Part shown: in pieces, positions 1 through 60,312 of the stretch
How positions within the stretch are numbered: the first letter of the stretch is position 1
How the letters are laid out: every line of letters begins with the position of its first letter
Assembly: GCA_903789415.1 (NCBI GenBank)
Contig: CAIFEG010000009.1
Span: 1-60,312 of the forward strand
Reading direction: 5' to 3'
Length of the DNA: 60,312 nt
Source: an uncultured Eggerthellaceae bacterium
GTDB lineage: Bacteria > Actinomycetota > Coriobacteriia > Coriobacteriales > Eggerthellaceae
The notes under the pieces: model-generated
The model's input: the letters and a program-made list of their open reading frames with translations, nothing else
What the model was told of the DNA's origin: nothing
Databases searched by the model: none
Program-made: the position numbers and the translations under genes

Positions 1-121
1 TACAGCTGAGTGTGAGAGGGATTCTTTGCTGTATTGTTGAAGTTAGGAATCAAATTTTTGGTCCTAAACATGACAAAAAGATGTCAAGCTTTTGAATGCG
101 CTGAATTCCCTTTTTTAATTC

Positions 122-141
122 CTACTCAAATGGTAGTATAT
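122..141 (+). promoter_or_regulatory. Putative suf operon promoter with overlapping palindrome
   Basis: An extended -10 like element (TGG then TAGTAT) lies about 150 bases before sufC. An imperfect palindrome with CTAC/GTAG arms around a 7-base centre overlaps its 5' side. An operator in this place would suit an Fe-S sensing repressor, but no regulator is assigned. No convincing -35 element is visible. The remaining leader up to sufC shows no gene. Confidence 0.3.
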
Positions 142-287
142 GCACGAAATATGAATGCGATACAGAGGGTCTATTTCGAGCAACGATAAGCCTGTGTTGG
201 AAAGCTGGGGAGCTTCCACGACTCAGGTCATTCCGCTATGCTCGCGCAAATCCTCGGTATCGTTCGGAAGACAAGGAGGCTTTTCCT

Positions 288-1235
288 ATGGGAGAAGCGT
301 TGTTGAATGTCAAAGGTATATATGCATCAGCAGGAGATAAAACCATTCTCCACGATATCAACCTTGATGTTCCTGCAGGTGAAACGCATGTCCTCATGGG
401 ACCGAATGGTGCGGGAAAGTCCACATTGGGCAAAACCATTATGGGTAGTCCTGAATACAAGGTCACACAGGGCACGATCACATTTAACGGTGATGACATC
501 ACCAAACTTTCCCCTGACAAGCGTAGCCGGGCAGGATTATTCATTAGCTTCCAGGCCCCTGTAGAAGTTCCTGGCGTTCCTCTGGCGAGCTTTTTGCGCT
601 CGATCGCAGCTCAACACAAAGAGCTCAACCTCAGGGGTAAACGGTACAAAAACCGCATTGCTGAGATCATGGATCAGCTTGATATGGACGAGAAATATCT
701 CACCCGTGAGCTCAACGTTGGTTTTTCAGGCGGCGAGAAAAAGAAGATCGAAATGATGCAGCTTCTTTTGCTGCAACCAAAGTTGGCAATCTTGGATGAA
801 ACCGACTCAGGCCTAGACGTTGATGCCTTAAATGTTGTTTCCCATGCAATCCAGGAATACAAGAAGGTTTGCAACGGGGCACTCCTGATCATTACGCATA
901 ACACCCGTTTGATTGAACATCTTGATGTTGATCGTACCCATGTAATGGTCCGCGGTCACATCATGGCTGAAGGTGATGGGTCTCTGATCGACAACATTAA
1001 CAAAAACGGCTTTGAGCAGTTTGGCCTTCCTGATTATGCAAAGAAGGAAGATGCCGAAGAGGCCGCCGCACAAGCCAAGGCAGGCGCTGCGGACGATGAA
1101 CAGCCCGCACAGAAGGGCATGTTTGCTGGTCAAGGCGGTGCACAAGGACAAACCTTCGATGCAGATTCAGCCTTGAAGAATGCCGAAGCTGCCCTTGATG
1201 CTGCAGGCCTTAAAAGCAAGGGAGGCACAAAATAA
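288..1235 (+). CDS. sufC: Fe-S assembly ATPase SufC
   Basis: SufC is the ABC-type ATPase that drives the SufBCD scaffold for iron-sulfur cluster assembly in the cytoplasm. The Walker A motif GPNGAGKST is at residues 38-46. An SGGE signature and the Walker B run LAILDETDSGLD follow, which is the SufC form with a conserved Asp-Glu-Thr. The start has an AGGAGG-type ribosome site a few bases upstream. At 315 aa it is about 60 residues longer than usual, because of an Ala/Gln/Glu-rich tail after about residue 250 that looks disordered. It is the first gene of sufCBDSU, and its stop overlaps the sufB start by one base. Confidence 0.97.
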   Translation: MGEALLNVKGIYASAGDKTILHDINLDVPAGETHVLMGPNGAGKSTLGKTIMGSPEYKVTQGTITFNGDDITKLSPDKRSRAGLFISFQAPVEVPGVPLASFLRSIAAQHKELNLRGKRYKNRIAEIMDQLDMDEKYLTRELNVGFSGGEKKKIEMMQLLLLQPKLAILDETDSGLDVDALNVVSHAIQEYKKVCNGALLIITHNTRLIEHLDVDRTHVMVRGHIMAEGDGSLIDNINKNGFEQFGLPDYAKKEDAEEAAAQAKAGAADDEQPAQKGMFAGQGGAQGQTFDADSALKNAEAALDAAGLKSKGGTK

Positions 1236-2641
1236 TGGCTGAAAAACCGACCATTAAAGAGGTCGATCGCAGTCTTTATGATTTTAAGAAGTCCGAGAAG
1301 GGTTACGATCGTCTAGAAGAAGGTCTTACACCTGAGATTGTTCGCGAAATTTCCGCGAGAAAAAACGAGCCAGATTGGATGCTTCAGCTTCGCCTGAAGT
1401 CACTTGAAATATACAACGAGCTTCCTGTGCCGAACTGGGGACCTTCCATTGAAGGTTTGGACATGGATCATATTTCCACCTATGTTCGCCCTAATACGAA
1501 GCAAAAAAGTGACTGGAATAGTGTTCCTGAAGAAATCAAAGATACCTTCGAGCGTCTGGGTATTCCGCAGGCAGAGCGCAGCTATTTAGCAGGCGTCGGT
1601 GCCCAGTACGATAGCGAGCTGGTGTATCACAACATTCAACAGTCTGTGGCAAAAGAAGGCGTAGTTTATTCCGGCATTGAAGAGGCTCTCCATGGTCCCT
1701 ATGCCGAAATGATTCACGATCACTTCATGAAGCTGATCACTCCGCATGATCACAAATTTGCCGCGTTACATGGAGCAGTCTGGAGTGGCGGTTCATTTGT
1801 ATATGTACCAAAAGGCGTGCATATGAGCTTCCCGCTGCAGAGTTACTTCCGCTTAAATGCGCGCGGTGCTGGTCAGTTCGAACATACGCTCATTATCGTC
1901 GAAGACGACGCTGATCTGCACTTTATCGAAGGGTGCAGCGCACCAAAATACAACGTGGCGAATCTGCATGCAGGTGCCGTTGAGCTGTTTGTGGGCAAGA
2001 ATGCGCATCTGCGGTATTCCACCATCGAAAACTGGTCTAAGAATATGTACAACCTGAACACGAAACGTGCGTTGGTTGACGAAGGCGGCCAGGTTGAATG
2101 GGTGTCCGGTTCATTCGGCAGCCATGTGGGCTATCTTTACCCGATGACCATTTTGCAGGGCGAACATTCCAGCTGTACCTTTACCGGTGTGACATTTGCC
2201 GGCGCGACGCAGAACTTAGATACCGGATGCAAAGTCGTGCTGAATGCGCCACATACATCGGCCCACGTTGAAACAAAGGGAATTTCTAAAGGCGGCGGTA
2301 TCCAGACATTCCGTTCAAGCATGGTTGTCACGCCAAAAGCGGAAGATTCCGATGTGTACGTATCGTGCGCAAACTTGATGCTGGACGATGAGTCCCGCTC
2401 AGATACGGTTCCTGCCATGGACGTTCAGGCGCAACACGTCAACGTCGGCCACGAAGCAAGCATCGGCCGCATCGGTGACGACATGATGTTCTACCTGATG
2501 AGTCGTGGAATTCCGGAGCAGGAAGCCTCTACGATGGTAGTCAATGGCTTTGCAAATCCGGTAAGCAAAGAGCTGCCACTGGAATATGCGGTTGAGATGA
2601 ATAACCTGATCAAACTCGAGATGGATGGGAGTGCAAGCTAA
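1235..2641 (+). CDS. sufB: Fe-S scaffold protein SufB
   Basis: SufB is the main scaffold subunit of SufBC2D, on which the nascent cluster is built from sulfur delivered by SufS/SufU. The 468-residue length is normal for the family. The beta-helical core with the conserved stretch around HTLIIVEDDADLHFIEGC is present, as is the C-terminal SufBD region with GHEASIGRIGDDMMFYLMSRG. A GGAGG ribosome site lies 9 bases before the ATG inside the end of sufC. Translation is probably coupled, since it shares one base with sufC upstream and one with sufD downstream. Confidence 0.97.
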   Translation: MAEKPTIKEVDRSLYDFKKSEKGYDRLEEGLTPEIVREISARKNEPDWMLQLRLKSLEIYNELPVPNWGPSIEGLDMDHISTYVRPNTKQKSDWNSVPEEIKDTFERLGIPQAERSYLAGVGAQYDSELVYHNIQQSVAKEGVVYSGIEEALHGPYAEMIHDHFMKLITPHDHKFAALHGAVWSGGSFVYVPKGVHMSFPLQSYFRLNARGAGQFEHTLIIVEDDADLHFIEGCSAPKYNVANLHAGAVELFVGKNAHLRYSTIENWSKNMYNLNTKRALVDEGGQVEWVSGSFGSHVGYLYPMTILQGEHSSCTFTGVTFAGATQNLDTGCKVVLNAPHTSAHVETKGISKGGGIQTFRSSMVVTPKAEDSDVYVSCANLMLDDESRSDTVPAMDVQAQHVNVGHEASIGRIGDDMMFYLMSRGIPEQEASTMVVNGFANPVSKELPLEYAVEMNNLIKLEMDGSAS

Positions 2642-3903
2642 TGTCATACGATACTGACTTCATGAGCCATCCTGCCACGACGGCAAGTTATCGCGATGCG
2701 CAGGCGCGCGCGAAAGCTCCAAAACCGCAGTTTGATGCAAGTGCACAGGCGGAATTTTTGCTCAATCGTCCTCCTGCACCAACGTGGAATCGTTTGAAGA
2801 TGAATGATTCTGTCGTTGCGATTGATGCACCAACTGCAGATGGCGCAGGATGCGTGACATTTGATGTTCCTGAGGGCGTTTTGGCAGGACAATTTGGTGT
2901 TCGCGACACGAGTATTGAAAATACGGGTGATCAAACGCTTGCTGATGCGTTCGATGCTGCCCTGGCTCAAGCTGACCCCGAGCATACCTTCGAAATGGGT
3001 GCGGGAGCCGATGCGACCGCATGGCTTGAGGCGTCAACGTCGAGAAAAGTTGTGGTTGTGGTCCCCGAGGATGCGCATCCGAGCAAACCTCTGCTGGTGA
3101 ATATCGATGCTGCAGATGGTGCACATACGGTAGCAGCGGTTGATGTCGTTGCAAAACCGGGATCGTCCCTCACCATTTTCACATGCACAAATTCGCCTTC
3201 TGCGGGAGCTGGCGCGGCAGGCACGCTTGTCCGTGTGATCGCAGATGCGCATAGCAATGTTGCGATACGTCAGCTACAGACACTCGACAGCACATATCAA
3301 AACCTCGACAACGTTGGGGCACTGACCGGGGATGGTGCCCACATCGATGTGCAACAAATTGCCTTAGGCGCCAGACAGCATTTTGATGGCACGGCCGTTG
3401 ACCTGCTGGGCCTTCGCTCAAGTTGCAATGTGGATGCACGCTATCTTGGCCATGATGAAAATGAGCTTGATTACAATTATGTGCTTCGTCAGCGCGGAGC
3501 AAAAACACATACATATACCTTTGCAAATGGTGTTTTGGCTGACAAATCGCAGAAGCTCCTTCGTGATACCATCGATTTAATTCACGGTGGTAAAGGTGCT
3601 GTAGGCCGCGAAAAGGAAAATGTGCTGTTAACCAGCGACGATGTCCGTAACAAGAGCCTACCTGCAATTTTGTGTGATGAAGATGATGTTCAAGGTGATC
3701 ATGGAGCCTCGATTGGTCATGTTAATCCTGAGCAGCGTGATTACATGCAAACACGCGGGCTTACCCTTGAACAGATAGAAGATTTGTTCGAAAGTGCCGC
3801 ATTCGATTATGCAGCCGATCATGCGATCGGGCAGCGCGCACACGATGCCGTTGATCGCTTGGCCGTAAAGGTGCTTGGACACACAACAAATGAGGAGGCA
3901 TAG
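2641..3903 (+). CDS. sufD: Fe-S scaffold protein SufD
   Basis: SufD is a paralogue of SufB and pairs with it in the SufBC2D complex. It has the SufBD core domain in its C-terminal half, including the DVRNKSLPAILCDEDDVQGDHGAS-type region that ends in a HVNPEQ stretch before the last helices. The N-terminal third is variable and Ala/Asp-rich, as is common in the family. The start codon overlaps the sufB stop by one base. The product is 420 aa. The 3' end carries a good GAGGAGG ribosome site that serves sufS immediately downstream. Confidence 0.94.
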   Translation: MSYDTDFMSHPATTASYRDAQARAKAPKPQFDASAQAEFLLNRPPAPTWNRLKMNDSVVAIDAPTADGAGCVTFDVPEGVLAGQFGVRDTSIENTGDQTLADAFDAALAQADPEHTFEMGAGADATAWLEASTSRKVVVVVPEDAHPSKPLLVNIDAADGAHTVAAVDVVAKPGSSLTIFTCTNSPSAGAGAAGTLVRVIADAHSNVAIRQLQTLDSTYQNLDNVGALTGDGAHIDVQQIALGARQHFDGTAVDLLGLRSSCNVDARYLGHDENELDYNYVLRQRGAKTHTYTFANGVLADKSQKLLRDTIDLIHGGKGAVGREKENVLLTSDDVRNKSLPAILCDEDDVQGDHGASIGHVNPEQRDYMQTRGLTLEQIEDLFESAAFDYAADHAIGQRAHDAVDRLAVKVLGHTTNEEA

Positions 3904-5202
3904 GTGACGACAGAATTTGTGACACCAACGACGGGTGCAAGCAATACCTCTACCCGCGATATGCTTTCAAAAGTGATTGATATCGAAGGAAATCCATATA
4001 AACGTGATTTTCCGTTGCTTGCCAACAATCCACAGATTTCTTTCTTGGATAGTGCAGCGACTGCACAGCGCCCAAAAAGCGTGCTTGATGCACAGCGTGA
4101 TTTTTATGAGCGCCTAAACTCGAATCCGCTTCGTGGGCTCTATAAGCTTTCCGTTGAGGCGACGGCGGCCGTTGATGAGGTTCGCGAAAAGGTTGCAAAG
4201 TTTATCAACGCAGATAGTCCGGATGATATTGTCTTTACGCGCAATGCGACCGAGTCTTTAAACTTGATGGCGAAATCTTTAGGTGGCTCCATACTTAAAC
4301 CTGGTGATGAGGTTGTCATCACCATCATGGAGCATCACTCGAATTTGATTCCTTGGCAGCAAGTGTGTAGGCAAACGGGCGCAAAGCTTGTGTATATGTA
4401 TCCAGATAAAGAAGGCTTTTTAAGCGACGAAGAGATCGAGACCAAAATCGGACCGAAGGCGAAGATCGTCTCTGTTGCTCAGGTCTCCAATGTGTTGGGT
4501 GTTGAAAATCCCGTAAAGAAGATTGGGGAGCGTGCACACCAGCAGGGCGCATATTTCATCGTCGATGGTGCGCAGTCTGCACCTCATATGCATGTTGATG
4601 TCAAAGACATCGGATGCGACGCGTTTGCCTTCTCTGGACATAAGATGTTCTCGCCGATGGGCATTGGTGTTTTATGGGCAAGAAAGAACATTCTTGAGAA
4701 AATGCCTCCGATGCTTACTGGCGGTGAAATGATTGAGTCGGTGACCGAAGATGATGCCGTGTGGGCGGAGCTGCCTCATAAATTCGAGGCGGGCACGCAA
4801 GATGCGGCGGGAATTGTTGGACTTGGTGCGGCCGTCGATTATATCAACAGCATTGGTATGGATCGCATGGAGGCACGTGAGCACGCATTGGTGAAATACC
4901 TTGCAGAACAGCTTTCGCAGTTAGACTTTGTGCGAATTTTTGGGCCTAAAGATCCTGCACAGCACACGGCGGTTGTGGCGTTTAATGTGTGCGGTATCCA
5001 TCCACATGATGTGGCAAGCATCTTGGATGCCTCCGATGTGTGCATTCGAGCAGGTCACCATTGCGCGATGCCGTTGATGACATGGATGGGCGTTCATTCA
5101 ACGTGCCGTGCATCAGTGGCTATGTATAATGACAAAAAGGATATTGATCAGCTTATTAGTGGGCTGAAAAAGGTCTGGGCGGTTTTCAATGGCGATAAAT
5201 AA
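3904..5202 (+). CDS. sufS: Cysteine desulfurase SufS
   Basis: SufS is a PLP-dependent group II cysteine desulfurase that takes sulfur from L-cysteine and passes it to SufU. The PLP lysine is in SGHK (K247), and the catalytic cysteine is in GHHCAMP (C387). The GTG start directly follows the sufD stop and has a GGAGG site about 6 bases upstream. An ATG 19 codons further in is an alternative start, but it has a weaker site. The length of 432 aa is slightly above the usual 405-415 because of a short N-terminal extension. Confidence 0.96.
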   Translation: MTTEFVTPTTGASNTSTRDMLSKVIDIEGNPYKRDFPLLANNPQISFLDSAATAQRPKSVLDAQRDFYERLNSNPLRGLYKLSVEATAAVDEVREKVAKFINADSPDDIVFTRNATESLNLMAKSLGGSILKPGDEVVITIMEHHSNLIPWQQVCRQTGAKLVYMYPDKEGFLSDEEIETKIGPKAKIVSVAQVSNVLGVENPVKKIGERAHQQGAYFIVDGAQSAPHMHVDVKDIGCDAFAFSGHKMFSPMGIGVLWARKNILEKMPPMLTGGEMIESVTEDDAVWAELPHKFEAGTQDAAGIVGLGAAVDYINSIGMDRMEAREHALVKYLAEQLSQLDFVRIFGPKDPAQHTAVVAFNVCGIHPHDVASILDASDVCIRAGHHCAMPLMTWMGVHSTCRASVAMYNDKKDIDQLISGLKKVWAVFNGDK

Positions 5203-5638
5203 TATATATTCAGCGGCCTTAATGGAACACAACGCACATCCTGACTACAAATATCAGATGGATAATCCTGATTACCAGCATGAGGGGGTAAACCCAAGCT
5301 GCGGCGATGATATCGTGCTGTCCATGGATGTTGAAGATGGTGTCATCAAAGAAATTGCGTTTACGGGAAGCGGTTGCGCGGTAAGTCAATCGTCGACTGA
5401 CATCATGTCTGATCTTTTGACGGACAAAACGGTTGATGAGGCATATGATCTGTGCTCATTGTTCTTGAAGATGATTCGCGGCGAAGTAACCGATGACAAA
5501 GTCTTAGCGAAATTGGGCGAAGCGGCACAGTTGAAGGACATTTCGCATATGCCTGCGCGGGTAAAATGCGCCGAACTCGGATGGCGTACATGCATGACGA
5601 TCATCGACGATCAAATTCGCGGAAAGAAAACTGCATAA
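5189..5638 (+). CDS. sufU: Sulfur transfer protein SufU
   Basis: SufU is the zinc-dependent sulfurtransferase partner of SufS in Gram-positive bacteria. Its Zn ligands are visible: C38 and D40 in the CGDD motif, C63 in GSGCA, and C127 in RVKCAEL. The GSGCAVS stretch is typical. The reading frame overlaps the end of sufS by 14 bases. A second ATG 11 codons in, just before EHNAHPDY, is a possible alternative start. No strong ribosome site is seen for either, which suggests coupling to sufS. It ends the operon. Confidence 0.95.
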   Translation: MAINNIYSAALMEHNAHPDYKYQMDNPDYQHEGVNPSCGDDIVLSMDVEDGVIKEIAFTGSGCAVSQSSTDIMSDLLTDKTVDEAYDLCSLFLKMIRGEVTDDKVLAKLGEAAQLKDISHMPARVKCAELGWRTCMTIIDDQIRGKKTA

Positions 5639-5691
5639 CAGACGCGCAGAACACATTTTGCATAGCGCAAATTCGTAGTGCAAATCAAATC

Positions 5692-5751
5692 AAGCTTTGG
5701 TTATAGATTGCATCTTGTTAAAGAGGGCGGTCCATATCCAAAGCTTTTTTT
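5692..5751 (+). terminator. Possible terminator of suf operon
   Basis: A perfect 9-base inverted repeat, AAGCTTTGG and CCAAAGCTT, with a 37-base loop ends in a run of seven T. The loop is long for an intrinsic terminator, but the position about 55 bases after sufU is right. Confidence 0.4.
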
Positions 5752-5758
5752 ATTGGGT

Positions 5759-5852
5759 AAACTCATTACACAAACCCTATTGTATAAACCCATTACGACC
5801 CATTACACATGACTATTACACATACACATTAGGCCAACCCATTTAGATTATG
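5759..5852 (+). repeat. Degenerate CCATTAC-type tandem repeat after suf operon
   Basis: About six imperfect copies of a 12-14 base unit with the core ACCCATTACAC follow one another, for example AAACTCATTACAC, AAACCCATTACG and ACCCATTACACATG. The array lies in the 690-base gap between sufU and feoA. No gene overlaps it. Confidence 0.55.
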
Positions 5853-6324
5853 AGATCAATTTCTTTAATGAACATTTCCCTTTGTAGTTGTTTGATTTAA
5901 CAGTTGACGTTGGTTAACACTTTGCGTATCGTTGGTTGTTAGGTAGACCGAACGGATTTGTGTTTGTACGTGAGCATCTTTATAGGCATTTCCTTAGTCA
6001 GCTTTATATGATGGTGCAAATGCGCTTGAACGTATATTGTTTGAGCGTGTGAAAAAGCTGATGGGGGCGGGCAGACAAAAGTCTGGTCATCAAATGATGC
6101 CAGGGCTTTCGTAACCAAAGACTGTCCAAGAAAATGTCCACACCTCATGATGTTCGGTTCAACTCGAAAAATTCGTTTCTTATGTATCAAAAGTACCTTT
6201 GAATAGGTGCATTTGACGGATGCGTGCTGATGAACTATTGGCATAATGATTCTGTGATACAAAGTTAACGAAACCAAACTTTCGAGCGAAGTATAAGGAT
6301 GTTCACAATATAGAGGAGGCAAAC
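5853..6324. other. Long leader region before feoA without a gene
   Basis: No credible ORF is seen here. A promoter-like pair TTGACG-17 bases-TATCGT begins near position 5904. Two adjacent small hairpins stand at 6072-6085 (CAGAC/GTCTG) and 6088-6099 (CATC/GATG). A second TTGACG occurs near 6215, about 100 bases before feoA. The long leader may hold regulation of iron uptake or a small RNA, but I cannot assign a known RNA family. Confidence 0.3.
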
Positions 6325-6549
6325 ATGACACTCAACGACATCAAACCGGGTAACAGCTGCCGTGTCATCAAACTTCATGATACGGGCCAGACTCGACGTC
6401 GTATCTTGGACATGGGAATCACACGCGGAACCGAAATCAAGGTAAATAAAGTTGCGCCGCTCAATGATCCTATCGAAATGACAGTGCGCGGCTATCACCT
6501 TTCTCTGCGTCGCTCTGACTGTAGGGGTATTGAGGTCGAGGCTATCTAA
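6325..6549 (+). CDS. feoA: Ferrous iron transport protein FeoA
   Basis: FeoA is a small cytoplasmic SH3-like protein that supports FeoB in Fe(II) uptake. The 74-residue length is typical. The family pattern is clear: LNDIKPGNSCRV at the start, the RRRILDMGITRGTEIKV core, and the DPIEMTVRGYHLSLRRSDC end. An AGAGGAGG ribosome site lies 6 bases before the ATG. feoB follows after about 106 bases on the same strand, with a hairpin in the gap. Confidence 0.95.
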   Translation: MTLNDIKPGNSCRVIKLHDTGQTRRRILDMGITRGTEIKVNKVAPLNDPIEMTVRGYHLSLRRSDCRGIEVEAI

Positions 6550-6570
6550 TGGATTTATGTAGGGTAAGAC

Positions 6571-6601
6571 GAGGACAGTTTGCAATATGTGGGCTGTTCT
6601 C
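6571..6601 (+). promoter_or_regulatory. Intercistronic hairpin between feoA and feoB
   Basis: Arms GAGGACAG and CTGTTCTC form eight pairs, including one G-U, around a 15-base loop. No T-run follows directly, so this is more likely an RNA stability or processing element than a full terminator. Confidence 0.35.
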
Positions 6602-6655
6602 TCCGGCGATGAGCGATGATTGCTCGCGCTGTCTATTTTTGGGGAGAGTTGATTA

Positions 6656-9178
6656 ATGGCAACAACTATTGCGCTTGTAGGTAACCCGAATTCTGGTAAA
6701 ACAACGCTGTTTAACCAGTTGACGGGTAATCATCAGTACGTGGGTAACTGGCCTGGAGTTACCGTCGAGAGAAAGACCGGCCTGCTTAAGGCCGACCACG
6801 ATGTGGAGATTGTCGATCTTCCAGGCATTTATTCACTTTCCCCATATTCCAACGAAGAGGTTATTGCGCGTAATTATCTTTCCGAGCGCGAGGCAACGGT
6901 AATTCTTGATATCGTCGATGCCTCCAACCTCGAGCGTAACCTCTACTTAACCACGCAGCTTATGGAGTTCGGTATTCCGGTTGTCATAGCGCTCAACCAG
7001 ATGGATATCGTCAAAAAACGTGGATACAAAATTAAATCTGAGGCGCTCTCTCAAGATTTAGGGCTTCCCGTCGTCGAGATATCGGCGCTTCGTGGTGATG
7101 GTATCGAAGATGTTGTCGCCGAATCAATTAAAGCTTCAAATAAGGGCATTGCTCCTACGCCAGTGCGCTTTTCTCAGGAGCTTGAATCGTATCTTTCCAC
7201 CATCGAAGAGCACTTGCCTGAGAGTGTTCCTGAACAGCTGAGACGCTTTGAAACCATCAAGATTTTCGAACGCGACAAGATGGTTTCTAAAGACATTACT
7301 TCTTCTTTTGATTTTAATGAGGTCGTTATCGCCGCGGAGTCTGAGTTTGATGACAACTCAGATGCGATTATCACCAATGCGCGCTATAAGTACATCACGG
7401 ATATTATGCCGGATATTCAAAGGCGCACACTGAGTGGTCTGAGCACCACCGAAAAGATTGACCGCGTTCTCACCAATCGCATACTCGCGATTCCAATTTT
7501 CGTAGTTATTATCACCCTTGTTTACTTCATATCTATTTCCACGGTTGGTACCTACTTTACCGATTGGGTAAACGATGGCGTGTTCGGCGATGGCTGGTTT
7601 GTTGCCTCGCAGGGACGTGTCGCTTACGATGCTGCCTCCGATGACTACACCACCGCTACGAACGACATTTCCGCATTTTTGACTGCGGCAGAAGACAACG
7701 ATGTCGATCCTGACGATGCCGAGACACTTGCGACGTATATCGGATCTGACGCCGAAGATGATGCTGATACTGATTCCTCGGAGTACACCACCGCGCTTGC
7801 AAACTTTGAGGCTGCGGCGAGTCAAGCAGACATTACGGGCGAAACGCACGCAGTTGACCAGGACACGGGTGAAATCGATGAACACTCGGTCTCCTATGAC
7901 GACTTCCTCGCAGCGCTTGATGTTGAAGAGCCCGATCCTTCGGATTACGGACCCTGGGTTCCTGGTATTCCCGTTCTAACCGCAGCTGGACTTGCAGCTA
8001 TTGATGCGCCTGCGTGGCTTACCGACCTCGTGCAAAATGGTATTATCGCCGGTGTCGGCGCCGTCCTTGGTTTCGTACCTCAGATTATGGTGTTGTTCTT
8101 CTTACTTGCTATTCTCGAGGGTACCGGTTACATGGCGCGTGTCACCTTTATCCTTGACCGCATCTTCAGGCGGTTTGGACTGTCCGGTAAGACCTTCATT
8201 CCTATGCTCGTTTCAACGGGTTGTGGAGTGCCAGGTGTTATGTCCACGCGTACCATCGAGTCTGAGTCCGCGCGTCACCTCACAATCATGACGACGACAT
8301 TCATGCCTTGTTCGGCAAAGTTGCCAATTATCGCTCTGATTTCCACGGCCTTCTTTGGCGGTGCCTGGTGGGTTGCACCGAGCGCCTACTTCCTAGGAAT
8401 CGCTTCCATCATCGTTTCCGGCATCATGCTGAAAAAGACCCGACCGTTCCTCGGCGAAGAGACACCGTACATTATGGAGCTTCCGGAATATCGCTTGCCG
8501 CGTTTCGTCGATTTGCTGCGCAGCATGTGGGAACGTGCGTGGGCTTTTATTAGAAAAGCTGGCACAATCATCTTGCTTGCTACGATCTTGGTCTGGTATC
8601 TATCGAATTACGGTATCGAAAATGGTAGCTATACGGCTGTTCAAAATATGGACAGCTCCTTCCTGGCAGCCTTCGGTAACGCGATCTGCTGGATCTTTGC
8701 ACCAATTGGTCTGGGCAACTGGGAATGCGCCTCTGCTATTACGACGGGCCTCATGGCCAAGGAAAACCTCGTCGGAACTATGGCCGTTCTATACTCGACC
8801 AACCCGGATGTTGCATGGACCACGACCTTCTTGCAGAGCCTTAATTCGCTCACGATGGGCTATGGTTACTGTGCTGCGTTCTCCTATCTTGTTTTCAACT
8901 TGCTGTGTGCGCCGTGCATTGCCGCGATGGGCGCCATCAAACGCGAGATGGGTGGTTTCAATAAATGGTTCGCAGCCGCCATCGGTTACGAGATGACCTT
9001 TGCGTGGTGTGTCGCACTGATGTTCTTCCAGTTCAGCAAGGTTGCTGCAGGCGGTCCTGTTGATATGTGGTTCATCCTGGCTATCATTGTTGCAGCAGTC
9101 ATGCTGTTCATGCTCTTCCGTCCGTATCCGAAACAGCAGCAAAACCTCGGCGTTTCTTCCGCATCTGCCGCTGCGTAG
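6656..9178 (+). CDS. feoB: Ferrous iron transporter FeoB with enlarged extracytoplasmic loop
   Basis: FeoB is the GTP-gated Fe(II) permease in the cytoplasmic membrane. The G domain shows G1 GNPNSGKTT (residues 9-17), G3 DLPG (54-57) and G4 NQMD (114-117). The first membrane span is near residue 275. It is followed by an unusual Asp/Glu/Thr-rich loop to about residue 455, where most FeoB proteins have a few dozen residues. The gate regions follow, with the conserved cysteine motif GCGVPGVMSTRT in place of the common GCNVPAIMATRT. The 840-aa length exceeds the usual 650-770 because of the loop. A GGGGAGAG site precedes the ATG. Confidence 0.97.
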   Translation: MATTIALVGNPNSGKTTLFNQLTGNHQYVGNWPGVTVERKTGLLKADHDVEIVDLPGIYSLSPYSNEEVIARNYLSEREATVILDIVDASNLERNLYLTTQLMEFGIPVVIALNQMDIVKKRGYKIKSEALSQDLGLPVVEISALRGDGIEDVVAESIKASNKGIAPTPVRFSQELESYLSTIEEHLPESVPEQLRRFETIKIFERDKMVSKDITSSFDFNEVVIAAESEFDDNSDAIITNARYKYITDIMPDIQRRTLSGLSTTEKIDRVLTNRILAIPIFVVIITLVYFISISTVGTYFTDWVNDGVFGDGWFVASQGRVAYDAASDDYTTATNDISAFLTAAEDNDVDPDDAETLATYIGSDAEDDADTDSSEYTTALANFEAAASQADITGETHAVDQDTGEIDEHSVSYDDFLAALDVEEPDPSDYGPWVPGIPVLTAAGLAAIDAPAWLTDLVQNGIIAGVGAVLGFVPQIMVLFFLLAILEGTGYMARVTFILDRIFRRFGLSGKTFIPMLVSTGCGVPGVMSTRTIESESARHLTIMTTTFMPCSAKLPIIALISTAFFGGAWWVAPSAYFLGIASIIVSGIMLKKTRPFLGEETPYIMELPEYRLPRFVDLLRSMWERAWAFIRKAGTIILLATILVWYLSNYGIENGSYTAVQNMDSSFLAAFGNAICWIFAPIGLGNWECASAITTGLMAKENLVGTMAVLYSTNPDVAWTTTFLQSLNSLTMGYGYCAAFSYLVFNLLCAPCIAAMGAIKREMGGFNKWFAAAIGYEMTFAWCVALMFFQFSKVAAGGPVDMWFILAIIVAAVMLFMLFRPYPKQQQNLGVSSASAAA

Positions 9179-9183
9179 GGCTA

Positions 9184-9225
9184 AGAGCTCAGAGCTCAGA
9201 GCTAAGAGCTCAGAGCTCAGAGCTA
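9184..9225 (+). repeat. Perfect heptamer repeat just after feoB
   Basis: Six 7-base units stand in a row in the order AGAGCTC, AGAGCTC, AGAGCTA, twice over, so the 21-base block is exactly duplicated. The array starts five bases after the feoB stop and ends before the terminator hairpin. It lies outside the reading frame, so a change in copy number would not alter FeoB unless the stop is read through. Confidence 0.9.
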
Positions 9226-9250
9226 AATTAGACTCAGAGCCAGAGTTTTA

Positions 9251-9295
9251 AAAAGACCGTGTGGAACAGGGATTACCCATTTCACACGGTCTTTT
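9251..9295. terminator. Bidirectional terminator between feoB and the dtxR-like gene
   Basis: A perfect 13-base stem, AAAAGACCGTGTG with CACACGGTCTTTT, encloses a 19-base loop. A/T runs at both ends let it act for feoB on the plus strand and for the converging regulator gene on the minus strand. Confidence 0.85.
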
Positions 9296-9354
9296 GTATG
9301 CTGTTACTTGCTTTCGTATGCGTTTCGATGAATGTGTTGTCAGCCCTTGGTGGT

Positions 9355-9807
9355 TTAGGCCTTTGCTTTCTGCTCTTCGCGACCGCCTTTGTCTATGAGG
9401 CCTTCATTAAAACCTGTTTGTTTGGTGTCTTGGCGCTCATACCAGTCGGCCCATTTTTGCATGGTATCTTCGCTGATAGTGTGCTCCATTTCGCATGCCT
9501 CGTCATTTGCTGTGGTCTTATCTACGCCGAGCACGTCAATGAGAAACCCGCGCAGCACGCGGTGGCGCCATAAAACACGCTTGCCATATTCGAGCCCTTT
9601 TTTGGTGAGCCTGATCTCACCGTAGCGCTGCTGATCGACATATCCCCACTCACGCAGTTTCTTCAGGGCGCGTGCCACGCTTGCCTTGGTGAAATTGAGC
9701 TCGTTTGCCACATCGACCGAGCGCACGGCGCCGCCCGATTTCTCATGGAGATCGTAAATGGCTTCGATATAGTCCTCGTAGGAAGAGGATAAAGTGTGTT
9801 CACCCAT
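9355..9807 (-). CDS. DtxR/IdeR-type metal-dependent repressor
   Basis: This is a winged-helix repressor of the DtxR/MntR family that senses Fe(II) or Mn(II). The N-terminal helix-turn-helix contains VDVANELNFTKASVARALKKL. The dimer and metal domain has H82 and the motif C105-E-M-E108-H109, which matches the Cys-x-x-Glu-His site of iron-type DtxR better than the Mn-type site. There is no SH3 domain (150 aa). The start MGEHTLSSS has a GAGGTG site upstream; a 23-codon longer frame exists but lacks one. It converges on feoB, so iron control of feoAB is the likely job. Confidence 0.9.
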   Translation of the reverse strand: MGEHTLSSSYEDYIEAIYDLHEKSGGAVRSVDVANELNFTKASVARALKKLREWGYVDQQRYGEIRLTKKGLEYGKRVLWRHRVLRGFLIDVLGVDKTTANDEACEMEHTISEDTMQKWADWYERQDTKQTGFNEGLIDKGGREEQKAKA

Positions 9808-9837
9808 ACGTAACACCTCGGATAGTGATGAGTTTTG

Positions 9838-9867
9838 CAATATCGCCACGTATGCACCGCGATATTG
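9838..9867. promoter_or_regulatory. Inverted repeat in the dtxR-like gene leader
   Basis: A perfect 9-base inverted repeat, CAATATCGC and GCGATATTG with a 12-base spacer, stands about 30 bases before the regulator start. It could be an autoregulatory operator or a leader hairpin. It does not match the classical TTAGGTTAG DtxR box. Confidence 0.4.
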
Positions 9868-10048
9868 GCAGAACAAACTATCAAAACAAATTCTTCTCTA
9901 TTCCGCCCAAACTTGGGATTATTCTATGTTTAAAAGAAGCGTTTCTGTGATGTATTCTAGTCTTCTTTAAAATGAGCTGCACTTATCATTCCCGTTCTAC
10001 TTTTAATATTGAATGACAGTTTCTCATATCTCATTACCGTACAAAAAC

Positions 10049-10076
10049 GCCCTCACGATTGAAAACTCGTAAGGGC
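10049..10076. terminator. Terminator after the FeoB-associated gene
   Basis: Arms GCCCTCACGA and TCGTAAGGGC pair with one mismatch around an 8-base loop. An A-run lies to the left, which is a T-run for the minus strand, and a T-rich stretch lies to the right. It sits about 130 bases downstream of the minus-strand gene. Confidence 0.6.
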
Positions 10077-10203
10077 ATTCTTTTATGCTTTAGAAAATTT
10101 TAGATTAAGTAGGCTGAACTAACTGCGCCTATAACACCTTTTGGGAGGAAAACCTAATGCGAATGCGCACCCAAAAACGGTGCTTCTGCGACTCCTAACA
10201 GAA

Positions 10204-10632
10204 CTAATGCTGTTGGGTTTTCGCCGGGGTTTTCACTGGCTTAATGATAGGGCGAAGCGTATTTCTTTCCGTGAAAGGGTAGGAGCATTGGCCGCATGCA
10301 GCGCATATACTTGGGTTCACGTCGTCTTTTCCAAGCGCACAATATCTCTGGAAATCTTTTTGGATGCTCTCTTTTTCGCTCTCGCTAAATTTCGAGACGC
10401 TTCCTTTGGCATCAGTTGTCTTAGTTACGCTCTTGGTCAGAGGAGTTTTTTTTTGAGCCAATGGGTCTCCCGTATCGCAGCAACCGCCACCACCGCCGCG
10501 ATGGCCACGAGCGCCTCTCTTTTTCTTTTTAAAGCCGCCAAAGAAATACACTTTGATAGCGACGAAAGCCCAGAGTACAAGAAGCGCAATGAGAATCCAG
10601 CTTCCCAGGCTCATTCCGAAAATATAAGGCAT
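10204..10632 (-). CDS. FeoB-associated Cys-rich membrane protein (long form)
   Basis: The protein has one N-terminal membrane span (about residues 9-31, LGSWILIALLVLWAFVAIKVYFF), then a Lys/Arg-Gly basic patch and a Gly-Cys-Cys turn. This is the plan of the small FeoB-associated Cys-rich membrane proteins encoded beside feoAB in Gram-positives. Those are usually 40-70 aa. Here a Lys/Ser-rich linker and a second Cys cluster (CAACGQC, near residue 115) extend it to 142 aa. A GGGGGA ribosome site supports the start. Its molecular role is unknown; a metal-handling or FeoB-assembly role is inferred from context. Confidence 0.75.
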   Translation of the reverse strand: MPYIFGMSLGSWILIALLVLWAFVAIKVYFFGGFKKKKRGARGHRGGGGGCCDTGDPLAQKKTPLTKSVTKTTDAKGSVSKFSESEKESIQKDFQRYCALGKDDVNPSICAACGQCSYPFTERNTLRPIIKPVKTPAKTQQH

Positions 10633-10862
10633 GATGCATCCCCCATCTATTTCAGCCGTATGTTGCGACAGTTCATATTTCCTTAATTACATTTGCACAT
10701 TGTAAACTTAAAGTCAATCGAGGTTAACTCTTTTATATGTTACGTTACTCCCATGTCAGACCCTGCAGGTCCATATAATTACTACGGTTATTGCAAGGTC
10801 GTGGTAAGGTCATCGAAATATGAGAGGAGATTCCGTATTCGTTCATTATTCGTGATAGAATA

Positions 10863-10876
10863 CGAACAAATGTTTG
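10863..10876 (+). promoter_or_regulatory. LexA (SOS) box upstream of ruvCAB
   Basis: The sequence CGAACAAATGTTTG fits the Gram-positive LexA consensus CGAAC-4 bases-GTTYG exactly. A -10 like TATAAA follows at once, so bound LexA would block the promoter. It lies about 77 bases before ruvC. Confidence 0.85.
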
Positions 10877-10952
10877 TATAAATCGAATGTCTATATGAAT
10901 ACCTGTATAGAGGAATCGATAAAAATCGAGCGGGTATGAATAAGGAGGCGAA

Positions 10953-11471
10953 ATGAGGCTTCACAGAGTGATCATGGGAATCGATCCTGGACTTGCGCAT
11001 ACGGGATGGGGTCTTATTCGCCAAAATGGTTCAAAGCTTGACTGTTTGGCGTATGGCTGTGTAACAACGACAAATGATCGACCTTTGGAACAGCGTCTGA
11101 AAACAATATATGACCAGATTGGTGCAGTGATCGATCGTTTTCATCCGACCGCGGTGGGAATTGAAACGGTGTGGCTTGGCGCCAACACCACTGCGGCGTT
11201 TGCGACGGGGCAGGCACGTGGGGCTGCCCTTGTTGCATGTGCAAATGCGTATGTAAATGTCGGAGAATTCGCTCCGAATCAAATCAAGAATGCCGTGGTA
11301 GGCACGGGACATGCTGACAAACACCAGGTTGCGTATATGGTTGCCCAGATCTTACATTTGGATGAGCTCCCCACACCCGATCATGCATCCGATGCACTCG
11401 CGGCTGCCATCTGCTATGACATGAATGATCGCATTGGACATTTGGAAGGAAAGCAGGTAGTAAACCAATGA
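10953..11471 (+). CDS. ruvC: Holliday junction resolvase RuvC
   Basis: RuvC is the endonuclease that cuts Holliday junctions together with the RuvAB motor. The RNase H-like fold carries acidic metal ligands at D11 (GIDPG), E71 (GIETVW) and the C-terminal H144/D147 pair of HASDALA, similar to the Thermus enzyme. Length is 172 aa. A strong AAGGAGG site precedes the ATG. The stop overlaps the ruvA start by four bases. The LexA box upstream implies SOS induction. Confidence 0.96.
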   Translation: MRLHRVIMGIDPGLAHTGWGLIRQNGSKLDCLAYGCVTTTNDRPLEQRLKTIYDQIGAVIDRFHPTAVGIETVWLGANTTAAFATGQARGAALVACANAYVNVGEFAPNQIKNAVVGTGHADKHQVAYMVAQILHLDELPTPDHASDALAAAICYDMNDRIGHLEGKQVVNQ

Positions 11472-12049
11472 TTGAATATCTCGTAGGACTGCTTGCACAG
11501 AAAAATCCAGATTCAGCCATCATCGAAGTTGATGGTATTGGCTATTTGGTGGGGATGTCGGGAACATCCCTGGCCGACCTTCCCGAGTTAGGGTCTAAGG
11601 TAAAAGTACTTACTGACATGGAAGTACGCGACGATTCCATCGCCTTATACGGATTTACTTCACAGAAAGAAAAAGATTTATTTTTGCGTCTGATTACCGT
11701 TTCGGGTGTTGGTCCGAAAGTCGCCCTCGCGGCACTTTCAACATTTAATGTTGAAACGCTTTCGAATGCTATTCTCAATAGCGATGTAAAAATGGTTTCA
11801 CATGTGCCGGGTATTGGCAAAAAGACCGCCCAACGTATTATTCTAGAGTTGAAAGGATCCCTCGAATCTGTGGGCACCCCTGGATCTGGCGCGGCGCCAA
11901 CCAATACGGTGAGAAGCATTGAAGAGGCGCTGATGGGAATGGGATTTTCTCCTGATGAAGCCGAACTAGCGGTAAAAGGCGCCCCGGGCGATGCATCAGA
12001 AAAAGAGCTTTTACATTATGCCCTAAAACGTTTGGGAGCTAAAGAATGA
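11468..12049 (+). CDS. ruvA: Holliday junction DNA helicase subunit RuvA
   Basis: RuvA binds the four-way junction as a tetramer and loads RuvB. The N-terminal OB-fold ([14 protein letters not shown] onward), the two helix-hairpin-helix motifs ([10 protein letters not shown] and [16 protein letters not shown]) and the C-terminal RuvB-contact domain ([18 protein letters not shown]) are all visible in order. Length is 193 aa. The ATG overlaps the ruvC stop, and its own stop overlaps the ruvB start by four bases, so the three genes are translationally coupled. Confidence 0.96.
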
Positions 12050-13161
12050 GTGAGCGGAAGGTAAAAATAGAAGGCATGGTATTTGATGCATCAACAAATG
12101 CATCAAACGCTGAGGTCGAAAAGCACGCGCACGACGATGCTTCTTTTGACCCTCAGTCACGCATCACTTCTACCGAGCTCACTGAAGATGATTTAGCCTT
12201 TGACAGAAGCCTTCGTCCAAAAATGCTTGATGATTATATCGGGCAGGAAAAGACGAAGGATGCGCTTCGAATTCTTATCAAGGCAGCACGTCAGCGCCAT
12301 GATGCGGTTGATCATATTCTGATTTCTGGCCCTCCGGGCCTGGGCAAAACAACGCTTGCAACGGTGGTTGCGAACGAAATGGGCGCAAAAATCAAAACGA
12401 CGAGTGGGCCCGCCATTGAGCGCACAGGAGATCTTGCCGCCATCCTTTCGAATCTCGAGGAAGGCGATGTTCTTTTTATCGATGAGATTCATCGTTTAAA
12501 TCATGCGGTTGAAGAGGTCCTCTATCCTGCGCTTGAAGATTTTGTGCTCGATATTATGGTGGGGAAAGGTCCTGCCGCGCGCTCCATTCGCCTGGAGCTT
12601 CCCAAGTTTACGATGATTGGCGCAACTACCCGCACAGGACTTTTAACGGGTCCTTTGCGTGATCGTTTTGGCGCTTCCTTCCGTCTAAACTATTACACGA
12701 CCGATGAACTGGCCCAAATTGTGCTACGTTCGGCACGTCTTTTGGATGTTGATTGCGATTTGCAAGGCGCAAAAGAAATTGCAAGTCGCAGCCGTGGCAC
12801 GCCTCGACTGGCAAACCGCCTACTGAAACGTGTGCGCGATTGGGCACAAGTAAAAGGCAACGGAAAAATTGATGCGCAGACCACTCGCGATGCGCTGACA
12901 TTTTACGGGGTCGATTCTCTTGGCCTCGATGCTATAGACAATCGTATCCTCGAGCTTCTTTGTGGGCAATTTGAGGGTCGTCCGGTGGGGCTTTCGACGA
13001 TTGCTTCTGCGCTTTCAGAAGACGCTGATTCCATTCAAGATGTATATGAGCCGTATCTGTTACAGCAGGGACTTATTGCGCGCACACCGAAGGGGCGTGT
13101 GGCAACGAAAAAGGCGTTTCAGCATCTCCATGTGCCTTTTCCTGATAACGGTGGGAAGTGA
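12046..13161 (+). CDS. ruvB: Holliday junction DNA helicase RuvB
   Basis: RuvB is the hexameric AAA+ motor of branch migration. The Walker [11 protein letters not shown], Walker [10 protein letters not shown], sensor I GATTRTG and arginine-finger region GPLRDRFG are present. The C-terminal winged helix that follows has the [17 protein letters not shown] stretch. At 371 aa it is about 30 residues longer than usual, owing to an N-terminal acidic leader before the conserved [12 protein letters not shown]. That leader contains a short 12-base duplication (ATGCATCAA twice near 12085-12106). Confidence 0.97.
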
Positions 13162-13164
13162 TCG

Positions 13165-13599
13165 ATGATGCTCGAGTCAGATTATCTGATGAAAATGATC
13201 CTTTCTCTTGCTAAGGCGATCGTGCATGTTATTGAGGAAGATGAAAATGGTGAAGATCCTCAGGGATCAGCGGATATGGTGGAAAATCTGGTAAGTCAAT
13301 CAGCACCGATTGATGGAAGCATGCTTTTAAACTTGTCTCCTGAAAGTATGGCGCAGGTTTTGAAGGCTTCGGGTACCGAAAATGCCAATGCAGAATTTAT
13401 TGGTCGTTCGCTTTATTTGGAATCAGAATATTTAAGCAAAGCGGGGAATAGCACCAAGGCGCTCACCCGTCTGCAGCAGGCGAGGAAGCTTGCCGATGAG
13501 TTTGGCTTTGATCTTCATGAGAGCGAAGGCGCGAAGGATGCCCTTCGCACCTATCAACAAGAGTGCCAGAAAAAAGCCCACGAAGAGGGAATTGAGTAA
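13165..13599 (+). CDS. DUF6483-like small protein behind ruvB
   Basis: This is a 144-aa helical cytoplasmic protein of unknown function. The opening ESDYLMKMILSLAKAIVHVI resembles the DYIMRMI start of DUF6483 proteins. The middle and end (YLESEYLSKAGNSTKALTRLQQARKLADEFG) look like a single TPR-type helical pair. The start lies three bases after the ruvB stop and has a GGTGGGA site, so it is co-transcribed with ruvCAB and may share SOS control. The family assignment is from memory of the motif only. Confidence 0.7.
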   Translation: MMLESDYLMKMILSLAKAIVHVIEEDENGEDPQGSADMVENLVSQSAPIDGSMLLNLSPESMAQVLKASGTENANAEFIGRSLYLESEYLSKAGNSTKALTRLQQARKLADEFGFDLHESEGAKDALRTYQQECQKKAHEEGIE

Positions 13600-13655
13600 T
13601 CTCCAAACGCTTCTAGTGGTGCCCCGCACTCATTTTTTCTAGAGGCCTCCCTGAA

Positions 13656-14738
13656 TTAAATCATTAGCATGGCATCGCCAAACGACAGGAAACGATATCC
13701 ATTGTCGATTGCGTGTTGATACGCATGCATGATCATGTCGCGACTTGAGAAAGCGGACACCAACATAACCAGGGTTGAACGGGGGATATGGAAGTTTGTC
13801 ACCATGGCATCGATCACGTGGAACGTCGAACCAGGCATTAAATAGAGACTCGTATGGGCGTGATCTCGTGCGACAAGTTTTCCCTGCTCTTCGTCCCATG
13901 CGCTCTCTAAGCTGCGTACCGATGTGGTCCCTACGGCAAATACACGATGTCCCGTTTCGTGAGCATGATCACATGCATCAACAACCTCTTGCGGCACGGT
14001 ATACGTTTCAGTATGCATTTTGTGGTCACGCGGATCATCTTCTTCAACAAGACGAAACGTATCAATGCCGACTTGAAGCTCTACGGTTTTCCAAAGCGCG
14101 CCCTTATCTTTAATGCGCTGAATCAACTCGGGAGTAAAATGCAAACCCGCAGTTGGGGCTGCGGCACTGTCCTCGTCTTCGCGGCGGGAATACACCGTTT
14201 GATACATTTCCTCGTCGCCTTTGTAGTTTTGAATATACGGCGGAAGGGGACAATGACCAACCGCATGTTGAGCCTCATCAATGGTTGGGTATTTTTCGGT
14301 CGTCAGTCGAACAAAGCGTTGCCCCTTTGCGTCGCTGAATCCCACGATGGTCGCCTGAAGTGCAACATCGCCGTCTTTGTCTTTAAAATCAATTACCGCG
14401 CCCGGTTTGAGGCGTTTACCAGGACGAACGAGTCCTTCCCATAAGGCGCTTTGATTCGTAAGTGGTTCTTTATCAAAACGCTGATGTAGAAGAAGGACTT
14501 CGCACTTTCCACCTGTCTCGTGCTTTTCTCCAAGAAGCCGTGCAGGCATGACGCGCGTTTCGTTTGCGACGATTACGTCGCCGGGCTCGATATAGCCAAT
14601 GATGTCGCGGAAGATTTTGTCTTGCAGCTCTCCGGTGCGGCGATTCATCACTAAAAGCTTGCACTCATCACGCACTGGTGCGGGCGTTTGAGCAATGCAA
14701 CGTTCCGGCAAGTCATAATCAAAGTCGTCTGTTTTCAT
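13656..14738 (-). CDS. queA: tRNA preQ1(34) S-adenosylmethionine ribosyltransferase-isomerase QueA
   Basis: QueA transfers the ribosyl part of SAM to preQ1 in tRNA and forms epoxyqueuosine. The N-terminal MKTDDFDYDLPE start is typical, and the motifs NETRVMPARLLG, TAAPTAGLHFTPEL-like and YLMPGSTFHVIDAMVTNFHIPRSTL follow. The start at 14738 has a GGAGGA site; a 21-codon longer frame has none. Length is 360 aa. It lies on the same strand as queH and just downstream of it, and the two act in consecutive steps. tgt lies nearby on the other strand. Confidence 0.96.
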   Translation of the reverse strand: MKTDDFDYDLPERCIAQTPAPVRDECKLLVMNRRTGELQDKIFRDIIGYIEPGDVIVANETRVMPARLLGEKHETGGKCEVLLLHQRFDKEPLTNQSALWEGLVRPGKRLKPGAVIDFKDKDGDVALQATIVGFSDAKGQRFVRLTTEKYPTIDEAQHAVGHCPLPPYIQNYKGDEEMYQTVYSRREDEDSAAAPTAGLHFTPELIQRIKDKGALWKTVELQVGIDTFRLVEEDDPRDHKMHTETYTVPQEVVDACDHAHETGHRVFAVGTTSVRSLESAWDEEQGKLVARDHAHTSLYLMPGSTFHVIDAMVTNFHIPRSTLVMLVSAFSSRDMIMHAYQHAIDNGYRFLSFGDAMLMI

Positions 14739-14865
14739 TAAAAATGTTCCTCCAAACATCGTTTGGTAATTTTCATCAATTTTGGTAATCGATTTGGCCA
14801 TCAGTTACATAGTGACCGGCATATCTTGAAGGTTATTCGCGTACCGCGTGGGTGGCCATGTACCA

Positions 14866-15495
14866 TCATATGAGCTCTTTTGCCCTTGGTATTGAATGCG
14901 CCCTTTGAAGCTCTTTCGCAGTCCGTTCTGCTTCGATTTCTTTTCTTTGGGCTTCGGCTTCCGCCTTCGAATACGCACACCCACAATATTTTTGACGGTA
15001 CATCCCAAACGCTTTTGAATCGCGTACAGAGTCGGGATACAGCGGGCGGCAATCGATAAAGAGGGGAGTTACGTTTGCCTGTTGTGCAGCTTGCACGAGC
15101 TCTTGGTGAATGACTTCGGTAAACTGGTAGGGACTTACCGCAAGCGTGGTTGACAGGGCATCGAATCCATGATCACGTGCATATTTGGCTGCATGCTGAA
15201 GCCTCATGCGGTAGCATACACGGCAACGTTGCTCATGTGTGGGATCCCCAGGGCACCTCTTTTGAACTTTTCCTGCACGCTCCCACCATTCTGCTGGATC
15301 ATAGACATCGGCAACTACGGGGATGGCCCGCGACTGTGCCCACGCTAAAAGTGTGCGTAAACGTAAATTGTATTCAGTTTCTGGATGGATATTCGAATTA
15401 CTGAAGAAAATGGTTATATCATGACCAGCAGATAGAAGCCCCGAAACTGGCTCAATTGAGCACGGACCGCAGCATGCGTGCAACAAAATTTTCAC
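14866..15495 (-). CDS. queH: Epoxyqueuosine reductase QueH
   Basis: QueH reduces epoxyqueuosine to queuosine in tRNA and is the non-cobalamin alternative to QueG. The Fe-S and active-site cysteines are visible in HACCGPC (N-terminus), QRCRVCY (middle) and YRQKYCGCAYS (near the end). Length is 209 aa. The start codon is GTG with a GGAGG site 11 bases upstream. It is the first gene of a queH-queA unit. A 127-base gap to queA shows no clear hairpin. Confidence 0.95.
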   Translation of the reverse strand: MKILLHACCGPCSIEPVSGLLSAGHDITIFFSNSNIHPETEYNLRLRTLLAWAQSRAIPVVADVYDPAEWWERAGKVQKRCPGDPTHEQRCRVCYRMRLQHAAKYARDHGFDALSTTLAVSPYQFTEVIHQELVQAAQQANVTPLFIDCRPLYPDSVRDSKAFGMYRQKYCGCAYSKAEAEAQRKEIEAERTAKELQRAHSIPRAKELI

Positions 15496-15608
15496 GGTAA
15501 ATAGGGCCTCCTTCGAACTGCTTTATACTAGCACGAGTAAACGATCGAGCTTCAGTGAAGCTCACAAATAATGTATGAACCAATGTATGAACGATTTTAG
15601 GGTACAGA

Positions 15609-17992
<2,384 letters not shown>

Positions 17993-17995
<3 letters not shown>

Positions 17996-18096
17996 TTGTT
18001 GCAGCTAGTTGTTGCGCGGTGCGGCTATTCGTTGCGGCTTGATGGAATATAAGTGTTGCGGATAGTCGTAGCGACTTGATGCTGAGGCAATTTAAG
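17993..18096 (+). repeat. GTTGC-rich degenerate repeat starting at the tgt stop
   Basis: The unit TAGTTGTTGC(AGC) occurs twice with a 13-base spacing, the first copy beginning on the TAG stop codon. Looser copies follow (TATTCGTTGCGGC, AAGTGTTGCGGATAG, TAGTCGTAGCG), with a repeated CTTGATG. Between here and secDF (18097-18317) I see no gene and no clear terminator. Confidence 0.55.
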
Positions 18097-18317
18097 GATC
18101 GAAACACAACGACTCCGGCACATATGCGTGTTAATTCATATCAAAATTATACTTTTTCAGATCCTTTCGGATGGATTGGTCGAAAGTTGTGTCCCGGTTG
18201 TGTGATAATGCATTCGTTACTGTTGATACATTGTAATTTTTGTTGGCTTTTGAACATTTTTTGCATGCGTCAAAACCAACTTTGACTCAAGAGAAAGTTC
18301 ACCACGGAGATAGATTA

Positions 18318-21300
18318 ATGGCAAAAAAGACCCAAGAAGAAGAGCAACTGTCGTCTTTTGCGGATACGAAAAAAAGTGATACGCATAAACATCACAAAAT
18401 GGCGGGCAATGTACGCCGCAATATGTGGCTTTTAATTGTCACAACTGTTTTAGTAATTGGTTCAATTTTTATGTTCACTCCTCTTCAGGAGCGAATTCAT
18501 CAAGGTCTTGACCTCCAAGGTGGCCTTTCAGTTGTCTTAACTGCACAGAGTACCGACGGCGGAGACGTGTCGAATGACGACATGAACGAAAGCCGAAGCA
18601 TTATCGAATCTCGTGTCAATGCGCTGGGTGCATCCGAGGCCTCAGTTCAGCGCCAAGGTAACAACCAAATTTTGGTTCAGATTCCTGGTATGTCTGACAC
18701 TTCTGAGGCGTTGCGCACGATTGGCCGTACTGGTCAGTTGGAGTTTGCGCGCTTGGATTCATTTACCGATTCCACGATTCGCCAAGAGATTGACTCAGGT
18801 CAGCTTACTCAAAGCTCTACCATTACCGATGATTTTGGAAATACCTTCCGAACTGGTGATGAGACTCCGATAACGGTAGAACCCGGTACGTACACGCCTA
18901 TTATTACTGGTGCCAATATTCGTAGTGTCAATGTTGATCGTGAAAATGGGTCGGGCGTCCACTATGCCGTAAACATCACGCTTGATGACGCAGGTCGCCA
19001 GGCGTTTGCCGATGCAAGTCGCGATTTAGTTGGCGATCATGGCAAGATCGTCATCATCTTGGACAACCAGGTCCAATCTGCTCCTGCAGTTCAATCGGTT
19101 ATCGATGGCGGAGAAGTTTCCATTACGGGCAACTATACCCAGCAAGAAGCAAACGACTTAAAAACCGTTCTTGATTCTGGCGCACTTCCGGTAAGCTTCC
19201 AGGTTCAGTCGGCAAGCACCGTTGGACCGACCTTGGGACAAGGTGCTCTGCAGTCAGGTGTACTCGTCGCGGGCATTGGTCTGCTGTTGGTCATGCTCTA
19301 CCTGCTGCTGTTCTACCGCGGCCTGGGCTTCCTGACGGCAGGTGCAATGGCGGTCTTTGCAGTGATGTATTTAGGGCTGCTGGCGCTTCTTTCTCATTTC
19401 AACCAATTCAGCCTTTCACTTGCAGGTATCGCCGGTATCGTATTGACCATTGGTATGGCCGCCGACTCTTCCATCCTTACGCTTGAACGATTTAGGGAAG
19501 AGATACGTTTCGGGCGAAGTGTGCGTGCAGCATCTATCACCGGTGTCCGTCATGGCATTATGACGTCAATTGACGCCGACTTGGTTACCCTGGTTTCCGC
19601 ATTGACCTTGTTCTTCTTGGGATCAAGCTCGGTCAAAGGCTTCGGTCTGACCTTGGCACTTGGTATTGGATGCGACATCGCAATGATGCTGCTGTTCAAA
19701 GCACCGACCATTCGACTTTTGGCGCCGCACTCCATTGCGCATCACCCAGGATTCTGGGGTATTAAGGATTGTGAGACAGCATCCGAGGTGTATACCGAAC
19801 TGGCACACCGCGAAGATATCCCGGTTGAGCGCGCCGTTTCGTATGAGGCAATTAACTCGAAAGAGAATAAGCTCAATGCAACGCGCCGTGCAGGTGAAGC
19901 GGGCGCAAAGGCTGCCGATGCGGCAAGTAACCTTAAAGGTCGCTTCATTAAGCACGACATTAAATTCTTGAAGTATCGCAAATTCTTCCTCACGCTTGCC
20001 GCATGTGTGGTGGTTTTCTTCTGTGTTGTCATTGGTGTTCGTGGTATCAATTTAGGTATCGAATTTGTTGGCGGTACCTCAATCGAATTTGACAACACGG
20101 GCTCGCTTACCACAGATCAATTACGTCAAGAACTTGACGCGCAGGGTCAACCGAATGCCGTCATTCAAACGGTTGATAATAACGGCGAAGCAGGATTTAT
20201 TGTCCGCACTTCCGAGACCGATGCTGCCAATGCATCCGCACTAGCAACCCAAGTAAGCAGCGATTTGAACTTAGCAAATAATAGCTTCCAGGTTTCTACT
20301 ATTGGACCTGACTGGGGCACGAGTATCATTCACTCCATGGTGCTTGCACTCGCGGTTTCATTCCTGCTGATCATTATTTACATAGCGATTCGCTTTGAAT
20401 ACAAGATGGGCATTACCGCTATCATTGCGTTGTGCCACGATATTATCTTGGTGTTAGGCATCTATGCCCTGCTCGGCCGTGAGCTCACGCCAAACACCGT
20501 TGCAGCACTGCTTACGATCTTGGGTTATTCACTCTACGATACCGTCGTTGTCTTCCACCGTATTACGGATAACTTGCAGCACTTGCACGTGAAATGCACG
20601 TTCATGACTATGGCAAATCACTCGATGAACCAGGTGTTTATCCGCTCTATTAACACAACGCTTAGTTCAATCATTCCTGTCGCGGCGATGATGATATTCG
20701 GAAGCCAAACGTTGCAAGACTTCGCATTCGCTATGACCATCGGTTTGATTTCTGGTGCATATTCCTCTATCGCGATTGCGTGCCCACTGTATGCTCTGTG
20801 GAAACAGCGCGAGCCGAAATACAAGAAGCTCGTAAAGAAATACGGCAATGAAGTAGGTGTTCTTGAGTTGGTCAAAAAGACCGCAACGGCCCAGGCAAAC
20901 GAAGAAGCTGCAGAAAAAGCTTCTGCAGGTGCATCTACTGGTACCGCAACGCAAACTCCGGGTGCCGTTTCGAATTTGCAGGAAGCTTCGGCAAACAGTA
21001 CTTCAAAGGGGAAGAAGGGCGGCTCAGCGCACGTTGAAGGTGCAGTACTTACCAACAATGGACAGCTAACCGTGGTTGTCGATGCCCCAAAGACGGGAGC
21101 GCAGCTCGCAAAGGAAAAACGCGCGAAGGAACGCAAAGAACAGTCACGCAGCAAAGCTGAAGAAAAGAAGAAAGAAGCTGCAAAAGAGGAAGCGAATACG
21201 ATTTCTGCGGGTGTACCTGGTGTGCGCTATGTTGAAGGTTCTCAAAGTGCAAAAGAGGCCGAAGAGAACAAGCAACAAGCAAAACAAAAGGAAGCAGAAA

Positions 21301-21401
21301 AGAAAAACTCAAGTAAACAGAATTCCTCGAAGAAAGCTGATCAAAAGAGCGGCTATAACGGAGCGAAACGTCTTCGCAGGCAGCATCGAAACCAGAAATA
21401 A
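18318..21401 (+). CDS. secDF: Fused protein translocase subunit SecDF
   Basis: SecDF is the membrane RND-type motor that pulls proteins through SecYEG by the proton gradient. SecD comes first: a span near residue 45, the DLQGGLSVVL motif, the large extracytoplasmic domain and five spans (YLLLFYRGLGF onward). SecF follows, with YRKFFLTLAACVV and the GIEFVGGTSIEF motif, and five more spans. A Lys/Glu/Ala-rich tail of about 150 residues is added, longer than in most SecF proteins. The chosen ATG has a GGAG site; the open frame upstream has no good start. yajC is absent here. Confidence 0.95.
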   Translation: MAKKTQEEEQLSSFADTKKSDTHKHHKMAGNVRRNMWLLIVTTVLVIGSIFMFTPLQERIHQGLDLQGGLSVVLTAQSTDGGDVSNDDMNESRSIIESRVNALGASEASVQRQGNNQILVQIPGMSDTSEALRTIGRTGQLEFARLDSFTDSTIRQEIDSGQLTQSSTITDDFGNTFRTGDETPITVEPGTYTPIITGANIRSVNVDRENGSGVHYAVNITLDDAGRQAFADASRDLVGDHGKIVIILDNQVQSAPAVQSVIDGGEVSITGNYTQQEANDLKTVLDSGALPVSFQVQSASTVGPTLGQGALQSGVLVAGIGLLLVMLYLLLFYRGLGFLTAGAMAVFAVMYLGLLALLSHFNQFSLSLAGIAGIVLTIGMAADSSILTLERFREEIRFGRSVRAASITGVRHGIMTSIDADLVTLVSALTLFFLGSSSVKGFGLTLALGIGCDIAMMLLFKAPTIRLLAPHSIAHHPGFWGIKDCETASEVYTELAHREDIPVERAVSYEAINSKENKLNATRRAGEAGAKAADAASNLKGRFIKHDIKFLKYRKFFLTLAACVVVFFCVVIGVRGINLGIEFVGGTSIEFDNTGSLTTDQLRQELDAQGQPNAVIQTVDNNGEAGFIVRTSETDAANASALATQVSSDLNLANNSFQVSTIGPDWGTSIIHSMVLALAVSFLLIIIYIAIRFEYKMGITAIIALCHDIILVLGIYALLGRELTPNTVAALLTILGYSLYDTVVVFHRITDNLQHLHVKCTFMTMANHSMNQVFIRSINTTLSSIIPVAAMMIFGSQTLQDFAFAMTIGLISGAYSSIAIACPLYALWKQREPKYKKLVKKYGNEVGVLELVKKTATAQANEEAAEKASAGASTGTATQTPGAVSNLQEASANSTSKGKKGGSAHVEGAVLTNNGQLTVVVDAPKTGAQLAKEKRAKERKEQSRSKAEEKKKEAAKEEANTISAGVPGVRYVEGSQSAKEAEENKQQAKQKEAEKKNSSKQNSSKKADQKSGYNGAKRLRRQHRNQK

Positions 21402-21410
21402 GGCATTGAA

Positions 21411-21761
21411 ATGAGCAATTCAGACCAAGCTTCAAAGGGTGTTCGCAAGGGGAGTGCGCCCAATTTTGCTCCGCCGGTACAAGAAGGTGAGACATTTACC
21501 TTTGAAGACGAAAATGGCGACAAAATTCAGATGGAATTCTTGGGTTTGATCGTCGATGGGGATACACGGTTTGCGTATTTCTTCCCGGTGACTCAGAACA
21601 CTCCTGCGAAATCCTCGGGAGAAGTAGTGGTGACCGAAGTCACCGAGCTCGATGAGGACGGGCAGCCTTCCGGGTTTGAGCTGGTAACCGATAACCATAT
21701 CGCTGATGAGGCGTATGAGATGTTCAAAAAAGCTACGAAGGACATCTATCGTTTCGAATAA
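21411..21761 (+). CDS. DUF1292 family protein
   Basis: This is a small acidic soluble protein (116 aa). The pattern ETFTFEDENGDKIQMEFLG, then RFAYFFPV and a VTEVTELDEDG stretch, matches DUF1292, a conserved Gram-positive family of unknown function usually called YrzB-like. It starts ten bases after secDF, so it is probably in the same transcript, and it ends in a tandem repeat that begins on its stop codon. Confidence 0.85.
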   Translation: MSNSDQASKGVRKGSAPNFAPPVQEGETFTFEDENGDKIQMEFLGLIVDGDTRFAYFFPVTQNTPAKSSGEVVVTEVTELDEDGQPSGFELVTDNHIADEAYEMFKKATKDIYRFE

Positions 21762-21791
21762 AAGTTGGCCGTTGCAAAAGTTGGTCGTTGC
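21760..21791 (+). repeat. 16-base tandem duplication at the DUF1292 gene stop
   Basis: AAAAGTTGGCCGTTGC is followed at once by AAAAGTTGGTCGTTGC, with 15 of 16 bases identical. The first copy begins inside the TAA stop. A short TTGC/GCAA hairpin and five T near 21812 come after and may end transcription. Confidence 0.85.
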
Positions 21792-21830
21792 CGTGGCAAT
21801 ATTAGTCTTTTTGCCCAGAGAGATACGGTT

Positions 21831-22625
21831 TTAGAACACTATATTGAGCACAACACAGGCGACAAGGTCGAGTGCAACGAGTATGAGAGAGACGGTATCT
21901 TTGCGCGTAAAAATGAGCGGATGGAGGCGCGTGCGTCCTTGATTTCCGTGATAACACCGCGCATCCATCGCAAGCGAAAGTGTTTCTGCGTGACGAAATG
22001 CGCTGGTAAAGAGCGGAATAAAAAAGCTTGAAAGCTTACGTCCGTTCCCCCTCGTCGAAAGTTCGGCGCCACGAGACATTTGCGCCGCGCGAATATCGCG
22101 CCATTCTTCAACAACCTGCGGTATGAACCGAAGTGTCATTCCCATAACTTCGCTGATTTCATGGGTCGGCACGCCAAAATGGCTTAGGGGAGACAGAAGG
22201 GATTCAAACGCACTCGTAATATCCATCGAGGTGGTGGTAAGAGTCAGAAGACACGCGATAAAAAGCATCAAGGTTAATCTGATGCTCAAGAAAATTGCCG
22301 ATTCGATGCCGCCTTGGCTGATGACAAAAATTCCCCAGCTTGCGTATACCGTGCCACCTTGTATAAAAAGGATATTAAAAATTGCGGTCATAATGACGAT
22401 AAACGAGAGCGGGGCAATGGAACGAAATGCCTGTTGAACAGGAACATGGGACAGCGCATAGAGCACTGCAATCAACACCGCTTCAAGTCCAAGCACCGCA
22501 TAGTTTCCCGCAGTGAGCAAAGCGATCGTGATAACAAGCAACGCGATGAGCTTTCCCCGTGGATCAAGGGAATGAATCGGGCTTTTCGTGTCCCAATATC
22601 TTCCAAAAAGAGCGTCGGTATTCAC
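21831..22625 (-). CDS. ecfT: ECF transporter T component EcfT
   Basis: EcfT is the membrane coupling subunit that links the ATPases to the S component. It has hydrophobic spans in the N-terminal half, a long cytoplasmic helix, and the two coupling motifs AAQMSRGAEL and SLAMDARCY. Length is 264 aa. The GTG start overlaps the ATPase stop by four bases (GTGA). It is the last gene of the riboflavin transporter unit, although an EcfT can also serve other S components in the cell. Confidence 0.95.
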   Translation of the reverse strand: MNTDALFGRYWDTKSPIHSLDPRGKLIALLVITIALLTAGNYAVLGLEAVLIAVLYALSHVPVQQAFRSIAPLSFIVIMTAIFNILFIQGGTVYASWGIFVISQGGIESAIFLSIRLTLMLFIACLLTLTTTSMDITSAFESLLSPLSHFGVPTHEISEVMGMTLRFIPQVVEEWRDIRAAQMSRGAELSTRGNGRKLSSFFIPLFTSAFRHAETLSLAMDARCYHGNQGRTRLHPLIFTRKDTVSLILVALDLVACVVLNIVF

Positions 22626-24541
22626 TTTGACGCTCCCTTTACATCGTTTGAGTCGCTGACTTGGTGAGAGCCACCGGCTTGCTGGCCGGGACCAGGTTTT
22701 TGCTGGTGATGTGCGTGAATATACGCGCCGACCAAGGAATCTACTAGTGTCTGCATGTCATAGAGTTTATCCATGGGAAGGGGGATACCGGCGCGTGCGA
22801 GTGACTCAGCCATTTTCTGCGGCTGAGGCTGGTCAAGCCCTATCTCGCGCAATGCGTCTCCATTGCGAAACACCTTTTCAGGAGTGTCATAGGCAACAAT
22901 TTCGCCATCATCAAGTACAAGCAGCCTATCGCAGGTTTGTGCCAGGTCATCCATGGAATGCGAAACCATAATAACCGTAATCTTGAGTTCATCGTGCAAA
23001 TGAGCAATGAGATCCAAAAAAGCCTGATGATTTTTCGGATCAAGCCCCGCGCAGGGTTCATCGAGCACCAAGGTGGAGGGACGCATGGCAAGCACGCCCG
23101 CAAATGCAACGCGGCGCTGCTGCCCGCCAGACAGCGTAAAGGGGTTTTTATCCCGCACCTCTGCAGGGTCAAGCCCTACCAGTTCAAGAGCCCTATTTGT
23201 GCGCTGTTCTATTTCAGCATCGGTACATCCCAGATTTTTAGGCCCAAAGGCAACGTCTTCGGCTACGGTTGCTGCGAATAACTGCTTTTCCGGATATTGA
23301 AATACCAGTCCTACCTTTTCGCGCGTCTGGCTTGCTTGTTGCTTATCGGACATATTGTGCCCATTAATAAACACTTGACCTATTGTCGGTTGCAAAAGCC
23401 CATTAAGCATCTGAAGCAGGGTAGATTTTCCACTTCCCGTATGTCCTGCAATTCCTAAAAATTCTCCTGCGGGAAGAATAAATGAAAGATCGTGAAGTGC
23501 CCACGAGATGCCTTCGGTGTCCTTTGATATGGTTCGCTTCTGCTTTTTTGAAAGCGGATCGTATGTATATGAAAGATGCTGCACTTCCACGGTTGCCCCT
23601 GCATTGGACTTAGGCTGTGGACGCAACTTTTCTTGCTCCAGACGCGCTTGGGTTATTGCTTTCATGTAGCGTGCGGAATAACCCTGTATTTTTTTATCGT
23701 TTACATGTGGTAAAGAACCATAGATGTTCGCGAATAGATGAACGATTTCTTCTTGGGTATCGCGTGCTTTTACGTGCATACGAATGGGAATATGCCGATC
23801 TTGCAGCTCGTGACACAGCGTTGCGGCGAACGGGGTGTCCAAATCCAGATGCTCTATTTTGTCAGGATGAGCGAAAATTGTTTGGGGAGAGCCCGAAGTT
23901 ACGATCTTCCCATTCTGCATAACCAGGATTTCGTCGGCAAGTGTCGCTTCTTCCATAAAATGCGTGATCATAACGATGGTGTAACCCTCGCCGTTTAACT
24001 TCTTACAAATTTTCTGGAGGCTTTTTCTGCCTGCAGGGTCGAGCATTGCACTCGCTTCGTCGAAGATCAGAATGCGGGGATGCATCGCAAGGGCGCCTGC
24101 GATCGCAACGCGCTGCTTTTGTCCGCCGGAAAGTGCATGTGTTTCATGCTTTTCGTATCCCGAAAGCCCCACCATCTTTAATGATTCGGTCACGCGGTCT
24201 CGAATCTGAGGAGTGGGGATACCGAGGTTTTCTGGCCCAAAGGCCACGTCATCCTCTACCAATGTTGCGACAAGCTGGTCATCGGGGTTTTGAAACACCA
24301 TTCCCGCATTGCTGCGCACAAAATAGGTATTCTTGGGGTCCTCGGTATCGTGATCGAGCACCGTAACCGTGCCGCGATCAGGGGTGAGAAGCGCATTAAT
24401 CTGTTTCGCCAGCGTGCTTTTCCCCGAGCCGTTTCCGCCGAGGATGCACACGAACTGACCTTCGCCTATGTCAAGATTGACATCGTCAAGCACATAGGTT
24501 TTTCTATCGTAGGTATATCCAACATTATCGAAATTGATCAT
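22622..24541 (-). CDS. ecfA: Fused ECF transporter ATPase EcfA1-EcfA2
   Basis: Two ABC ATPase domains that are usually separate EcfA and EcfA' proteins lie in one 639-aa chain. Domain 1 has Walker A GGNGSGKST (35-43), the LSGGQKQRVAIAG signature and ILIFDEASAMLDP. Domain 2, from about residue 320, has GHTGSGKST, TLSGGQQRRVAFAG and TLVLDEPCAGLDP. A Lys/Gln-rich linker joins them. A GAGG site stands 7 bases before the ATG. It drives the RibU transporter encoded just upstream and couples through EcfT. Confidence 0.95.
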   Translation of the reverse strand: MINFDNVGYTYDRKTYVLDDVNLDIGEGQFVCILGGNGSGKSTLAKQINALLTPDRGTVTVLDHDTEDPKNTYFVRSNAGMVFQNPDDQLVATLVEDDVAFGPENLGIPTPQIRDRVTESLKMVGLSGYEKHETHALSGGQKQRVAIAGALAMHPRILIFDEASAMLDPAGRKSLQKICKKLNGEGYTIVMITHFMEEATLADEILVMQNGKIVTSGSPQTIFAHPDKIEHLDLDTPFAATLCHELQDRHIPIRMHVKARDTQEEIVHLFANIYGSLPHVNDKKIQGYSARYMKAITQARLEQEKLRPQPKSNAGATVEVQHLSYTYDPLSKKQKRTISKDTEGISWALHDLSFILPAGEFLGIAGHTGSGKSTLLQMLNGLLQPTIGQVFINGHNMSDKQQASQTREKVGLVFQYPEKQLFAATVAEDVAFGPKNLGCTDAEIEQRTNRALELVGLDPAEVRDKNPFTLSGGQQRRVAFAGVLAMRPSTLVLDEPCAGLDPKNHQAFLDLIAHLHDELKITVIMVSHSMDDLAQTCDRLLVLDDGEIVAYDTPEKVFRNGDALREIGLDQPQPQKMAESLARAGIPLPMDKLYDMQTLVDSLVGAYIHAHHQQKPGPGQQAGGSHQVSDSNDVKGASK

Positions 24542-24632
24542 GCGCTATCCTCATGCATTGCATGTTGCAGATGCCATACATTCAAGGAAACACCTGCAAC
24601 ATCAAGCCTGTAATATCAAAACTCGGAAGGGA

Positions 24633-25244
24633 TTATCTTCCGCGAACTTGATCTTTTACCGGCGTTATTAAGTTTGAAATTGATTTATACACAATCAAGG
24701 TTATCACCGCATTTATCACCGCTTTTGCAATATTGAATGGGATAAGCGCGGGAACGATGAGTGCTTCTACGGACTCGAGCGGAATACCATAGAACAGCGG
24801 GTCAATGACCAGGTTTGCAAGGCACGCAGCCACAATCATGACGATTGCGCTTACGACAAGAGCAACAATAGCCCCCTTGAAGGTACGATGATGATGATAA
24901 ATTGACGCAGCAGGAGCAATAACCGCAATTGCCACAATCATGTTCATTACGGCGCCCACCCAATTGCCGGTAAACATTGCATGGATAGCGGCGCAAATAA
25001 TCCCCACGGTCACTCCAATGCCTCCGCTGTACGCAAAGCCGCAGACAAGAGCGGGAACAAGGGATGCATCATATCGAAGGAAGGAAACGCCAGGTATCAA
25101 GGGAATCTCAATGAAACTTAAGAGAACTGCAATCGCGCACATGAGCGCCATAATGGCCAGCTCTTTTGTTGTCCATTTATTTGTGTTCGTGAATTGCGTT
25201 GGTTCTGACTCATTTTGAGTCTGGGTTTGAGCCTTCTTTGCCAT
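24633..25244 (-). CDS. ribU: Riboflavin ECF transporter S component RibU
   Basis: RibU is the substrate-binding membrane subunit for riboflavin. After a Gln/Thr-rich leader, five or six spans are visible. The motif IEIPLIPGVSFLRYDASLVPALVCGFAYSGG matches the conserved RibU region, where family members read close to PFLKLDFSDIPALIGG. The FMN riboswitch in its leader makes riboflavin the substrate with good confidence. The chosen ATG (MAKKAQTQ) has a GGAGAGG site; an 18-codon longer frame lacks one. Length is 203 aa. It is followed by ecfA and ecfT. Confidence 0.92.
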   Translation of the reverse strand: MAKKAQTQTQNESEPTQFTNTNKWTTKELAIMALMCAIAVLLSFIEIPLIPGVSFLRYDASLVPALVCGFAYSGGIGVTVGIICAAIHAMFTGNWVGAVMNMIVAIAVIAPAASIYHHHRTFKGAIVALVVSAIVMIVAACLANLVIDPLFYGIPLESVEALIVPALIPFNIAKAVINAVITLIVYKSISNLITPVKDQVRGR

Positions 25245-25412
25245 AATCCTCTCCAATCTTGAGCACTCATGTGTTCGAACGTATGCTCGCAATCGCACAA
25301 AACCCGGTCATGGACCTGGTTGCAGGCATGTAAGTTTGCTCCGCTCGCGCACGTTTGTTGCGCTCAAACGCTCCAAGTTTGATGTTCCGGTTTCGCTTTT
25401 CGCCTTGGAAAG

Positions 25413-25450
25413 AAAAACGACCCGCATGAATATCGTTCCCATGCAGATCG
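25413..25450 (-). terminator. Intrinsic terminator in the FMN riboswitch expression platform
   Basis: Read on the minus strand, CGATCTGCATG pairs with CATGCGGGTCG through 11 positions, including two G-U, around an 11-base loop. TTTTT follows. It lies about 60 bases after the riboswitch core and 170 bases before ribU, so FMN binding would end transcription here. Confidence 0.75.
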
Positions 25451-25506
25451 TGGCAGTTCAATATAACGTGGTGCAGAATAATCTGCCCAGCATTACCTAG
25501 ATAGCC

Positions 25507-25630
25507 GCTGCTTCTTGCATCCGGACTTTAACCGTTGGCTTCGGACTTTAACCGAATCCACCCAAAATGGGGTCGCGGGCTCGTAAAAACTTACCGCCAG
25601 TGGGGAATTTCGCCCCGCCCTGAAACAGTA
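25507..25630 (-). promoter_or_regulatory. FMN riboswitch (RFN element)
   Basis: On the minus strand the RFN core blocks occur in order: AGGGCGGGGCGAAATTCCCC, then CTGGCGGTAA, AGCCCGCGA, GGATTCGGTTAAAGTCCG, CCAACGGTTAAAGTCCGG and ATGCAAGAAG. The family consensus ends the same way, with GACGGTTAAAGTCCGGATG. The GGTTAAAGTCCG block occurs twice, because the stem before it mimics it. It controls ribU-ecfA-ecfT. Confidence 0.96.
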
Positions 25631-25642
25631 CTCACGAAAATC

Positions 25643-25670
25643 ATTATATTCAGGGATTCTCTCTGTGCAA
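25643..25670 (-). promoter_or_regulatory. Promoter of the riboflavin transporter operon
   Basis: On the minus strand TTGCAC and a perfect TATAAT are separated by 16 bases. Transcription would begin a few bases before the RFN element, which fits the leader exactly. Confidence 0.85.
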
Positions 25671-25681
25671 TGCGTTTTTAG

Positions 25682-25695
25682 AATCCGATCGGATT
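25682..25695. promoter_or_regulatory. Perfect 14-base palindrome between ribU and alsT promoters
   Basis: AATCCGATCGGATT is a perfect palindrome 11 bases beyond the -35 of the ribU promoter, between the two divergent genes. It could be an operator for either. No regulator is recognised. Confidence 0.45.
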
Positions 25696-25777
25696 TCGCC
25701 TAATTTATCCCGATATATACATATATTGCGTATCTGCACCATAGAATCCCTACGTAAATGTTCATAATAAGAGTTTC

Positions 25778-27220
25778 GTGAATATAAGTGCTCCTTTTAG
25801 GTTTATCAGTATGCAAGAATTGCTCACACAAATAGACTCGCTGGTTTGGGGAGTCCCCATGATTGTGCTGTTACTCGGCACACATCTGTATATGACATTT
25901 CGCACCCATGGAATTCAGCGAAAACTTCCCAAAGCCATCAAAATGTCCACCGCACAAGATGAAGCGGAAGGCGATGTAAGCCAATTTGGTGCACTTGCAA
26001 CGGCCCTGGCAGCAACGGTTGGAACCGGATCAATTGTCGGTGTTGCCACGGCAATCTTGTCTGGTGGTCCCGGCGCGGTTTTTTGGATGTGGCTTACCGG
26101 CGTCTTTGGAATGGCTACCAAATATGCCGAGGTATATCTCTCGGTTAAATTTCGCGTAAAAGATTCCAATGGCGAAATGCTTGGCGGCGCAATGTATGCC
26201 TGGGAGCGTGCCTTTAAACGAAAAGATAATTCGACGCCATGGTGGGCACATCTGGGTGCCGTGTTGTTCTGCGTGTTTGCCATAATCGCGACACTTGGCA
26301 CCGGATCTGCGGTTCAATCAGCGGCTATGGCGGGAATTATCTCGTCGGCTATACCTGCGATCCCTCATTGGGCTGTTGGCTTGGTTGTCGCAATTGCCGC
26401 GGGTCTCGTCATTTTTGGCGGCGTGAAATCAATTTCGTCGGTATGCGAAAAACTTGTGCCCTTCATGGCTGTTTTCTACGTATCGGGATGCATCATCATT
26501 TTGATTATGTGCGGCGCTTATGTTCCCGATGCACTTGTTACGATTGTTCAATGCGCATTTACGCCTCGTGCCGCTTTCGGAGGTGCCGTAGGGTCAGGCG
26601 TTCTGGTTGCACTGCAATACGGCTGCGCGCGTGGTCTTTTTTCCAACGAGGCAGGCCTTGGTACGGCTCCTATTGTGGCCGCTGCCGCATCGACAAAAAA
26701 TCCTGCTCGTCAATCGCTTGTCGCGATGACCGGCGCATTCTGGTCGACCGTGGTCATTTGTGCGCTCACCGGTATTTCCATGGTCTCGGTGCTCTTGAGC
26801 GATCCGTCGATCCTGGAGGCGGGCACGATTTCACAAGGCGCCGTGCTTACTACCACCGTTTTTTCTAAGATCCCGTATATCGGTACGCCCATATTGGTCG
26901 TGGGGATGGTGTCGTTTGCGTATTCCACGATTCTCGGCTGGAGCTATTATGGGTCGCGCTGTGTGACGTATCTATTCGGATCACGTGCGGTGCGACCGTA
27001 TCAGTTCATCTATATAGTGATGGGATTTTTGGGCGCCATTGGCGTGGGAGATATGGTTTGGGTCATTTCCGATATCGGAAATGCGCTCATGGCACTTCCG
27101 AATGTCATTCTGATTTTAATTCTTTCGGGTATGGTATCCCGCGAAACAAAATACTATGTCTTCGATGGTCACCTTGACGATGAATACCCGGACCCTATTC
27201 CTCAAGTCGATACGAAGTAG
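25778..27220 (+). CDS. Sodium:alanine/amino acid symporter (AGCS family)
   Basis: This is a cytoplasmic membrane carrier that takes up alanine, glycine or a related amino acid with sodium. The family signatures GTGSIVGVATAILSGGPGAVFWMWLTG, GGAMYAWERAF and the SNEAGLGTAP stretch are clear, with 10-11 spans. Length is 480 aa. The GTG start has a poor ribosome site. An ATG 11 codons in (MQELLTQIDSLVWG) resembles the usual family start, and could be the real one. It stands alone, divergent from the riboflavin operon. The exact substrate cannot be read from the sequence. Confidence 0.92.
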   Translation: MNISAPFRFISMQELLTQIDSLVWGVPMIVLLLGTHLYMTFRTHGIQRKLPKAIKMSTAQDEAEGDVSQFGALATALAATVGTGSIVGVATAILSGGPGAVFWMWLTGVFGMATKYAEVYLSVKFRVKDSNGEMLGGAMYAWERAFKRKDNSTPWWAHLGAVLFCVFAIIATLGTGSAVQSAAMAGIISSAIPAIPHWAVGLVVAIAAGLVIFGGVKSISSVCEKLVPFMAVFYVSGCIIILIMCGAYVPDALVTIVQCAFTPRAAFGGAVGSGVLVALQYGCARGLFSNEAGLGTAPIVAAAASTKNPARQSLVAMTGAFWSTVVICALTGISMVSVLLSDPSILEAGTISQGAVLTTTVFSKIPYIGTPILVVGMVSFAYSTILGWSYYGSRCVTYLFGSRAVRPYQFIYIVMGFLGAIGVGDMVWVISDIGNALMALPNVILILILSGMVSRETKYYVFDGHLDDEYPDPIPQVDTK

Positions 27221-27303
27221 GTTTTCGCAGTAGATTTTGTGCCACGGGATTTCCGGCAGCGGGCTTTTCATCAGTAGGCTTTTCACAAATACGTTTTCCA
27301 TCA
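27217..27303 (+). repeat. Six ~15-base degenerate repeats after the alsT-like gene
   Basis: Units of 13-15 bases follow each other from the stop codon: GTAGGTTTTCGCA, GTAGATTTTGTGCCA, CGGGATTTCCGGCA, GCGGGCTTTTCATCA, GTAGGCTTTTCACAA and ATACGTTTTCCATCA. The shared core is GTAGGcTTTTC-CA. It is non-coding. Confidence 0.8.
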
Positions 27304-27332
27304 CGAAGTGCACACACCTTCATAAACTTTAT

Positions 27333-27361
27333 TTGTGTGTGAGTGGTGCGTGATATACAAT
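27333..27361 (+). promoter_or_regulatory. rpsB promoter
   Basis: TTGTGT and TACAAT are separated by 17 bases, about 110 bases before rpsB. The long leader could carry S2 autoregulation, but no known structure was recognised. Confidence 0.5.
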
Positions 27362-27473
27362 ACGAGGGCTGTCAATTACACATGCGCACAGGACCTGCGC
27401 CTGCGAGTGACCTGAAATACGGTTGTGGGCAAGGGGTTGATCGTGTGCAGAGGATTTAACGAACGGAGACATA

Positions 27474-28301
27474 ATGGATAAAATTTCTATCCAAACCCTG
27501 CTTGATGCAGGCGCCCATTTTGGACATCAGACACGCCGCTGGAACCCAAAGATGAAACCATACATTTTTGGTCATCGTGGAGATGTCTACATCATTGATT
27601 TAAAGAAAACGCTGATCGGCATGGATCAAGCGTATTCATTTGTATCAAACCTGGCTGCAAATGGTGGCATTATTCTGTTTGTTGGCACCAAGAAACAAGC
27701 TCAGGAGCCCATTGCGAACGCTGCAAATAGCTGCGGAATGCCGTATGTGAACCAGCGTTGGTTAGGCGGTATGCTCACCAACTTCGTAACCATTCGTTCT
27801 CGCGTTACGCGTATGGAAGAACTCGAAGCTATGGAAACCGACGGCCGCATGGATGCGCTTCCTAAGAAGGAGCAGATGCTTCGCCATAAGGAGCTTACCA
27901 AGTTGCAAACAAACCTCAATGGTATCCGTAACATGAAGCGTCTTCCAGATGCACTGTTTATCATCGATACCAACAAAGAAGCTATCGCGGTTCATGAGGC
28001 AAAACGCCTGGGTATCCCGGTGGTAGGCACGCTGGACACCAACTGTGATCCAGATGATGTGGATTACGGCATTCCTTCAAACGATGACGCAATTCGTTCG
28101 GTGAAATTGCTTGCTGACTTTATTGCGCAGGCAGTTATCGCAGGAACCGGTACACGCGTTACGGCTGAGGAAATGTCTGCCGGTGAAGGTCCTACAGAAA
28201 TTCAGGAAGGCACCGACGAGAAGGCTGCCCCAGCTGCTCAGACCGAGGAAGCTCCAAAGGCTGCAGAAAAACCAGCTGAGGATGCACAATCCACAAAATA
28301 A
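27474..28301 (+). CDS. rpsB: 30S ribosomal protein S2
   Basis: S2 is a late-binding protein of the small ribosomal subunit. The start MDKISIQTLLDAGAHFGHQTRRWNPKM is the classical S2 opening, and the FIIDTNKEAIAVHEAKRLGIPVVGTLDTNCDPD core is present. Length is 275 aa, with an added C-terminal tail of about 45 Ala/Glu/Lys-rich residues after the conserved domain, as in other Actinobacteria. An ACGGAGA site precedes the ATG. tsf follows after 97 bases with a hairpin between, the usual rpsB-tsf pairing. Confidence 0.98.
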   Translation: MDKISIQTLLDAGAHFGHQTRRWNPKMKPYIFGHRGDVYIIDLKKTLIGMDQAYSFVSNLAANGGIILFVGTKKQAQEPIANAANSCGMPYVNQRWLGGMLTNFVTIRSRVTRMEELEAMETDGRMDALPKKEQMLRHKELTKLQTNLNGIRNMKRLPDALFIIDTNKEAIAVHEAKRLGIPVVGTLDTNCDPDDVDYGIPSNDDAIRSVKLLADFIAQAVIAGTGTRVTAEEMSAGEGPTEIQEGTDEKAAPAAQTEEAPKAAEKPAEDAQSTK

Positions 28302-28320
28302 CTTTTGGGTAATGAAATGC

Positions 28321-28354
28321 AGCGCGGCGCATCTTAGGGAAAGATCGTCGCGCT
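28321..28354 (+). terminator. Attenuator-like hairpin between rpsB and tsf
   Basis: AGCGCGGCG pairs with CGTCGCGCT (one G-U). Inside it ATCTT pairs with AAGAT around a five-base loop, with one bulged C. Only three T follow, so partial termination is more likely than full. A second small stem GCGTA/TACGC stands at 28363-28378. Confidence 0.6.
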
Positions 28355-28398
28355 CTTTGTAGGCGTATTTTGCTACGCAATACAGAAAGGACGACAGT

Positions 28399-29280
28399 AT
28401 GGCACAAGTAACTGCCGCTTTGGTTAAAGAACTTCGCGAGAAGACCGGCGTCGGCATGATGCAGTGCAAGAAAGCACTGGACGCTACTGATGGCGATATG
28501 GATGCGGCAATTGATTATTTACGCAAGGCTGGTCTTGCTTCTGCAGGGAAAAAGGCAGGTCGTGCAACCAATGAAGGTTCCATTCAGCCTTACATTTCTC
28601 CTGATCAAACAAGGGCTGCGCTCGTTGAGCTCGATTGTGAAACCGACTTTGTCGCAGAAAACGAAAAGTTCCAGGGCTATGGAAAGCGCCTGGCACAAAC
28701 CGTTGCAGAAAATAAGCCCGCTGATCTTGATGCTTTAAAGCAGTGCAAAGTCGACGACGAGACGGTTGATGACTATCTGTCACATGCCATTCAGGTCATT
28801 GATGAAAACATCACGTTGTCTCATTTTGCATGGCTAGAGCAGACCGAAGGTGTTCCTGCAATGAGCAGCTATGTTCATGGCATCGGTCACATTGCGGTCA
28901 TCGTCTCCTTCAAACTTGGCAAGAAAGAGACCGTAGAAAACGAAGACTTCAAGAAGTATGCATACGATATTGCGATGCAAGTTGCTGCTTCAAAGCCTGT
29001 TTCTGCACGTCGTGACATGGTTCCTTCAGACGTGGTTGAGCATGAGATGTCCATTTACAAGGAGCAAGCCAAGAATTCCGGCAAGCCAGAAGCAATCCAG
29101 GAAAAGATTGCAACCGGTCGCTTGGAGAAGTTCTATCGCGAGAATGTTTTAACCGAGCAGGAATTCGTTAAGAATCCTGATCAGACTGTTGCTGATTACA
29201 CTAAAGAAACGGCAAAAGCTTTAGGAGACACCATCGAAATCGTTGACTTCAAGCGTTTAGAAGTTGGCGCTGACGACTAA
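28399..29280 (+). CDS. tsf: Translation elongation factor Ts
   Basis: EF-Ts is the nucleotide exchange factor for EF-Tu. The N-terminal UBA-type region (LVKELREKTGVGMMQCKKALDATDGDMDAAIDYLR) and the next signature RATNEGSIQPYI are standard. The ELDCETDFVAENEKF motif and the dimerisation domain follow. Length is 293 aa. An AAAGGACG site stands before the ATG. It is co-transcribed with rpsB and ends at a strong terminator. Confidence 0.98.
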   Translation: MAQVTAALVKELREKTGVGMMQCKKALDATDGDMDAAIDYLRKAGLASAGKKAGRATNEGSIQPYISPDQTRAALVELDCETDFVAENEKFQGYGKRLAQTVAENKPADLDALKQCKVDDETVDDYLSHAIQVIDENITLSHFAWLEQTEGVPAMSSYVHGIGHIAVIVSFKLGKKETVENEDFKKYAYDIAMQVAASKPVSARRDMVPSDVVEHEMSIYKEQAKNSGKPEAIQEKIATGRLEKFYRENVLTEQEFVKNPDQTVADYTKETAKALGDTIEIVDFKRLEVGADD

Positions 29281-29320
29281 ACAACAATGGCGTGAATTTT
29301 GCCAAATAGCATTATGATTG

Positions 29321-29351
29321 AGAGGTTGAGTTGTTACTCAGCCTCTTTTTT
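29321..29351 (+). terminator. Terminator of rpsB-tsf
   Basis: AGAGGTTGAG pairs with CTCAGCCTCT (one G-U) around a six-base loop, and a run of T follows. It is a classical intrinsic terminator 40 bases after tsf. Confidence 0.88.
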
Positions 29352-29441
29352 ACATTCGTATACGACCAAGCGTGTATACGATCAAACGTATTCGGCTTGG
29401 CTGAAGTTGTTCGAAGTTATGAGGTACAGGAAGCGTGATCT

Positions 29442-30737
29442 ATGTCTGAAGAGATTATCGTTGCACACCAGACGGATAATATTTCCGGAACTATTCAAGC
29501 GTCAGGTGCAAAAAACTCAGCATTAAAGCTGATGACAGCGTCGATCTTAGGGCAAGGCAAAAGCATCATCAAAAATGTGCCAGATATTTCTGACATCCAT
29601 GTGATGTCGGCAGTCTTAACCACCATCGGTGCGAAGGTTGACCGCAAAGATCACGAACTTTTGATTGATACCAGCACGGTTGATAAGTGGGAAACTCCCT
29701 ACAATCTCGTTTCAAAAATGCGTGCAAGCATCTCTGTTCTAGGTCCACTTGTCGGGCGCTTTGGGCGTGCACGTGTCGCAATGCCTGGTGGCTGCCAAAT
29801 CGGTGCGCGCAAAATTGATATGCACTTGATTGGCATGGAGCAACTGGGTGTCGAGTTTACGATGGACCACGGCTACTTGGTGGCAACGACGCCCCATGGA
29901 TTGCATGCCGGAAATATTGTGCTGGAATTTCCGAGTGTCGGCGCTACGGAAAATACCATGATGTGTGCAACGGTAGCACCAGGTCACACAACCATCGATA
30001 ATGCTGCCTGCGAGCCAGAGATTCATGATCTTGCAAACTTTTTGTGCGAAATGGGCGCTCACATTAAAGGCGCAGGTACCTCTTCGATTGAAATTGAGGG
30101 AGTGCCGCTATCTCAAATGCATCCTGCCGAACACTCCACGGTAGGCGACCGCATTGAAGGGGGCACATTTCTTGTTGGTGGCGCTCTTTTGGGTGGACCG
30201 GTCACGGTTACGGGGGTTAGCCCCAAGCATTTGCACATGCCCTTGGTAAAGCTACGCCAAATGGGATGCGACGTGGATTATGACGATACTTCTATCACCG
30301 TTGGGCGCACGAAACCATTGGTAGCAACCGACATTCAAACACTTCCGTATCCAGGTTTTCCCACCGATCTGCAAGCGCAATTCATGCTGCTGTGTGCTCT
30401 GGCGAAGGGCAATAGTATTGTGACCGAAAACGTGTTTGAAAATCGTTTTATGTTTGCAAGCGAACTCATGCGTATGGGAGCCGATATTGTCATTGATGAT
30501 CACCATGCAATCGTTCATGGCGAATCTCATCTGGAGGGTGCACCGGTAAAGGCGACCGACCTTCGTGCAGGTGCCGCCTTGGTGCTCGCGGGTCTTGAGG
30601 CAGATGGCAAGACGATCATTCGCAATATTCACCACATTGACCGTGGGTATGAAGACTATGTCGGCAATTTACGCAAGCTCGGTGCTCATGTTGAACGTGA
30701 GACCTTAAGCGACGAGGAAATTAGCGCCCTGGAATAA
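29442..30737 (+). CDS. murA: UDP-N-acetylglucosamine 1-carboxyvinyltransferase MurA
   Basis: MurA makes the first committed step of peptidoglycan synthesis, moving enolpyruvate from PEP to UDP-GlcNAc in the cytoplasm. The conserved KNSALKLM near the N-terminus and the RASISVLGPLVGR region are present. The catalytic Cys is in MPGGCQIGARKIDMH (C118), so fosfomycin sensitivity is expected. Length is 431 aa. An AGGAAG site lies before the ATG. An LCP cell-wall gene follows 24 bases later, so the two may be co-transcribed. Confidence 0.96.
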   Translation: MSEEIIVAHQTDNISGTIQASGAKNSALKLMTASILGQGKSIIKNVPDISDIHVMSAVLTTIGAKVDRKDHELLIDTSTVDKWETPYNLVSKMRASISVLGPLVGRFGRARVAMPGGCQIGARKIDMHLIGMEQLGVEFTMDHGYLVATTPHGLHAGNIVLEFPSVGATENTMMCATVAPGHTTIDNAACEPEIHDLANFLCEMGAHIKGAGTSSIEIEGVPLSQMHPAEHSTVGDRIEGGTFLVGGALLGGPVTVTGVSPKHLHMPLVKLRQMGCDVDYDDTSITVGRTKPLVATDIQTLPYPGFPTDLQAQFMLLCALAKGNSIVTENVFENRFMFASELMRMGADIVIDDHHAIVHGESHLEGAPVKATDLRAGAALVLAGLEADGKTIIRNIHHIDRGYEDYVGNLRKLGAHVERETLSDEEISALE

Positions 30738-30761
30738 TCCGGCACACACAGAAAGCATCGG

Positions 30762-32192
30762 ATGGCACTTCGAAAAAATAAACGTCCCACGTATCTGCGT
30801 CCCGATCGAGTCGAACGCGCAACGATAGGCACGCATGTCCCGCGCGGGTCTCGTCCTCGTCGGCAATCGAATCCCAATATTTGGAAGGCGGGGAAGTCAC
30901 GTCATCAAATTGCAGATATTCGCCCACAAAACAACGGGTACCACAGCCGGCTAAAATCCAATAGCTTTGCCCTGCAGAACCAAAAGTCTTCGCGTATCCG
31001 AAAGATCATAATTCTCGTCGTGGTCATTCTTGTCGCGATAGCGCTTGCGGCGTTCGTCGGCTTCAACGTATATACCGGACAGGTGAATAGCCGCATGGCA
31101 CTTGCAGAAGGCACGCCCGCGTCTATAAAGACTCCGGCAAATTCTACTGATCCGTATTATGTGCTTATCGAGGGCCAGTTTGGCGAATCTTCGAGGTATT
31201 CCGATTCTAATATGCTTGAGCTTGTGCGCATCGACCCGCAGAATAAACAAGCAACCATTATTTCTGTCCCTACTGATATCCAAGTTGGAGCTTCGGGGCA
31301 AACGCACGATATTGGGGATCAATCTTCTGATGATGCATTGATTTCTGCCGTGGCTGATTACCTTCACATCGATATTGCTCATTTTGTACGCACCGATGCG
31401 CAGGGTTTATCGAATCTCGTTGATACGCTGGGCGGTATTGAGGTAAATCTCGTGCAGGAAGTAGATGACCCTGATGTGGGAAGCGACGACATCCCCGCGG
31501 GACAGCAATCACTTAATGGCACACAAACAGTCGAGGTATGTCGCGCAAATAATTACAGCAGTCCCAACGAAATAAGACGCCAACAACAACAAGCAGTTCT
31601 GGAAGCCGTACTCGGAAAAATGTTTGATGGTCAAAGTGGCTGGGCCTTTTTAACCCGCCTGGATTCTCTTTCGGATGATTTCAAGACAGACCTCCAGCTC
31701 AACCAGATTCAGACTGCGGTCAGAGAACTTGGTCCGTTCAATGATGCCAAGCTGTATACGGGTGTTATCCCCGGCATCGAAGGGAGCGATTCAACCGGTT
31801 CGTACTACACCGTTTCTGATAGCCTGCTTTCTCCATTTATGGATATTGTCAATTCTGGCGGAGATCCGCAGACGGCGCGCACGCAGGGTTCCGCGAACCC
31901 CTCCGATGTCACTGTGACGGTGCTCAATGGCGCAGGGACCACCGGAGGCGCGGCTACCGTAAGCAATCAGCTGAGGGATGCAGGATATCAAGTACCTACG
32001 TCGGGCAACACCGATAGCTACGTATATGATGAAACGCTCGTGATTTATAAGACCGATGATCAAGAAGCAACGGCGGAAAGCATTGTTGAGGTGCTCGGTT
32101 GTGGGCGTACGGTCAGCGCAAGTATCTATTATTCATTTGATACCGATATCGAAGTCATCATCGGAAAAGATTGGGCGCCTGCGGCTTCGTAG
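30762..32192 (+). CDS. LCP (LytR-CpsA-Psr) family protein with LytR_C domain, divergent active site
   Basis: This is a membrane-anchored cell-wall enzyme of the LytR-CpsA-Psr type, a family that attaches glycopolymers to peptidoglycan. A basic cytoplasmic leader of about 75 residues and one span (IILVVVILVAIALAAFVGF) come first. The LCP domain follows (NMLELVRIDPQNKQATIISVP...LVDTLGGIEVNL...LNGTQTVEVCRA), then a LytR_C domain (VTVTVLNGAGTTGGAATVSNQLRDAGYQV). The usual PRD is replaced by PTD, and the R-x-x-RQQ region is altered. It may be catalytically weak or specialised. Length is 476 aa. Confidence 0.85.
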   Translation: MALRKNKRPTYLRPDRVERATIGTHVPRGSRPRRQSNPNIWKAGKSRHQIADIRPQNNGYHSRLKSNSFALQNQKSSRIRKIIILVVVILVAIALAAFVGFNVYTGQVNSRMALAEGTPASIKTPANSTDPYYVLIEGQFGESSRYSDSNMLELVRIDPQNKQATIISVPTDIQVGASGQTHDIGDQSSDDALISAVADYLHIDIAHFVRTDAQGLSNLVDTLGGIEVNLVQEVDDPDVGSDDIPAGQQSLNGTQTVEVCRANNYSSPNEIRRQQQQAVLEAVLGKMFDGQSGWAFLTRLDSLSDDFKTDLQLNQIQTAVRELGPFNDAKLYTGVIPGIEGSDSTGSYYTVSDSLLSPFMDIVNSGGDPQTARTQGSANPSDVTVTVLNGAGTTGGAATVSNQLRDAGYQVPTSGNTDSYVYDETLVIYKTDDQEATAESIVEVLGCGRTVSASIYYSFDTDIEVIIGKDWAPAAS

Positions 32193-32202
32193 CGGCTTTT
32201 CT

Positions 32203-32256
32203 TACATGTCCTCGCGAATACTAGCTACAACTCGCTACATATCTTCGCGAATACTA
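32203..32256. repeat. 33-base-spaced duplication at the end of the Cys-rich gene
   Basis: TACATGTCCTCGCGAATACTA and TACATATCTTCGCGAATACTA (19 of 21 bases the same) occur 33 bases apart. The second copy contains the last codons and stop of the minus-strand gene, and the first lies just beyond that stop. Confidence 0.75.
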
Positions 32257-32537
32257 TGCTCCGACATCATCGGCTTTCTGCGCTTTTTCGGATCTGCCGG
32301 AAGCTTCGGACCATGCGTCAAGAAAAACTCGCAGGTAAGGCAGCACTCTTTCATAGGGACTGAGCGATCTACGTCGGGATATGCAAGGGTATCAAGCACA
32401 TCAACGCGTTTGTATGTAGGGCGTTTGCACTGTGCGTTCCAGCAATCAAACGGGCATGGGTGATGAGGTGTATTGTTCGGGCATCTTTCGCACATTTCTG
32501 TGTCATAGCCTCGTGTATCCCAACAATGCTGAGTCAT
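32235..32537 (-). CDS. Conserved-looking Cys-rich small protein
   Basis: This 100-aa soluble protein has nine cysteines, at residues 5, 16, 19, 28, 32, 37, 65, 66 and 69. Their spacing (C-x2-C, C-x3-C-x4-C, CC-x2-C) suits Zn or Fe-S binding. A Pro/Lys-rich end follows. I do not recognise the family. The ATG at MTQHCWD has an AGGGG site 7 bases upstream; a 12-codon longer frame is less likely. It lies on the same strand as, and downstream of, the NifU-like gene but behind its terminator, so it probably has its own promoter. Confidence 0.75.
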   Translation of the reverse strand: MTQHCWDTRGYDTEMCERCPNNTPHHPCPFDCWNAQCKRPTYKRVDVLDTLAYPDVDRSVPMKECCLTCEFFLTHGPKLPADPKKRRKPMMSEHSIREDM

Positions 32538-32703
32538 AATGACCCCTTTTCTCCCTTGCTCTGCGCTATCCATTCAATGTTCCTATCTTAATCGCTCAAT
32601 ATATTTGTAGCAAAAAACTTGGAGCAAAAAATGAAAAGAAATTCTTTTTGGTGAAGAGATATTCCGCCCATTCAAGAGAAATTCCTATTTGCGCGCAAAA
32701 AAA

Positions 32704-32725
32704 GAGCCCTTTTTCCAAAGGGCTC
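32704..32725 (-). terminator. Terminator of the NifU-like gene
   Basis: GAGCCCTTT and AAAGGGCTC form a perfect 9-base stem with a TTCC loop. On the minus strand the following sequence is a run of seven T. It stands 25 bases after the gene. The stretch from here to the Cys-rich gene is AT-rich and holds no gene. Confidence 0.9.
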
Positions 32726-32749
32726 AACAAACAATCTGTGCGAAATTAT

Positions 32750-32980
32750 TTATGCAGCGGGAATAACATGCGTCACGCCAGGAACGCGATCACGCAGAAT
32801 GCGCTCAATGCCATTTGAAAGCGTCAACACACTTAGTGGGCATCCATTGCACGCGCCTGTCAAGCGCACGGTTACTTCGCCTTTGTCATCAACTGAAACC
32901 AGCTCGACGTCGCCACCGTCTGCCTGCAAGCTTGGACGCACAAGCTCCAAAACTGCTCTTACATCGTCTTCGTTTACCAT
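32750..32980 (-). CDS. NifU-like C-terminal domain protein
   Basis: This is a stand-alone NifU C-terminal (Nfu-type) domain of 76 aa that carries or transfers Fe-S clusters. The opening VNEDDVRAVLELVRPSLQADGGDVELV and the C44-N-G-C47-PLS motif are typical. The start at MVNEDD has an AAAGGAG site 6 bases upstream; an 8-codon longer frame is less likely. It may deliver clusters made by the SufBCDSU system at the window start. It is transcribed alone to a strong terminator. Confidence 0.93.
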   Translation of the reverse strand: MVNEDDVRAVLELVRPSLQADGGDVELVSVDDKGEVTVRLTGACNGCPLSVLTLSNGIERILRDRVPGVTHVIPAA

Positions 32981-33133
32981 GAGATCTCCTTTATTGTCTT
33001 TCATTTTTCATTGCTGATAATACCATATGGAACTTAATTACTCACGTTTTTATAAATGTGTTTGCGCTTTGTCACAGGAATAGAAGATTTGCCAGATCTG
33101 CTACACTTTGAATCAATATCGAAGGAGCTTGTT

Positions 33134-33433
33134 GTGGATCTGAAAGAATGCCCAAGATGCAAGAGTAAGAGCATCGATCTGACAAAATATATTTCCCTGA
33201 TGATGGTAAGTATGCATCAGGCTGTTTTTACCGTGCGTTGCCCGGTTTGCGGTCATATTGTCAGAGATATTTGGCCCATTCCGCAGCAGATGATGGGCCA
33301 AGTTATGGATGCCGCCCGACGTCTTGGCGCCGGCATGGGCATCTCGCAACAAGATGACGATGACACGGACGACGAAGATGGTTTAGGCGAAGGGTCTGAC
33401 ATCGATTTTCCGTTTCACGATACCAAGGAATAA
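33134..33433 (+). CDS. Zinc-ribbon protein upstream of lgt
   Basis: This 99-aa cytoplasmic protein has two CxxC pairs, CPRCKS and CPVCGH, about 40 residues apart, which should form a zinc ribbon. An acidic C-terminal tail (DDDDTDDEDGLGEGSD) follows. The GTG start has an AAGGAG site 6 bases upstream. A longer frame with an in-frame start 26 codons before has none. The stop is three bases before lgt, so the two are co-transcribed. No function can be assigned. Confidence 0.72.
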   Translation: MDLKECPRCKSKSIDLTKYISLMMVSMHQAVFTVRCPVCGHIVRDIWPIPQQMMGQVMDAARRLGAGMGISQQDDDDTDDEDGLGEGSDIDFPFHDTKE

Positions 33434-33436
33434 TGC

Positions 33437-34381
33437 ATGCTCAATTCGCTCTATCAACAGCTTAATCCCATCGCCTTTTCCATCGGGCCTTTCACAGTTC
33501 GTTGGTATGGGATTGCCTATGTGCTGGGGTTTATTTTTGCGGCGTTGGTCATTTGGAAGACGGCGAAGCGCTGGAAGATAAAATTTGATTCCGATGCGTT
33601 AATGACGGTTATTTTGTGCGTGATCATCGGGGTCATTGTGGGCGCGCGTCTTGGATACGTACTGTTCTACGGCGCAGGATATTATCTGATCCACCCCGAA
33701 GAAATTTTCATGATTTCAAATGGGGGAATGAGCTTTCACGGAGGGCTTTGTGGTGCACTCATCGCTGGAATTGTTGCATCAAAAATCTGCCATATGCCAT
33801 TTGGAACGCTTGCAGATTTGGGCGCGATCGCGGCTCCTATCGGGTTATTCTTCGGACGCTGTGCAAATTTCATCAATGGAGAGCTGTGGGGCGCGCCAAC
33901 CGATCTTCCATGGGGCGTGGTGTTTGGCGGTGCTGCAGGAAATTTCCCTCGTCATCCGTCGCAGCTCTATGAAGCAATTCTTGAAGGGGTTGTCATCTTT
34001 GTGGTGCTGTTTGCCTTGTCAAGAAAGAATAATCCGCCACGCCCACGGGGGACCTTCTTTGGGGTCTTTTTAGTGATGTATGGAACGTTCCGTTTCTTGA
34101 TCGAATTTGTGCGTCAACCCGATGCGCAGCTGGGATATCTATGGGGTGGCTGGCTTACTATGGGTCAAGTTCTGTCGGTTCCGCTGGTCATCATTGGTAT
34201 CTTGGTACTGTTGTGGGCGGCGCGAAAACGCCTGCCGCAAATGGGAGTGGCCGTCGTTAATAAGGACGATACCGATAAAGATAATGCCGGCAAAGATAAT
34301 GCCGACAAAGGAAGCATCGCTCAAGGTAACGTCGATAAAAAAGAGACGGATACAAACGCTCATAGCGATTCACAACAATGA
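33437..34381 (+). CDS. lgt: Prolipoprotein diacylglyceryl transferase Lgt with repeat tail
   Basis: Lgt adds diacylglycerol from phosphatidylglycerol to the lipobox cysteine of prolipoproteins in the membrane. Seven spans are visible. The family motifs are HGGLCGALIAG and the GRCANFINGELWGAPTDLPWGVVF stretch, then HPSQLYEA. The first Arg contact is in VGARLGYVLFY. Length is 314 aa. The last ~45 residues are a 5-residue repeat (DKDNA, GKDNA, DKGSI and so on), encoded by seven 15-base units, and are not part of the Lgt fold. Confidence 0.95.
   Translation: MLNSLYQQLNPIAFSIGPFTVRWYGIAYVLGFIFAALVIWKTAKRWKIKFDSDALMTVILCVIIGVIVGARLGYVLFYGAGYYLIHPEEIFMISNGGMSFHGGLCGALIAGIVASKICHMPFGTLADLGAIAAPIGLFFGRCANFINGELWGAPTDLPWGVVFGGAAGNFPRHPSQLYEAILEGVVIFVVLFALSRKNNPPRPRGTFFGVFLVMYGTFRFLIEFVRQPDAQLGYLWGGWLTMGQVLSVPLVIIGILVLLWAARKRLPQMGVAVVNKDDTDKDNAGKDNADKGSIAQGNVDKKETDTNAHSDSQQ
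34259..34363 (+). repeat. Seven 15-base repeats in the lgt 3' end
   Basis: In-frame units such as GATAAAGATAATGCC and GGCAAAGATAATGCC run to near the stop. They encode the pentads NKDDT, DKDNA, GKDNA, DKGSI, AQGNV, DKKET and DTNAH, so the units drift but keep the 15-base period. Confidence 0.85.
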
Positions 34382-34398
34382 TTTCGCAGCGCAATTGA

Positions 34399-35901
34399 AT
34401 GAGGTTTGTGAAGGCTATGGCAAGAAAGCAACACGTATATCAGGAGCGCAGTCAGCAGAGGCACAATTCGCATGTCCGCGCTCCGCAGGAACACAATCAA
34501 CAGGTGCGCGCAAAGAAGAAAACCCGCAATGCGCGTATGCAGGATCAGTCCGCGCGTCGCACGACTCAAAGCAGAATGACTCATCGAATTGAGGGGTCAG
34601 CAATTGCGGTGATCGGTGGTGGTGCCGCGGGGCTGATGGCGGCCGTTGTGGCGTCAGGGGCACTTGAAGTTCGGCAGGACGGACCTGCGCTCCCAAGTTC
34701 GGATGCGCATTATCGCCAGGTAACTCTATATGAAGCCCAGAACAGAACGGGTAAACCCATTCTTGTTACCGGTGCGGGGCGGTGCAATATTACCAATGCG
34801 CAAGTCTCGCCGTCGGCATACCGAAACGACGCCTTTGTTGCGCAGGCGTTTTCGAAGTGCCCGCCTTCGCAGGTAATGGATGCGTTTTCGCTCCTTGGAC
34901 TTGCCATCTACGAAGAGGACGAAGGCAGATGTTACCCGGTTACCAATCGTGCAACGACGGTGGTTGATGTTCTGCGCGCTGCCATGTTGCGCGCCGGGGT
35001 TGAGGAGCAATGTCATCGTCGCGTTGAAGCTCTTGAACATACGCCCGAAGGTTGGTACGTGTGCATGCCTGATGGGAAAGAAGGGCCATATGCGGCGGTT
35101 GTCATCGCTACGGGAGGTAAACCTGCAGCCCATATTCTTCCTGATGATGTGCCGTGTACGCCGTTGCAACCAGTCTTGGCTCCGCTGAAAATTCAGGGGG
35201 TGAACCTGCGACCCGTCAATCGTATGCGGGCGCGGTGCATTCTTTCGTATAAGGAGCACAGTGAAGTCGGTGAAGCGATGTTTCGCTCTGACGGCATCTC
35301 GGGAATTGCCGCGTTTAACATATCGCGCATGGTGAGCCCGGGCGATGCGATCGTACTCAACTTAACACCGGATGCTCAGGCGACTTCGGATGGTCAGGGG
35401 GAAACCTTCTTCGCCCGTCGTGCCGAACAAATTCATCCGCACACATGGGAAGACATGTGTCGGGGACTTTTCCTCCCTCGCGTAGGGCAAATCATACTTT
35501 CCTATGCGGGTCTTTCGGAACGTGATGCATTCGACCGCGACCGCCTTCCCGCTTTTGTGCATGCGGCCACTCATATGGAGCTTACGGTGGAAGGAATCGC
35601 CGATCCTGGTCGCGCTCAGGTGCATCGGGGCGGGGTTGATGTTTCGGCGATCGATCCGCACACGATGGAGCTTCGCCAGTATCCGGGACTTTTTGTGGCA
35701 GGAGAGGGTGTCGACGTCGATGGTCCCTGCGGAGGGTACAACTTGCACTGGGCGTGGGCATCGGGGCTGCTGGCGGGTGCGGCTGCGGCGCAGAAGCTCA
35801 ACCAGCAGAAACTCGCGCAACGAAAAATCGCAAAACAAAAACTCGCAAGGCAGAAACTCGCGCAACAAAAACCTGCACAACAGAAGGATGATCTGCAATG
35901 A
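34399..35901 (+). CDS. HI0933/BaiN-like FAD-dependent oxidoreductase
   Basis: This flavoprotein belongs to the HI0933 (aminoacetone oxidase/BaiN-like) family. The Rossmann motif IAVIGGGAAGLMAA is near residue 70, and the family hallmark PILVTGAGRCNITNA follows. The C-terminal FAD part GLFVAGEGVDVDGPCGGYNLHWAWASG is also present. The physiological substrate is unknown. The first ~58 residues are basic, Gln/Arg-rich and overlie a 15-base repeat, so a later start (MTHRIEGSAI, 34573) is possible. The C-terminus is a QKLAQ pentad repeat. Its stop overlaps the next gene by four bases. Confidence 0.85.
   Translation: MRFVKAMARKQHVYQERSQQRHNSHVRAPQEHNQQVRAKKKTRNARMQDQSARRTTQSRMTHRIEGSAIAVIGGGAAGLMAAVVASGALEVRQDGPALPSSDAHYRQVTLYEAQNRTGKPILVTGAGRCNITNAQVSPSAYRNDAFVAQAFSKCPPSQVMDAFSLLGLAIYEEDEGRCYPVTNRATTVVDVLRAAMLRAGVEEQCHRRVEALEHTPEGWYVCMPDGKEGPYAAVVIATGGKPAAHILPDDVPCTPLQPVLAPLKIQGVNLRPVNRMRARCILSYKEHSEVGEAMFRSDGISGIAAFNISRMVSPGDAIVLNLTPDAQATSDGQGETFFARRAEQIHPHTWEDMCRGLFLPRVGQIILSYAGLSERDAFDRDRLPAFVHAATHMELTVEGIADPGRAQVHRGGVDVSAIDPHTMELRQYPGLFVAGEGVDVDGPCGGYNLHWAWASGLLAGAAAAQKLNQQKLAQRKIAKQKLARQKLAQQKPAQQKDDLQ
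34443..34517 (+). repeat. Five 15-base repeats between lgt and the flavoprotein core
   Basis: Units GGAGCGCAGTCAGCA, GAGGCACAATTCGCA, TGTCCGCGCTCCGCA, GGAACACAATCAACA and GGTGCGCGCAAAGAA share a GGAgCaCAaTC-gCA pattern. They lie in the N-terminal extension of the flavoprotein, or in its leader if the start is later. Confidence 0.55.
35791..35895 (+). repeat. Seven 15-base repeats at the 3' end of the flavoprotein gene
   Basis: Units such as CAGAAACTCGCGCAA and CAAAAACTCGCAAGG encode QKLAQ, QKLAR, RKIAK and QKPAQ pentads. The array ends two codons before the stop. The unit differs from that in lgt 1.5 kb away although the period is the same. Confidence 0.9.
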
Positions 35902-37643
35902 TTCGCGTCGATGGAATCAAATGCTCGCTTGCGCATGCAGATGCATCTTGTGGCGGGCGAAAACAGACAACGGGGCCTTTATTTTCGCAGGTAGCACGTC
36001 ACCTTGGCGTTCAGGAATGCGATCTTTTGTGGGTCGAAGTGCTCAGAAGAAGCATTGATGCACGTCGCAAAAACGATGTGCACTTTGTGGTTAATGTGGC
36101 GTGCAAACTTCGTGATCACGCGCTTGAAGAGGATCTTATCAACCAGAAAAAAGCACGGAGCTACGAGGATCTTCCCAAACTTCAAATTCCCGATTTACAT
36201 GAGCATGTGTCCGATCTCGACCCCGCGAGCCGTCCGATTGTCGTAGGCACCGGACCTGCAGGTCTTTTCTGTGCGCTCTATCTCGCTCGAGCGGGACTTC
36301 GTCCGGTTGTCGTTGAGCGTGGCGGCAATGTAGACGAACGCATGCAAGCGGTGAACGACTTTGCGGCGGGAGGCGACCTTGATCCTGACACCAATGTGCA
36401 GTTCGGCGAGGGCGGGGCTGGTACCTTTTCCGATGGAAAATTGACTACGGGCACAAAGCATCCCATGGGCCGCTATGTCATCCCCTGGTTTATCGAAGCG
36501 GGCGCGCCCACTGATATTTCCTGGGATGCGAAACCGCATATCGGAAGCGATTTACTTCCCGAAGTCGTTGCATGTATGCGACGCACTATCGAAACACTTG
36601 GCGGAGATGTGCTGTTCCATACGCGGTGGTGTGGTTTTTCGTTTAACAACGGACATGTGAGTGGCATCAAACTTTTAGATGAGAACTCAAATTTCATGGT
36701 GGAGCGGCCGACCAGGCGTGTTGTGCTTGCATGCGGGCATTCCGCCCGTGATGTATTTGCGGAACTTGCGCGCAGTGGTGCCAAAATGGAACAAAAACCG
36801 TTTTCGATGGGCGTGCGTATCGAACATCCGCAAACTCTTATCAATCGTGCTCAATGGGGGGACGCCAAACGCGCACGCGTGCTCGGAGCTGCTCCCTATA
36901 AGATGGTTGTGCATCTAGGCAAAACGCGCAGCGCATACACATTCTGTATGTGCCCTGGTGGAAGCGTTGTTGCTGCGGCAAGTGAGAAGGGCACCATCGT
37001 AACAAACGGAATGAGCAATCATGCGCGCGATGCGGAAAATGCCAATGCGGGTCTGCTGGTGAACGTTGCACCCGAAGATTTTGGATCAAGCGATGTGCTT
37101 GCCGGCGTCCATCTACAAGAAGAGGTCGAACATCGCGCATATGAAGCTTCCCTTGCGTGTGGAGGCAAACCGTATCAGGCTCCGTGCCAGACGGTTGAAG
37201 GATTTCTGAAATCCCAGCTTGCATCGCATACCTTTTCGTCGCGCGAAGTGCGCGATATACAGCGCGTGCTTAAACAACAACGTGTTCGCACACGCCCCAG
37301 TTATCCTCGCGGTGTCGTCACCTGCGACCTTTCTCGAGTGCTTCCCGATTTTATCTGCTGCACTCTCGCGCTTACCCTTCCGCAATTTGACCACCGCTTG
37401 CATGGATTTGCGAATCCAGGTGCGCTGCTTACAGCCCCAGAATCGCGGTCGTCGTCTCCCGTGCGTATTGTGCGCGATCGCCAATCGCTCCAGGCACAAT
37501 TTGCCGATTTAACCGATGCGCAAAGTGGCGTGTATCCGTGTGGCGAAGGTGCAGGCTATGCGGGCGGAATTGTTTCCGCAGCTGCCGATGGTCTGAAAAT
37601 TGCCGATCATATTGCGCATGAGATTTCTGAGGAGCGTATTTAA
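35898..37643 (+). CDS. FAD-dependent dehydrogenase (COG2509 type)
   Basis: This large conserved flavoprotein is of unknown substrate. An N-terminal ferredoxin-like/S4-like region with many basic residues is followed by the Rossmann motif IVVGTGPAGLFCALYLARAGL near residue 113. The conserved NVQFGEGGAGTFSDGKLTTG comes next, and the C-terminal GVYPCGEGAGYAGGIVSAAADGL completes the FAD fold. Length is 581 aa. The start shares four bases (ATGA) with the stop of the HI0933-like gene, and the stop shares one base with the next gene. Being in an operon with an ECF transporter is noted, but a functional link is not proven. Confidence 0.88.
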   Translation: MIRVDGIKCSLAHADASCGGRKQTTGPLFSQVARHLGVQECDLLWVEVLRRSIDARRKNDVHFVVNVACKLRDHALEEDLINQKKARSYEDLPKLQIPDLHEHVSDLDPASRPIVVGTGPAGLFCALYLARAGLRPVVVERGGNVDERMQAVNDFAAGGDLDPDTNVQFGEGGAGTFSDGKLTTGTKHPMGRYVIPWFIEAGAPTDISWDAKPHIGSDLLPEVVACMRRTIETLGGDVLFHTRWCGFSFNNGHVSGIKLLDENSNFMVERPTRRVVLACGHSARDVFAELARSGAKMEQKPFSMGVRIEHPQTLINRAQWGDAKRARVLGAAPYKMVVHLGKTRSAYTFCMCPGGSVVAAASEKGTIVTNGMSNHARDAENANAGLLVNVAPEDFGSSDVLAGVHLQEEVEHRAYEASLACGGKPYQAPCQTVEGFLKSQLASHTFSSREVRDIQRVLKQQRVRTRPSYPRGVVTCDLSRVLPDFICCTLALTLPQFDHRLHGFANPGALLTAPESRSSSPVRIVRDRQSLQAQFADLTDAQSGVYPCGEGAGYAGGIVSAAADGLKIADHIAHEISEERI

Positions 37644-38632
37644 TGCGGCGGTCGTGCATGCTTTCATTTTGCCATCCGGCCGTTCCTGGCGTCTTTTTTG
37701 CGGCAGTTTTGCTTCTCACCATGCTTATTGCGCATCCTGTTTTTGCCGCGATTTCGCTTATCGGTGCGCTTTGGCTGTCGTTTTTGGTTCGCGGTGGTCA
37801 TGCAACAGGAAATTCGATACGTGCGATGATTCCCTTAACGTTTCTTATCGTGATTGTAAATCCCTTTATTTCATCATCGGGAACCACCATCGTCATGCAT
37901 GTGTTTGGTTTTGCCATCACCTTAGAATCTCTGATATACGGGCTTACTATGGGCATGATGATTTCGGCAGTGATGGTGTGGTGCGAGGACGCGGCGTGCG
38001 CGCTTGATGACGAGGCGATCATGGTGCTCATGGGGCGCCCGCTTCCTCGTGTTTCCTTGATTATCTCTATGGTCGCGCGCCTTATTCCTGCATATATTTC
38101 ACGGGGAAGAGAGATTTCGGTTGCGGAAAAGGCAAACGTCGCTGCCTATGGCGCTGCGGCGCATTCTGCATCTTCTCCTACTCGGGCGAATTCATATGCC
38201 GATGCTTCTGCAGAATGTTCATCTGCCCCAAGCACTTCTCAAACGCATTCGAACCATACAGCGAACGCTCATACGCACAATTACCTGCAACGCCTTGCGC
38301 GCAGATTAGGAATTCTTTTAAGCTGGTCTCTTGAATCAAGCATCCAAACAGCCGACTCAATGACCGCGCGGGGATGGAGCAGCGAAAAGCCCCGAAGTAT
38401 CTATCAGAAGGTAAGGTTTTCCCATCGCGATGCGGTGCTTGTTATGATTGTTATTGTGCTCGGGATATGTTTTGGAATTGCGGCATATTATGTATGCTCC
38501 CAGTTTTCTTTCTACCCTCAGATGAAAGACATATGGGCAGCTCAATTTATTATTCCGTATGGCTTCGCGGCATTATTTGTTGCGTTGCCAAGTTTGTATC
38601 AGATTGTCGAGGTGCACCAATGGACGCGATAA
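37643..38632 (+). CDS. Second ECF transporter T component
   Basis: This is an EcfT-type membrane protein. N-terminal spans (PGVFFAAVLLLTMLIAHPVFA, AMIPLTFLIVIVNPFI) and the coupling helix MVARLIPAYISRGREISVAEKANV are seen. The second coupling motif QTADSMTARGW and C-terminal spans follow. Between the two motifs lies an inserted Ser/Ala/Thr/His-rich segment of about 50 residues with no membrane character. Length is 329 aa. It overlaps the following ATPase gene by 13 bases. The set T-A-A-S makes this a self-contained transporter distinct from the riboflavin one. Confidence 0.85.
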   Translation: MRRSCMLSFCHPAVPGVFFAAVLLLTMLIAHPVFAAISLIGALWLSFLVRGGHATGNSIRAMIPLTFLIVIVNPFISSSGTTIVMHVFGFAITLESLIYGLTMGMMISAVMVWCEDAACALDDEAIMVLMGRPLPRVSLIISMVARLIPAYISRGREISVAEKANVAAYGAAAHSASSPTRANSYADASAECSSAPSTSQTHSNHTANAHTHNYLQRLARRLGILLSWSLESSIQTADSMTARGWSSEKPRSIYQKVRFSHRDAVLVMIVIVLGICFGIAAYYVCSQFSFYPQMKDIWAAQFIIPYGFAALFVALPSLYQIVEVHQWTR

Positions 38633-40329
38633 ATATTTCTCATTTGTCGTTTTGGTATCTGGCGCCTGAGTTTCCTGATGTCGAACGCGGTGAGAATACC
38701 AAACAAGAAAACGCATCCCGCAGCATGAGTGGCGCTCAAATTTTTGATGATGTTTCGTGGGATCTTGCATCCGGCGAATTCTGCCTTCTCGAAGGATCCA
38801 CCGGATCGGGGAAAACGACGCTCCTACGACTATTGCATCCCACACTTGCTCCGCGGGGAGAGCGCACAGGACAGGTGAATGTATGTGGGTATCCTTTTTC
38901 GGAGACAGGCTCCCAGGCACAAGAAATTATTTCTCATGTGGGGTATGTCGCGCAGAATCCCGCTTCGCAGATTGTCTGCGATTCGGTGTGGCACGAACTT
39001 GCCTTCGGCCTGGAAAATGAGAATACCCCGCAAGATCAAATGCGCAGGCGCGTGGCTGAAGTAGCTCATTATTTCGGGATTGAGCCGTGGTTTAATAAGC
39101 CCACATCCGAGCTTTCCGGCGGGCAGGCGCAGGTGCTCAACCTTGCCGCGGTACTTTGCCGGCACCCGCAGCTGCTGCTCCTTGATGAGCCCACGTCACA
39201 GCTCGATCCAGTATCCGCGGCAAATTTTGCTCACGCACTGTTTCGTATCAATCGAGAACTGCAGGTAAGCGTGCTTGTTGCGACGCATTCGCCCGAAGTT
39301 TTGCGCGACTATGCGACCAAAGAGATCCATCTGAATTCGGGTAAGATCTACGAGGGGCCGCTTCCACAAAAGCCTGTACCTGCGCAATTTGTGCCCGTGC
39401 AATCTGTGCTTCCACAAACGCCTGTATCTACACAATCTGCACCCAGGTCCTCTGCGCCTTCGCAAACAAAAAACAATCGTTCCAATGCAAAGCCCATCAT
39501 TTCCATGAAAGACGTATGGTTTCGCTATCAGAAAGACAACGAAACCGTGAAGCCAAAGCGCCGCCGCAAGAATACGCTTACTGATCAAACAGGGAAGGGC
39601 AACATTCCTTTCGATTGTGTGCTTCGGAATTGCACGTGGTCATGCGCACCGGGGAGCATACACGCGCTTGTGGGAGGAAATGGTTGCGGGAAAACAACGC
39701 TCCTTTTGCTTGCCGCCTGCGCATATACGCCGCTTCGTGGACGGGTAAGCAACACCTCACATGCACAAGCATACCTGCCGCAGAACCCGCAGGCGCTTTT
39801 TGGATGCGAAACCGTCTACGATGAGCTGCGCGAATGGCAGAAAAATTGCGGTTACAAGGAAAATGATATTGCACATATATGCGCGAGCCTCAACATCCCG
39901 TATACGCCTCATGCTGATCAGACGCATAAACCAAGTCAGCTTCACGGGTTCGAAGCGCAAAACCCTCATGATCTTTCCGGAGGCGAGCAGCAACTTCTCG
40001 CGCTTGCAAAACTTATTCTCACCAAGCCTGATCTCTTATTGCTGGATGAGCCGACAAAGGGTCTCGACAGTGATGCCCATGTGCATGTTATTCACCTGCT
40101 CAAGGACATATCTTTGCAGGGAACCACCATCGTGCTTTCTACCCATAACATGGCGCTTGTCCTTGCCTTAGCGGATACCGTTTCCATGATCTTTGATGGG
40201 CAAATCGCATCATGTGAACCGACGGATGCGTTTTTCAGTGAAAATCTTTTCTTCCGCCCGCGAAAAGAAACATGTGAGCGCCTGGGTATTCATCCACATT
40301 GGCGCAGTTCATCCGAGGATGATTCATGA
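38620..40329 (+). CDS. Second fused ECF transporter ATPase
   Basis: Two ABC ATPase domains form one chain of 569 aa. Domain 1 has Walker A GSTGSGKTTLL and the signature ELSGGQAQVLNLA, then LLLLDEPTSQLDP. Domain 2 has GGNGCGKTTLLLL, DLSGGEQQLLALA and LLLLDEPTKGLDSD. The Pro/Gln/Ser/Val-rich linker between them is a 15/18-base repeat. The ATG at 38620 has a GAGGTG site and sits inside the end of the T-component gene; the frame is open further upstream but has no better start. It shares four bases with the S component. Confidence 0.9.
   Translation: MDAINISHLSFWYLAPEFPDVERGENTKQENASRSMSGAQIFDDVSWDLASGEFCLLEGSTGSGKTTLLRLLHPTLAPRGERTGQVNVCGYPFSETGSQAQEIISHVGYVAQNPASQIVCDSVWHELAFGLENENTPQDQMRRRVAEVAHYFGIEPWFNKPTSELSGGQAQVLNLAAVLCRHPQLLLLDEPTSQLDPVSAANFAHALFRINRELQVSVLVATHSPEVLRDYATKEIHLNSGKIYEGPLPQKPVPAQFVPVQSVLPQTPVSTQSAPRSSAPSQTKNNRSNAKPIISMKDVWFRYQKDNETVKPKRRRKNTLTDQTGKGNIPFDCVLRNCTWSCAPGSIHALVGGNGCGKTTLLLLAACAYTPLRGRVSNTSHAQAYLPQNPQALFGCETVYDELREWQKNCGYKENDIAHICASLNIPYTPHADQTHKPSQLHGFEAQNPHDLSGGEQQLLALAKLILTKPDLLLLDEPTKGLDSDAHVHVIHLLKDISLQGTTIVLSTHNMALVLALADTVSMIFDGQIASCEPTDAFFSENLFFRPRKETCERLGIHPHWRSSSEDDS
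39361..39426 (+). repeat. 48-base-spaced duplication in the ATPase linker
   Basis: CTTCCACAAAAGCCTGTA and CTTCCACAAACGCCTGTA (17 of 18 identical) start 48 bases apart, and the bases between are themselves 15-base units. They encode a PQKPV/PAQFV/PVQSV style linker joining the two ATPase domains. Confidence 0.8.
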
Positions 40330-41018
40330 TGGCGACGCGCATAAAACCCTATGAGGTCATATGTCTGATTGCAATTCCTGCGTCACTCGTGCTTTGCGGC
40401 ATATTCCAAACCGATCAATCAGATGCCTATCCAGCCATCGTAGCGACCATTGGCTTGTGCGTACTTTTCTTTGGGTTCGACAGAAGCAAACCGGGGTTGC
40501 GCCAGATCATGCCCGTTGTTGTGCTGACCGCGCTTGCCGTGGCTGGTCGTGTTCTATTCGCACCGTTTCCGGATGTAAAGCCTGTTTCTGCCATCGTCAT
40601 TCTTGCGGGTGGGGTATTTGGCAGACGTTGTGGGCTTATGACGGGCGCGCTTGCGGCGCTTCTTTCGAATTTCTTTTTTGGACAAGGTTTATGGACACCA
40701 TGGCAGATGTATGCATGGGGGCTTATGGGCTATCTTGCCGGTACCGCATGTATGGCGAAAATTTTGACGCATCGTTGGGCTGTGCTTGTATACGGTTTTG
40801 TCTCATGCCTTCTATTCGGGCTTATCATGAATACCTTCTATCTGGTAGGATATGTCCACCCGATCACGTGGCAGTCTGCGATTCTTGCCTATGGTGCAGG
40901 ACTCCCGCTTGACATTGTTCATGGCGTCGCAACCGTTGCATTTTTAATGATTGTGTGGGTGCCGTGGGCATCGCGTCTTGAGCATGCAAAACAAAAATAT
41001 GCGCTGCTCCGTGTATAA
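40326..41018 (+). CDS. ECF transporter S component, unknown substrate
   Basis: This is a six-span membrane protein of 230 aa. The motif AVAGRVLFAPFPDVKPVSAIVILAGGVFGRRCGLMTGALAALLSNFFFGQGLWTPWQMYAWGLMG marks an ECF S-component family with GQG-WTPWQM. Some relatives are annotated as cobalamin transporters (CbrT), but I cannot confirm the substrate and see no riboswitch upstream. It closes the operon after the fused ATPase (four-base overlap). It should pair with the T component just upstream. Confidence 0.85.
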   Translation: MMATRIKPYEVICLIAIPASLVLCGIFQTDQSDAYPAIVATIGLCVLFFGFDRSKPGLRQIMPVVVLTALAVAGRVLFAPFPDVKPVSAIVILAGGVFGRRCGLMTGALAALLSNFFFGQGLWTPWQMYAWGLMGYLAGTACMAKILTHRWAVLVYGFVSCLLFGLIMNTFYLVGYVHPITWQSAILAYGAGLPLDIVHGVATVAFLMIVWVPWASRLEHAKQKYALLRV

Positions 41019-41096
41019 ATAACTCCCTTTACGAGAAACGAAATTCTAGAAGAAAACTTTGAATATCGTTTTTGAGTTTTAAGAATGTGAAGAAAA

Positions 41097-41759
41097 ATGA
41101 CTGAAGCAAATCCAAATAAAGTTCACGCGGAAACCCCCGCGCAATCTGCACAGAATGCATCCCGTACCGCGGCAACCATACCCGAAGCTGTTTCTGCGCT
41201 CAAGCAGGGGAAAGCGGTGGTCTTTCCCACTGATACCGTCTATGGTGTTGGTGTGGCAATCGATTATGCCGACTCCCCCGAAGAAATTTATCGAATCAAA
41301 GAGCGGAGCCACAAAAAGCCTGTTGCGTGGCTTGTTAATGGCGTTGATGCATTAACTACCTACGGGAAAATGGTTCCCGATTCGGTTATGAGGCTCGCGA
41401 AGAATTTCTGGCCCGGACCGCTCACGATTATTGTTGCTGCGTCGGATAAGGTGCCAAAGAAATTCCAGTCCGAAGAGGGCACCATTGGCCTGAGAGCACC
41501 GGCAAATGCAACCGCACAGAAGCTGATCCAAAGTGTTGGCTGCCCGCTTTCTACTTCGTCCGCGAATCTCGCAGGAGAGCCTGCACCTCATTCATTTGAA
41601 GAGGTCAATCCCGTAATTCTTGAGCGGTGTGCATGTGCGCTCAGCGATAATACCGAAAAAAGCGGCATTGCCTCAACAGTGATTGATTGCTCTTCGGGTG
41701 CCGCAGTCATGGTTCGCCAAGGGGCACTGACGATCGCTGACATCAAGAAGTTCTGCTAA
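41097..41759 (+). CDS. L-threonylcarbamoyladenylate synthase (TsaC/Sua5 family)
   Basis: This enzyme forms threonylcarbamoyl-AMP for the t6A modification of ANN-decoding tRNAs. The YrdC core is present: AVVFPTDTVYGVGVAID, then ERSHKKPVAWLV, the NFWPGPLTIIV motif, and GTIGLRAPANATAQKLI with LSTSSANLAGEPAP. Length is 220 aa, without the extra Sua5 domain. It has a weak GTGAAGA site before the ATG. A duplication of its 3' end follows. No partner t6A gene is nearby. Confidence 0.93.
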   Translation: MTEANPNKVHAETPAQSAQNASRTAATIPEAVSALKQGKAVVFPTDTVYGVGVAIDYADSPEEIYRIKERSHKKPVAWLVNGVDALTTYGKMVPDSVMRLAKNFWPGPLTIIVAASDKVPKKFQSEEGTIGLRAPANATAQKLIQSVGCPLSTSSANLAGEPAPHSFEEVNPVILERCACALSDNTEKSGIASTVIDCSSGAAVMVRQGALTIADIKKFC

Positions 41760-41782
41760 CTTTTTCGCTGGCGAAGTTCTGC
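41747..41782 (+). repeat. Duplication of the tsaC 3' end
   Basis: GAAGTTCTGC(T/A)AAC occurs twice, 26 bases apart. The first copy carries the last codons and the stop. A third TTTGCTAAC lies at about 41792-41800. It is one more case of a gene end copied in tandem. Confidence 0.5.
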
Positions 41783-41879
41783 AAACAATTTTTTGCTAAC
41801 TATTTAAAAGTGTGAAAATAGGGACGGAAGCGCGGAATTCAACGTGTCCCGTTATGCACTCAAGGGGTGAATAAGTCAT

Positions 41880-42845
41880 ATGCGCAATCGTGCCACGCAA
41901 AAAGAGGTTACTCGCACGAAAGAAGTGTACTATCCGTCGGCATTGTCTGGTACGAAGATCCATACAATTATATGGATACCCAATCAAAGACCCCTCGCGC
42001 ACGTTCAGATTTCACATGGAATGGCCGAATACGCGCGTCGATATGATGACTTCGCTCGTTTTCTTGCGTCGCGCGGGTTTGTTGTATGTGCAAACGATCA
42101 CATCGGCCATGGGGAAAGCAGCGATCCCGATCACTGGGGGATACTTCCCGAAAACGCTGATGAAATCATGCTTGCAGATATGCGCACCCTGCAAGAAACA
42201 ATGCAGCAGGCATACGAGGACATTCCTTATTTTCTGCTTGGACATTCTATGGGAAGTTTCTTGGCGCGCGCCTATATTTCTCGATATGCGAGCGATCTAG
42301 ATGGCGCGATTATCATGGGGACCGCTCAATTGCCGGTGAACATCTCGAAACTCGGAAATATGATTGCCCATTTGGTTGGGCACGTGCGTGGTATGGATTA
42401 TCGCTCGAAGTTTTTGGATGGCATGGGCGCCGGTGGGTATGGCAAGAAGATCAAAGACGCAAAAACTGATCTTGACTGGCTTAATACCGATCCCAAAGCG
42501 GTTGACCGATATGCGAAGGATCCAGCGTGCGGTTTTATGTTTTCAGCAGGGGGATACTGCGCCATTACCAATCTTACAAGAATCATTGCTGAGCCGCAGA
42601 CGGTTCAAACGACGCCGGATGATTTCCCTGTTCTGTTTGCAAGCGGCGCAGAAGATCCGGTTGGTAATTTTGGCGAAGGTCCCACAAAGGCAGCTGAGCA
42701 GATGCGTACGCTTTCTTCCGCAAAGGTGACCGTTAATATTTATGATGGTATGCGTCACGAAATATTAAACGAGCCAGGACATGCAGAAGTTTATGCTGAT
42801 ATCGAGCGGTTTTTGACTGCATGTCTGCATCAAGAGACCAAGTAA
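41880..42845 (+). CDS. Alpha/beta hydrolase, monoglyceride lipase-like
   Basis: This serine hydrolase of the monoacylglycerol lipase type has the nucleophile elbow GHSMGS. The upstream oxyanion region HGMAEYARRYDDFARFLASRGF, the acid FASGAEDPV and the base MRHEILNEPG are all visible. Length is 321 aa, with no signal peptide. An AAGGGGTG site stands before the ATG. The glycerol kinase gene follows after 60 bases. The pair would release and then phosphorylate glycerol, so uptake of monoglycerides as carbon source is a fair inference. Confidence 0.88.
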   Translation: MRNRATQKEVTRTKEVYYPSALSGTKIHTIIWIPNQRPLAHVQISHGMAEYARRYDDFARFLASRGFVVCANDHIGHGESSDPDHWGILPENADEIMLADMRTLQETMQQAYEDIPYFLLGHSMGSFLARAYISRYASDLDGAIIMGTAQLPVNISKLGNMIAHLVGHVRGMDYRSKFLDGMGAGGYGKKIKDAKTDLDWLNTDPKAVDRYAKDPACGFMFSAGGYCAITNLTRIIAEPQTVQTTPDDFPVLFASGAEDPVGNFGEGPTKAAEQMRTLSSAKVTVNIYDGMRHEILNEPGHAEVYADIERFLTACLHQETK

Positions 42846-42905
42846 ACCTTCGATCATGATGCATACGTCATGGAAATATTCGCACATAAAGGAGAGCCTG
42901 AAGTA

Positions 42906-44435
42906 ATGAGCTACATGATTGCATTTGATCAGGGCACTACATCCTCCCGGGCACTTCTTTTCGATAACGCATGCAGGGTATGCGGGGTGAAGCAGCTCCC
43001 ATTTGAACAGCTCTTTCCTCATCCTGGCTGGGTTGAGCACGATCCGCTGGCGATTCTTAAAACACAATTGAGCGCATTTTCTGGTCTTATGCACGATCAT
43101 GGCCTTACTGCCAAAGATATTTGTGGCATTGGGATTACGAATCAGCGCGAAACAACGGTGCTCTGGGATCGCCACACGGGACTTCCCATCGCGAATGCCA
43201 TTGTGTGGCAATGCCGAAGGACCGAATCCATTATTAAAGAGCTGTGCTCAAGCGATGCGACACGGCAGAGAATCATACGCACCACCGGTCTGATTCCTGA
43301 CCCGTATTTCAGCGCAAGCAAAATTAAATGGTTGCTGGACAATACGCCGGGCGCTCGCAACGCAGCAGAAAATGGTGATCTTCTTTTTGGAACCATTGAT
43401 TCCTGGTTGGTGTGGAATCTCACGGGTGGCAAGGTACATGCAACCGACTACACGAACGCATCGCGCACCATGCTTTTTGACATCAGAAAAGGTGCGTGGG
43501 ATCCATGGCTTTGCGACTTATTTTCTGTTCCGATGCAGATTCTTCCCGAAGTTCGCAGATCGGCGGGGGACTTCGGCGTCACGGCAGAGAAGGTGCCTGC
43601 CGCAGCATGGGGAAACGCCGATCTCCCGCCTATTCCTGCAGGTATTCCTATCCTAGGTGTTGCGGGAGATCAACAAGCGGCACTGTTTGGACACTGCTGC
43701 ACGCGCGAGGGCCAAGCAAAAAACACGTACGGAACCGGATGCTTTTTCTTGATGCACACGGGTGGCGCTGCGATACGCTCGCAGCACAACCTGGTCACGA
43801 CCATTGCGGCATCGTGTCCGGAAACATCGGGGCTTGAATATGCACTTGAAGGGAGCGTCTTTGTCGCGGGGGCGCTGATGCAGTGGCTGCGCGATGAGCT
43901 CCATTTAATTGATAACGTTGAAGAATCGCAAACCCTCGCGGAAAGCGTACCTGATACCCAGGGCGTCTATATTGTCCCTGCATTTACCGGTTTAGGCGCG
44001 CCATATTGGGACCCCGATGCCCGAGGTGCCGTGTTTGGCCTGACGCGCGGAACCACAAAGGCCCACTTTGTGCGCGCTGCCCTTGAATCATTCGCGTATC
44101 AAGTTGCCGATTTAGCAGCTGGTATGCAAGAGGATTCGGGAATTCAGCTCACCGAACTGAACGTTGACGGGGGAGCATGCAGAAACGATTTCATCATGCA
44201 ATTTCAAGCGGACATGCTTAACTTGCCGCTCCTTCGCCCAAAAAATATAGAGACGACCGCGGCGGGTGCTGCGTATTTGGCGGGCCTGACGTGCGGTTTT
44301 TGGCGCACTATGGATGAAATTCGCGAGCGAAGAGATGTCGAACGCACATTTACTCCATCTATGAGCGATTCGCGTCGTCAAAAACTCTTTTCGGGGTGGC
44401 ATGAGTGTGTCCGTCGCACACGTTCGCGCTATTGA
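42906..44435 (+). CDS. glpK: Glycerol kinase GlpK
   Basis: GlpK phosphorylates glycerol to glycerol-3-phosphate. The FGGY-family signatures MIAFDQGTTSSRALLFD, ITNQRETTVLWDRHTG, WLVWNLTGG and TDYTNASRTMLFDI are clear. So are GVAGDQQAALFGH and VPAFTGLGAPYWDPDARG. Length is 509 aa. The chosen ATG (MSYMIAF) has a GGAGAG site 11 bases upstream. No glpF or glycerol-3-phosphate oxidase gene is nearby. Confidence 0.97.
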   Translation: MSYMIAFDQGTTSSRALLFDNACRVCGVKQLPFEQLFPHPGWVEHDPLAILKTQLSAFSGLMHDHGLTAKDICGIGITNQRETTVLWDRHTGLPIANAIVWQCRRTESIIKELCSSDATRQRIIRTTGLIPDPYFSASKIKWLLDNTPGARNAAENGDLLFGTIDSWLVWNLTGGKVHATDYTNASRTMLFDIRKGAWDPWLCDLFSVPMQILPEVRRSAGDFGVTAEKVPAAAWGNADLPPIPAGIPILGVAGDQQAALFGHCCTREGQAKNTYGTGCFFLMHTGGAAIRSQHNLVTTIAASCPETSGLEYALEGSVFVAGALMQWLRDELHLIDNVEESQTLAESVPDTQGVYIVPAFTGLGAPYWDPDARGAVFGLTRGTTKAHFVRAALESFAYQVADLAAGMQEDSGIQLTELNVDGGACRNDFIMQFQADMLNLPLLRPKNIETTAAGAAYLAGLTCGFWRTMDEIRERRDVERTFTPSMSDSRRQKLFSGWHECVRRTRSRY

Positions 44436-44500
44436 GAAAATAATGGGGCGTAAACACACGAAAGCGATCACAATAAGGGTACTATTATTGAGGAAGTTTC

Positions 44501-44575
44501 AAGACAATTAGCTACGAAATAATGAGCTACAAGACAATTGGCTATACGGCAATTAGCTGCAGAACAATGTTTGAG
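44501..44575 (+). repeat. Five 15-base repeats in the rpiB leader
   Basis: Units AAGACAATTAGCTAC, GAAATAATGAGCTAC, AAGACAATTGGCTAT, ACGGCAATTAGCTGC and AGAACAATGTTTGAG follow without gaps. The array fills the space from 65 bases after glpK up to the rpiB ribosome site. Confidence 0.88.
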
Positions 44576-44585
44576 AGGATGCACG

Positions 44586-45032
44586 ATGGTTATTGCGCTT
44601 GGCAGCGACCATGCAGGATTCGAACAAAAAGAACAACTCAAGAAATACCTGTCTCAAAAAGGCTACACCGTTACCGATGAAGGTTGTTATAGCGAAGAGC
44701 GCTGTGACTATCCTGATTTTGCTGTTCCAGTGGCGCGTGATGTTGCCGCAGGACGTGCAGATCGTGGCATCTTAGTGTGTGGCACCGGCATTGGAATGGC
44801 GATGGCTGCTGACAAGGTGCCGGGTATTCGGGCTGCAAATGTCACCTTGCCCGAGCTTGCCCCTTTGTGCCGTCAGCACAACGATGCAAATGTCCTTACG
44901 CTGTCGGGTCGTTTTGTCAGCCTTGGCACGAATAAGCAGATTGTCGACGCCTTTCTTACGACCGAATTTGAAGGCGGACGCCATCAGCGCCGCGTGAACA
45001 AAGTAATGGAATTGGATAAGAAACAGAACTAG
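44586..45032 (+). CDS. rpiB: Ribose-5-phosphate isomerase B
   Basis: RpiB interconverts ribose-5-phosphate and ribulose-5-phosphate. The opening VIALGSDHAGFEQKEQLKKYL, the catalytic Cys in GILVCGTGIGMAMAADKVPGIRAA and the RQHNDANVLTLSGR stretch are all typical. Length is 148 aa. The start at MVIALGS has a GAGAGGAT site 6 bases upstream; a 16-codon longer frame has none and would include the repeat. upp, a nucleotide salvage gene that uses PRPP, follows. Confidence 0.95.
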   Translation: MVIALGSDHAGFEQKEQLKKYLSQKGYTVTDEGCYSEERCDYPDFAVPVARDVAAGRADRGILVCGTGIGMAMAADKVPGIRAANVTLPELAPLCRQHNDANVLTLSGRFVSLGTNKQIVDAFLTTEFEGGRHQRRVNKVMELDKKQN

Positions 45033-45046
45033 AAGAAACTTTATTG

Positions 45047-45102
45047 TTGCAAGCGTATTTGCGTAAGTGTTTCTACGCAAGCATACTTACGCAAGCTTAT
45101 CT
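45047..45102 (+). repeat. Four 14-base repeats between rpiB and upp
   Basis: Units TTGCAAGCGTATTT, GCGTAAGTGTTTCT, ACGCAAGCATACTT and ACGCAAGCTTATCT follow in register. The array lies 15 bases after the rpiB stop and is non-coding. Confidence 0.85.
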
Positions 45103-45133
45103 ACCCTAATAAACCCACATTTTGGAGGCTCTC

Positions 45134-45772
45134 ATGATTGATTATGACCGTATTACCGTTGTTGATCACCCGATGGTGCAACACAAACTTTCTATTCTGC
45201 GCAACGATAAGACGCCAGCCAATCAATTCCGTACTTTGGTAAAAGAGCTTTCCTTATTTGAAGGATATGAAGCGACGCGCGATTTACCCTTGGAATCTGT
45301 CGATGTACAAACGCCAGAAGGTGTTGCCCACTGCCATCAAATTGCCGGACGCCACATGGCGGTAGTGCCTATTCTGCGTGCGGGCCTTGGTATGGTCGAT
45401 GGCATTTTAGAGCTCATCCCCACGGCGCGCGTTGGTCATTTGGGAATGTATCGCGATCCAGAAACGCGCAAGCCACACGAATACTATGCCAAGATGCCAA
45501 AAGATATCGATAAACGTGGGGTACTGGTGGTTGACCCGATGCTCGCAACGGGCGGATCTGCAACTGCTGCCATTGAATATCTACGGGGCAAGGGTGTCAA
45601 AGACCTTAAGCTGATGGTTTTGGTGGCTGCTCCTGAAGGTGTCGAAGCGGTGCAGAAATTCGACAAAGATGTTCACATTTATACCTGTGCAATTGATGAC
45701 GGTTTGAACTCAGATGCATATATTGTTCCTGGTTTGGGTGATGCAGGGGATAGAATTTTCGGAACACGATAA
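45134..45772 (+). CDS. upp: Uracil phosphoribosyltransferase
   Basis: Upp makes UMP from uracil and PRPP. The PRPP motif [21 protein letters not shown] and the uracil-binding end [17 protein letters not shown] are typical. Near the N-terminus [25 protein letters not shown] is the standard start. The ATG (MIDYDR) has a GGAGG site; the open frame four codons earlier is less likely. Length is 212 aa. dCMP deaminase follows, so this is a small pyrimidine salvage set. Confidence 0.96.
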
Positions 45773-45869
45773 GTCTGAAACATGCATTTATGTATGCAGA
45801 TAGTCGCATTCATACCTACACGCCACTGCATGCATGAAACATTTTGAATTTAACAAGGTGCACAACACG

Positions 45870-46529
45870 ATGTCAGAAGAAGAAAAAGAAGATTCACGTG
45901 GCGATGCAAAGAAGGCGGCGCTATCTCCTGAAAAGAAGCCGTCTTCGCAGCAATCTTTTGCACAGTCAGAAGGCAACTCTTCAGATGACTATGTCATGCC
46001 GCATGCACACCCTTATGAAATAGATAAGGGTCGTCCCTCGTGGGATACGTACTTTATGACGCTTGCCGAGCAGGTGGCAACTCGTACCACCTGTTTGCGC
46101 CGGGCCGTGGGAGCGGTGGTTGTGAAGGATCGCCGTATTCTTTCCACCGGTTATAACGGTGTCCCTAGCGGTATTCGCCATTGTTCCGAAACGGGATGCC
46201 TGCGCGAACAACTGCATGTTCCCAGCGGTCAGCGCCATGAGTTATGCCGCGGTCTGCATGCAGAACAAAACGCGATCATCCAGGCGGCACGATATGGCAT
46301 CGATATTTCGGGTGCATCGATTTATGTCACCGCGCAGCCTTGCGTGGTTTGTGCAAAGATGCTTATCAATGCCGGAATTAAGGAAGTCATCTATAAAGAC
46401 CCATATCCGGATAAGCTCTCTCAAGAAATCATCGGCGAATCAAATATGAAGATGCGTGTATATCACGATGATACGCACCCAGAATCGAACTCGAGCAAGT
46501 CAACTTCAAGTGAACCTTTTTCAAAATAA
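45870..46529 (+). CDS. Deoxycytidylate deaminase (ComEB family)
   Basis: This zinc enzyme deaminates dCMP to dUMP for dTTP synthesis. The catalytic HAEQNAI motif and PCVVCAK zinc site are seen, and the [31 protein letters not shown] opening is typical. Length is 219 aa: a 50-residue Ser/Lys/Glu-rich leader and a Ser-rich tail flank the usual 150-residue core. The start has an AAGGTG site 9 bases upstream. It lies downstream of upp. It could also be named a late competence-type deaminase. Confidence 0.93.
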
Positions 46530-46640
46530 ATTTGTATCGAACGATTGTTTTTACGGAGGTTCGGAAATCGTTTCGAAAACCGTTGCAAGCGAAGAAAATG
46601 ATGCCAATTTTGCTCTGAAATAAGCTTAATTTATGTACAA

Positions 46641-46670
46641 TTGCAAAATCTGTTTTCTGTCGGTTATGAT
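46641..46670 (+). promoter_or_regulatory. Likely atp operon promoter
   Basis: TTGCAA and TATGAT are separated by 18 bases, 37 bases before the first gene. An imperfect inverted repeat TCGAACGATT / AATCGTTTCGA lies upstream at 46538-46577. Confidence 0.5.
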
Positions 46671-46707
46671 CTGTATGGTTTAGCCGATTTGAGAGGAATT
46701 TGTTTCC

Positions 46708-46998
46708 ATGGCGTTAGCTATAATTTTGGGTCTCGTTTGTGGGGTGGCAGCGTTTTTGCCGCTTCTCGGCGCAACTCGAGCGGTACGCCGGGTAACAAAA
46801 ACTTCGAATTTTTCGCATTTAAGTATATTGCTACTCGCTGTTGCAGGTTCAATTATCGTGCTATTTGTAGCGACATTTATTTGCATTAGCGTAGACCGCA
46901 ACGACGCGTTTTGGTTCGTTCTTGGCGAAGCGATTGGACTGGTCGTCTTCGCTATTTGGTATGGAATCAAAACCTTTATTCGTCGCAAGAAGGACTAG
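46708..46998 (+). CDS. AtpI-like small membrane protein of the ATP synthase operon
   Basis: This 96-aa protein has three membrane spans (near residues 1-20, 38-60 and 70-88) and a basic end. It occupies the usual place of atpI, which helps c-ring assembly or ion supply, directly before atpB. The sequence itself does not show a clear AtpI motif, so the call rests on position and topology. A GAGAGGAA site supports the ATG. Confidence 0.6.
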   Translation: MALAIILGLVCGVAAFLPLLGATRAVRRVTKTSNFSHLSILLLAVAGSIIVLFVATFICISVDRNDAFWFVLGEAIGLVVFAIWYGIKTFIRRKKD

Positions 46999-47011
46999 AG
47001 GAAGGTCTGCA

Positions 47012-47794
47012 GTGGATCCAATTAGCGCATTGAATGATGGTGTAGAGGAGCTTCGCCAATCCTTTGATCCAACGTTGGTCATAGGACCCTTTACCCAGTA
47101 CACACTATGGATGGTCATTGTCTTTGTTATCTTGCTGGCGTTGATTTTGCCGGCAGCCCGTAAAGTTTCGGTTGTTCCAAAACCTGGATTTGGATTGTCG
47201 AATCTTATCGAATATGGCTATTCCTACGTTTGCCACGAGATGGGCGAAAACGCTATCGGAAGAGGATATGAACGTCATATTCCATTTTTGGCAACCCTGT
47301 TCTTTTATATTTTGATCGCAAATTTCTTAGGACTTGTTCCAGGTTTTAAAACATCGACTGGTTCTGTTCATGTTACCTGGGCACTTTCTATTATTTCCTT
47401 TATTTACTTTAACTATTACGGAATTAAGTGCCGTGGCGGATGGGGCTATGTAAAGTCAATTGCTCCGTCTGGACTTCCCGCACCTCTTGTTCCGATTATT
47501 TGGTTCTTTGAGTTAATTTCACTTTGCATTCGTGTTCTTACGCTTGCCGTTCGTCTTTATGGCAATATGTTTGCCGGCCATATGGTGCTTGGCGTATTCG
47601 CGCTTGCAACGTCAGTATTTATTCAATCGGCAATCGTAAACATGAGCTTTGTAACCGCGCTTCCATCTATTGGTTGGTTCGCACTTCTGTTTGCGATGTA
47701 TGCCCTAGAAACATTGTTTGCTTGGCTGCAAGCATATGTATTTACGGTTCTATCTGCCGTTTACGTGGGACTAGCAACAAGCCCTTCTCATTAA
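47012..47794 (+). CDS. atpB: ATP synthase F0 subunit a
   Basis: Subunit a forms the proton path next to the c-ring. The essential arginine is in the helix LRVLTLAVRLYGNMFAGHMVLG. Another signature, ETLFAWLQAYVFTVLSAVYVGLA, closes the protein. Length is 260 aa with a GTG start and a GGAAGG site; the open frame runs further upstream over the previous gene but has no better start. atpE follows after 167 bases that hold no gene. Confidence 0.95.
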   Translation: MDPISALNDGVEELRQSFDPTLVIGPFTQYTLWMVIVFVILLALILPAARKVSVVPKPGFGLSNLIEYGYSYVCHEMGENAIGRGYERHIPFLATLFFYILIANFLGLVPGFKTSTGSVHVTWALSIISFIYFNYYGIKCRGGWGYVKSIAPSGLPAPLVPIIWFFELISLCIRVLTLAVRLYGNMFAGHMVLGVFALATSVFIQSAIVNMSFVTALPSIGWFALLFAMYALETLFAWLQAYVFTVLSAVYVGLATSPSH

Positions 47795-47961
47795 TATAGG
47801 TTTGCTTTCTTATAAGCATTTTCCGGCGGGTTTTCCGCAGCTGGCGAGCTTAAACGCGTATAACTTTGGATCTCACCTGTTCTACTAATTTGAATGGGTT
47901 GGTCAGTATAAAAAGGAAAGAGCTCGATTAAGGATTTGGGCTCAGATCTTAGGAGGATCAA

Positions 47962-48180
47962 GTGGATATCACCTTGGCAGTATCTGCAATGAAGGTCGTT
48001 GGCTATGGCCTTGGCGCAATCGGACCTGGTATTGGTATTGGTATCGCAGCATATGGCTGCTGTGTCGCTACCGCTCGTCAGCCTGAACTTGCTGGACGTA
48101 TTTTCACCGACTTCATCATCGGTGCAGCAATGGCAGAAGCTCTGGCTCTGATCGGCTTCGTTCTTACCTTCATCTTTTAA
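47962..48180 (+). CDS. atpE: ATP synthase F0 subunit c
   Basis: The c-ring hairpin has 72 residues. The loop ARQPEL joins two spans. The ion-binding carboxylate is E59 in MAEALALIGF. The residue after it is Ala and there is no Gln in the first helix, so this is the proton type and not the sodium type. The start is GTG with an AGGAGG site. Internal GIGIGIA is the usual Gly-rich helix. Confidence 0.97.
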   Translation: MDITLAVSAMKVVGYGLGAIGPGIGIGIAAYGCCVATARQPELAGRIFTDFIIGAAMAEALALIGFVLTFIF

Positions 48181-48229
48181 CCTTGGCTCTACAAAGAAGC
48201 TGAATACAAGGCTAGAAGGAGGGAAGAAC

Positions 48230-48844
48230 TTGGAACACAAGAATAACAAAGCGTTATTTGGCACAGGAATGATTTCTGCTGCCATATCGACCTTGGGCTT
48301 TCCTGCATTTGCATTTGCAGCTGGCGAAAGCAGTAGCACAGGAATCGCGACGATTCTTCCAAATGTGGAAGAAACCGTTCCGATGCTTATCGCATTCATT
48401 TTGCTCTGGATTATTCTTGCAAAATACGGTTGGCCAGCGTTCTCGAATGTTATTAAGAAGCGCAATGAGACCATTACGAATTCGCTGAAACAGGCTGAGG
48501 AATCTCGCCAAGAAAGCGAACGTGTGCTTGCGGAGTATAAAAAAGAACTCGCAGATGCAAGAAGTGAAGCTGCTGAAATTGTCGCTGAAGCCAAAAAGAC
48601 TGGCGAGGCAACACGTGCTCAGATTACCGCTCAGGCTCAAAAGGAGTCTGAAGAGATGATCAAAAAGGCAAAAGCAGCAATCGAGCAAGAAAAGCGCAAT
48701 GCGATTGAGGAGTTACAAGGCTCAGTTGCCGATATTTCTTGCGATGTCGCATCAAAACTTATCGATCAGGATCTCAGCGACGATGAGCATCGTAAAATTA
48801 TCGAGCGCTATGTAAAAGAGGCAGGTAGCTTCCATGCCAACTAA
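48230..48844 (+). CDS. atpF: ATP synthase F0 subunit b
   Basis: Subunit b is the peripheral stalk that connects F0 to F1. After an N-terminal hydrophobic part (GTGMISAAISTLGFPAFAFAA, which looks like a signal peptide), one span (MLIAFILLWIILAKYGWPAF) is followed by a long Glu/Lys/Ala-rich coiled coil. Length is 204 aa, longer than the usual 160. The start is TTG with a perfect AGGAGGG site. It overlaps atpH by 11 bases. Confidence 0.93.
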   Translation: MEHKNNKALFGTGMISAAISTLGFPAFAFAAGESSSTGIATILPNVEETVPMLIAFILLWIILAKYGWPAFSNVIKKRNETITNSLKQAEESRQESERVLAEYKKELADARSEAAEIVAEAKKTGEATRAQITAQAQKESEEMIKKAKAAIEQEKRNAIEELQGSVADISCDVASKLIDQDLSDDEHRKIIERYVKEAGSFHAN

Positions 48845-49427
48845 TCGCCACATAGCCAAAGCTGAGGTCGACGTCTACGCCGGCACTCTGCTGGATGCGT
48901 TGAACAACAACGGTGGTATGGATGCCGTCTTGGAAGGCCGCGAACAGTATCATGACGTCATGATGTTCTACATCAGCCATGATGCGTTTAAGGCGCTTTT
49001 CCAAGGTGCTGATAAAACCCCCGATATGCGCAAGAAACGTATGGAAGAGGTAATGAGCAATGCTCATGTCCGTCCGGAAGTTTCTACCATCTTAGGGGTA
49101 TTGGCCGAAAAAGATAGTTTGGCTGCTATGCCGCGTATATATCGCGCATTCAACTCGTTGCTGGCGAGCAAATTTAACACGTATATCGTTGATGTAACGA
49201 CACGTGTTCCTCTTGATGACCATTTGCGCGAAATCATCAAGAATAAAGTGAGTGCAGATTTAGGCGGAAATGCAATTCTGTACGAGACGGTAGATCCCCA
49301 TATGCTTGGCGGGATTATTATGAGCGCAAATGATAAGCGTATCGATGCAAGTTTGGACACAATGCTCAATCAAGCACGCTCTGCGCTAAAAAAGACTAAT
49401 GATATGGAGGTGAATGCACGTGGCTGA
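48834..49427 (+). CDS. atpH: ATP synthase F1 subunit delta
   Basis: Delta caps F1 and holds the peripheral stalk. The N-terminal six-helix domain ([21 protein letters not shown]) and the C-terminal part ([29 protein letters not shown]) match the family. Length is 197 aa, near the usual 180. Its start lies in the end of atpF, and its end overlaps atpA by eight bases. Confidence 0.92.
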
Positions 49428-50997
49428 AATTACCGCTAAGTCGATTGACGAGTCACTTCGTAAACAGTTAAGTGACCTTGAAACCAGTGTTAAGTCGCAA
49501 GATGTGGGCACGGTTATTCAAATCGGCGATGGCATTGCTATCATCGATGGTCTTCAAGCTGCAATGGCGGGCGAACTTTTGGAATTCACCAGTTCTGAAA
49601 CTGGCCAGAAAGTTTACGGCATGGCACAGAACTTAGATGAAGACACGGTCGGTGCTGTTCTTTTGAGCGATGTCACGGCAATTCGTGAAAACGATACCGT
49701 AAAAACAACGGGTCGTTTGATGGAGGTCCCTGTAGGACCTGAGTTGCTTGGCCGCGTGGTTGATGTTCTGGGTCGTCCGATCGATGGTAAAGGACCTATT
49801 CACACCACGCATACTCGTCCTGTTGAATTTAAAGCTCCAGGCATTATTCAACGTCAGGGCGTAAACCAGCCTATGCAGACAGGCATTTTGGCTATCGACT
49901 CAATGATTCCTATTGGTCGTGGCCAACGTGAGTTGATTATTGGTGACCGTCAAACCGGTAAGACAGCAATTGCTGTTGACGCTATGATCAACCAAAGAGA
50001 TAACGGCGTTATCTGCGTGTATGTTGCAATTGGTCAGAAAGTTTCTACCATTGCAGGCTTGGTTGAAACGCTTGAGCGTCATGGCGCAATGGATCACACG
50101 ATTGTTGTCGCTGCTCCTGCTTCAGCTGCCGCTCCTCTGCAGTACTTAGCTCCTATGGCAGGTGCTGCAATGGGTGAATACTTCATCTACAACGGCAAGG
50201 ATGGCAAACCTGCAGGGAAAGACAATCCTGGTAGAGACGTACTGATTACCTATGACGACCTGTCAAAACAGGCTGTTGCATATCGTCAGATGTCGTTAAC
50301 CCTTCGCCGTCCACCAGGACGCGAGGCATACCCTGGTGATATTTTCTACTTGCACTCACGCTTGTTAGAGCGTGCAGTCAAGCTGTCTGATGAATATGGC
50401 GGAGGATCAATGACTGCTCTTCCAATCATCGAAACCCAGGCAGGCGATATTGCTGCATACATTCCAACCAACGTAATTTCTATTACCGATGGTCAGATCT
50501 TCTTGGTCACCGATATGTTCTATCAGGGCCAGCGTCCTGCTATTGACGTTGGAACTTCTGTTTCTCGCGTTGGTGGTGCTGCACAGACAAATGCAGTTCA
50601 TAAAGTCTCTGGTTCTTTACGCCTCGATTTGGCTGCATATCGTGAACTTCGCGCGTTCTCTCAATTCGGGAGCGACTTAGATGCGGCAACGCAGCAGCAG
50701 CTTACTCGTGGTGAGCGCATGACTGAGCTCTTAAAGCAGGGCCGTTATCAGCCGATGAGCTTCATGCAGGAGACTGTTGCTATTTATGCAGGCAACAAGG
50801 GATATCTGGATAAGATTCCTGCTAAGGATGTCGTACGTTTCCGCAATGAACTGTTTGACTTCATGAATGGTTCGTATGCTGACTTGATGGAGGATATCCA
50901 CAAGGAGCAAAAGCTTACGGATTCTATTATTCCTAGGCTTGATGAAGCGTTGGAGAAGTTCTCGAAGCAGTTTGCTCCGAGCAGTGATAAAGAATAG
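49420..50997 (+). CDS. atpA: ATP synthase F1 subunit alpha
   Basis: Alpha carries the non-catalytic nucleotide sites. The P-loop [13 protein letters not shown] and the family stretch [45 protein letters not shown] are present, and the arginine finger lies in VSRVGGAAQ. Length is 525 aa with a GTG start 9 bases after GGAGG. An ATG two codons earlier is too close to that site and is less likely. Confidence 0.97.
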
Positions 50998-51008
50998 GGC
51001 GGGATTAG

Positions 51009-51935
51009 ATGCCAAACCTACATGACATAGACAGGCGCATCAAATCCGTTACCTCAACGAAGCAGATTACGCGCACGATGGAAATGGTTGCAGCTGCAAA
51101 AGTGCATCAGTCCACGAGACGTGTAAAAGAAGCGACGCCGTATGCCCAGTCCATGGCTGAGATGTTGGCTAATGTCGCAGATACGGCTACGAGTTCGACA
51201 AATGCCCTTTTGAATAAGCACGATAAGATTGAAAACGTCGCTGTTATTGTGGTTGTTTCTGACCGTGGTTTAGCAGGCGGTTTCAATGCAAACTTATTGC
51301 GTGCAGCTGAAAAGTATATTCATGCTCGTAGTAATGAAGGCGTCAAGACACATGTCGTGGCGTGTGGCAAGAAGGCCATCAGCTTTTTTAACTATAGGAA
51401 AATTCCTCTAGAGATGGTTTTTACCGATCTTTCAGCGGATCCTACAGTTGAAGAGGCAAGTTCAATTGCGAAGAAAATGATTTCTGGGTATGAAGATGGC
51501 ACCTATGACGAGGTTGTTGTTTTTTACAATCACGCAAAAAATGCTATGACTCAAGAAGTAACCCAGACGCTTCTTCTTCCTATTGATGAAAAAGCCATCA
51601 TGAAAAATGAGCATGCAGAAGACATGAAAGATACGGCTTTGGAAGAGGAGGGCGCAAACGCAGCAGAAGCCACGGGCGATGTTGAATATGAGCCTTCTGC
51701 TGAAGAAGTTTTATCAGGCCTTCTTCCCGCCTATGTACGTACCGAAATTTATCAGGGCTTAATTGATAGTGCGGCCGGAGAGCAAGCAGCTCGCCGCAAC
51801 GCTATGAAATCGGCTACCGATAATGCGGACGATATGGTCAACATGCTTCAGCGTTATTACAATCGTGTTCGCCAAGGCGCCATTACAACCGAGATCAACG
51901 AGATCGTCGGCGGCGCTGCGGGTTTGGAGGATTAA
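51009..51935 (+). CDS. atpG: ATP synthase F1 subunit gamma
   Basis: Gamma is the central rotor shaft. The N-terminal helix (LHDIDRRIKSVTSTKQITRTMEMVAAAKV) and the C-terminal helix (RRNAMKSATDNADDMVNMLQRYYNRVRQGAITTEINEIVGGA) are strictly typical. Between them, near residues 195-240, an acidic stretch (EHAEDMKDTALEEEGANAAEATGD) is inserted. Length is 308 aa versus the usual 285-290. Actinobacterial gamma subunits are known to carry extra loops. Confidence 0.95.
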   Translation: MPNLHDIDRRIKSVTSTKQITRTMEMVAAAKVHQSTRRVKEATPYAQSMAEMLANVADTATSSTNALLNKHDKIENVAVIVVVSDRGLAGGFNANLLRAAEKYIHARSNEGVKTHVVACGKKAISFFNYRKIPLEMVFTDLSADPTVEEASSIAKKMISGYEDGTYDEVVVFYNHAKNAMTQEVTQTLLLPIDEKAIMKNEHAEDMKDTALEEEGANAAEATGDVEYEPSAEEVLSGLLPAYVRTEIYQGLIDSAAGEQAARRNAMKSATDNADDMVNMLQRYYNRVRQGAITTEINEIVGGAAGLED

Positions 51936-53381
<1,446 letters not shown>

Positions 53382-53384
53382 TCG

Positions 53385-53810
53385 ATGAATCTAATCACCT
53401 GCGACATTGTTACGCCTAAGCAAAAGCTGTATACCGAAGACTGCTATATGGTTGAGGTTCCTGGCGTTTCCGGATCTATGGGCTTTATGAAAGGCCATTC
53501 AAATCTTGTTTCGCTTTTGGCTGATGGCTTGGTCCGCGTTTTTAGCGACGCCAATACGCTTGAACACCAAATTGTACTTCAAGGTGGTTACGTGCAGGTG
53601 GATGGCGATAAAGCTATTGTTCTGGCTGATCGTGCAGTGCTTCTTGAGGATGTTGATACCTCGAAATTGCCGGATCAGATTAAAGAAACCCAGGAGAAGC
53701 TCGATCAAGCAGGAGACGATGAAGCGGCCAAGGAGCTTCTTGAGCTCGACCTTGATTGGTACAAACTTCTCCAGAGAGAAACTGGCGGAGCTGCTAACCA
53801 GAACGAATAA
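53385..53810 (+). CDS. atpC: ATP synthase F1 subunit epsilon
   Basis: Epsilon has an N-terminal beta-sandwich (LITCDIVTPKQKLYTEDCYMVEVPGVSGSMGFMKGHSNLVSLLADGLVRV) that binds the c-ring. The C-terminal helices regulate hydrolysis. Length is 141 aa. It starts three bases after atpD and has an AAGGAAGAGG site. A strong terminator follows, so it ends the atp operon. Confidence 0.95.
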   Translation: MNLITCDIVTPKQKLYTEDCYMVEVPGVSGSMGFMKGHSNLVSLLADGLVRVFSDANTLEHQIVLQGGYVQVDGDKAIVLADRAVLLEDVDTSKLPDQIKETQEKLDQAGDDEAAKELLELDLDWYKLLQRETGGAANQNE

Positions 53811-53868
53811 TTGGTGTAAAACGAAATAGGCAAAAAGAAATAAAACGGTTATTTCGTCAAAGTATTAA

Positions 53869-53895
53869 AGCCAGTCCGTATGGGCTGGCTTTTTT
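53869..53895 (+). terminator. Terminator of the atp operon
   Basis: AGCCAGTCC pairs with GGGCTGGCT (one G-U) around a GTAT loop, followed by six T. It stands 58 bases after atpC. Confidence 0.92.
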
Positions 53896-53915
53896 CGTAG
53901 GTTGCTCTCTTTTGC

Positions 53916-53953
53916 ATATTGCACCCGCTACGGAATATCGCACTTGCTACGCG
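53916..53953 (+). repeat. 19-base tandem pair after the atp terminator
   Basis: ATATTGCACCCGCTACGGA is followed by ATATCGCACTTGCTACGCG, with 14 of 19 bases identical. It is non-coding. Confidence 0.55.
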
Positions 53954-54298
53954 GGAAATTTTCTGTGTTTCTTTGAAGAACGACACATAAATTTTTTTCA
54001 GAAAAATAGGGATGCAGATCAAATAATTCTTATTGAAATTCAAAGCCAAATACAGGGATATTTGGACAAAAATGGGCCAACGAAAAAGACTTATAAGCAA
54101 CATACCTGGCGCAAAAGTGCGCAATTGCTGTCTCATCTTTCTTTTCGTCAAGCTGGTATACTCTTTTTCAGAAAATACGAAGTAGTCTTTGAGAAAACGA
54201 TCCACCCATCAACACAGAGGAAAGAGAAATATCGCCCTTAAGCGCTCTTTTTGGTTTGGGTTTTGGATTGAATTCTCGCATTCTGCGAAAGGCGTTTC
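53954..54298. promoter_or_regulatory. AT-rich gap before dnaE with a likely promoter
   Basis: No gene is supported here. An extended -10 (TGG then TATACT) lies near 54153-54161, about 140 bases before dnaE. A clear -35 element is not seen. Confidence 0.4.
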
Positions 54299-57200
54299 AT
54301 GGCGTTCGTCCACTTGCACAATCATACGGAATATTCACTTCTTGACGGGGAAACCCATGTGAAAGACATGGTAAAACGCGCTGCTGACCTGGGAATGCCC
54401 GCGGTTGCCATCACTGACCATGGCGTTATGAGTGGCGTTCCGGAGCTCGAAGATGCCTGCATTGCGCTGAAGAAAGAAACGGGTCAGGTGGTCAAGCCAA
54501 TCTTCGGATGTGAGATTTATTTCACTACCGATGATGACCTGAAAAAGACCGGCAAGCCGCACCTGTATCACATGATTCTGCTCGCGAAGACAAACGAGGG
54601 GTACCACAATTTGGTGCACCTGGTAAGCGAGTCTCATTGCGGCGAAAATAACTTCTACTACAAACCACGGACCACTTTTGCCATGCTGAAAAAATACGGC
54701 AAGGGTCTTATCGGGACCTCTGCCTGTATTGCGGGTATCATTCCGCGTTTGATCGACAACGATCAGTTCGATGATGCAGTGGCATGGGCGAAGAAGCTTG
54801 CAAGTTGTTTCGCTCCAGGCGATTTCTATATTGAGCTTCAAAACCATGGCATCACTACCGATGGCGGTCTTACCGATCTTGAGATGGATCGCCAGCTGGC
54901 AAAGGTTGCCAAAGTAGCAGGGCTCAAATGCATTGCCACCAACGACTTCCATTATCTGCGCAAAGAGGATGCGCGCGCCCAGGATATTATGGTGTGCATC
55001 GGCACAAACTCGCAGCTGTCTGACCCGAAGCGCATGAAATTTGCCACCCAGGAATTCTATATGAAGACCGAAGAAGAAATGCGCGAAGCGCTTTCCGAAT
55101 GGCCTGAGGCATGCGACAACACCGTCGAAGTTGCAGAAAAGTGCAATGTAACGCTCGAGCGCTATTCTGTTCTGCCGAAGTTCCCGGTTCCTGAAGGCGA
55201 AGATGAGGCCAGCTGGTTTAGAAAGCAGTGCGAAAAAGGTCTTATCAAACGCTTTGGCAAGGGCAAGGCAAAAACTCTTGACGACCTACCAAAAGAGGTT
55301 GTCGATCGCTACAAATATGAATCTGACATCATCGTGCAGAAAGGCTTTGCGGCATACTTCTTGATCGTACAAGAATATGTCATGTGGGCGAAAACCCACG
55401 GCATTGGTGTGGGTCCTGGTCGTGGTTCTGCGGCGGGTTCCATCGTTACATATGCTATGGGCATCACCGACTTAAATCCCTTGCCCTATGGTCTGCTGTT
55501 TGAGCGCTTTTTGTCTGTTGAGCGCACCGAGATGCCTGATATCGACGTCGACTTCGACGATGAACATCGCCAGGACGTGATCAACCACGTTCGCGAATTC
55601 TACGGGGCCGATCATATTGCCGGCGTGATTACGTTCGGTAAGCTCCAAGCGAAAAACGCCGTTCGCGATGCGGCACGTGTGCTGGGATATCCGTATGGTG
55701 TTGGCGATCGTTTGTGCAAAATGATTGGCAATGACTTGGGCATCACGCTTGATCAGGCGCTTCAGGAAAAGCCTGACTTAAAAGAGGCCTATGCTAACGA
55801 AGAAGATACCCGAACCATCATCGACGCCGCTCGTTCTATCGAGGGTCGCATCAGAAATGAGGGTGTGCACGCGTGTGCAACCATCATCTGCCGCGACCCG
55901 ATGGAAGATCACGTTCCCGTAAAACGTGACACCAAAGGCGGCGGCATGATCACCCAATATGATGGCCACTACACTCCTGAGCTCGGTCTTTTGAAGATGG
56001 ACTTCTTAGGTCTGCGTACCTTGGGTGTGATTAGCCGTGCATGTGAAAATGTGAAAGCTCGCTACGGTACTGTTATCGACCCGTCTGAAATTCCGCTGGA
56101 TGATCCTGAGTCATTCAAACTTATGAGCAGCGGAAACATGGATGGACTGTTCCAGGTAGAAGGCGGACTATACGTAAGCCTGTTCGCCAAAATGCCGCCG
56201 AAAAAGTTCTCTGATATCGTGGCTTCCATCGCGCTGAACCGTCCAGGTCCTTTGCAAAACGGCTTCGTTGACGACTACGTCGATCGTGTGTCCGGCAAAA
56301 AGCCCGTTGTCTATTACGATGAACGTTTGCGCCCTATCTTGGAAGAGACGTACGGCACGATTGTCTATCAAGAGCAAATCATGCAGATTTCCATGCGTAT
56401 GTGCGGATTCTCTGCGGGTAAAGCAGATAGACTGCGTAAAGCCATGGGTCACAAGCAGATTGAAGTCATGAAATCGCTTGAGCAGGACTGGAATGAAGGC
56501 GCCGTTAAAAACGGATTTTCGCTTGAGGTCTCCAAGCATATTTGGAGTGATGCCGAAAAGTTCGCTCAATATGCCTTCAATAAGTCGCATTCGGCATGCT
56601 ATGCCGTGCTTGTCATGCGTACCGCATACCTGAAGGCGCATTATCCGAACGAATTTATAGCGGCAGTGCTTTCGAGCTACATGGGCAATAATGAAAAGCT
56701 TGTCCACTATATTGCCAGCTGCAATGCGTCCAACATTAAGGTTTTGCCCCCTGACGTTAACAGTTCAAACCGCGAGTTTACGCCAACCGACGAGGGCATT
56801 CGCTTTGGTCTTTCGGGCGTGCGCGGTGTTGGCGACAAGGTCGTCGAAGAGATTGTGGCGGAGCGCGAGAAGAACGGTCCGTATAAGCATCTGCATGACT
56901 TTGTGGATCGCCTGCCGTCGAATTGCTATAACCGCAAGACCCTTGAGGCGCTCATCAAGTCTGGTGCATTTGACACCACGGGATATACGCGCAAACAGAT
57001 GATGCATTTTATCGACGACACGCCGATGCTCGAGTCTGCGGCAAAGCGCCAGCGTGATCGCGATGCGGGTCAGACCAGCATGTTTGATCTGCTTGGTGGA
57101 GACGACAAGGAAAAAGAAGAAAATGTGCCCGCGCCTGATGGCATCGAGTGGGATCGTAAGACCAAGCTTGCCTTTGAAAAGGACGTACTGGGCATCTACG

Positions 57201-57793
57201 TTTCCGACCATCCGCTGTCACGTTATTCGGGTGTGTTGAAAAAGCTCACCAAATTTAGGCTCGGTGATCTAGCGGAGCGCGACCGTGACAACAATAACGC
57301 AAGGTTTGTGGGATTGGTGTCTGGGGTGCAGCCGAAATATAATAAAAAGGGTAAGAAGATGGCACTTTTCACCCTTGAAGATACGACCGGATCAATCGAC
57401 TGCGTGTGCTTCGACTTCAATAAGAACGCCGAGTCGCTTGTCGAAGATGCCATCGTCAAGATCAAAGGTAAATTTGAAGCGTCGGATTCGCGCAAGCAGC
57501 TGATTTGCTATGAAATGGAGCCAATCGAGCTTTCGAGCGACGAAGCAGACGGAAGCATTCGCACGTTGGAAGTAGCGATAACGCAGGCTGATTTCACGCG
57601 CGACAATATGCGGTTCTTAAATCAGGTTTTAAAGTCGTATCCTGGTCAGGACAATGTGTCGCTTATCGTGAGGCAGCCCGAAGGGCGAAAGCTCTCGGCG
57701 CAACTTCCGATGACGGTGGACTCACACAATAAAGAAGTATTCCGGAAACTCAGCGAACTGTTTGGGCGCAAGGTTTGCAGGATGGCGTCGTAA
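54299..57793 (+). CDS. dnaE: DNA polymerase III subunit alpha
   Basis: DnaE is the replicative polymerase. The PHP domain comes first (FVHLHNHTEYSLLDGETHV, TDHGVMSG). Then come the palm with GVGPGRGSAAGSIV and PDIDVDFDD, the YQEQIMQI and FNKSHSACYAVL regions, the tandem helix-hairpin-helix (SGVRGVGDKVVEEI) and the C-terminal OB fold. Length is 1164 aa, with no 3'-5' exonuclease, so it is DnaE and not PolC. An AAAGG site precedes the ATG. The stop overlaps truA by one base. Confidence 0.97.
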   Translation: MAFVHLHNHTEYSLLDGETHVKDMVKRAADLGMPAVAITDHGVMSGVPELEDACIALKKETGQVVKPIFGCEIYFTTDDDLKKTGKPHLYHMILLAKTNEGYHNLVHLVSESHCGENNFYYKPRTTFAMLKKYGKGLIGTSACIAGIIPRLIDNDQFDDAVAWAKKLASCFAPGDFYIELQNHGITTDGGLTDLEMDRQLAKVAKVAGLKCIATNDFHYLRKEDARAQDIMVCIGTNSQLSDPKRMKFATQEFYMKTEEEMREALSEWPEACDNTVEVAEKCNVTLERYSVLPKFPVPEGEDEASWFRKQCEKGLIKRFGKGKAKTLDDLPKEVVDRYKYESDIIVQKGFAAYFLIVQEYVMWAKTHGIGVGPGRGSAAGSIVTYAMGITDLNPLPYGLLFERFLSVERTEMPDIDVDFDDEHRQDVINHVREFYGADHIAGVITFGKLQAKNAVRDAARVLGYPYGVGDRLCKMIGNDLGITLDQALQEKPDLKEAYANEEDTRTIIDAARSIEGRIRNEGVHACATIICRDPMEDHVPVKRDTKGGGMITQYDGHYTPELGLLKMDFLGLRTLGVISRACENVKARYGTVIDPSEIPLDDPESFKLMSSGNMDGLFQVEGGLYVSLFAKMPPKKFSDIVASIALNRPGPLQNGFVDDYVDRVSGKKPVVYYDERLRPILEETYGTIVYQEQIMQISMRMCGFSAGKADRLRKAMGHKQIEVMKSLEQDWNEGAVKNGFSLEVSKHIWSDAEKFAQYAFNKSHSACYAVLVMRTAYLKAHYPNEFIAAVLSSYMGNNEKLVHYIASCNASNIKVLPPDVNSSNREFTPTDEGIRFGLSGVRGVGDKVVEEIVAEREKNGPYKHLHDFVDRLPSNCYNRKTLEALIKSGAFDTTGYTRKQMMHFIDDTPMLESAAKRQRDRDAGQTSMFDLLGGDDKEKEENVPAPDGIEWDRKTKLAFEKDVLGIYVSDHPLSRYSGVLKKLTKFRLGDLAERDRDNNNARFVGLVSGVQPKYNKKGKKMALFTLEDTTGSIDCVCFDFNKNAESLVEDAIVKIKGKFEASDSRKQLICYEMEPIELSSDEADGSIRTLEVAITQADFTRDNMRFLNQVLKSYPGQDNVSLIVRQPEGRKLSAQLPMTVDSHNKEVFRKLSELFGRKVCRMAS

Positions 57794-58593
57794 TGCCGGT
57801 TGCGGTGGTTCGTCTCTCATATAATGGAGCGCCATTTTGCGGGTTTGCCCGCCAGACGAAACAGTCGGTTGCTACGGTGCAGGAAGAACTGGAACACGCG
57901 CTCTCGACCGTGTTTCGTCGTGAGGTGCAGGTTGTGTGTGCCGGGCGTACCGACACGGGAGTTCATGCGCTTGATCAGGTTATTTCCTTTGAAATTACCC
58001 CAGAGGAGCGCGCCGCCAAAACCGAGCATTCTCTATTGAACTCGCTCAATGCACTCACCAGCGATGCGATTTCTGCGCGACGTGCGGTTTGTGCTCCCGA
58101 AGGCTTTTCGGCACGGTTTTCTGCGGTATCGCGGGAATATCGCTATTATTTGAGTGATGCATCGTCAGCGCCCTTGGTTATGCAAGCGTTTTCTGCACAT
58201 ACGCCGGGGAAGTTGGATGTTGATGCAATGAACGCCGCGGCAACATATCTGGTTGGTAACCACGACTTTAAAAGCTTCTGTGTGAAGGAATCGGCAGAAG
58301 GGCGCAACACCGTTCGTACGCTGTTCGAGGTGTCGGTGGAACGCGAACGCATCATGGGCGACGATTTGGTGTGCATCCGCGTGGTGGGAAATGCGTTTTT
58401 GCATTCGATGATTCGCACCATGGCGGGAACCCTCGATATGGTGGGGCGGGGAATACGAAGCCCCGAGTGGGTGCAGCGTGTGCTTGAGGCGCGCGATCGT
58501 TGTGCGGCGGGTCCGAAAGCGCCTGCGTGCGGCCTTATTTTTTGGCATGTTGATTATGGAGATGCGCTTAAAGGTGCGACGTGGGAAGCGTAA
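57793..58593 (+). CDS. truA: tRNA pseudouridine synthase A
   Basis: TruA makes pseudouridine at positions 38-40 of tRNAs. The catalytic Asp is in AGRTDTGVHALDQ, and the NGAPFCGFARQ and RFSAVSREYRYYL motifs are present. Length is 266 aa. The start at MPVAVV shares one base with the dnaE stop and has an AGGATGG site; the frame upstream is less likely. It is usual to find truA with ribosomal genes, so the position after dnaE is a little unusual. Confidence 0.96.
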   Translation: MPVAVVRLSYNGAPFCGFARQTKQSVATVQEELEHALSTVFRREVQVVCAGRTDTGVHALDQVISFEITPEERAAKTEHSLLNSLNALTSDAISARRAVCAPEGFSARFSAVSREYRYYLSDASSAPLVMQAFSAHTPGKLDVDAMNAAATYLVGNHDFKSFCVKESAEGRNTVRTLFEVSVERERIMGDDLVCIRVVGNAFLHSMIRTMAGTLDMVGRGIRSPEWVQRVLEARDRCAAGPKAPACGLIFWHVDYGDALKGATWEA

Positions 58594-58603
58594 GGTGGCA
58601 ATA

Positions 58604-58789
58604 ATGGCTGACGAAGAAACAAAAGAATCTACTAATAGCTTTAGCTTCGGCAAAAAGAAAGTTCCCCATGTTACCAAGAAAGATTTTGCGAACTTCCATC
58701 TGATCTATACGTCGCGCGATGATGAAATTTCCGTCTTTGAAGATCCCGATGGGCATCTGTGTGCCGTTCGTACTTCGCGACTTGTGTAA
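58604..58789 (+). CDS. Small charged protein after truA, unknown
   Basis: This 61-aa hydrophilic protein has no membrane span and no cysteine cluster. The centre (DFANFHLIYTSRDDEISVFEDPDGHLCAVRTSRLV) looks like a small beta-rich fold. An AGGTGG site 6 bases before the ATG and the 10-base spacing from truA support it as a real gene. I do not recognise the family. Confidence 0.65.
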   Translation: MADEETKESTNSFSFGKKKVPHVTKKDFANFHLIYTSRDDEISVFEDPDGHLCAVRTSRLV

Positions 58790-58975
58790 TCGAACGTAAC
58801 ATCTTTTCATCCGATCGTTACCTGATCGAACTCTACTTTCCTTATTTTTTATCTGCGCAAGGATTCGAAAATTTTTCTATACGTTTTGAACAGCGAAAAC
58901 GTATTAATCCAATCCTAAAATGGCCTCAATTCTGTTGAACAATTAAATATGTAGGAAATGTGTATTTTCATCGAG

Positions 58976-58993
58976 CTGTTGCCATGGCAACAG
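58976..58993. promoter_or_regulatory. Perfect 18-base palindrome upstream of the Tat-secreted protein gene
   Basis: CTGTTGCCATGGCAACAG is a perfect 18-base palindrome followed by TTTT. It could be an operator or a short terminator for the 61-aa gene. It lies 133 bases before the Tat-secreted protein gene. Confidence 0.5.
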
Positions 58994-59018
58994 TTTTAAA
59001 TTTAGTTCCGCGATAAAA

Positions 59019-59034
59019 GTTAGGCATAACTAAC
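59019..59034. promoter_or_regulatory. DtxR-like iron box candidate
   Basis: GTTAGGCATAACTAAC has GTTAG/CTAAC arms with a 6-base centre and contains TTAGG, as in DtxR/IdeR boxes. It sits 92 bases before the Tat-secreted protein gene. Only a weak match to the 19-base consensus is seen. Confidence 0.4.
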
Positions 59035-59125
59035 AAATGAGAGAAATTTTCAATCTCCGTTAGGAGCAAATCGTTCTCTCAGGTAGTGATGCGAATCTCT
59101 ATCTCATCTCGGAAAGGAACATAAT

Positions 59126-59728
59126 ATGTCAACAGACAAGCTAAACAGTGAACTTAGCCGTCGCGATTTTGTAAAAGTAGCAGCAGCAGGAGCAGTAGCA
59201 CTCGCAGCAGGACCGACTGTGCTGCAATCGGTAAAACCATCTTTGGCTTTTGCGTCAATTCCTACGACGCCAGGTGTGTATACAGTTTCAGCTAATTTAC
59301 GCCTTGAAGCTCCTTGGGTACCCTCATTTTTTATGGGCGGCAAACCGTATCTGACTGATTTAACTGACCCAAATGTCACCCCTGGCCAATTTCCGAAGAA
59401 CAAACAGTCGAATAACGCAACTTTGACTGTCGGCACTGATGGAAAGAGTACTTTAGTTCTTAACCAAGGACTTAATCCTTGTGCGATGCTCTTCGCTATA
59501 GATGATGGAAATGGAGCTAGTGTATTATCAACCGTTAAAGTCGATCCAATTTATTCGGTCACTGATACCGAATTAAAGGACAAACAACGAATTAATGGAA
59601 TTACCTTTCAACTTGATAATTTAGGTGGGGAGTATCTTTTTTCAGACTGCACTGAGTATGCAGGTTTCACTGGATATGCGCCCTTAAAAGGTAAGCATCA
59701 TTGGGATGTAACGCTTCTTGTCGAATAA
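59126..59728 (+). CDS. Tat-secreted protein, unknown family
   Basis: This 200-aa protein has a twin-arginine signal, SRRDFVKVAAAGAVALA (R12, R13), with a cleavage site likely after the AFA run near residue 43. The mature part is beta-rich: GVYTVSANLRLEAPWVPSFFMGGKPYLTDL, SNNATLTVGTDGKSTLVL and GEYLFSDCTEY, with two cysteines. It recalls small beta-sandwich surface domains, but no family is certain. An AAAGGAAC site supports the ATG. It is followed by a hairpin terminator and a large secreted protein gene. Confidence 0.85.
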   Translation: MSTDKLNSELSRRDFVKVAAAGAVALAAGPTVLQSVKPSLAFASIPTTPGVYTVSANLRLEAPWVPSFFMGGKPYLTDLTDPNVTPGQFPKNKQSNNATLTVGTDGKSTLVLNQGLNPCAMLFAIDDGNGASVLSTVKVDPIYSVTDTELKDKQRINGITFQLDNLGGEYLFSDCTEYAGFTGYAPLKGKHHWDVTLLVE

Positions 59729-59737
59729 TTAAAATTC

Positions 59738-59769
59738 AGACCTTATGGAGCACATGCCTTATAAGGTCT
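59738..59769 (+). terminator. Terminator after the Tat-secreted protein gene
   Basis: AGACCTTAT and ATAAGGTCT form a perfect 9-base stem with a 14-base loop, followed by ATTTGTTTTC. The T-run is interrupted. Confidence 0.65.
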
Positions 59770-59840
59770 ATTTGTTTTCTCGGTTTTTCTGACTCCTATG
59801 AGTCTTTTGATAAAGCCTTTTCACGAAAGTGGTCAAACCT

Positions 59841-60312
59841 ATGCACATATCAAAATCTAAAAAAGATGTTGCAAGAAATGCTGCAAAGCTTGTGCTGGCA
59901 TTCCTCGTAGCTTTTGCTATGCTCTTTGCCTCTGTTCCTGCTCCTTCTTATGCTGCAGATACTGATGCAAGCTCAACTGCTGCAGAGAGTAGTGACCAGG
60001 CTGAAGCAACAGATGATTCTTCAGATCAAGCTTTAAAGAATGCAACTGCAACATCTTTTCAAAACACGACAAATGAGCAGCAGAGAACCGCTGATAACAC
60101 GCAATCAGCAAACAATAGCGTAGCGAATGATATAAATGCGACTGTTTCTCAAGATACCCCAGTGTCTACTACTCAAAGTGTAAATGTTAGTGACTTGCAA
60201 TCTGAGAGTGGTACTTCTGAAGATACTTTGAGCACAGAGCAAGCCTCTTTGCTCCAAGCAGCTGAAGAAGACAGCGGCAATGATAGCGGAAACAATGCAC
60301 CGTCATCTTCAG
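59841..60312 (+). CDS. Start of a large secreted protein (truncated by the window end)
   Basis: The frame is open from the ATG to the last base and has no stop. The first 157 residues are visible. A signal peptide comes first: basic leader KSKKDVARNAAK, hydrophobic LVLAFLVAFAMLFASV, and cleavage after the YAA near residue 38-40. Then follows a Ser/Thr/Gln/Asp-rich low-complexity stalk typical of cell-surface proteins. No domain is visible yet. It lies downstream of the Tat-secreted protein gene on the same strand, so the two may form a surface locus. Confidence 0.85.
   Translation, partial: MHISKSKKDVARNAAKLVLAFLVAFAMLFASVPAPSYAADTDASSTAAESSDQAEATDDSSDQALKNATATSFQNTTNEQQRTADNTQSANNSVANDINATVSQDTPVSTTQSVNVSDLQSESGTSEDTLSTEQASLLQAAEEDSGNDSGNNAPSSS

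Follow-up and report, generated by a model that had tools for sequence, protein, structure and literature searches.

Why should two unlike sets of 15-bp direct repeats lie on either side of a single stop codon, that of lgt? The locus lies in a window of 60,312 nucleotides (the whole stretch of DNA analysed), which is contig 9 of a 1.88-Mb genome (G000) and whose nearest matches are all Eggerthellaceae; G000 is the sole representative of its genus in our comparison. A flavoprotein gene comes directly after lgt, with a frame that is open from ATG 34399 to 35901 (Table 1). No match to the lgt-flavoprotein locus was found in plasmid records. A sequence-only reading of the region had described seven 15-base units in the lgt tail and, about 80 bases later, five others filling the space before the flavoprotein core. 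We tested the periodicity of each array by comparing lag identity with that of codon shuffles. Gene calls were home-made.

Table 1. Coordinates of the genes and repeat arrays discussed (positions in the window, unless a contig is given)
Feature	Position	Strand	Evidence or remark
lgt, prolipoprotein diacylglyceryl transferase, 314 aa	33437..34381	+	PF01790 and TIGR00544 profiles
Array 1, charged lgt C-terminal tail, decaying 15-bp DKDNA-type units	34259..34378	+	lag-15 p 2e-4; pLDDT 46-58; none in 29 relatives
Best-preserved core of array 1, 2.6 copies of CCGACAAAGATAATG	34272..34310	+	TRF score 64
Array 2, degenerate 15/30/45-bp periodic stretch, QERSQ QRHNS HVRAP QEHNQ QVRAK	34429..34518	+	lag-15 p 0.002
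Flavoprotein, HI0933/TIGR00275 (aminoacetone oxidase family FAD-binding) kind	34417..35901	+	TIGR00275, PF03486; SD at 34417
Array 3, flavoprotein C-terminal tail, six 15-bp units (LAQQK type)	35797..35886	+	TRF score 65, 4.3 copies
7/21-bp array right after the stop of ORF 6656-9178	9180..9226	.	genome-wide class example
21-bp array, 4.4 copies, last about 33 codons of ORF 15609-16850	16749..16840	+	genome-wide class example
23-bp array, after or near a gene 3' end or between genes	21277-21322		TRF
15-bp array, 3.9 copies, between two genes	44500..44558	.	genome-wide class example
CRISPR-like loci, G000	C4:19-1016 (L114); C11:50450-51322 (L221); C17:49-1474 (L126); C40:9413-9578 (L179)		

The C-terminal tail of Lgt

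The conserved enzyme reaches about residue 265-275 of Lgt. PF01790 matches residues 11-260 (240 positions, E = 1e-76, 257.8 bits), covering the whole enzyme, and TIGR00544 matches residues 5-265 (244.3 bits, against a cut-off of 118.9). The tail (271-314) is outside the conserved family, and no family profile covers it. Among 29 relatives, Lgt is 271-324 aa long (median 277) and ends soon after a common LPQxGLPE-like motif. Two of these proteins, in G001 (309 aa in total) and G009 (324 aa), end in longer private tails, in which 15-bp periodicity is not raised. AlphaFold, run with 31 sequences, gave pLDDT block means of 46-58 for the last 44 residues, compared to about 90 for most of the core, and the tail is thus predicted to be disordered. 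These data agree with the earlier placement of the tail beyond the conserved enzyme. A tail shared with relatives had been named as the finding that would speak against this placement; the DKDNA tail is private, occurring in 0 of the 29 related proteins, and its sequence and length are common to none. We infer, as had also been proposed, that the tail is dispensable.

Seven pentads can be read in frame from 34259 to 34363 (NKDDT DKDNA GKDNA DKGSI AQGNV DKKET DTNAH), followed by SDSQQ and the stop codon. All seven are in register, as described, but the array is less regular than the description implied. Near-identity is confined to units 2 and 3 (13/15); the rest of the first six share 8-10 of 15 positions with the DKDNA unit and unit 7 shares 7 of 15, recognizable likeness being limited to about the first five (to six) units. 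Over all seven, lag-15 identity is 0.59, versus 0.38 on average after codon shuffling (sd 0.047, p = 2e-4); the P value becomes 0.002 when any lag is allowed. For the last five units by themselves, lag-15 identity is not significant (p = 0.09).

A precedent for private Lgt tails comes from M. tuberculosis, whose Lgt protein carries a large C-terminal extension with no homologue among known proteins (PMC13251419). Both that extension (PRK13108 / NF009611) and the present tail are actinobacterial, non-conserved and located after the last transmembrane helix. They differ in that the extension here is about 42 aa, derived from repeats and without sequence match to the mycobacterial one. When NF009611 was compared with Lgt, the match ended at profile position 277 of 476 (residue 264) and fell far under the cut-off. 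No match to the pentapeptide repeat profile PF00805 (A(D/N)LxX solenoid) was found in Lgt or in the flavoprotein.

Arrays at both ends of the flavoprotein frame

The flavoprotein matches TIGR00275 over residues 69-460 (E = 2e-69, 234.2 bits, cut-off 183.8) and also PF03486 (E = 4e-51), and it contains the FAD-binding GGGxAG motif (VIGGGAAGLMA). Its conserved core spans about residues 67-470, numbering from 34399, with both terminal extensions outside.

Array 2 contains five 15-bp blocks (34443-34517), in line with the count given earlier, and its lag-15 identity is 0.50, versus 0.33 for codon-shuffled sequence (p = 0.002). The blocks are degenerate, however, with mutual matches of 6-11/15; lags of 30 and 45 give higher identities (0.62 and 0.60) than lag 15, and TRF does not report the array even at score 30. 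Its position ahead of the flavoprotein core was correctly noted, but rather than merely filling space it more likely forms part of a translated N-terminal extension (34417-34575), as it sits within the open flavoprotein frame. Two start codons come into question here, ATG 34417 and ATG 34576, the latter having been given as 34573. A weak Shine-Dalgarno sequence, GAGGT at spacing 11, precedes ATG 34417, compared to a match of only 3 bases for ATG 34576, and the frame has no stop from 34399 onward. If translation began at ATG 34576, array 2 would be an untranslated repeat in the leader. Such a start would mirror that of related flavoproteins, which begin a few residues ahead of the FAD motif and lack the N-terminal extension; moreover, the codon score over 34417-34575 is only 4.4 in the flavoprotein frame, under the 8.2 of another open frame. 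We nevertheless regard an untranslated array as unlikely, given the comparison of Shine-Dalgarno matches and the stop-free frame, and given that the gene would then sit about 195 bp past the lgt stop with no promoter-like site between. ATG 34417 is favoured as the start with moderate confidence, and array 2 is probably translated from it, within a private N-terminal extension.

A third array, missed by the sequence-only reading, occupies the C-terminal tail of the flavoprotein. Its six units (LNQQK LAQRK IAKQK LARQK LAQQK PAQQK) yield a lag-15 identity of 0.68, versus 0.36 for codon-shuffled sequence (p = 2e-4), making it the clearest of the three. Related flavoproteins have C-terminal ends that are mostly short and dissimilar. 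Read in this frame, the flavoprotein has periodic basic/glutamine-rich arms at both ends (arrays 2 and 3).

The three arrays are mutually unrelated, and each occurs only once in the genome. The gap of about 80 bases between arrays 1 and 2 holds, as does their reported lack of resemblance, the best cross-match in any rotation being 10/15. Adjacent direct copies, as expected of minisatellite-type repeats, exceed chance in each case (p = 2e-4 for arrays 1 and 3, p = 0.002 for array 2). A mobile or dispersed repeat is ruled out by the uniqueness of each array, and CRISPR is ruled out for arrays 1-3 by the lack of spacers.

Short tandem repeats across the genome

The two arrays had been viewed as a local oddity. 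Array 3 lies in the same operon and the window contains further arrays, which, like the first two, form part of a genome-wide set of short tandem repeats. Of the window's 13 arrays, 12 are intergenic or within the last 34 codons of a gene. To quantify this population, we read 1.879 Mb of G000 and counted TRF arrays with a score of at least 40, after removal of redundancy. The whole genome holds 440 such arrays (234/Mb), or 88/Mb at a score of at least 60. The corresponding densities are 115/Mb and 45/Mb in G018, the only long control relative (400 kb).

We then considered strict non-coding DNA, defined as having no ORF of at least 80 aa on either strand. Here, G000 contains 132 arrays in 142 kb (929/Mb), compared to 7 in 29.5 kb for G018 (237/Mb; binomial p = 2.5e-5) and 0 in 19 kb for E. 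coli K-12 (p = 1e-7). Order-2 Markov sequence of the same composition gives 38/Mb. Pooled loci from many Eggerthellaceae genera show 203-292/Mb, and looser masks keep the fourfold contrast. Diverse bacterial loci show 350-600/Mb, such that the excess of G000 over bacteria at large is about 1.5-2.4-fold. The excess is spread across the contigs of G000. Thus, non-coding short tandem repeats are about fourfold commoner in G000 than in the sampled Eggerthellaceae. The local arrays are real but ordinary, were partly misdescribed at first, and point to a mildly unusual property of the genome as a whole. A 60-base probe had no match in E. coli, and a literature search on tandem repeats in Eggerthellaceae returned nothing relevant.

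Array periods in strict non-coding DNA centre on 13-16 bp, and multiples of three account for 42 of 128 (33%), the chance level. Among wholly coding arrays, the fraction is 141 of 172 (82%). A strict 15-bp mutational period is rejected, since periods of 13, 14, 15 and 16 bp are equally common in strict non-coding DNA; instead, the genome-wide peak at 15 bp is largely a frame filter, no other multiple of three lying as close to the mutational mode. Coding arrays are also concentrated in the outer 180 bp of genes (191/Mb, versus 90/Mb inside; p = 8e-7), and no such gene-end bias was seen for coding arrays in G018. Together, frame and position fit length-unspecific duplication plus purifying selection.

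Origin of the arrays and of the excess

In our view, the arrays are likely the products of repeated short tandem duplication, filtered by frame, tolerated at protein ends beyond the folded domain, and then subject to decay. Short tandem duplication, most simply through replication slippage, would occur throughout the genome with units mostly of 10-18 bp. Any unit length would survive in non-coding DNA, while inside genes multiples of three would survive best, chiefly at protein ends past the folded domain. The Lgt tail and the N- and C-terminal extensions of the flavoprotein would then represent three independent events in one operon, the sequences having later decayed through point mutation. 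The basis for this reading lies in the periodicity, the absence from relatives, the low predicted order of the Lgt tail, the genome-wide excess, the frame filter and the gene-end bias; slippage as the mechanism, and selective near-neutrality, are what these observations suggest.

Alternatively, the tails could be functional low-complexity segments under selection, with the charged cytoplasmic Lgt tail and the basic Q/K/R-rich flavoprotein arms binding partners, membranes or nucleic acid. In favour of this, the two extensions are in frame and show a strong compositional bias, and a few relatives, such as G001 and G009, have charged Lgt tails. Yet selection for function would be hard to reconcile with tails that share neither sequence nor length with any of 29 relatives, that match no family profile and whose units have decayed to 3-10/15 matches, and the repeat excess is greatest in non-coding DNA; we deem this explanation improbable. 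A regulatory role between lgt and the flavoprotein gene, with the repeats acting as arrays of binding sites in DNA or as RNA structures, is highly improbable. Intergenic direct repeats can regulate, and the TAACTGA repeats of Beggiatoaceae (PMC4679880) are a proposed case, but each array here is unique in the genome, none matches Rfam, promoter- and terminator-like sites are no commoner than in shuffles, and the two main arrays fall within open reading frames.

Duplication followed by frame filtering and decay would place these arrays close to bacterial minisatellite/VNTR repeats, which likewise have head-to-tail units of 10-30 bp, decay, stay in frame within genes and are common outside conserved domains. 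Unlike typical members of that class, the arrays here are short (2-7 copies), many are strongly decayed, and their density is about 4 times that of sampled relatives. The Beggiatoaceae repeats resemble them as abundant short direct repeats between genes, but there one motif recurs genome-wide, whereas the arrays examined here each use a different unit. One practical consequence is that neither the Lgt tail nor residues 1-59 of the flavoprotein frame should be taken for domains.

What, then, accounts for the excess? MutS is absent from all 37 Coriobacteriales-type genomes searched, and NucS had no full-length match in the 37 genomes searched, in agreement with the reported lack of MutS-MutL and NucS throughout the class Coriobacteriia (PMC5290159). 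This absence takes away one known check on slippage. Mismatch repair mainly handles loops shorter than the units of these arrays. As the same systems are missing from relatives, their absence alone cannot account for the excess, and lineage-specific loss of mismatch repair is rejected as the cause. Loss of RecJ or of the exonuclease VII large subunit (XseA) is rejected as well, both being present. Duplications might arise more often, be lost by deletion less often, or meet weaker selection in non-coding DNA; any of these could produce the excess. Tentatively, and with more doubt than confidence, we suggest that tandem duplications of about 10-18 bp arise unusually often in this lineage, atop the loss of both known mismatch-repair systems, and that 15-bp duplications continually give rise to new disordered protein ends. 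If so, the lineage would be a natural mutator for one class of mutation and a model system for how protein tails originate. A fourfold excess in the absence of MutS-MutL or NucS also lets one ask what limits short tandem duplications without mismatch repair, and opens the question of how non-conserved protein ends arise.

CRISPR-like arrays with two different 36-bp repeats, GTTGAAGATCTGCCTTCTGACTAGCTGATATACTTA and GCTTAATTACCAGCCAAAATGACGCTGCACCAAAAC, are found at contig ends.
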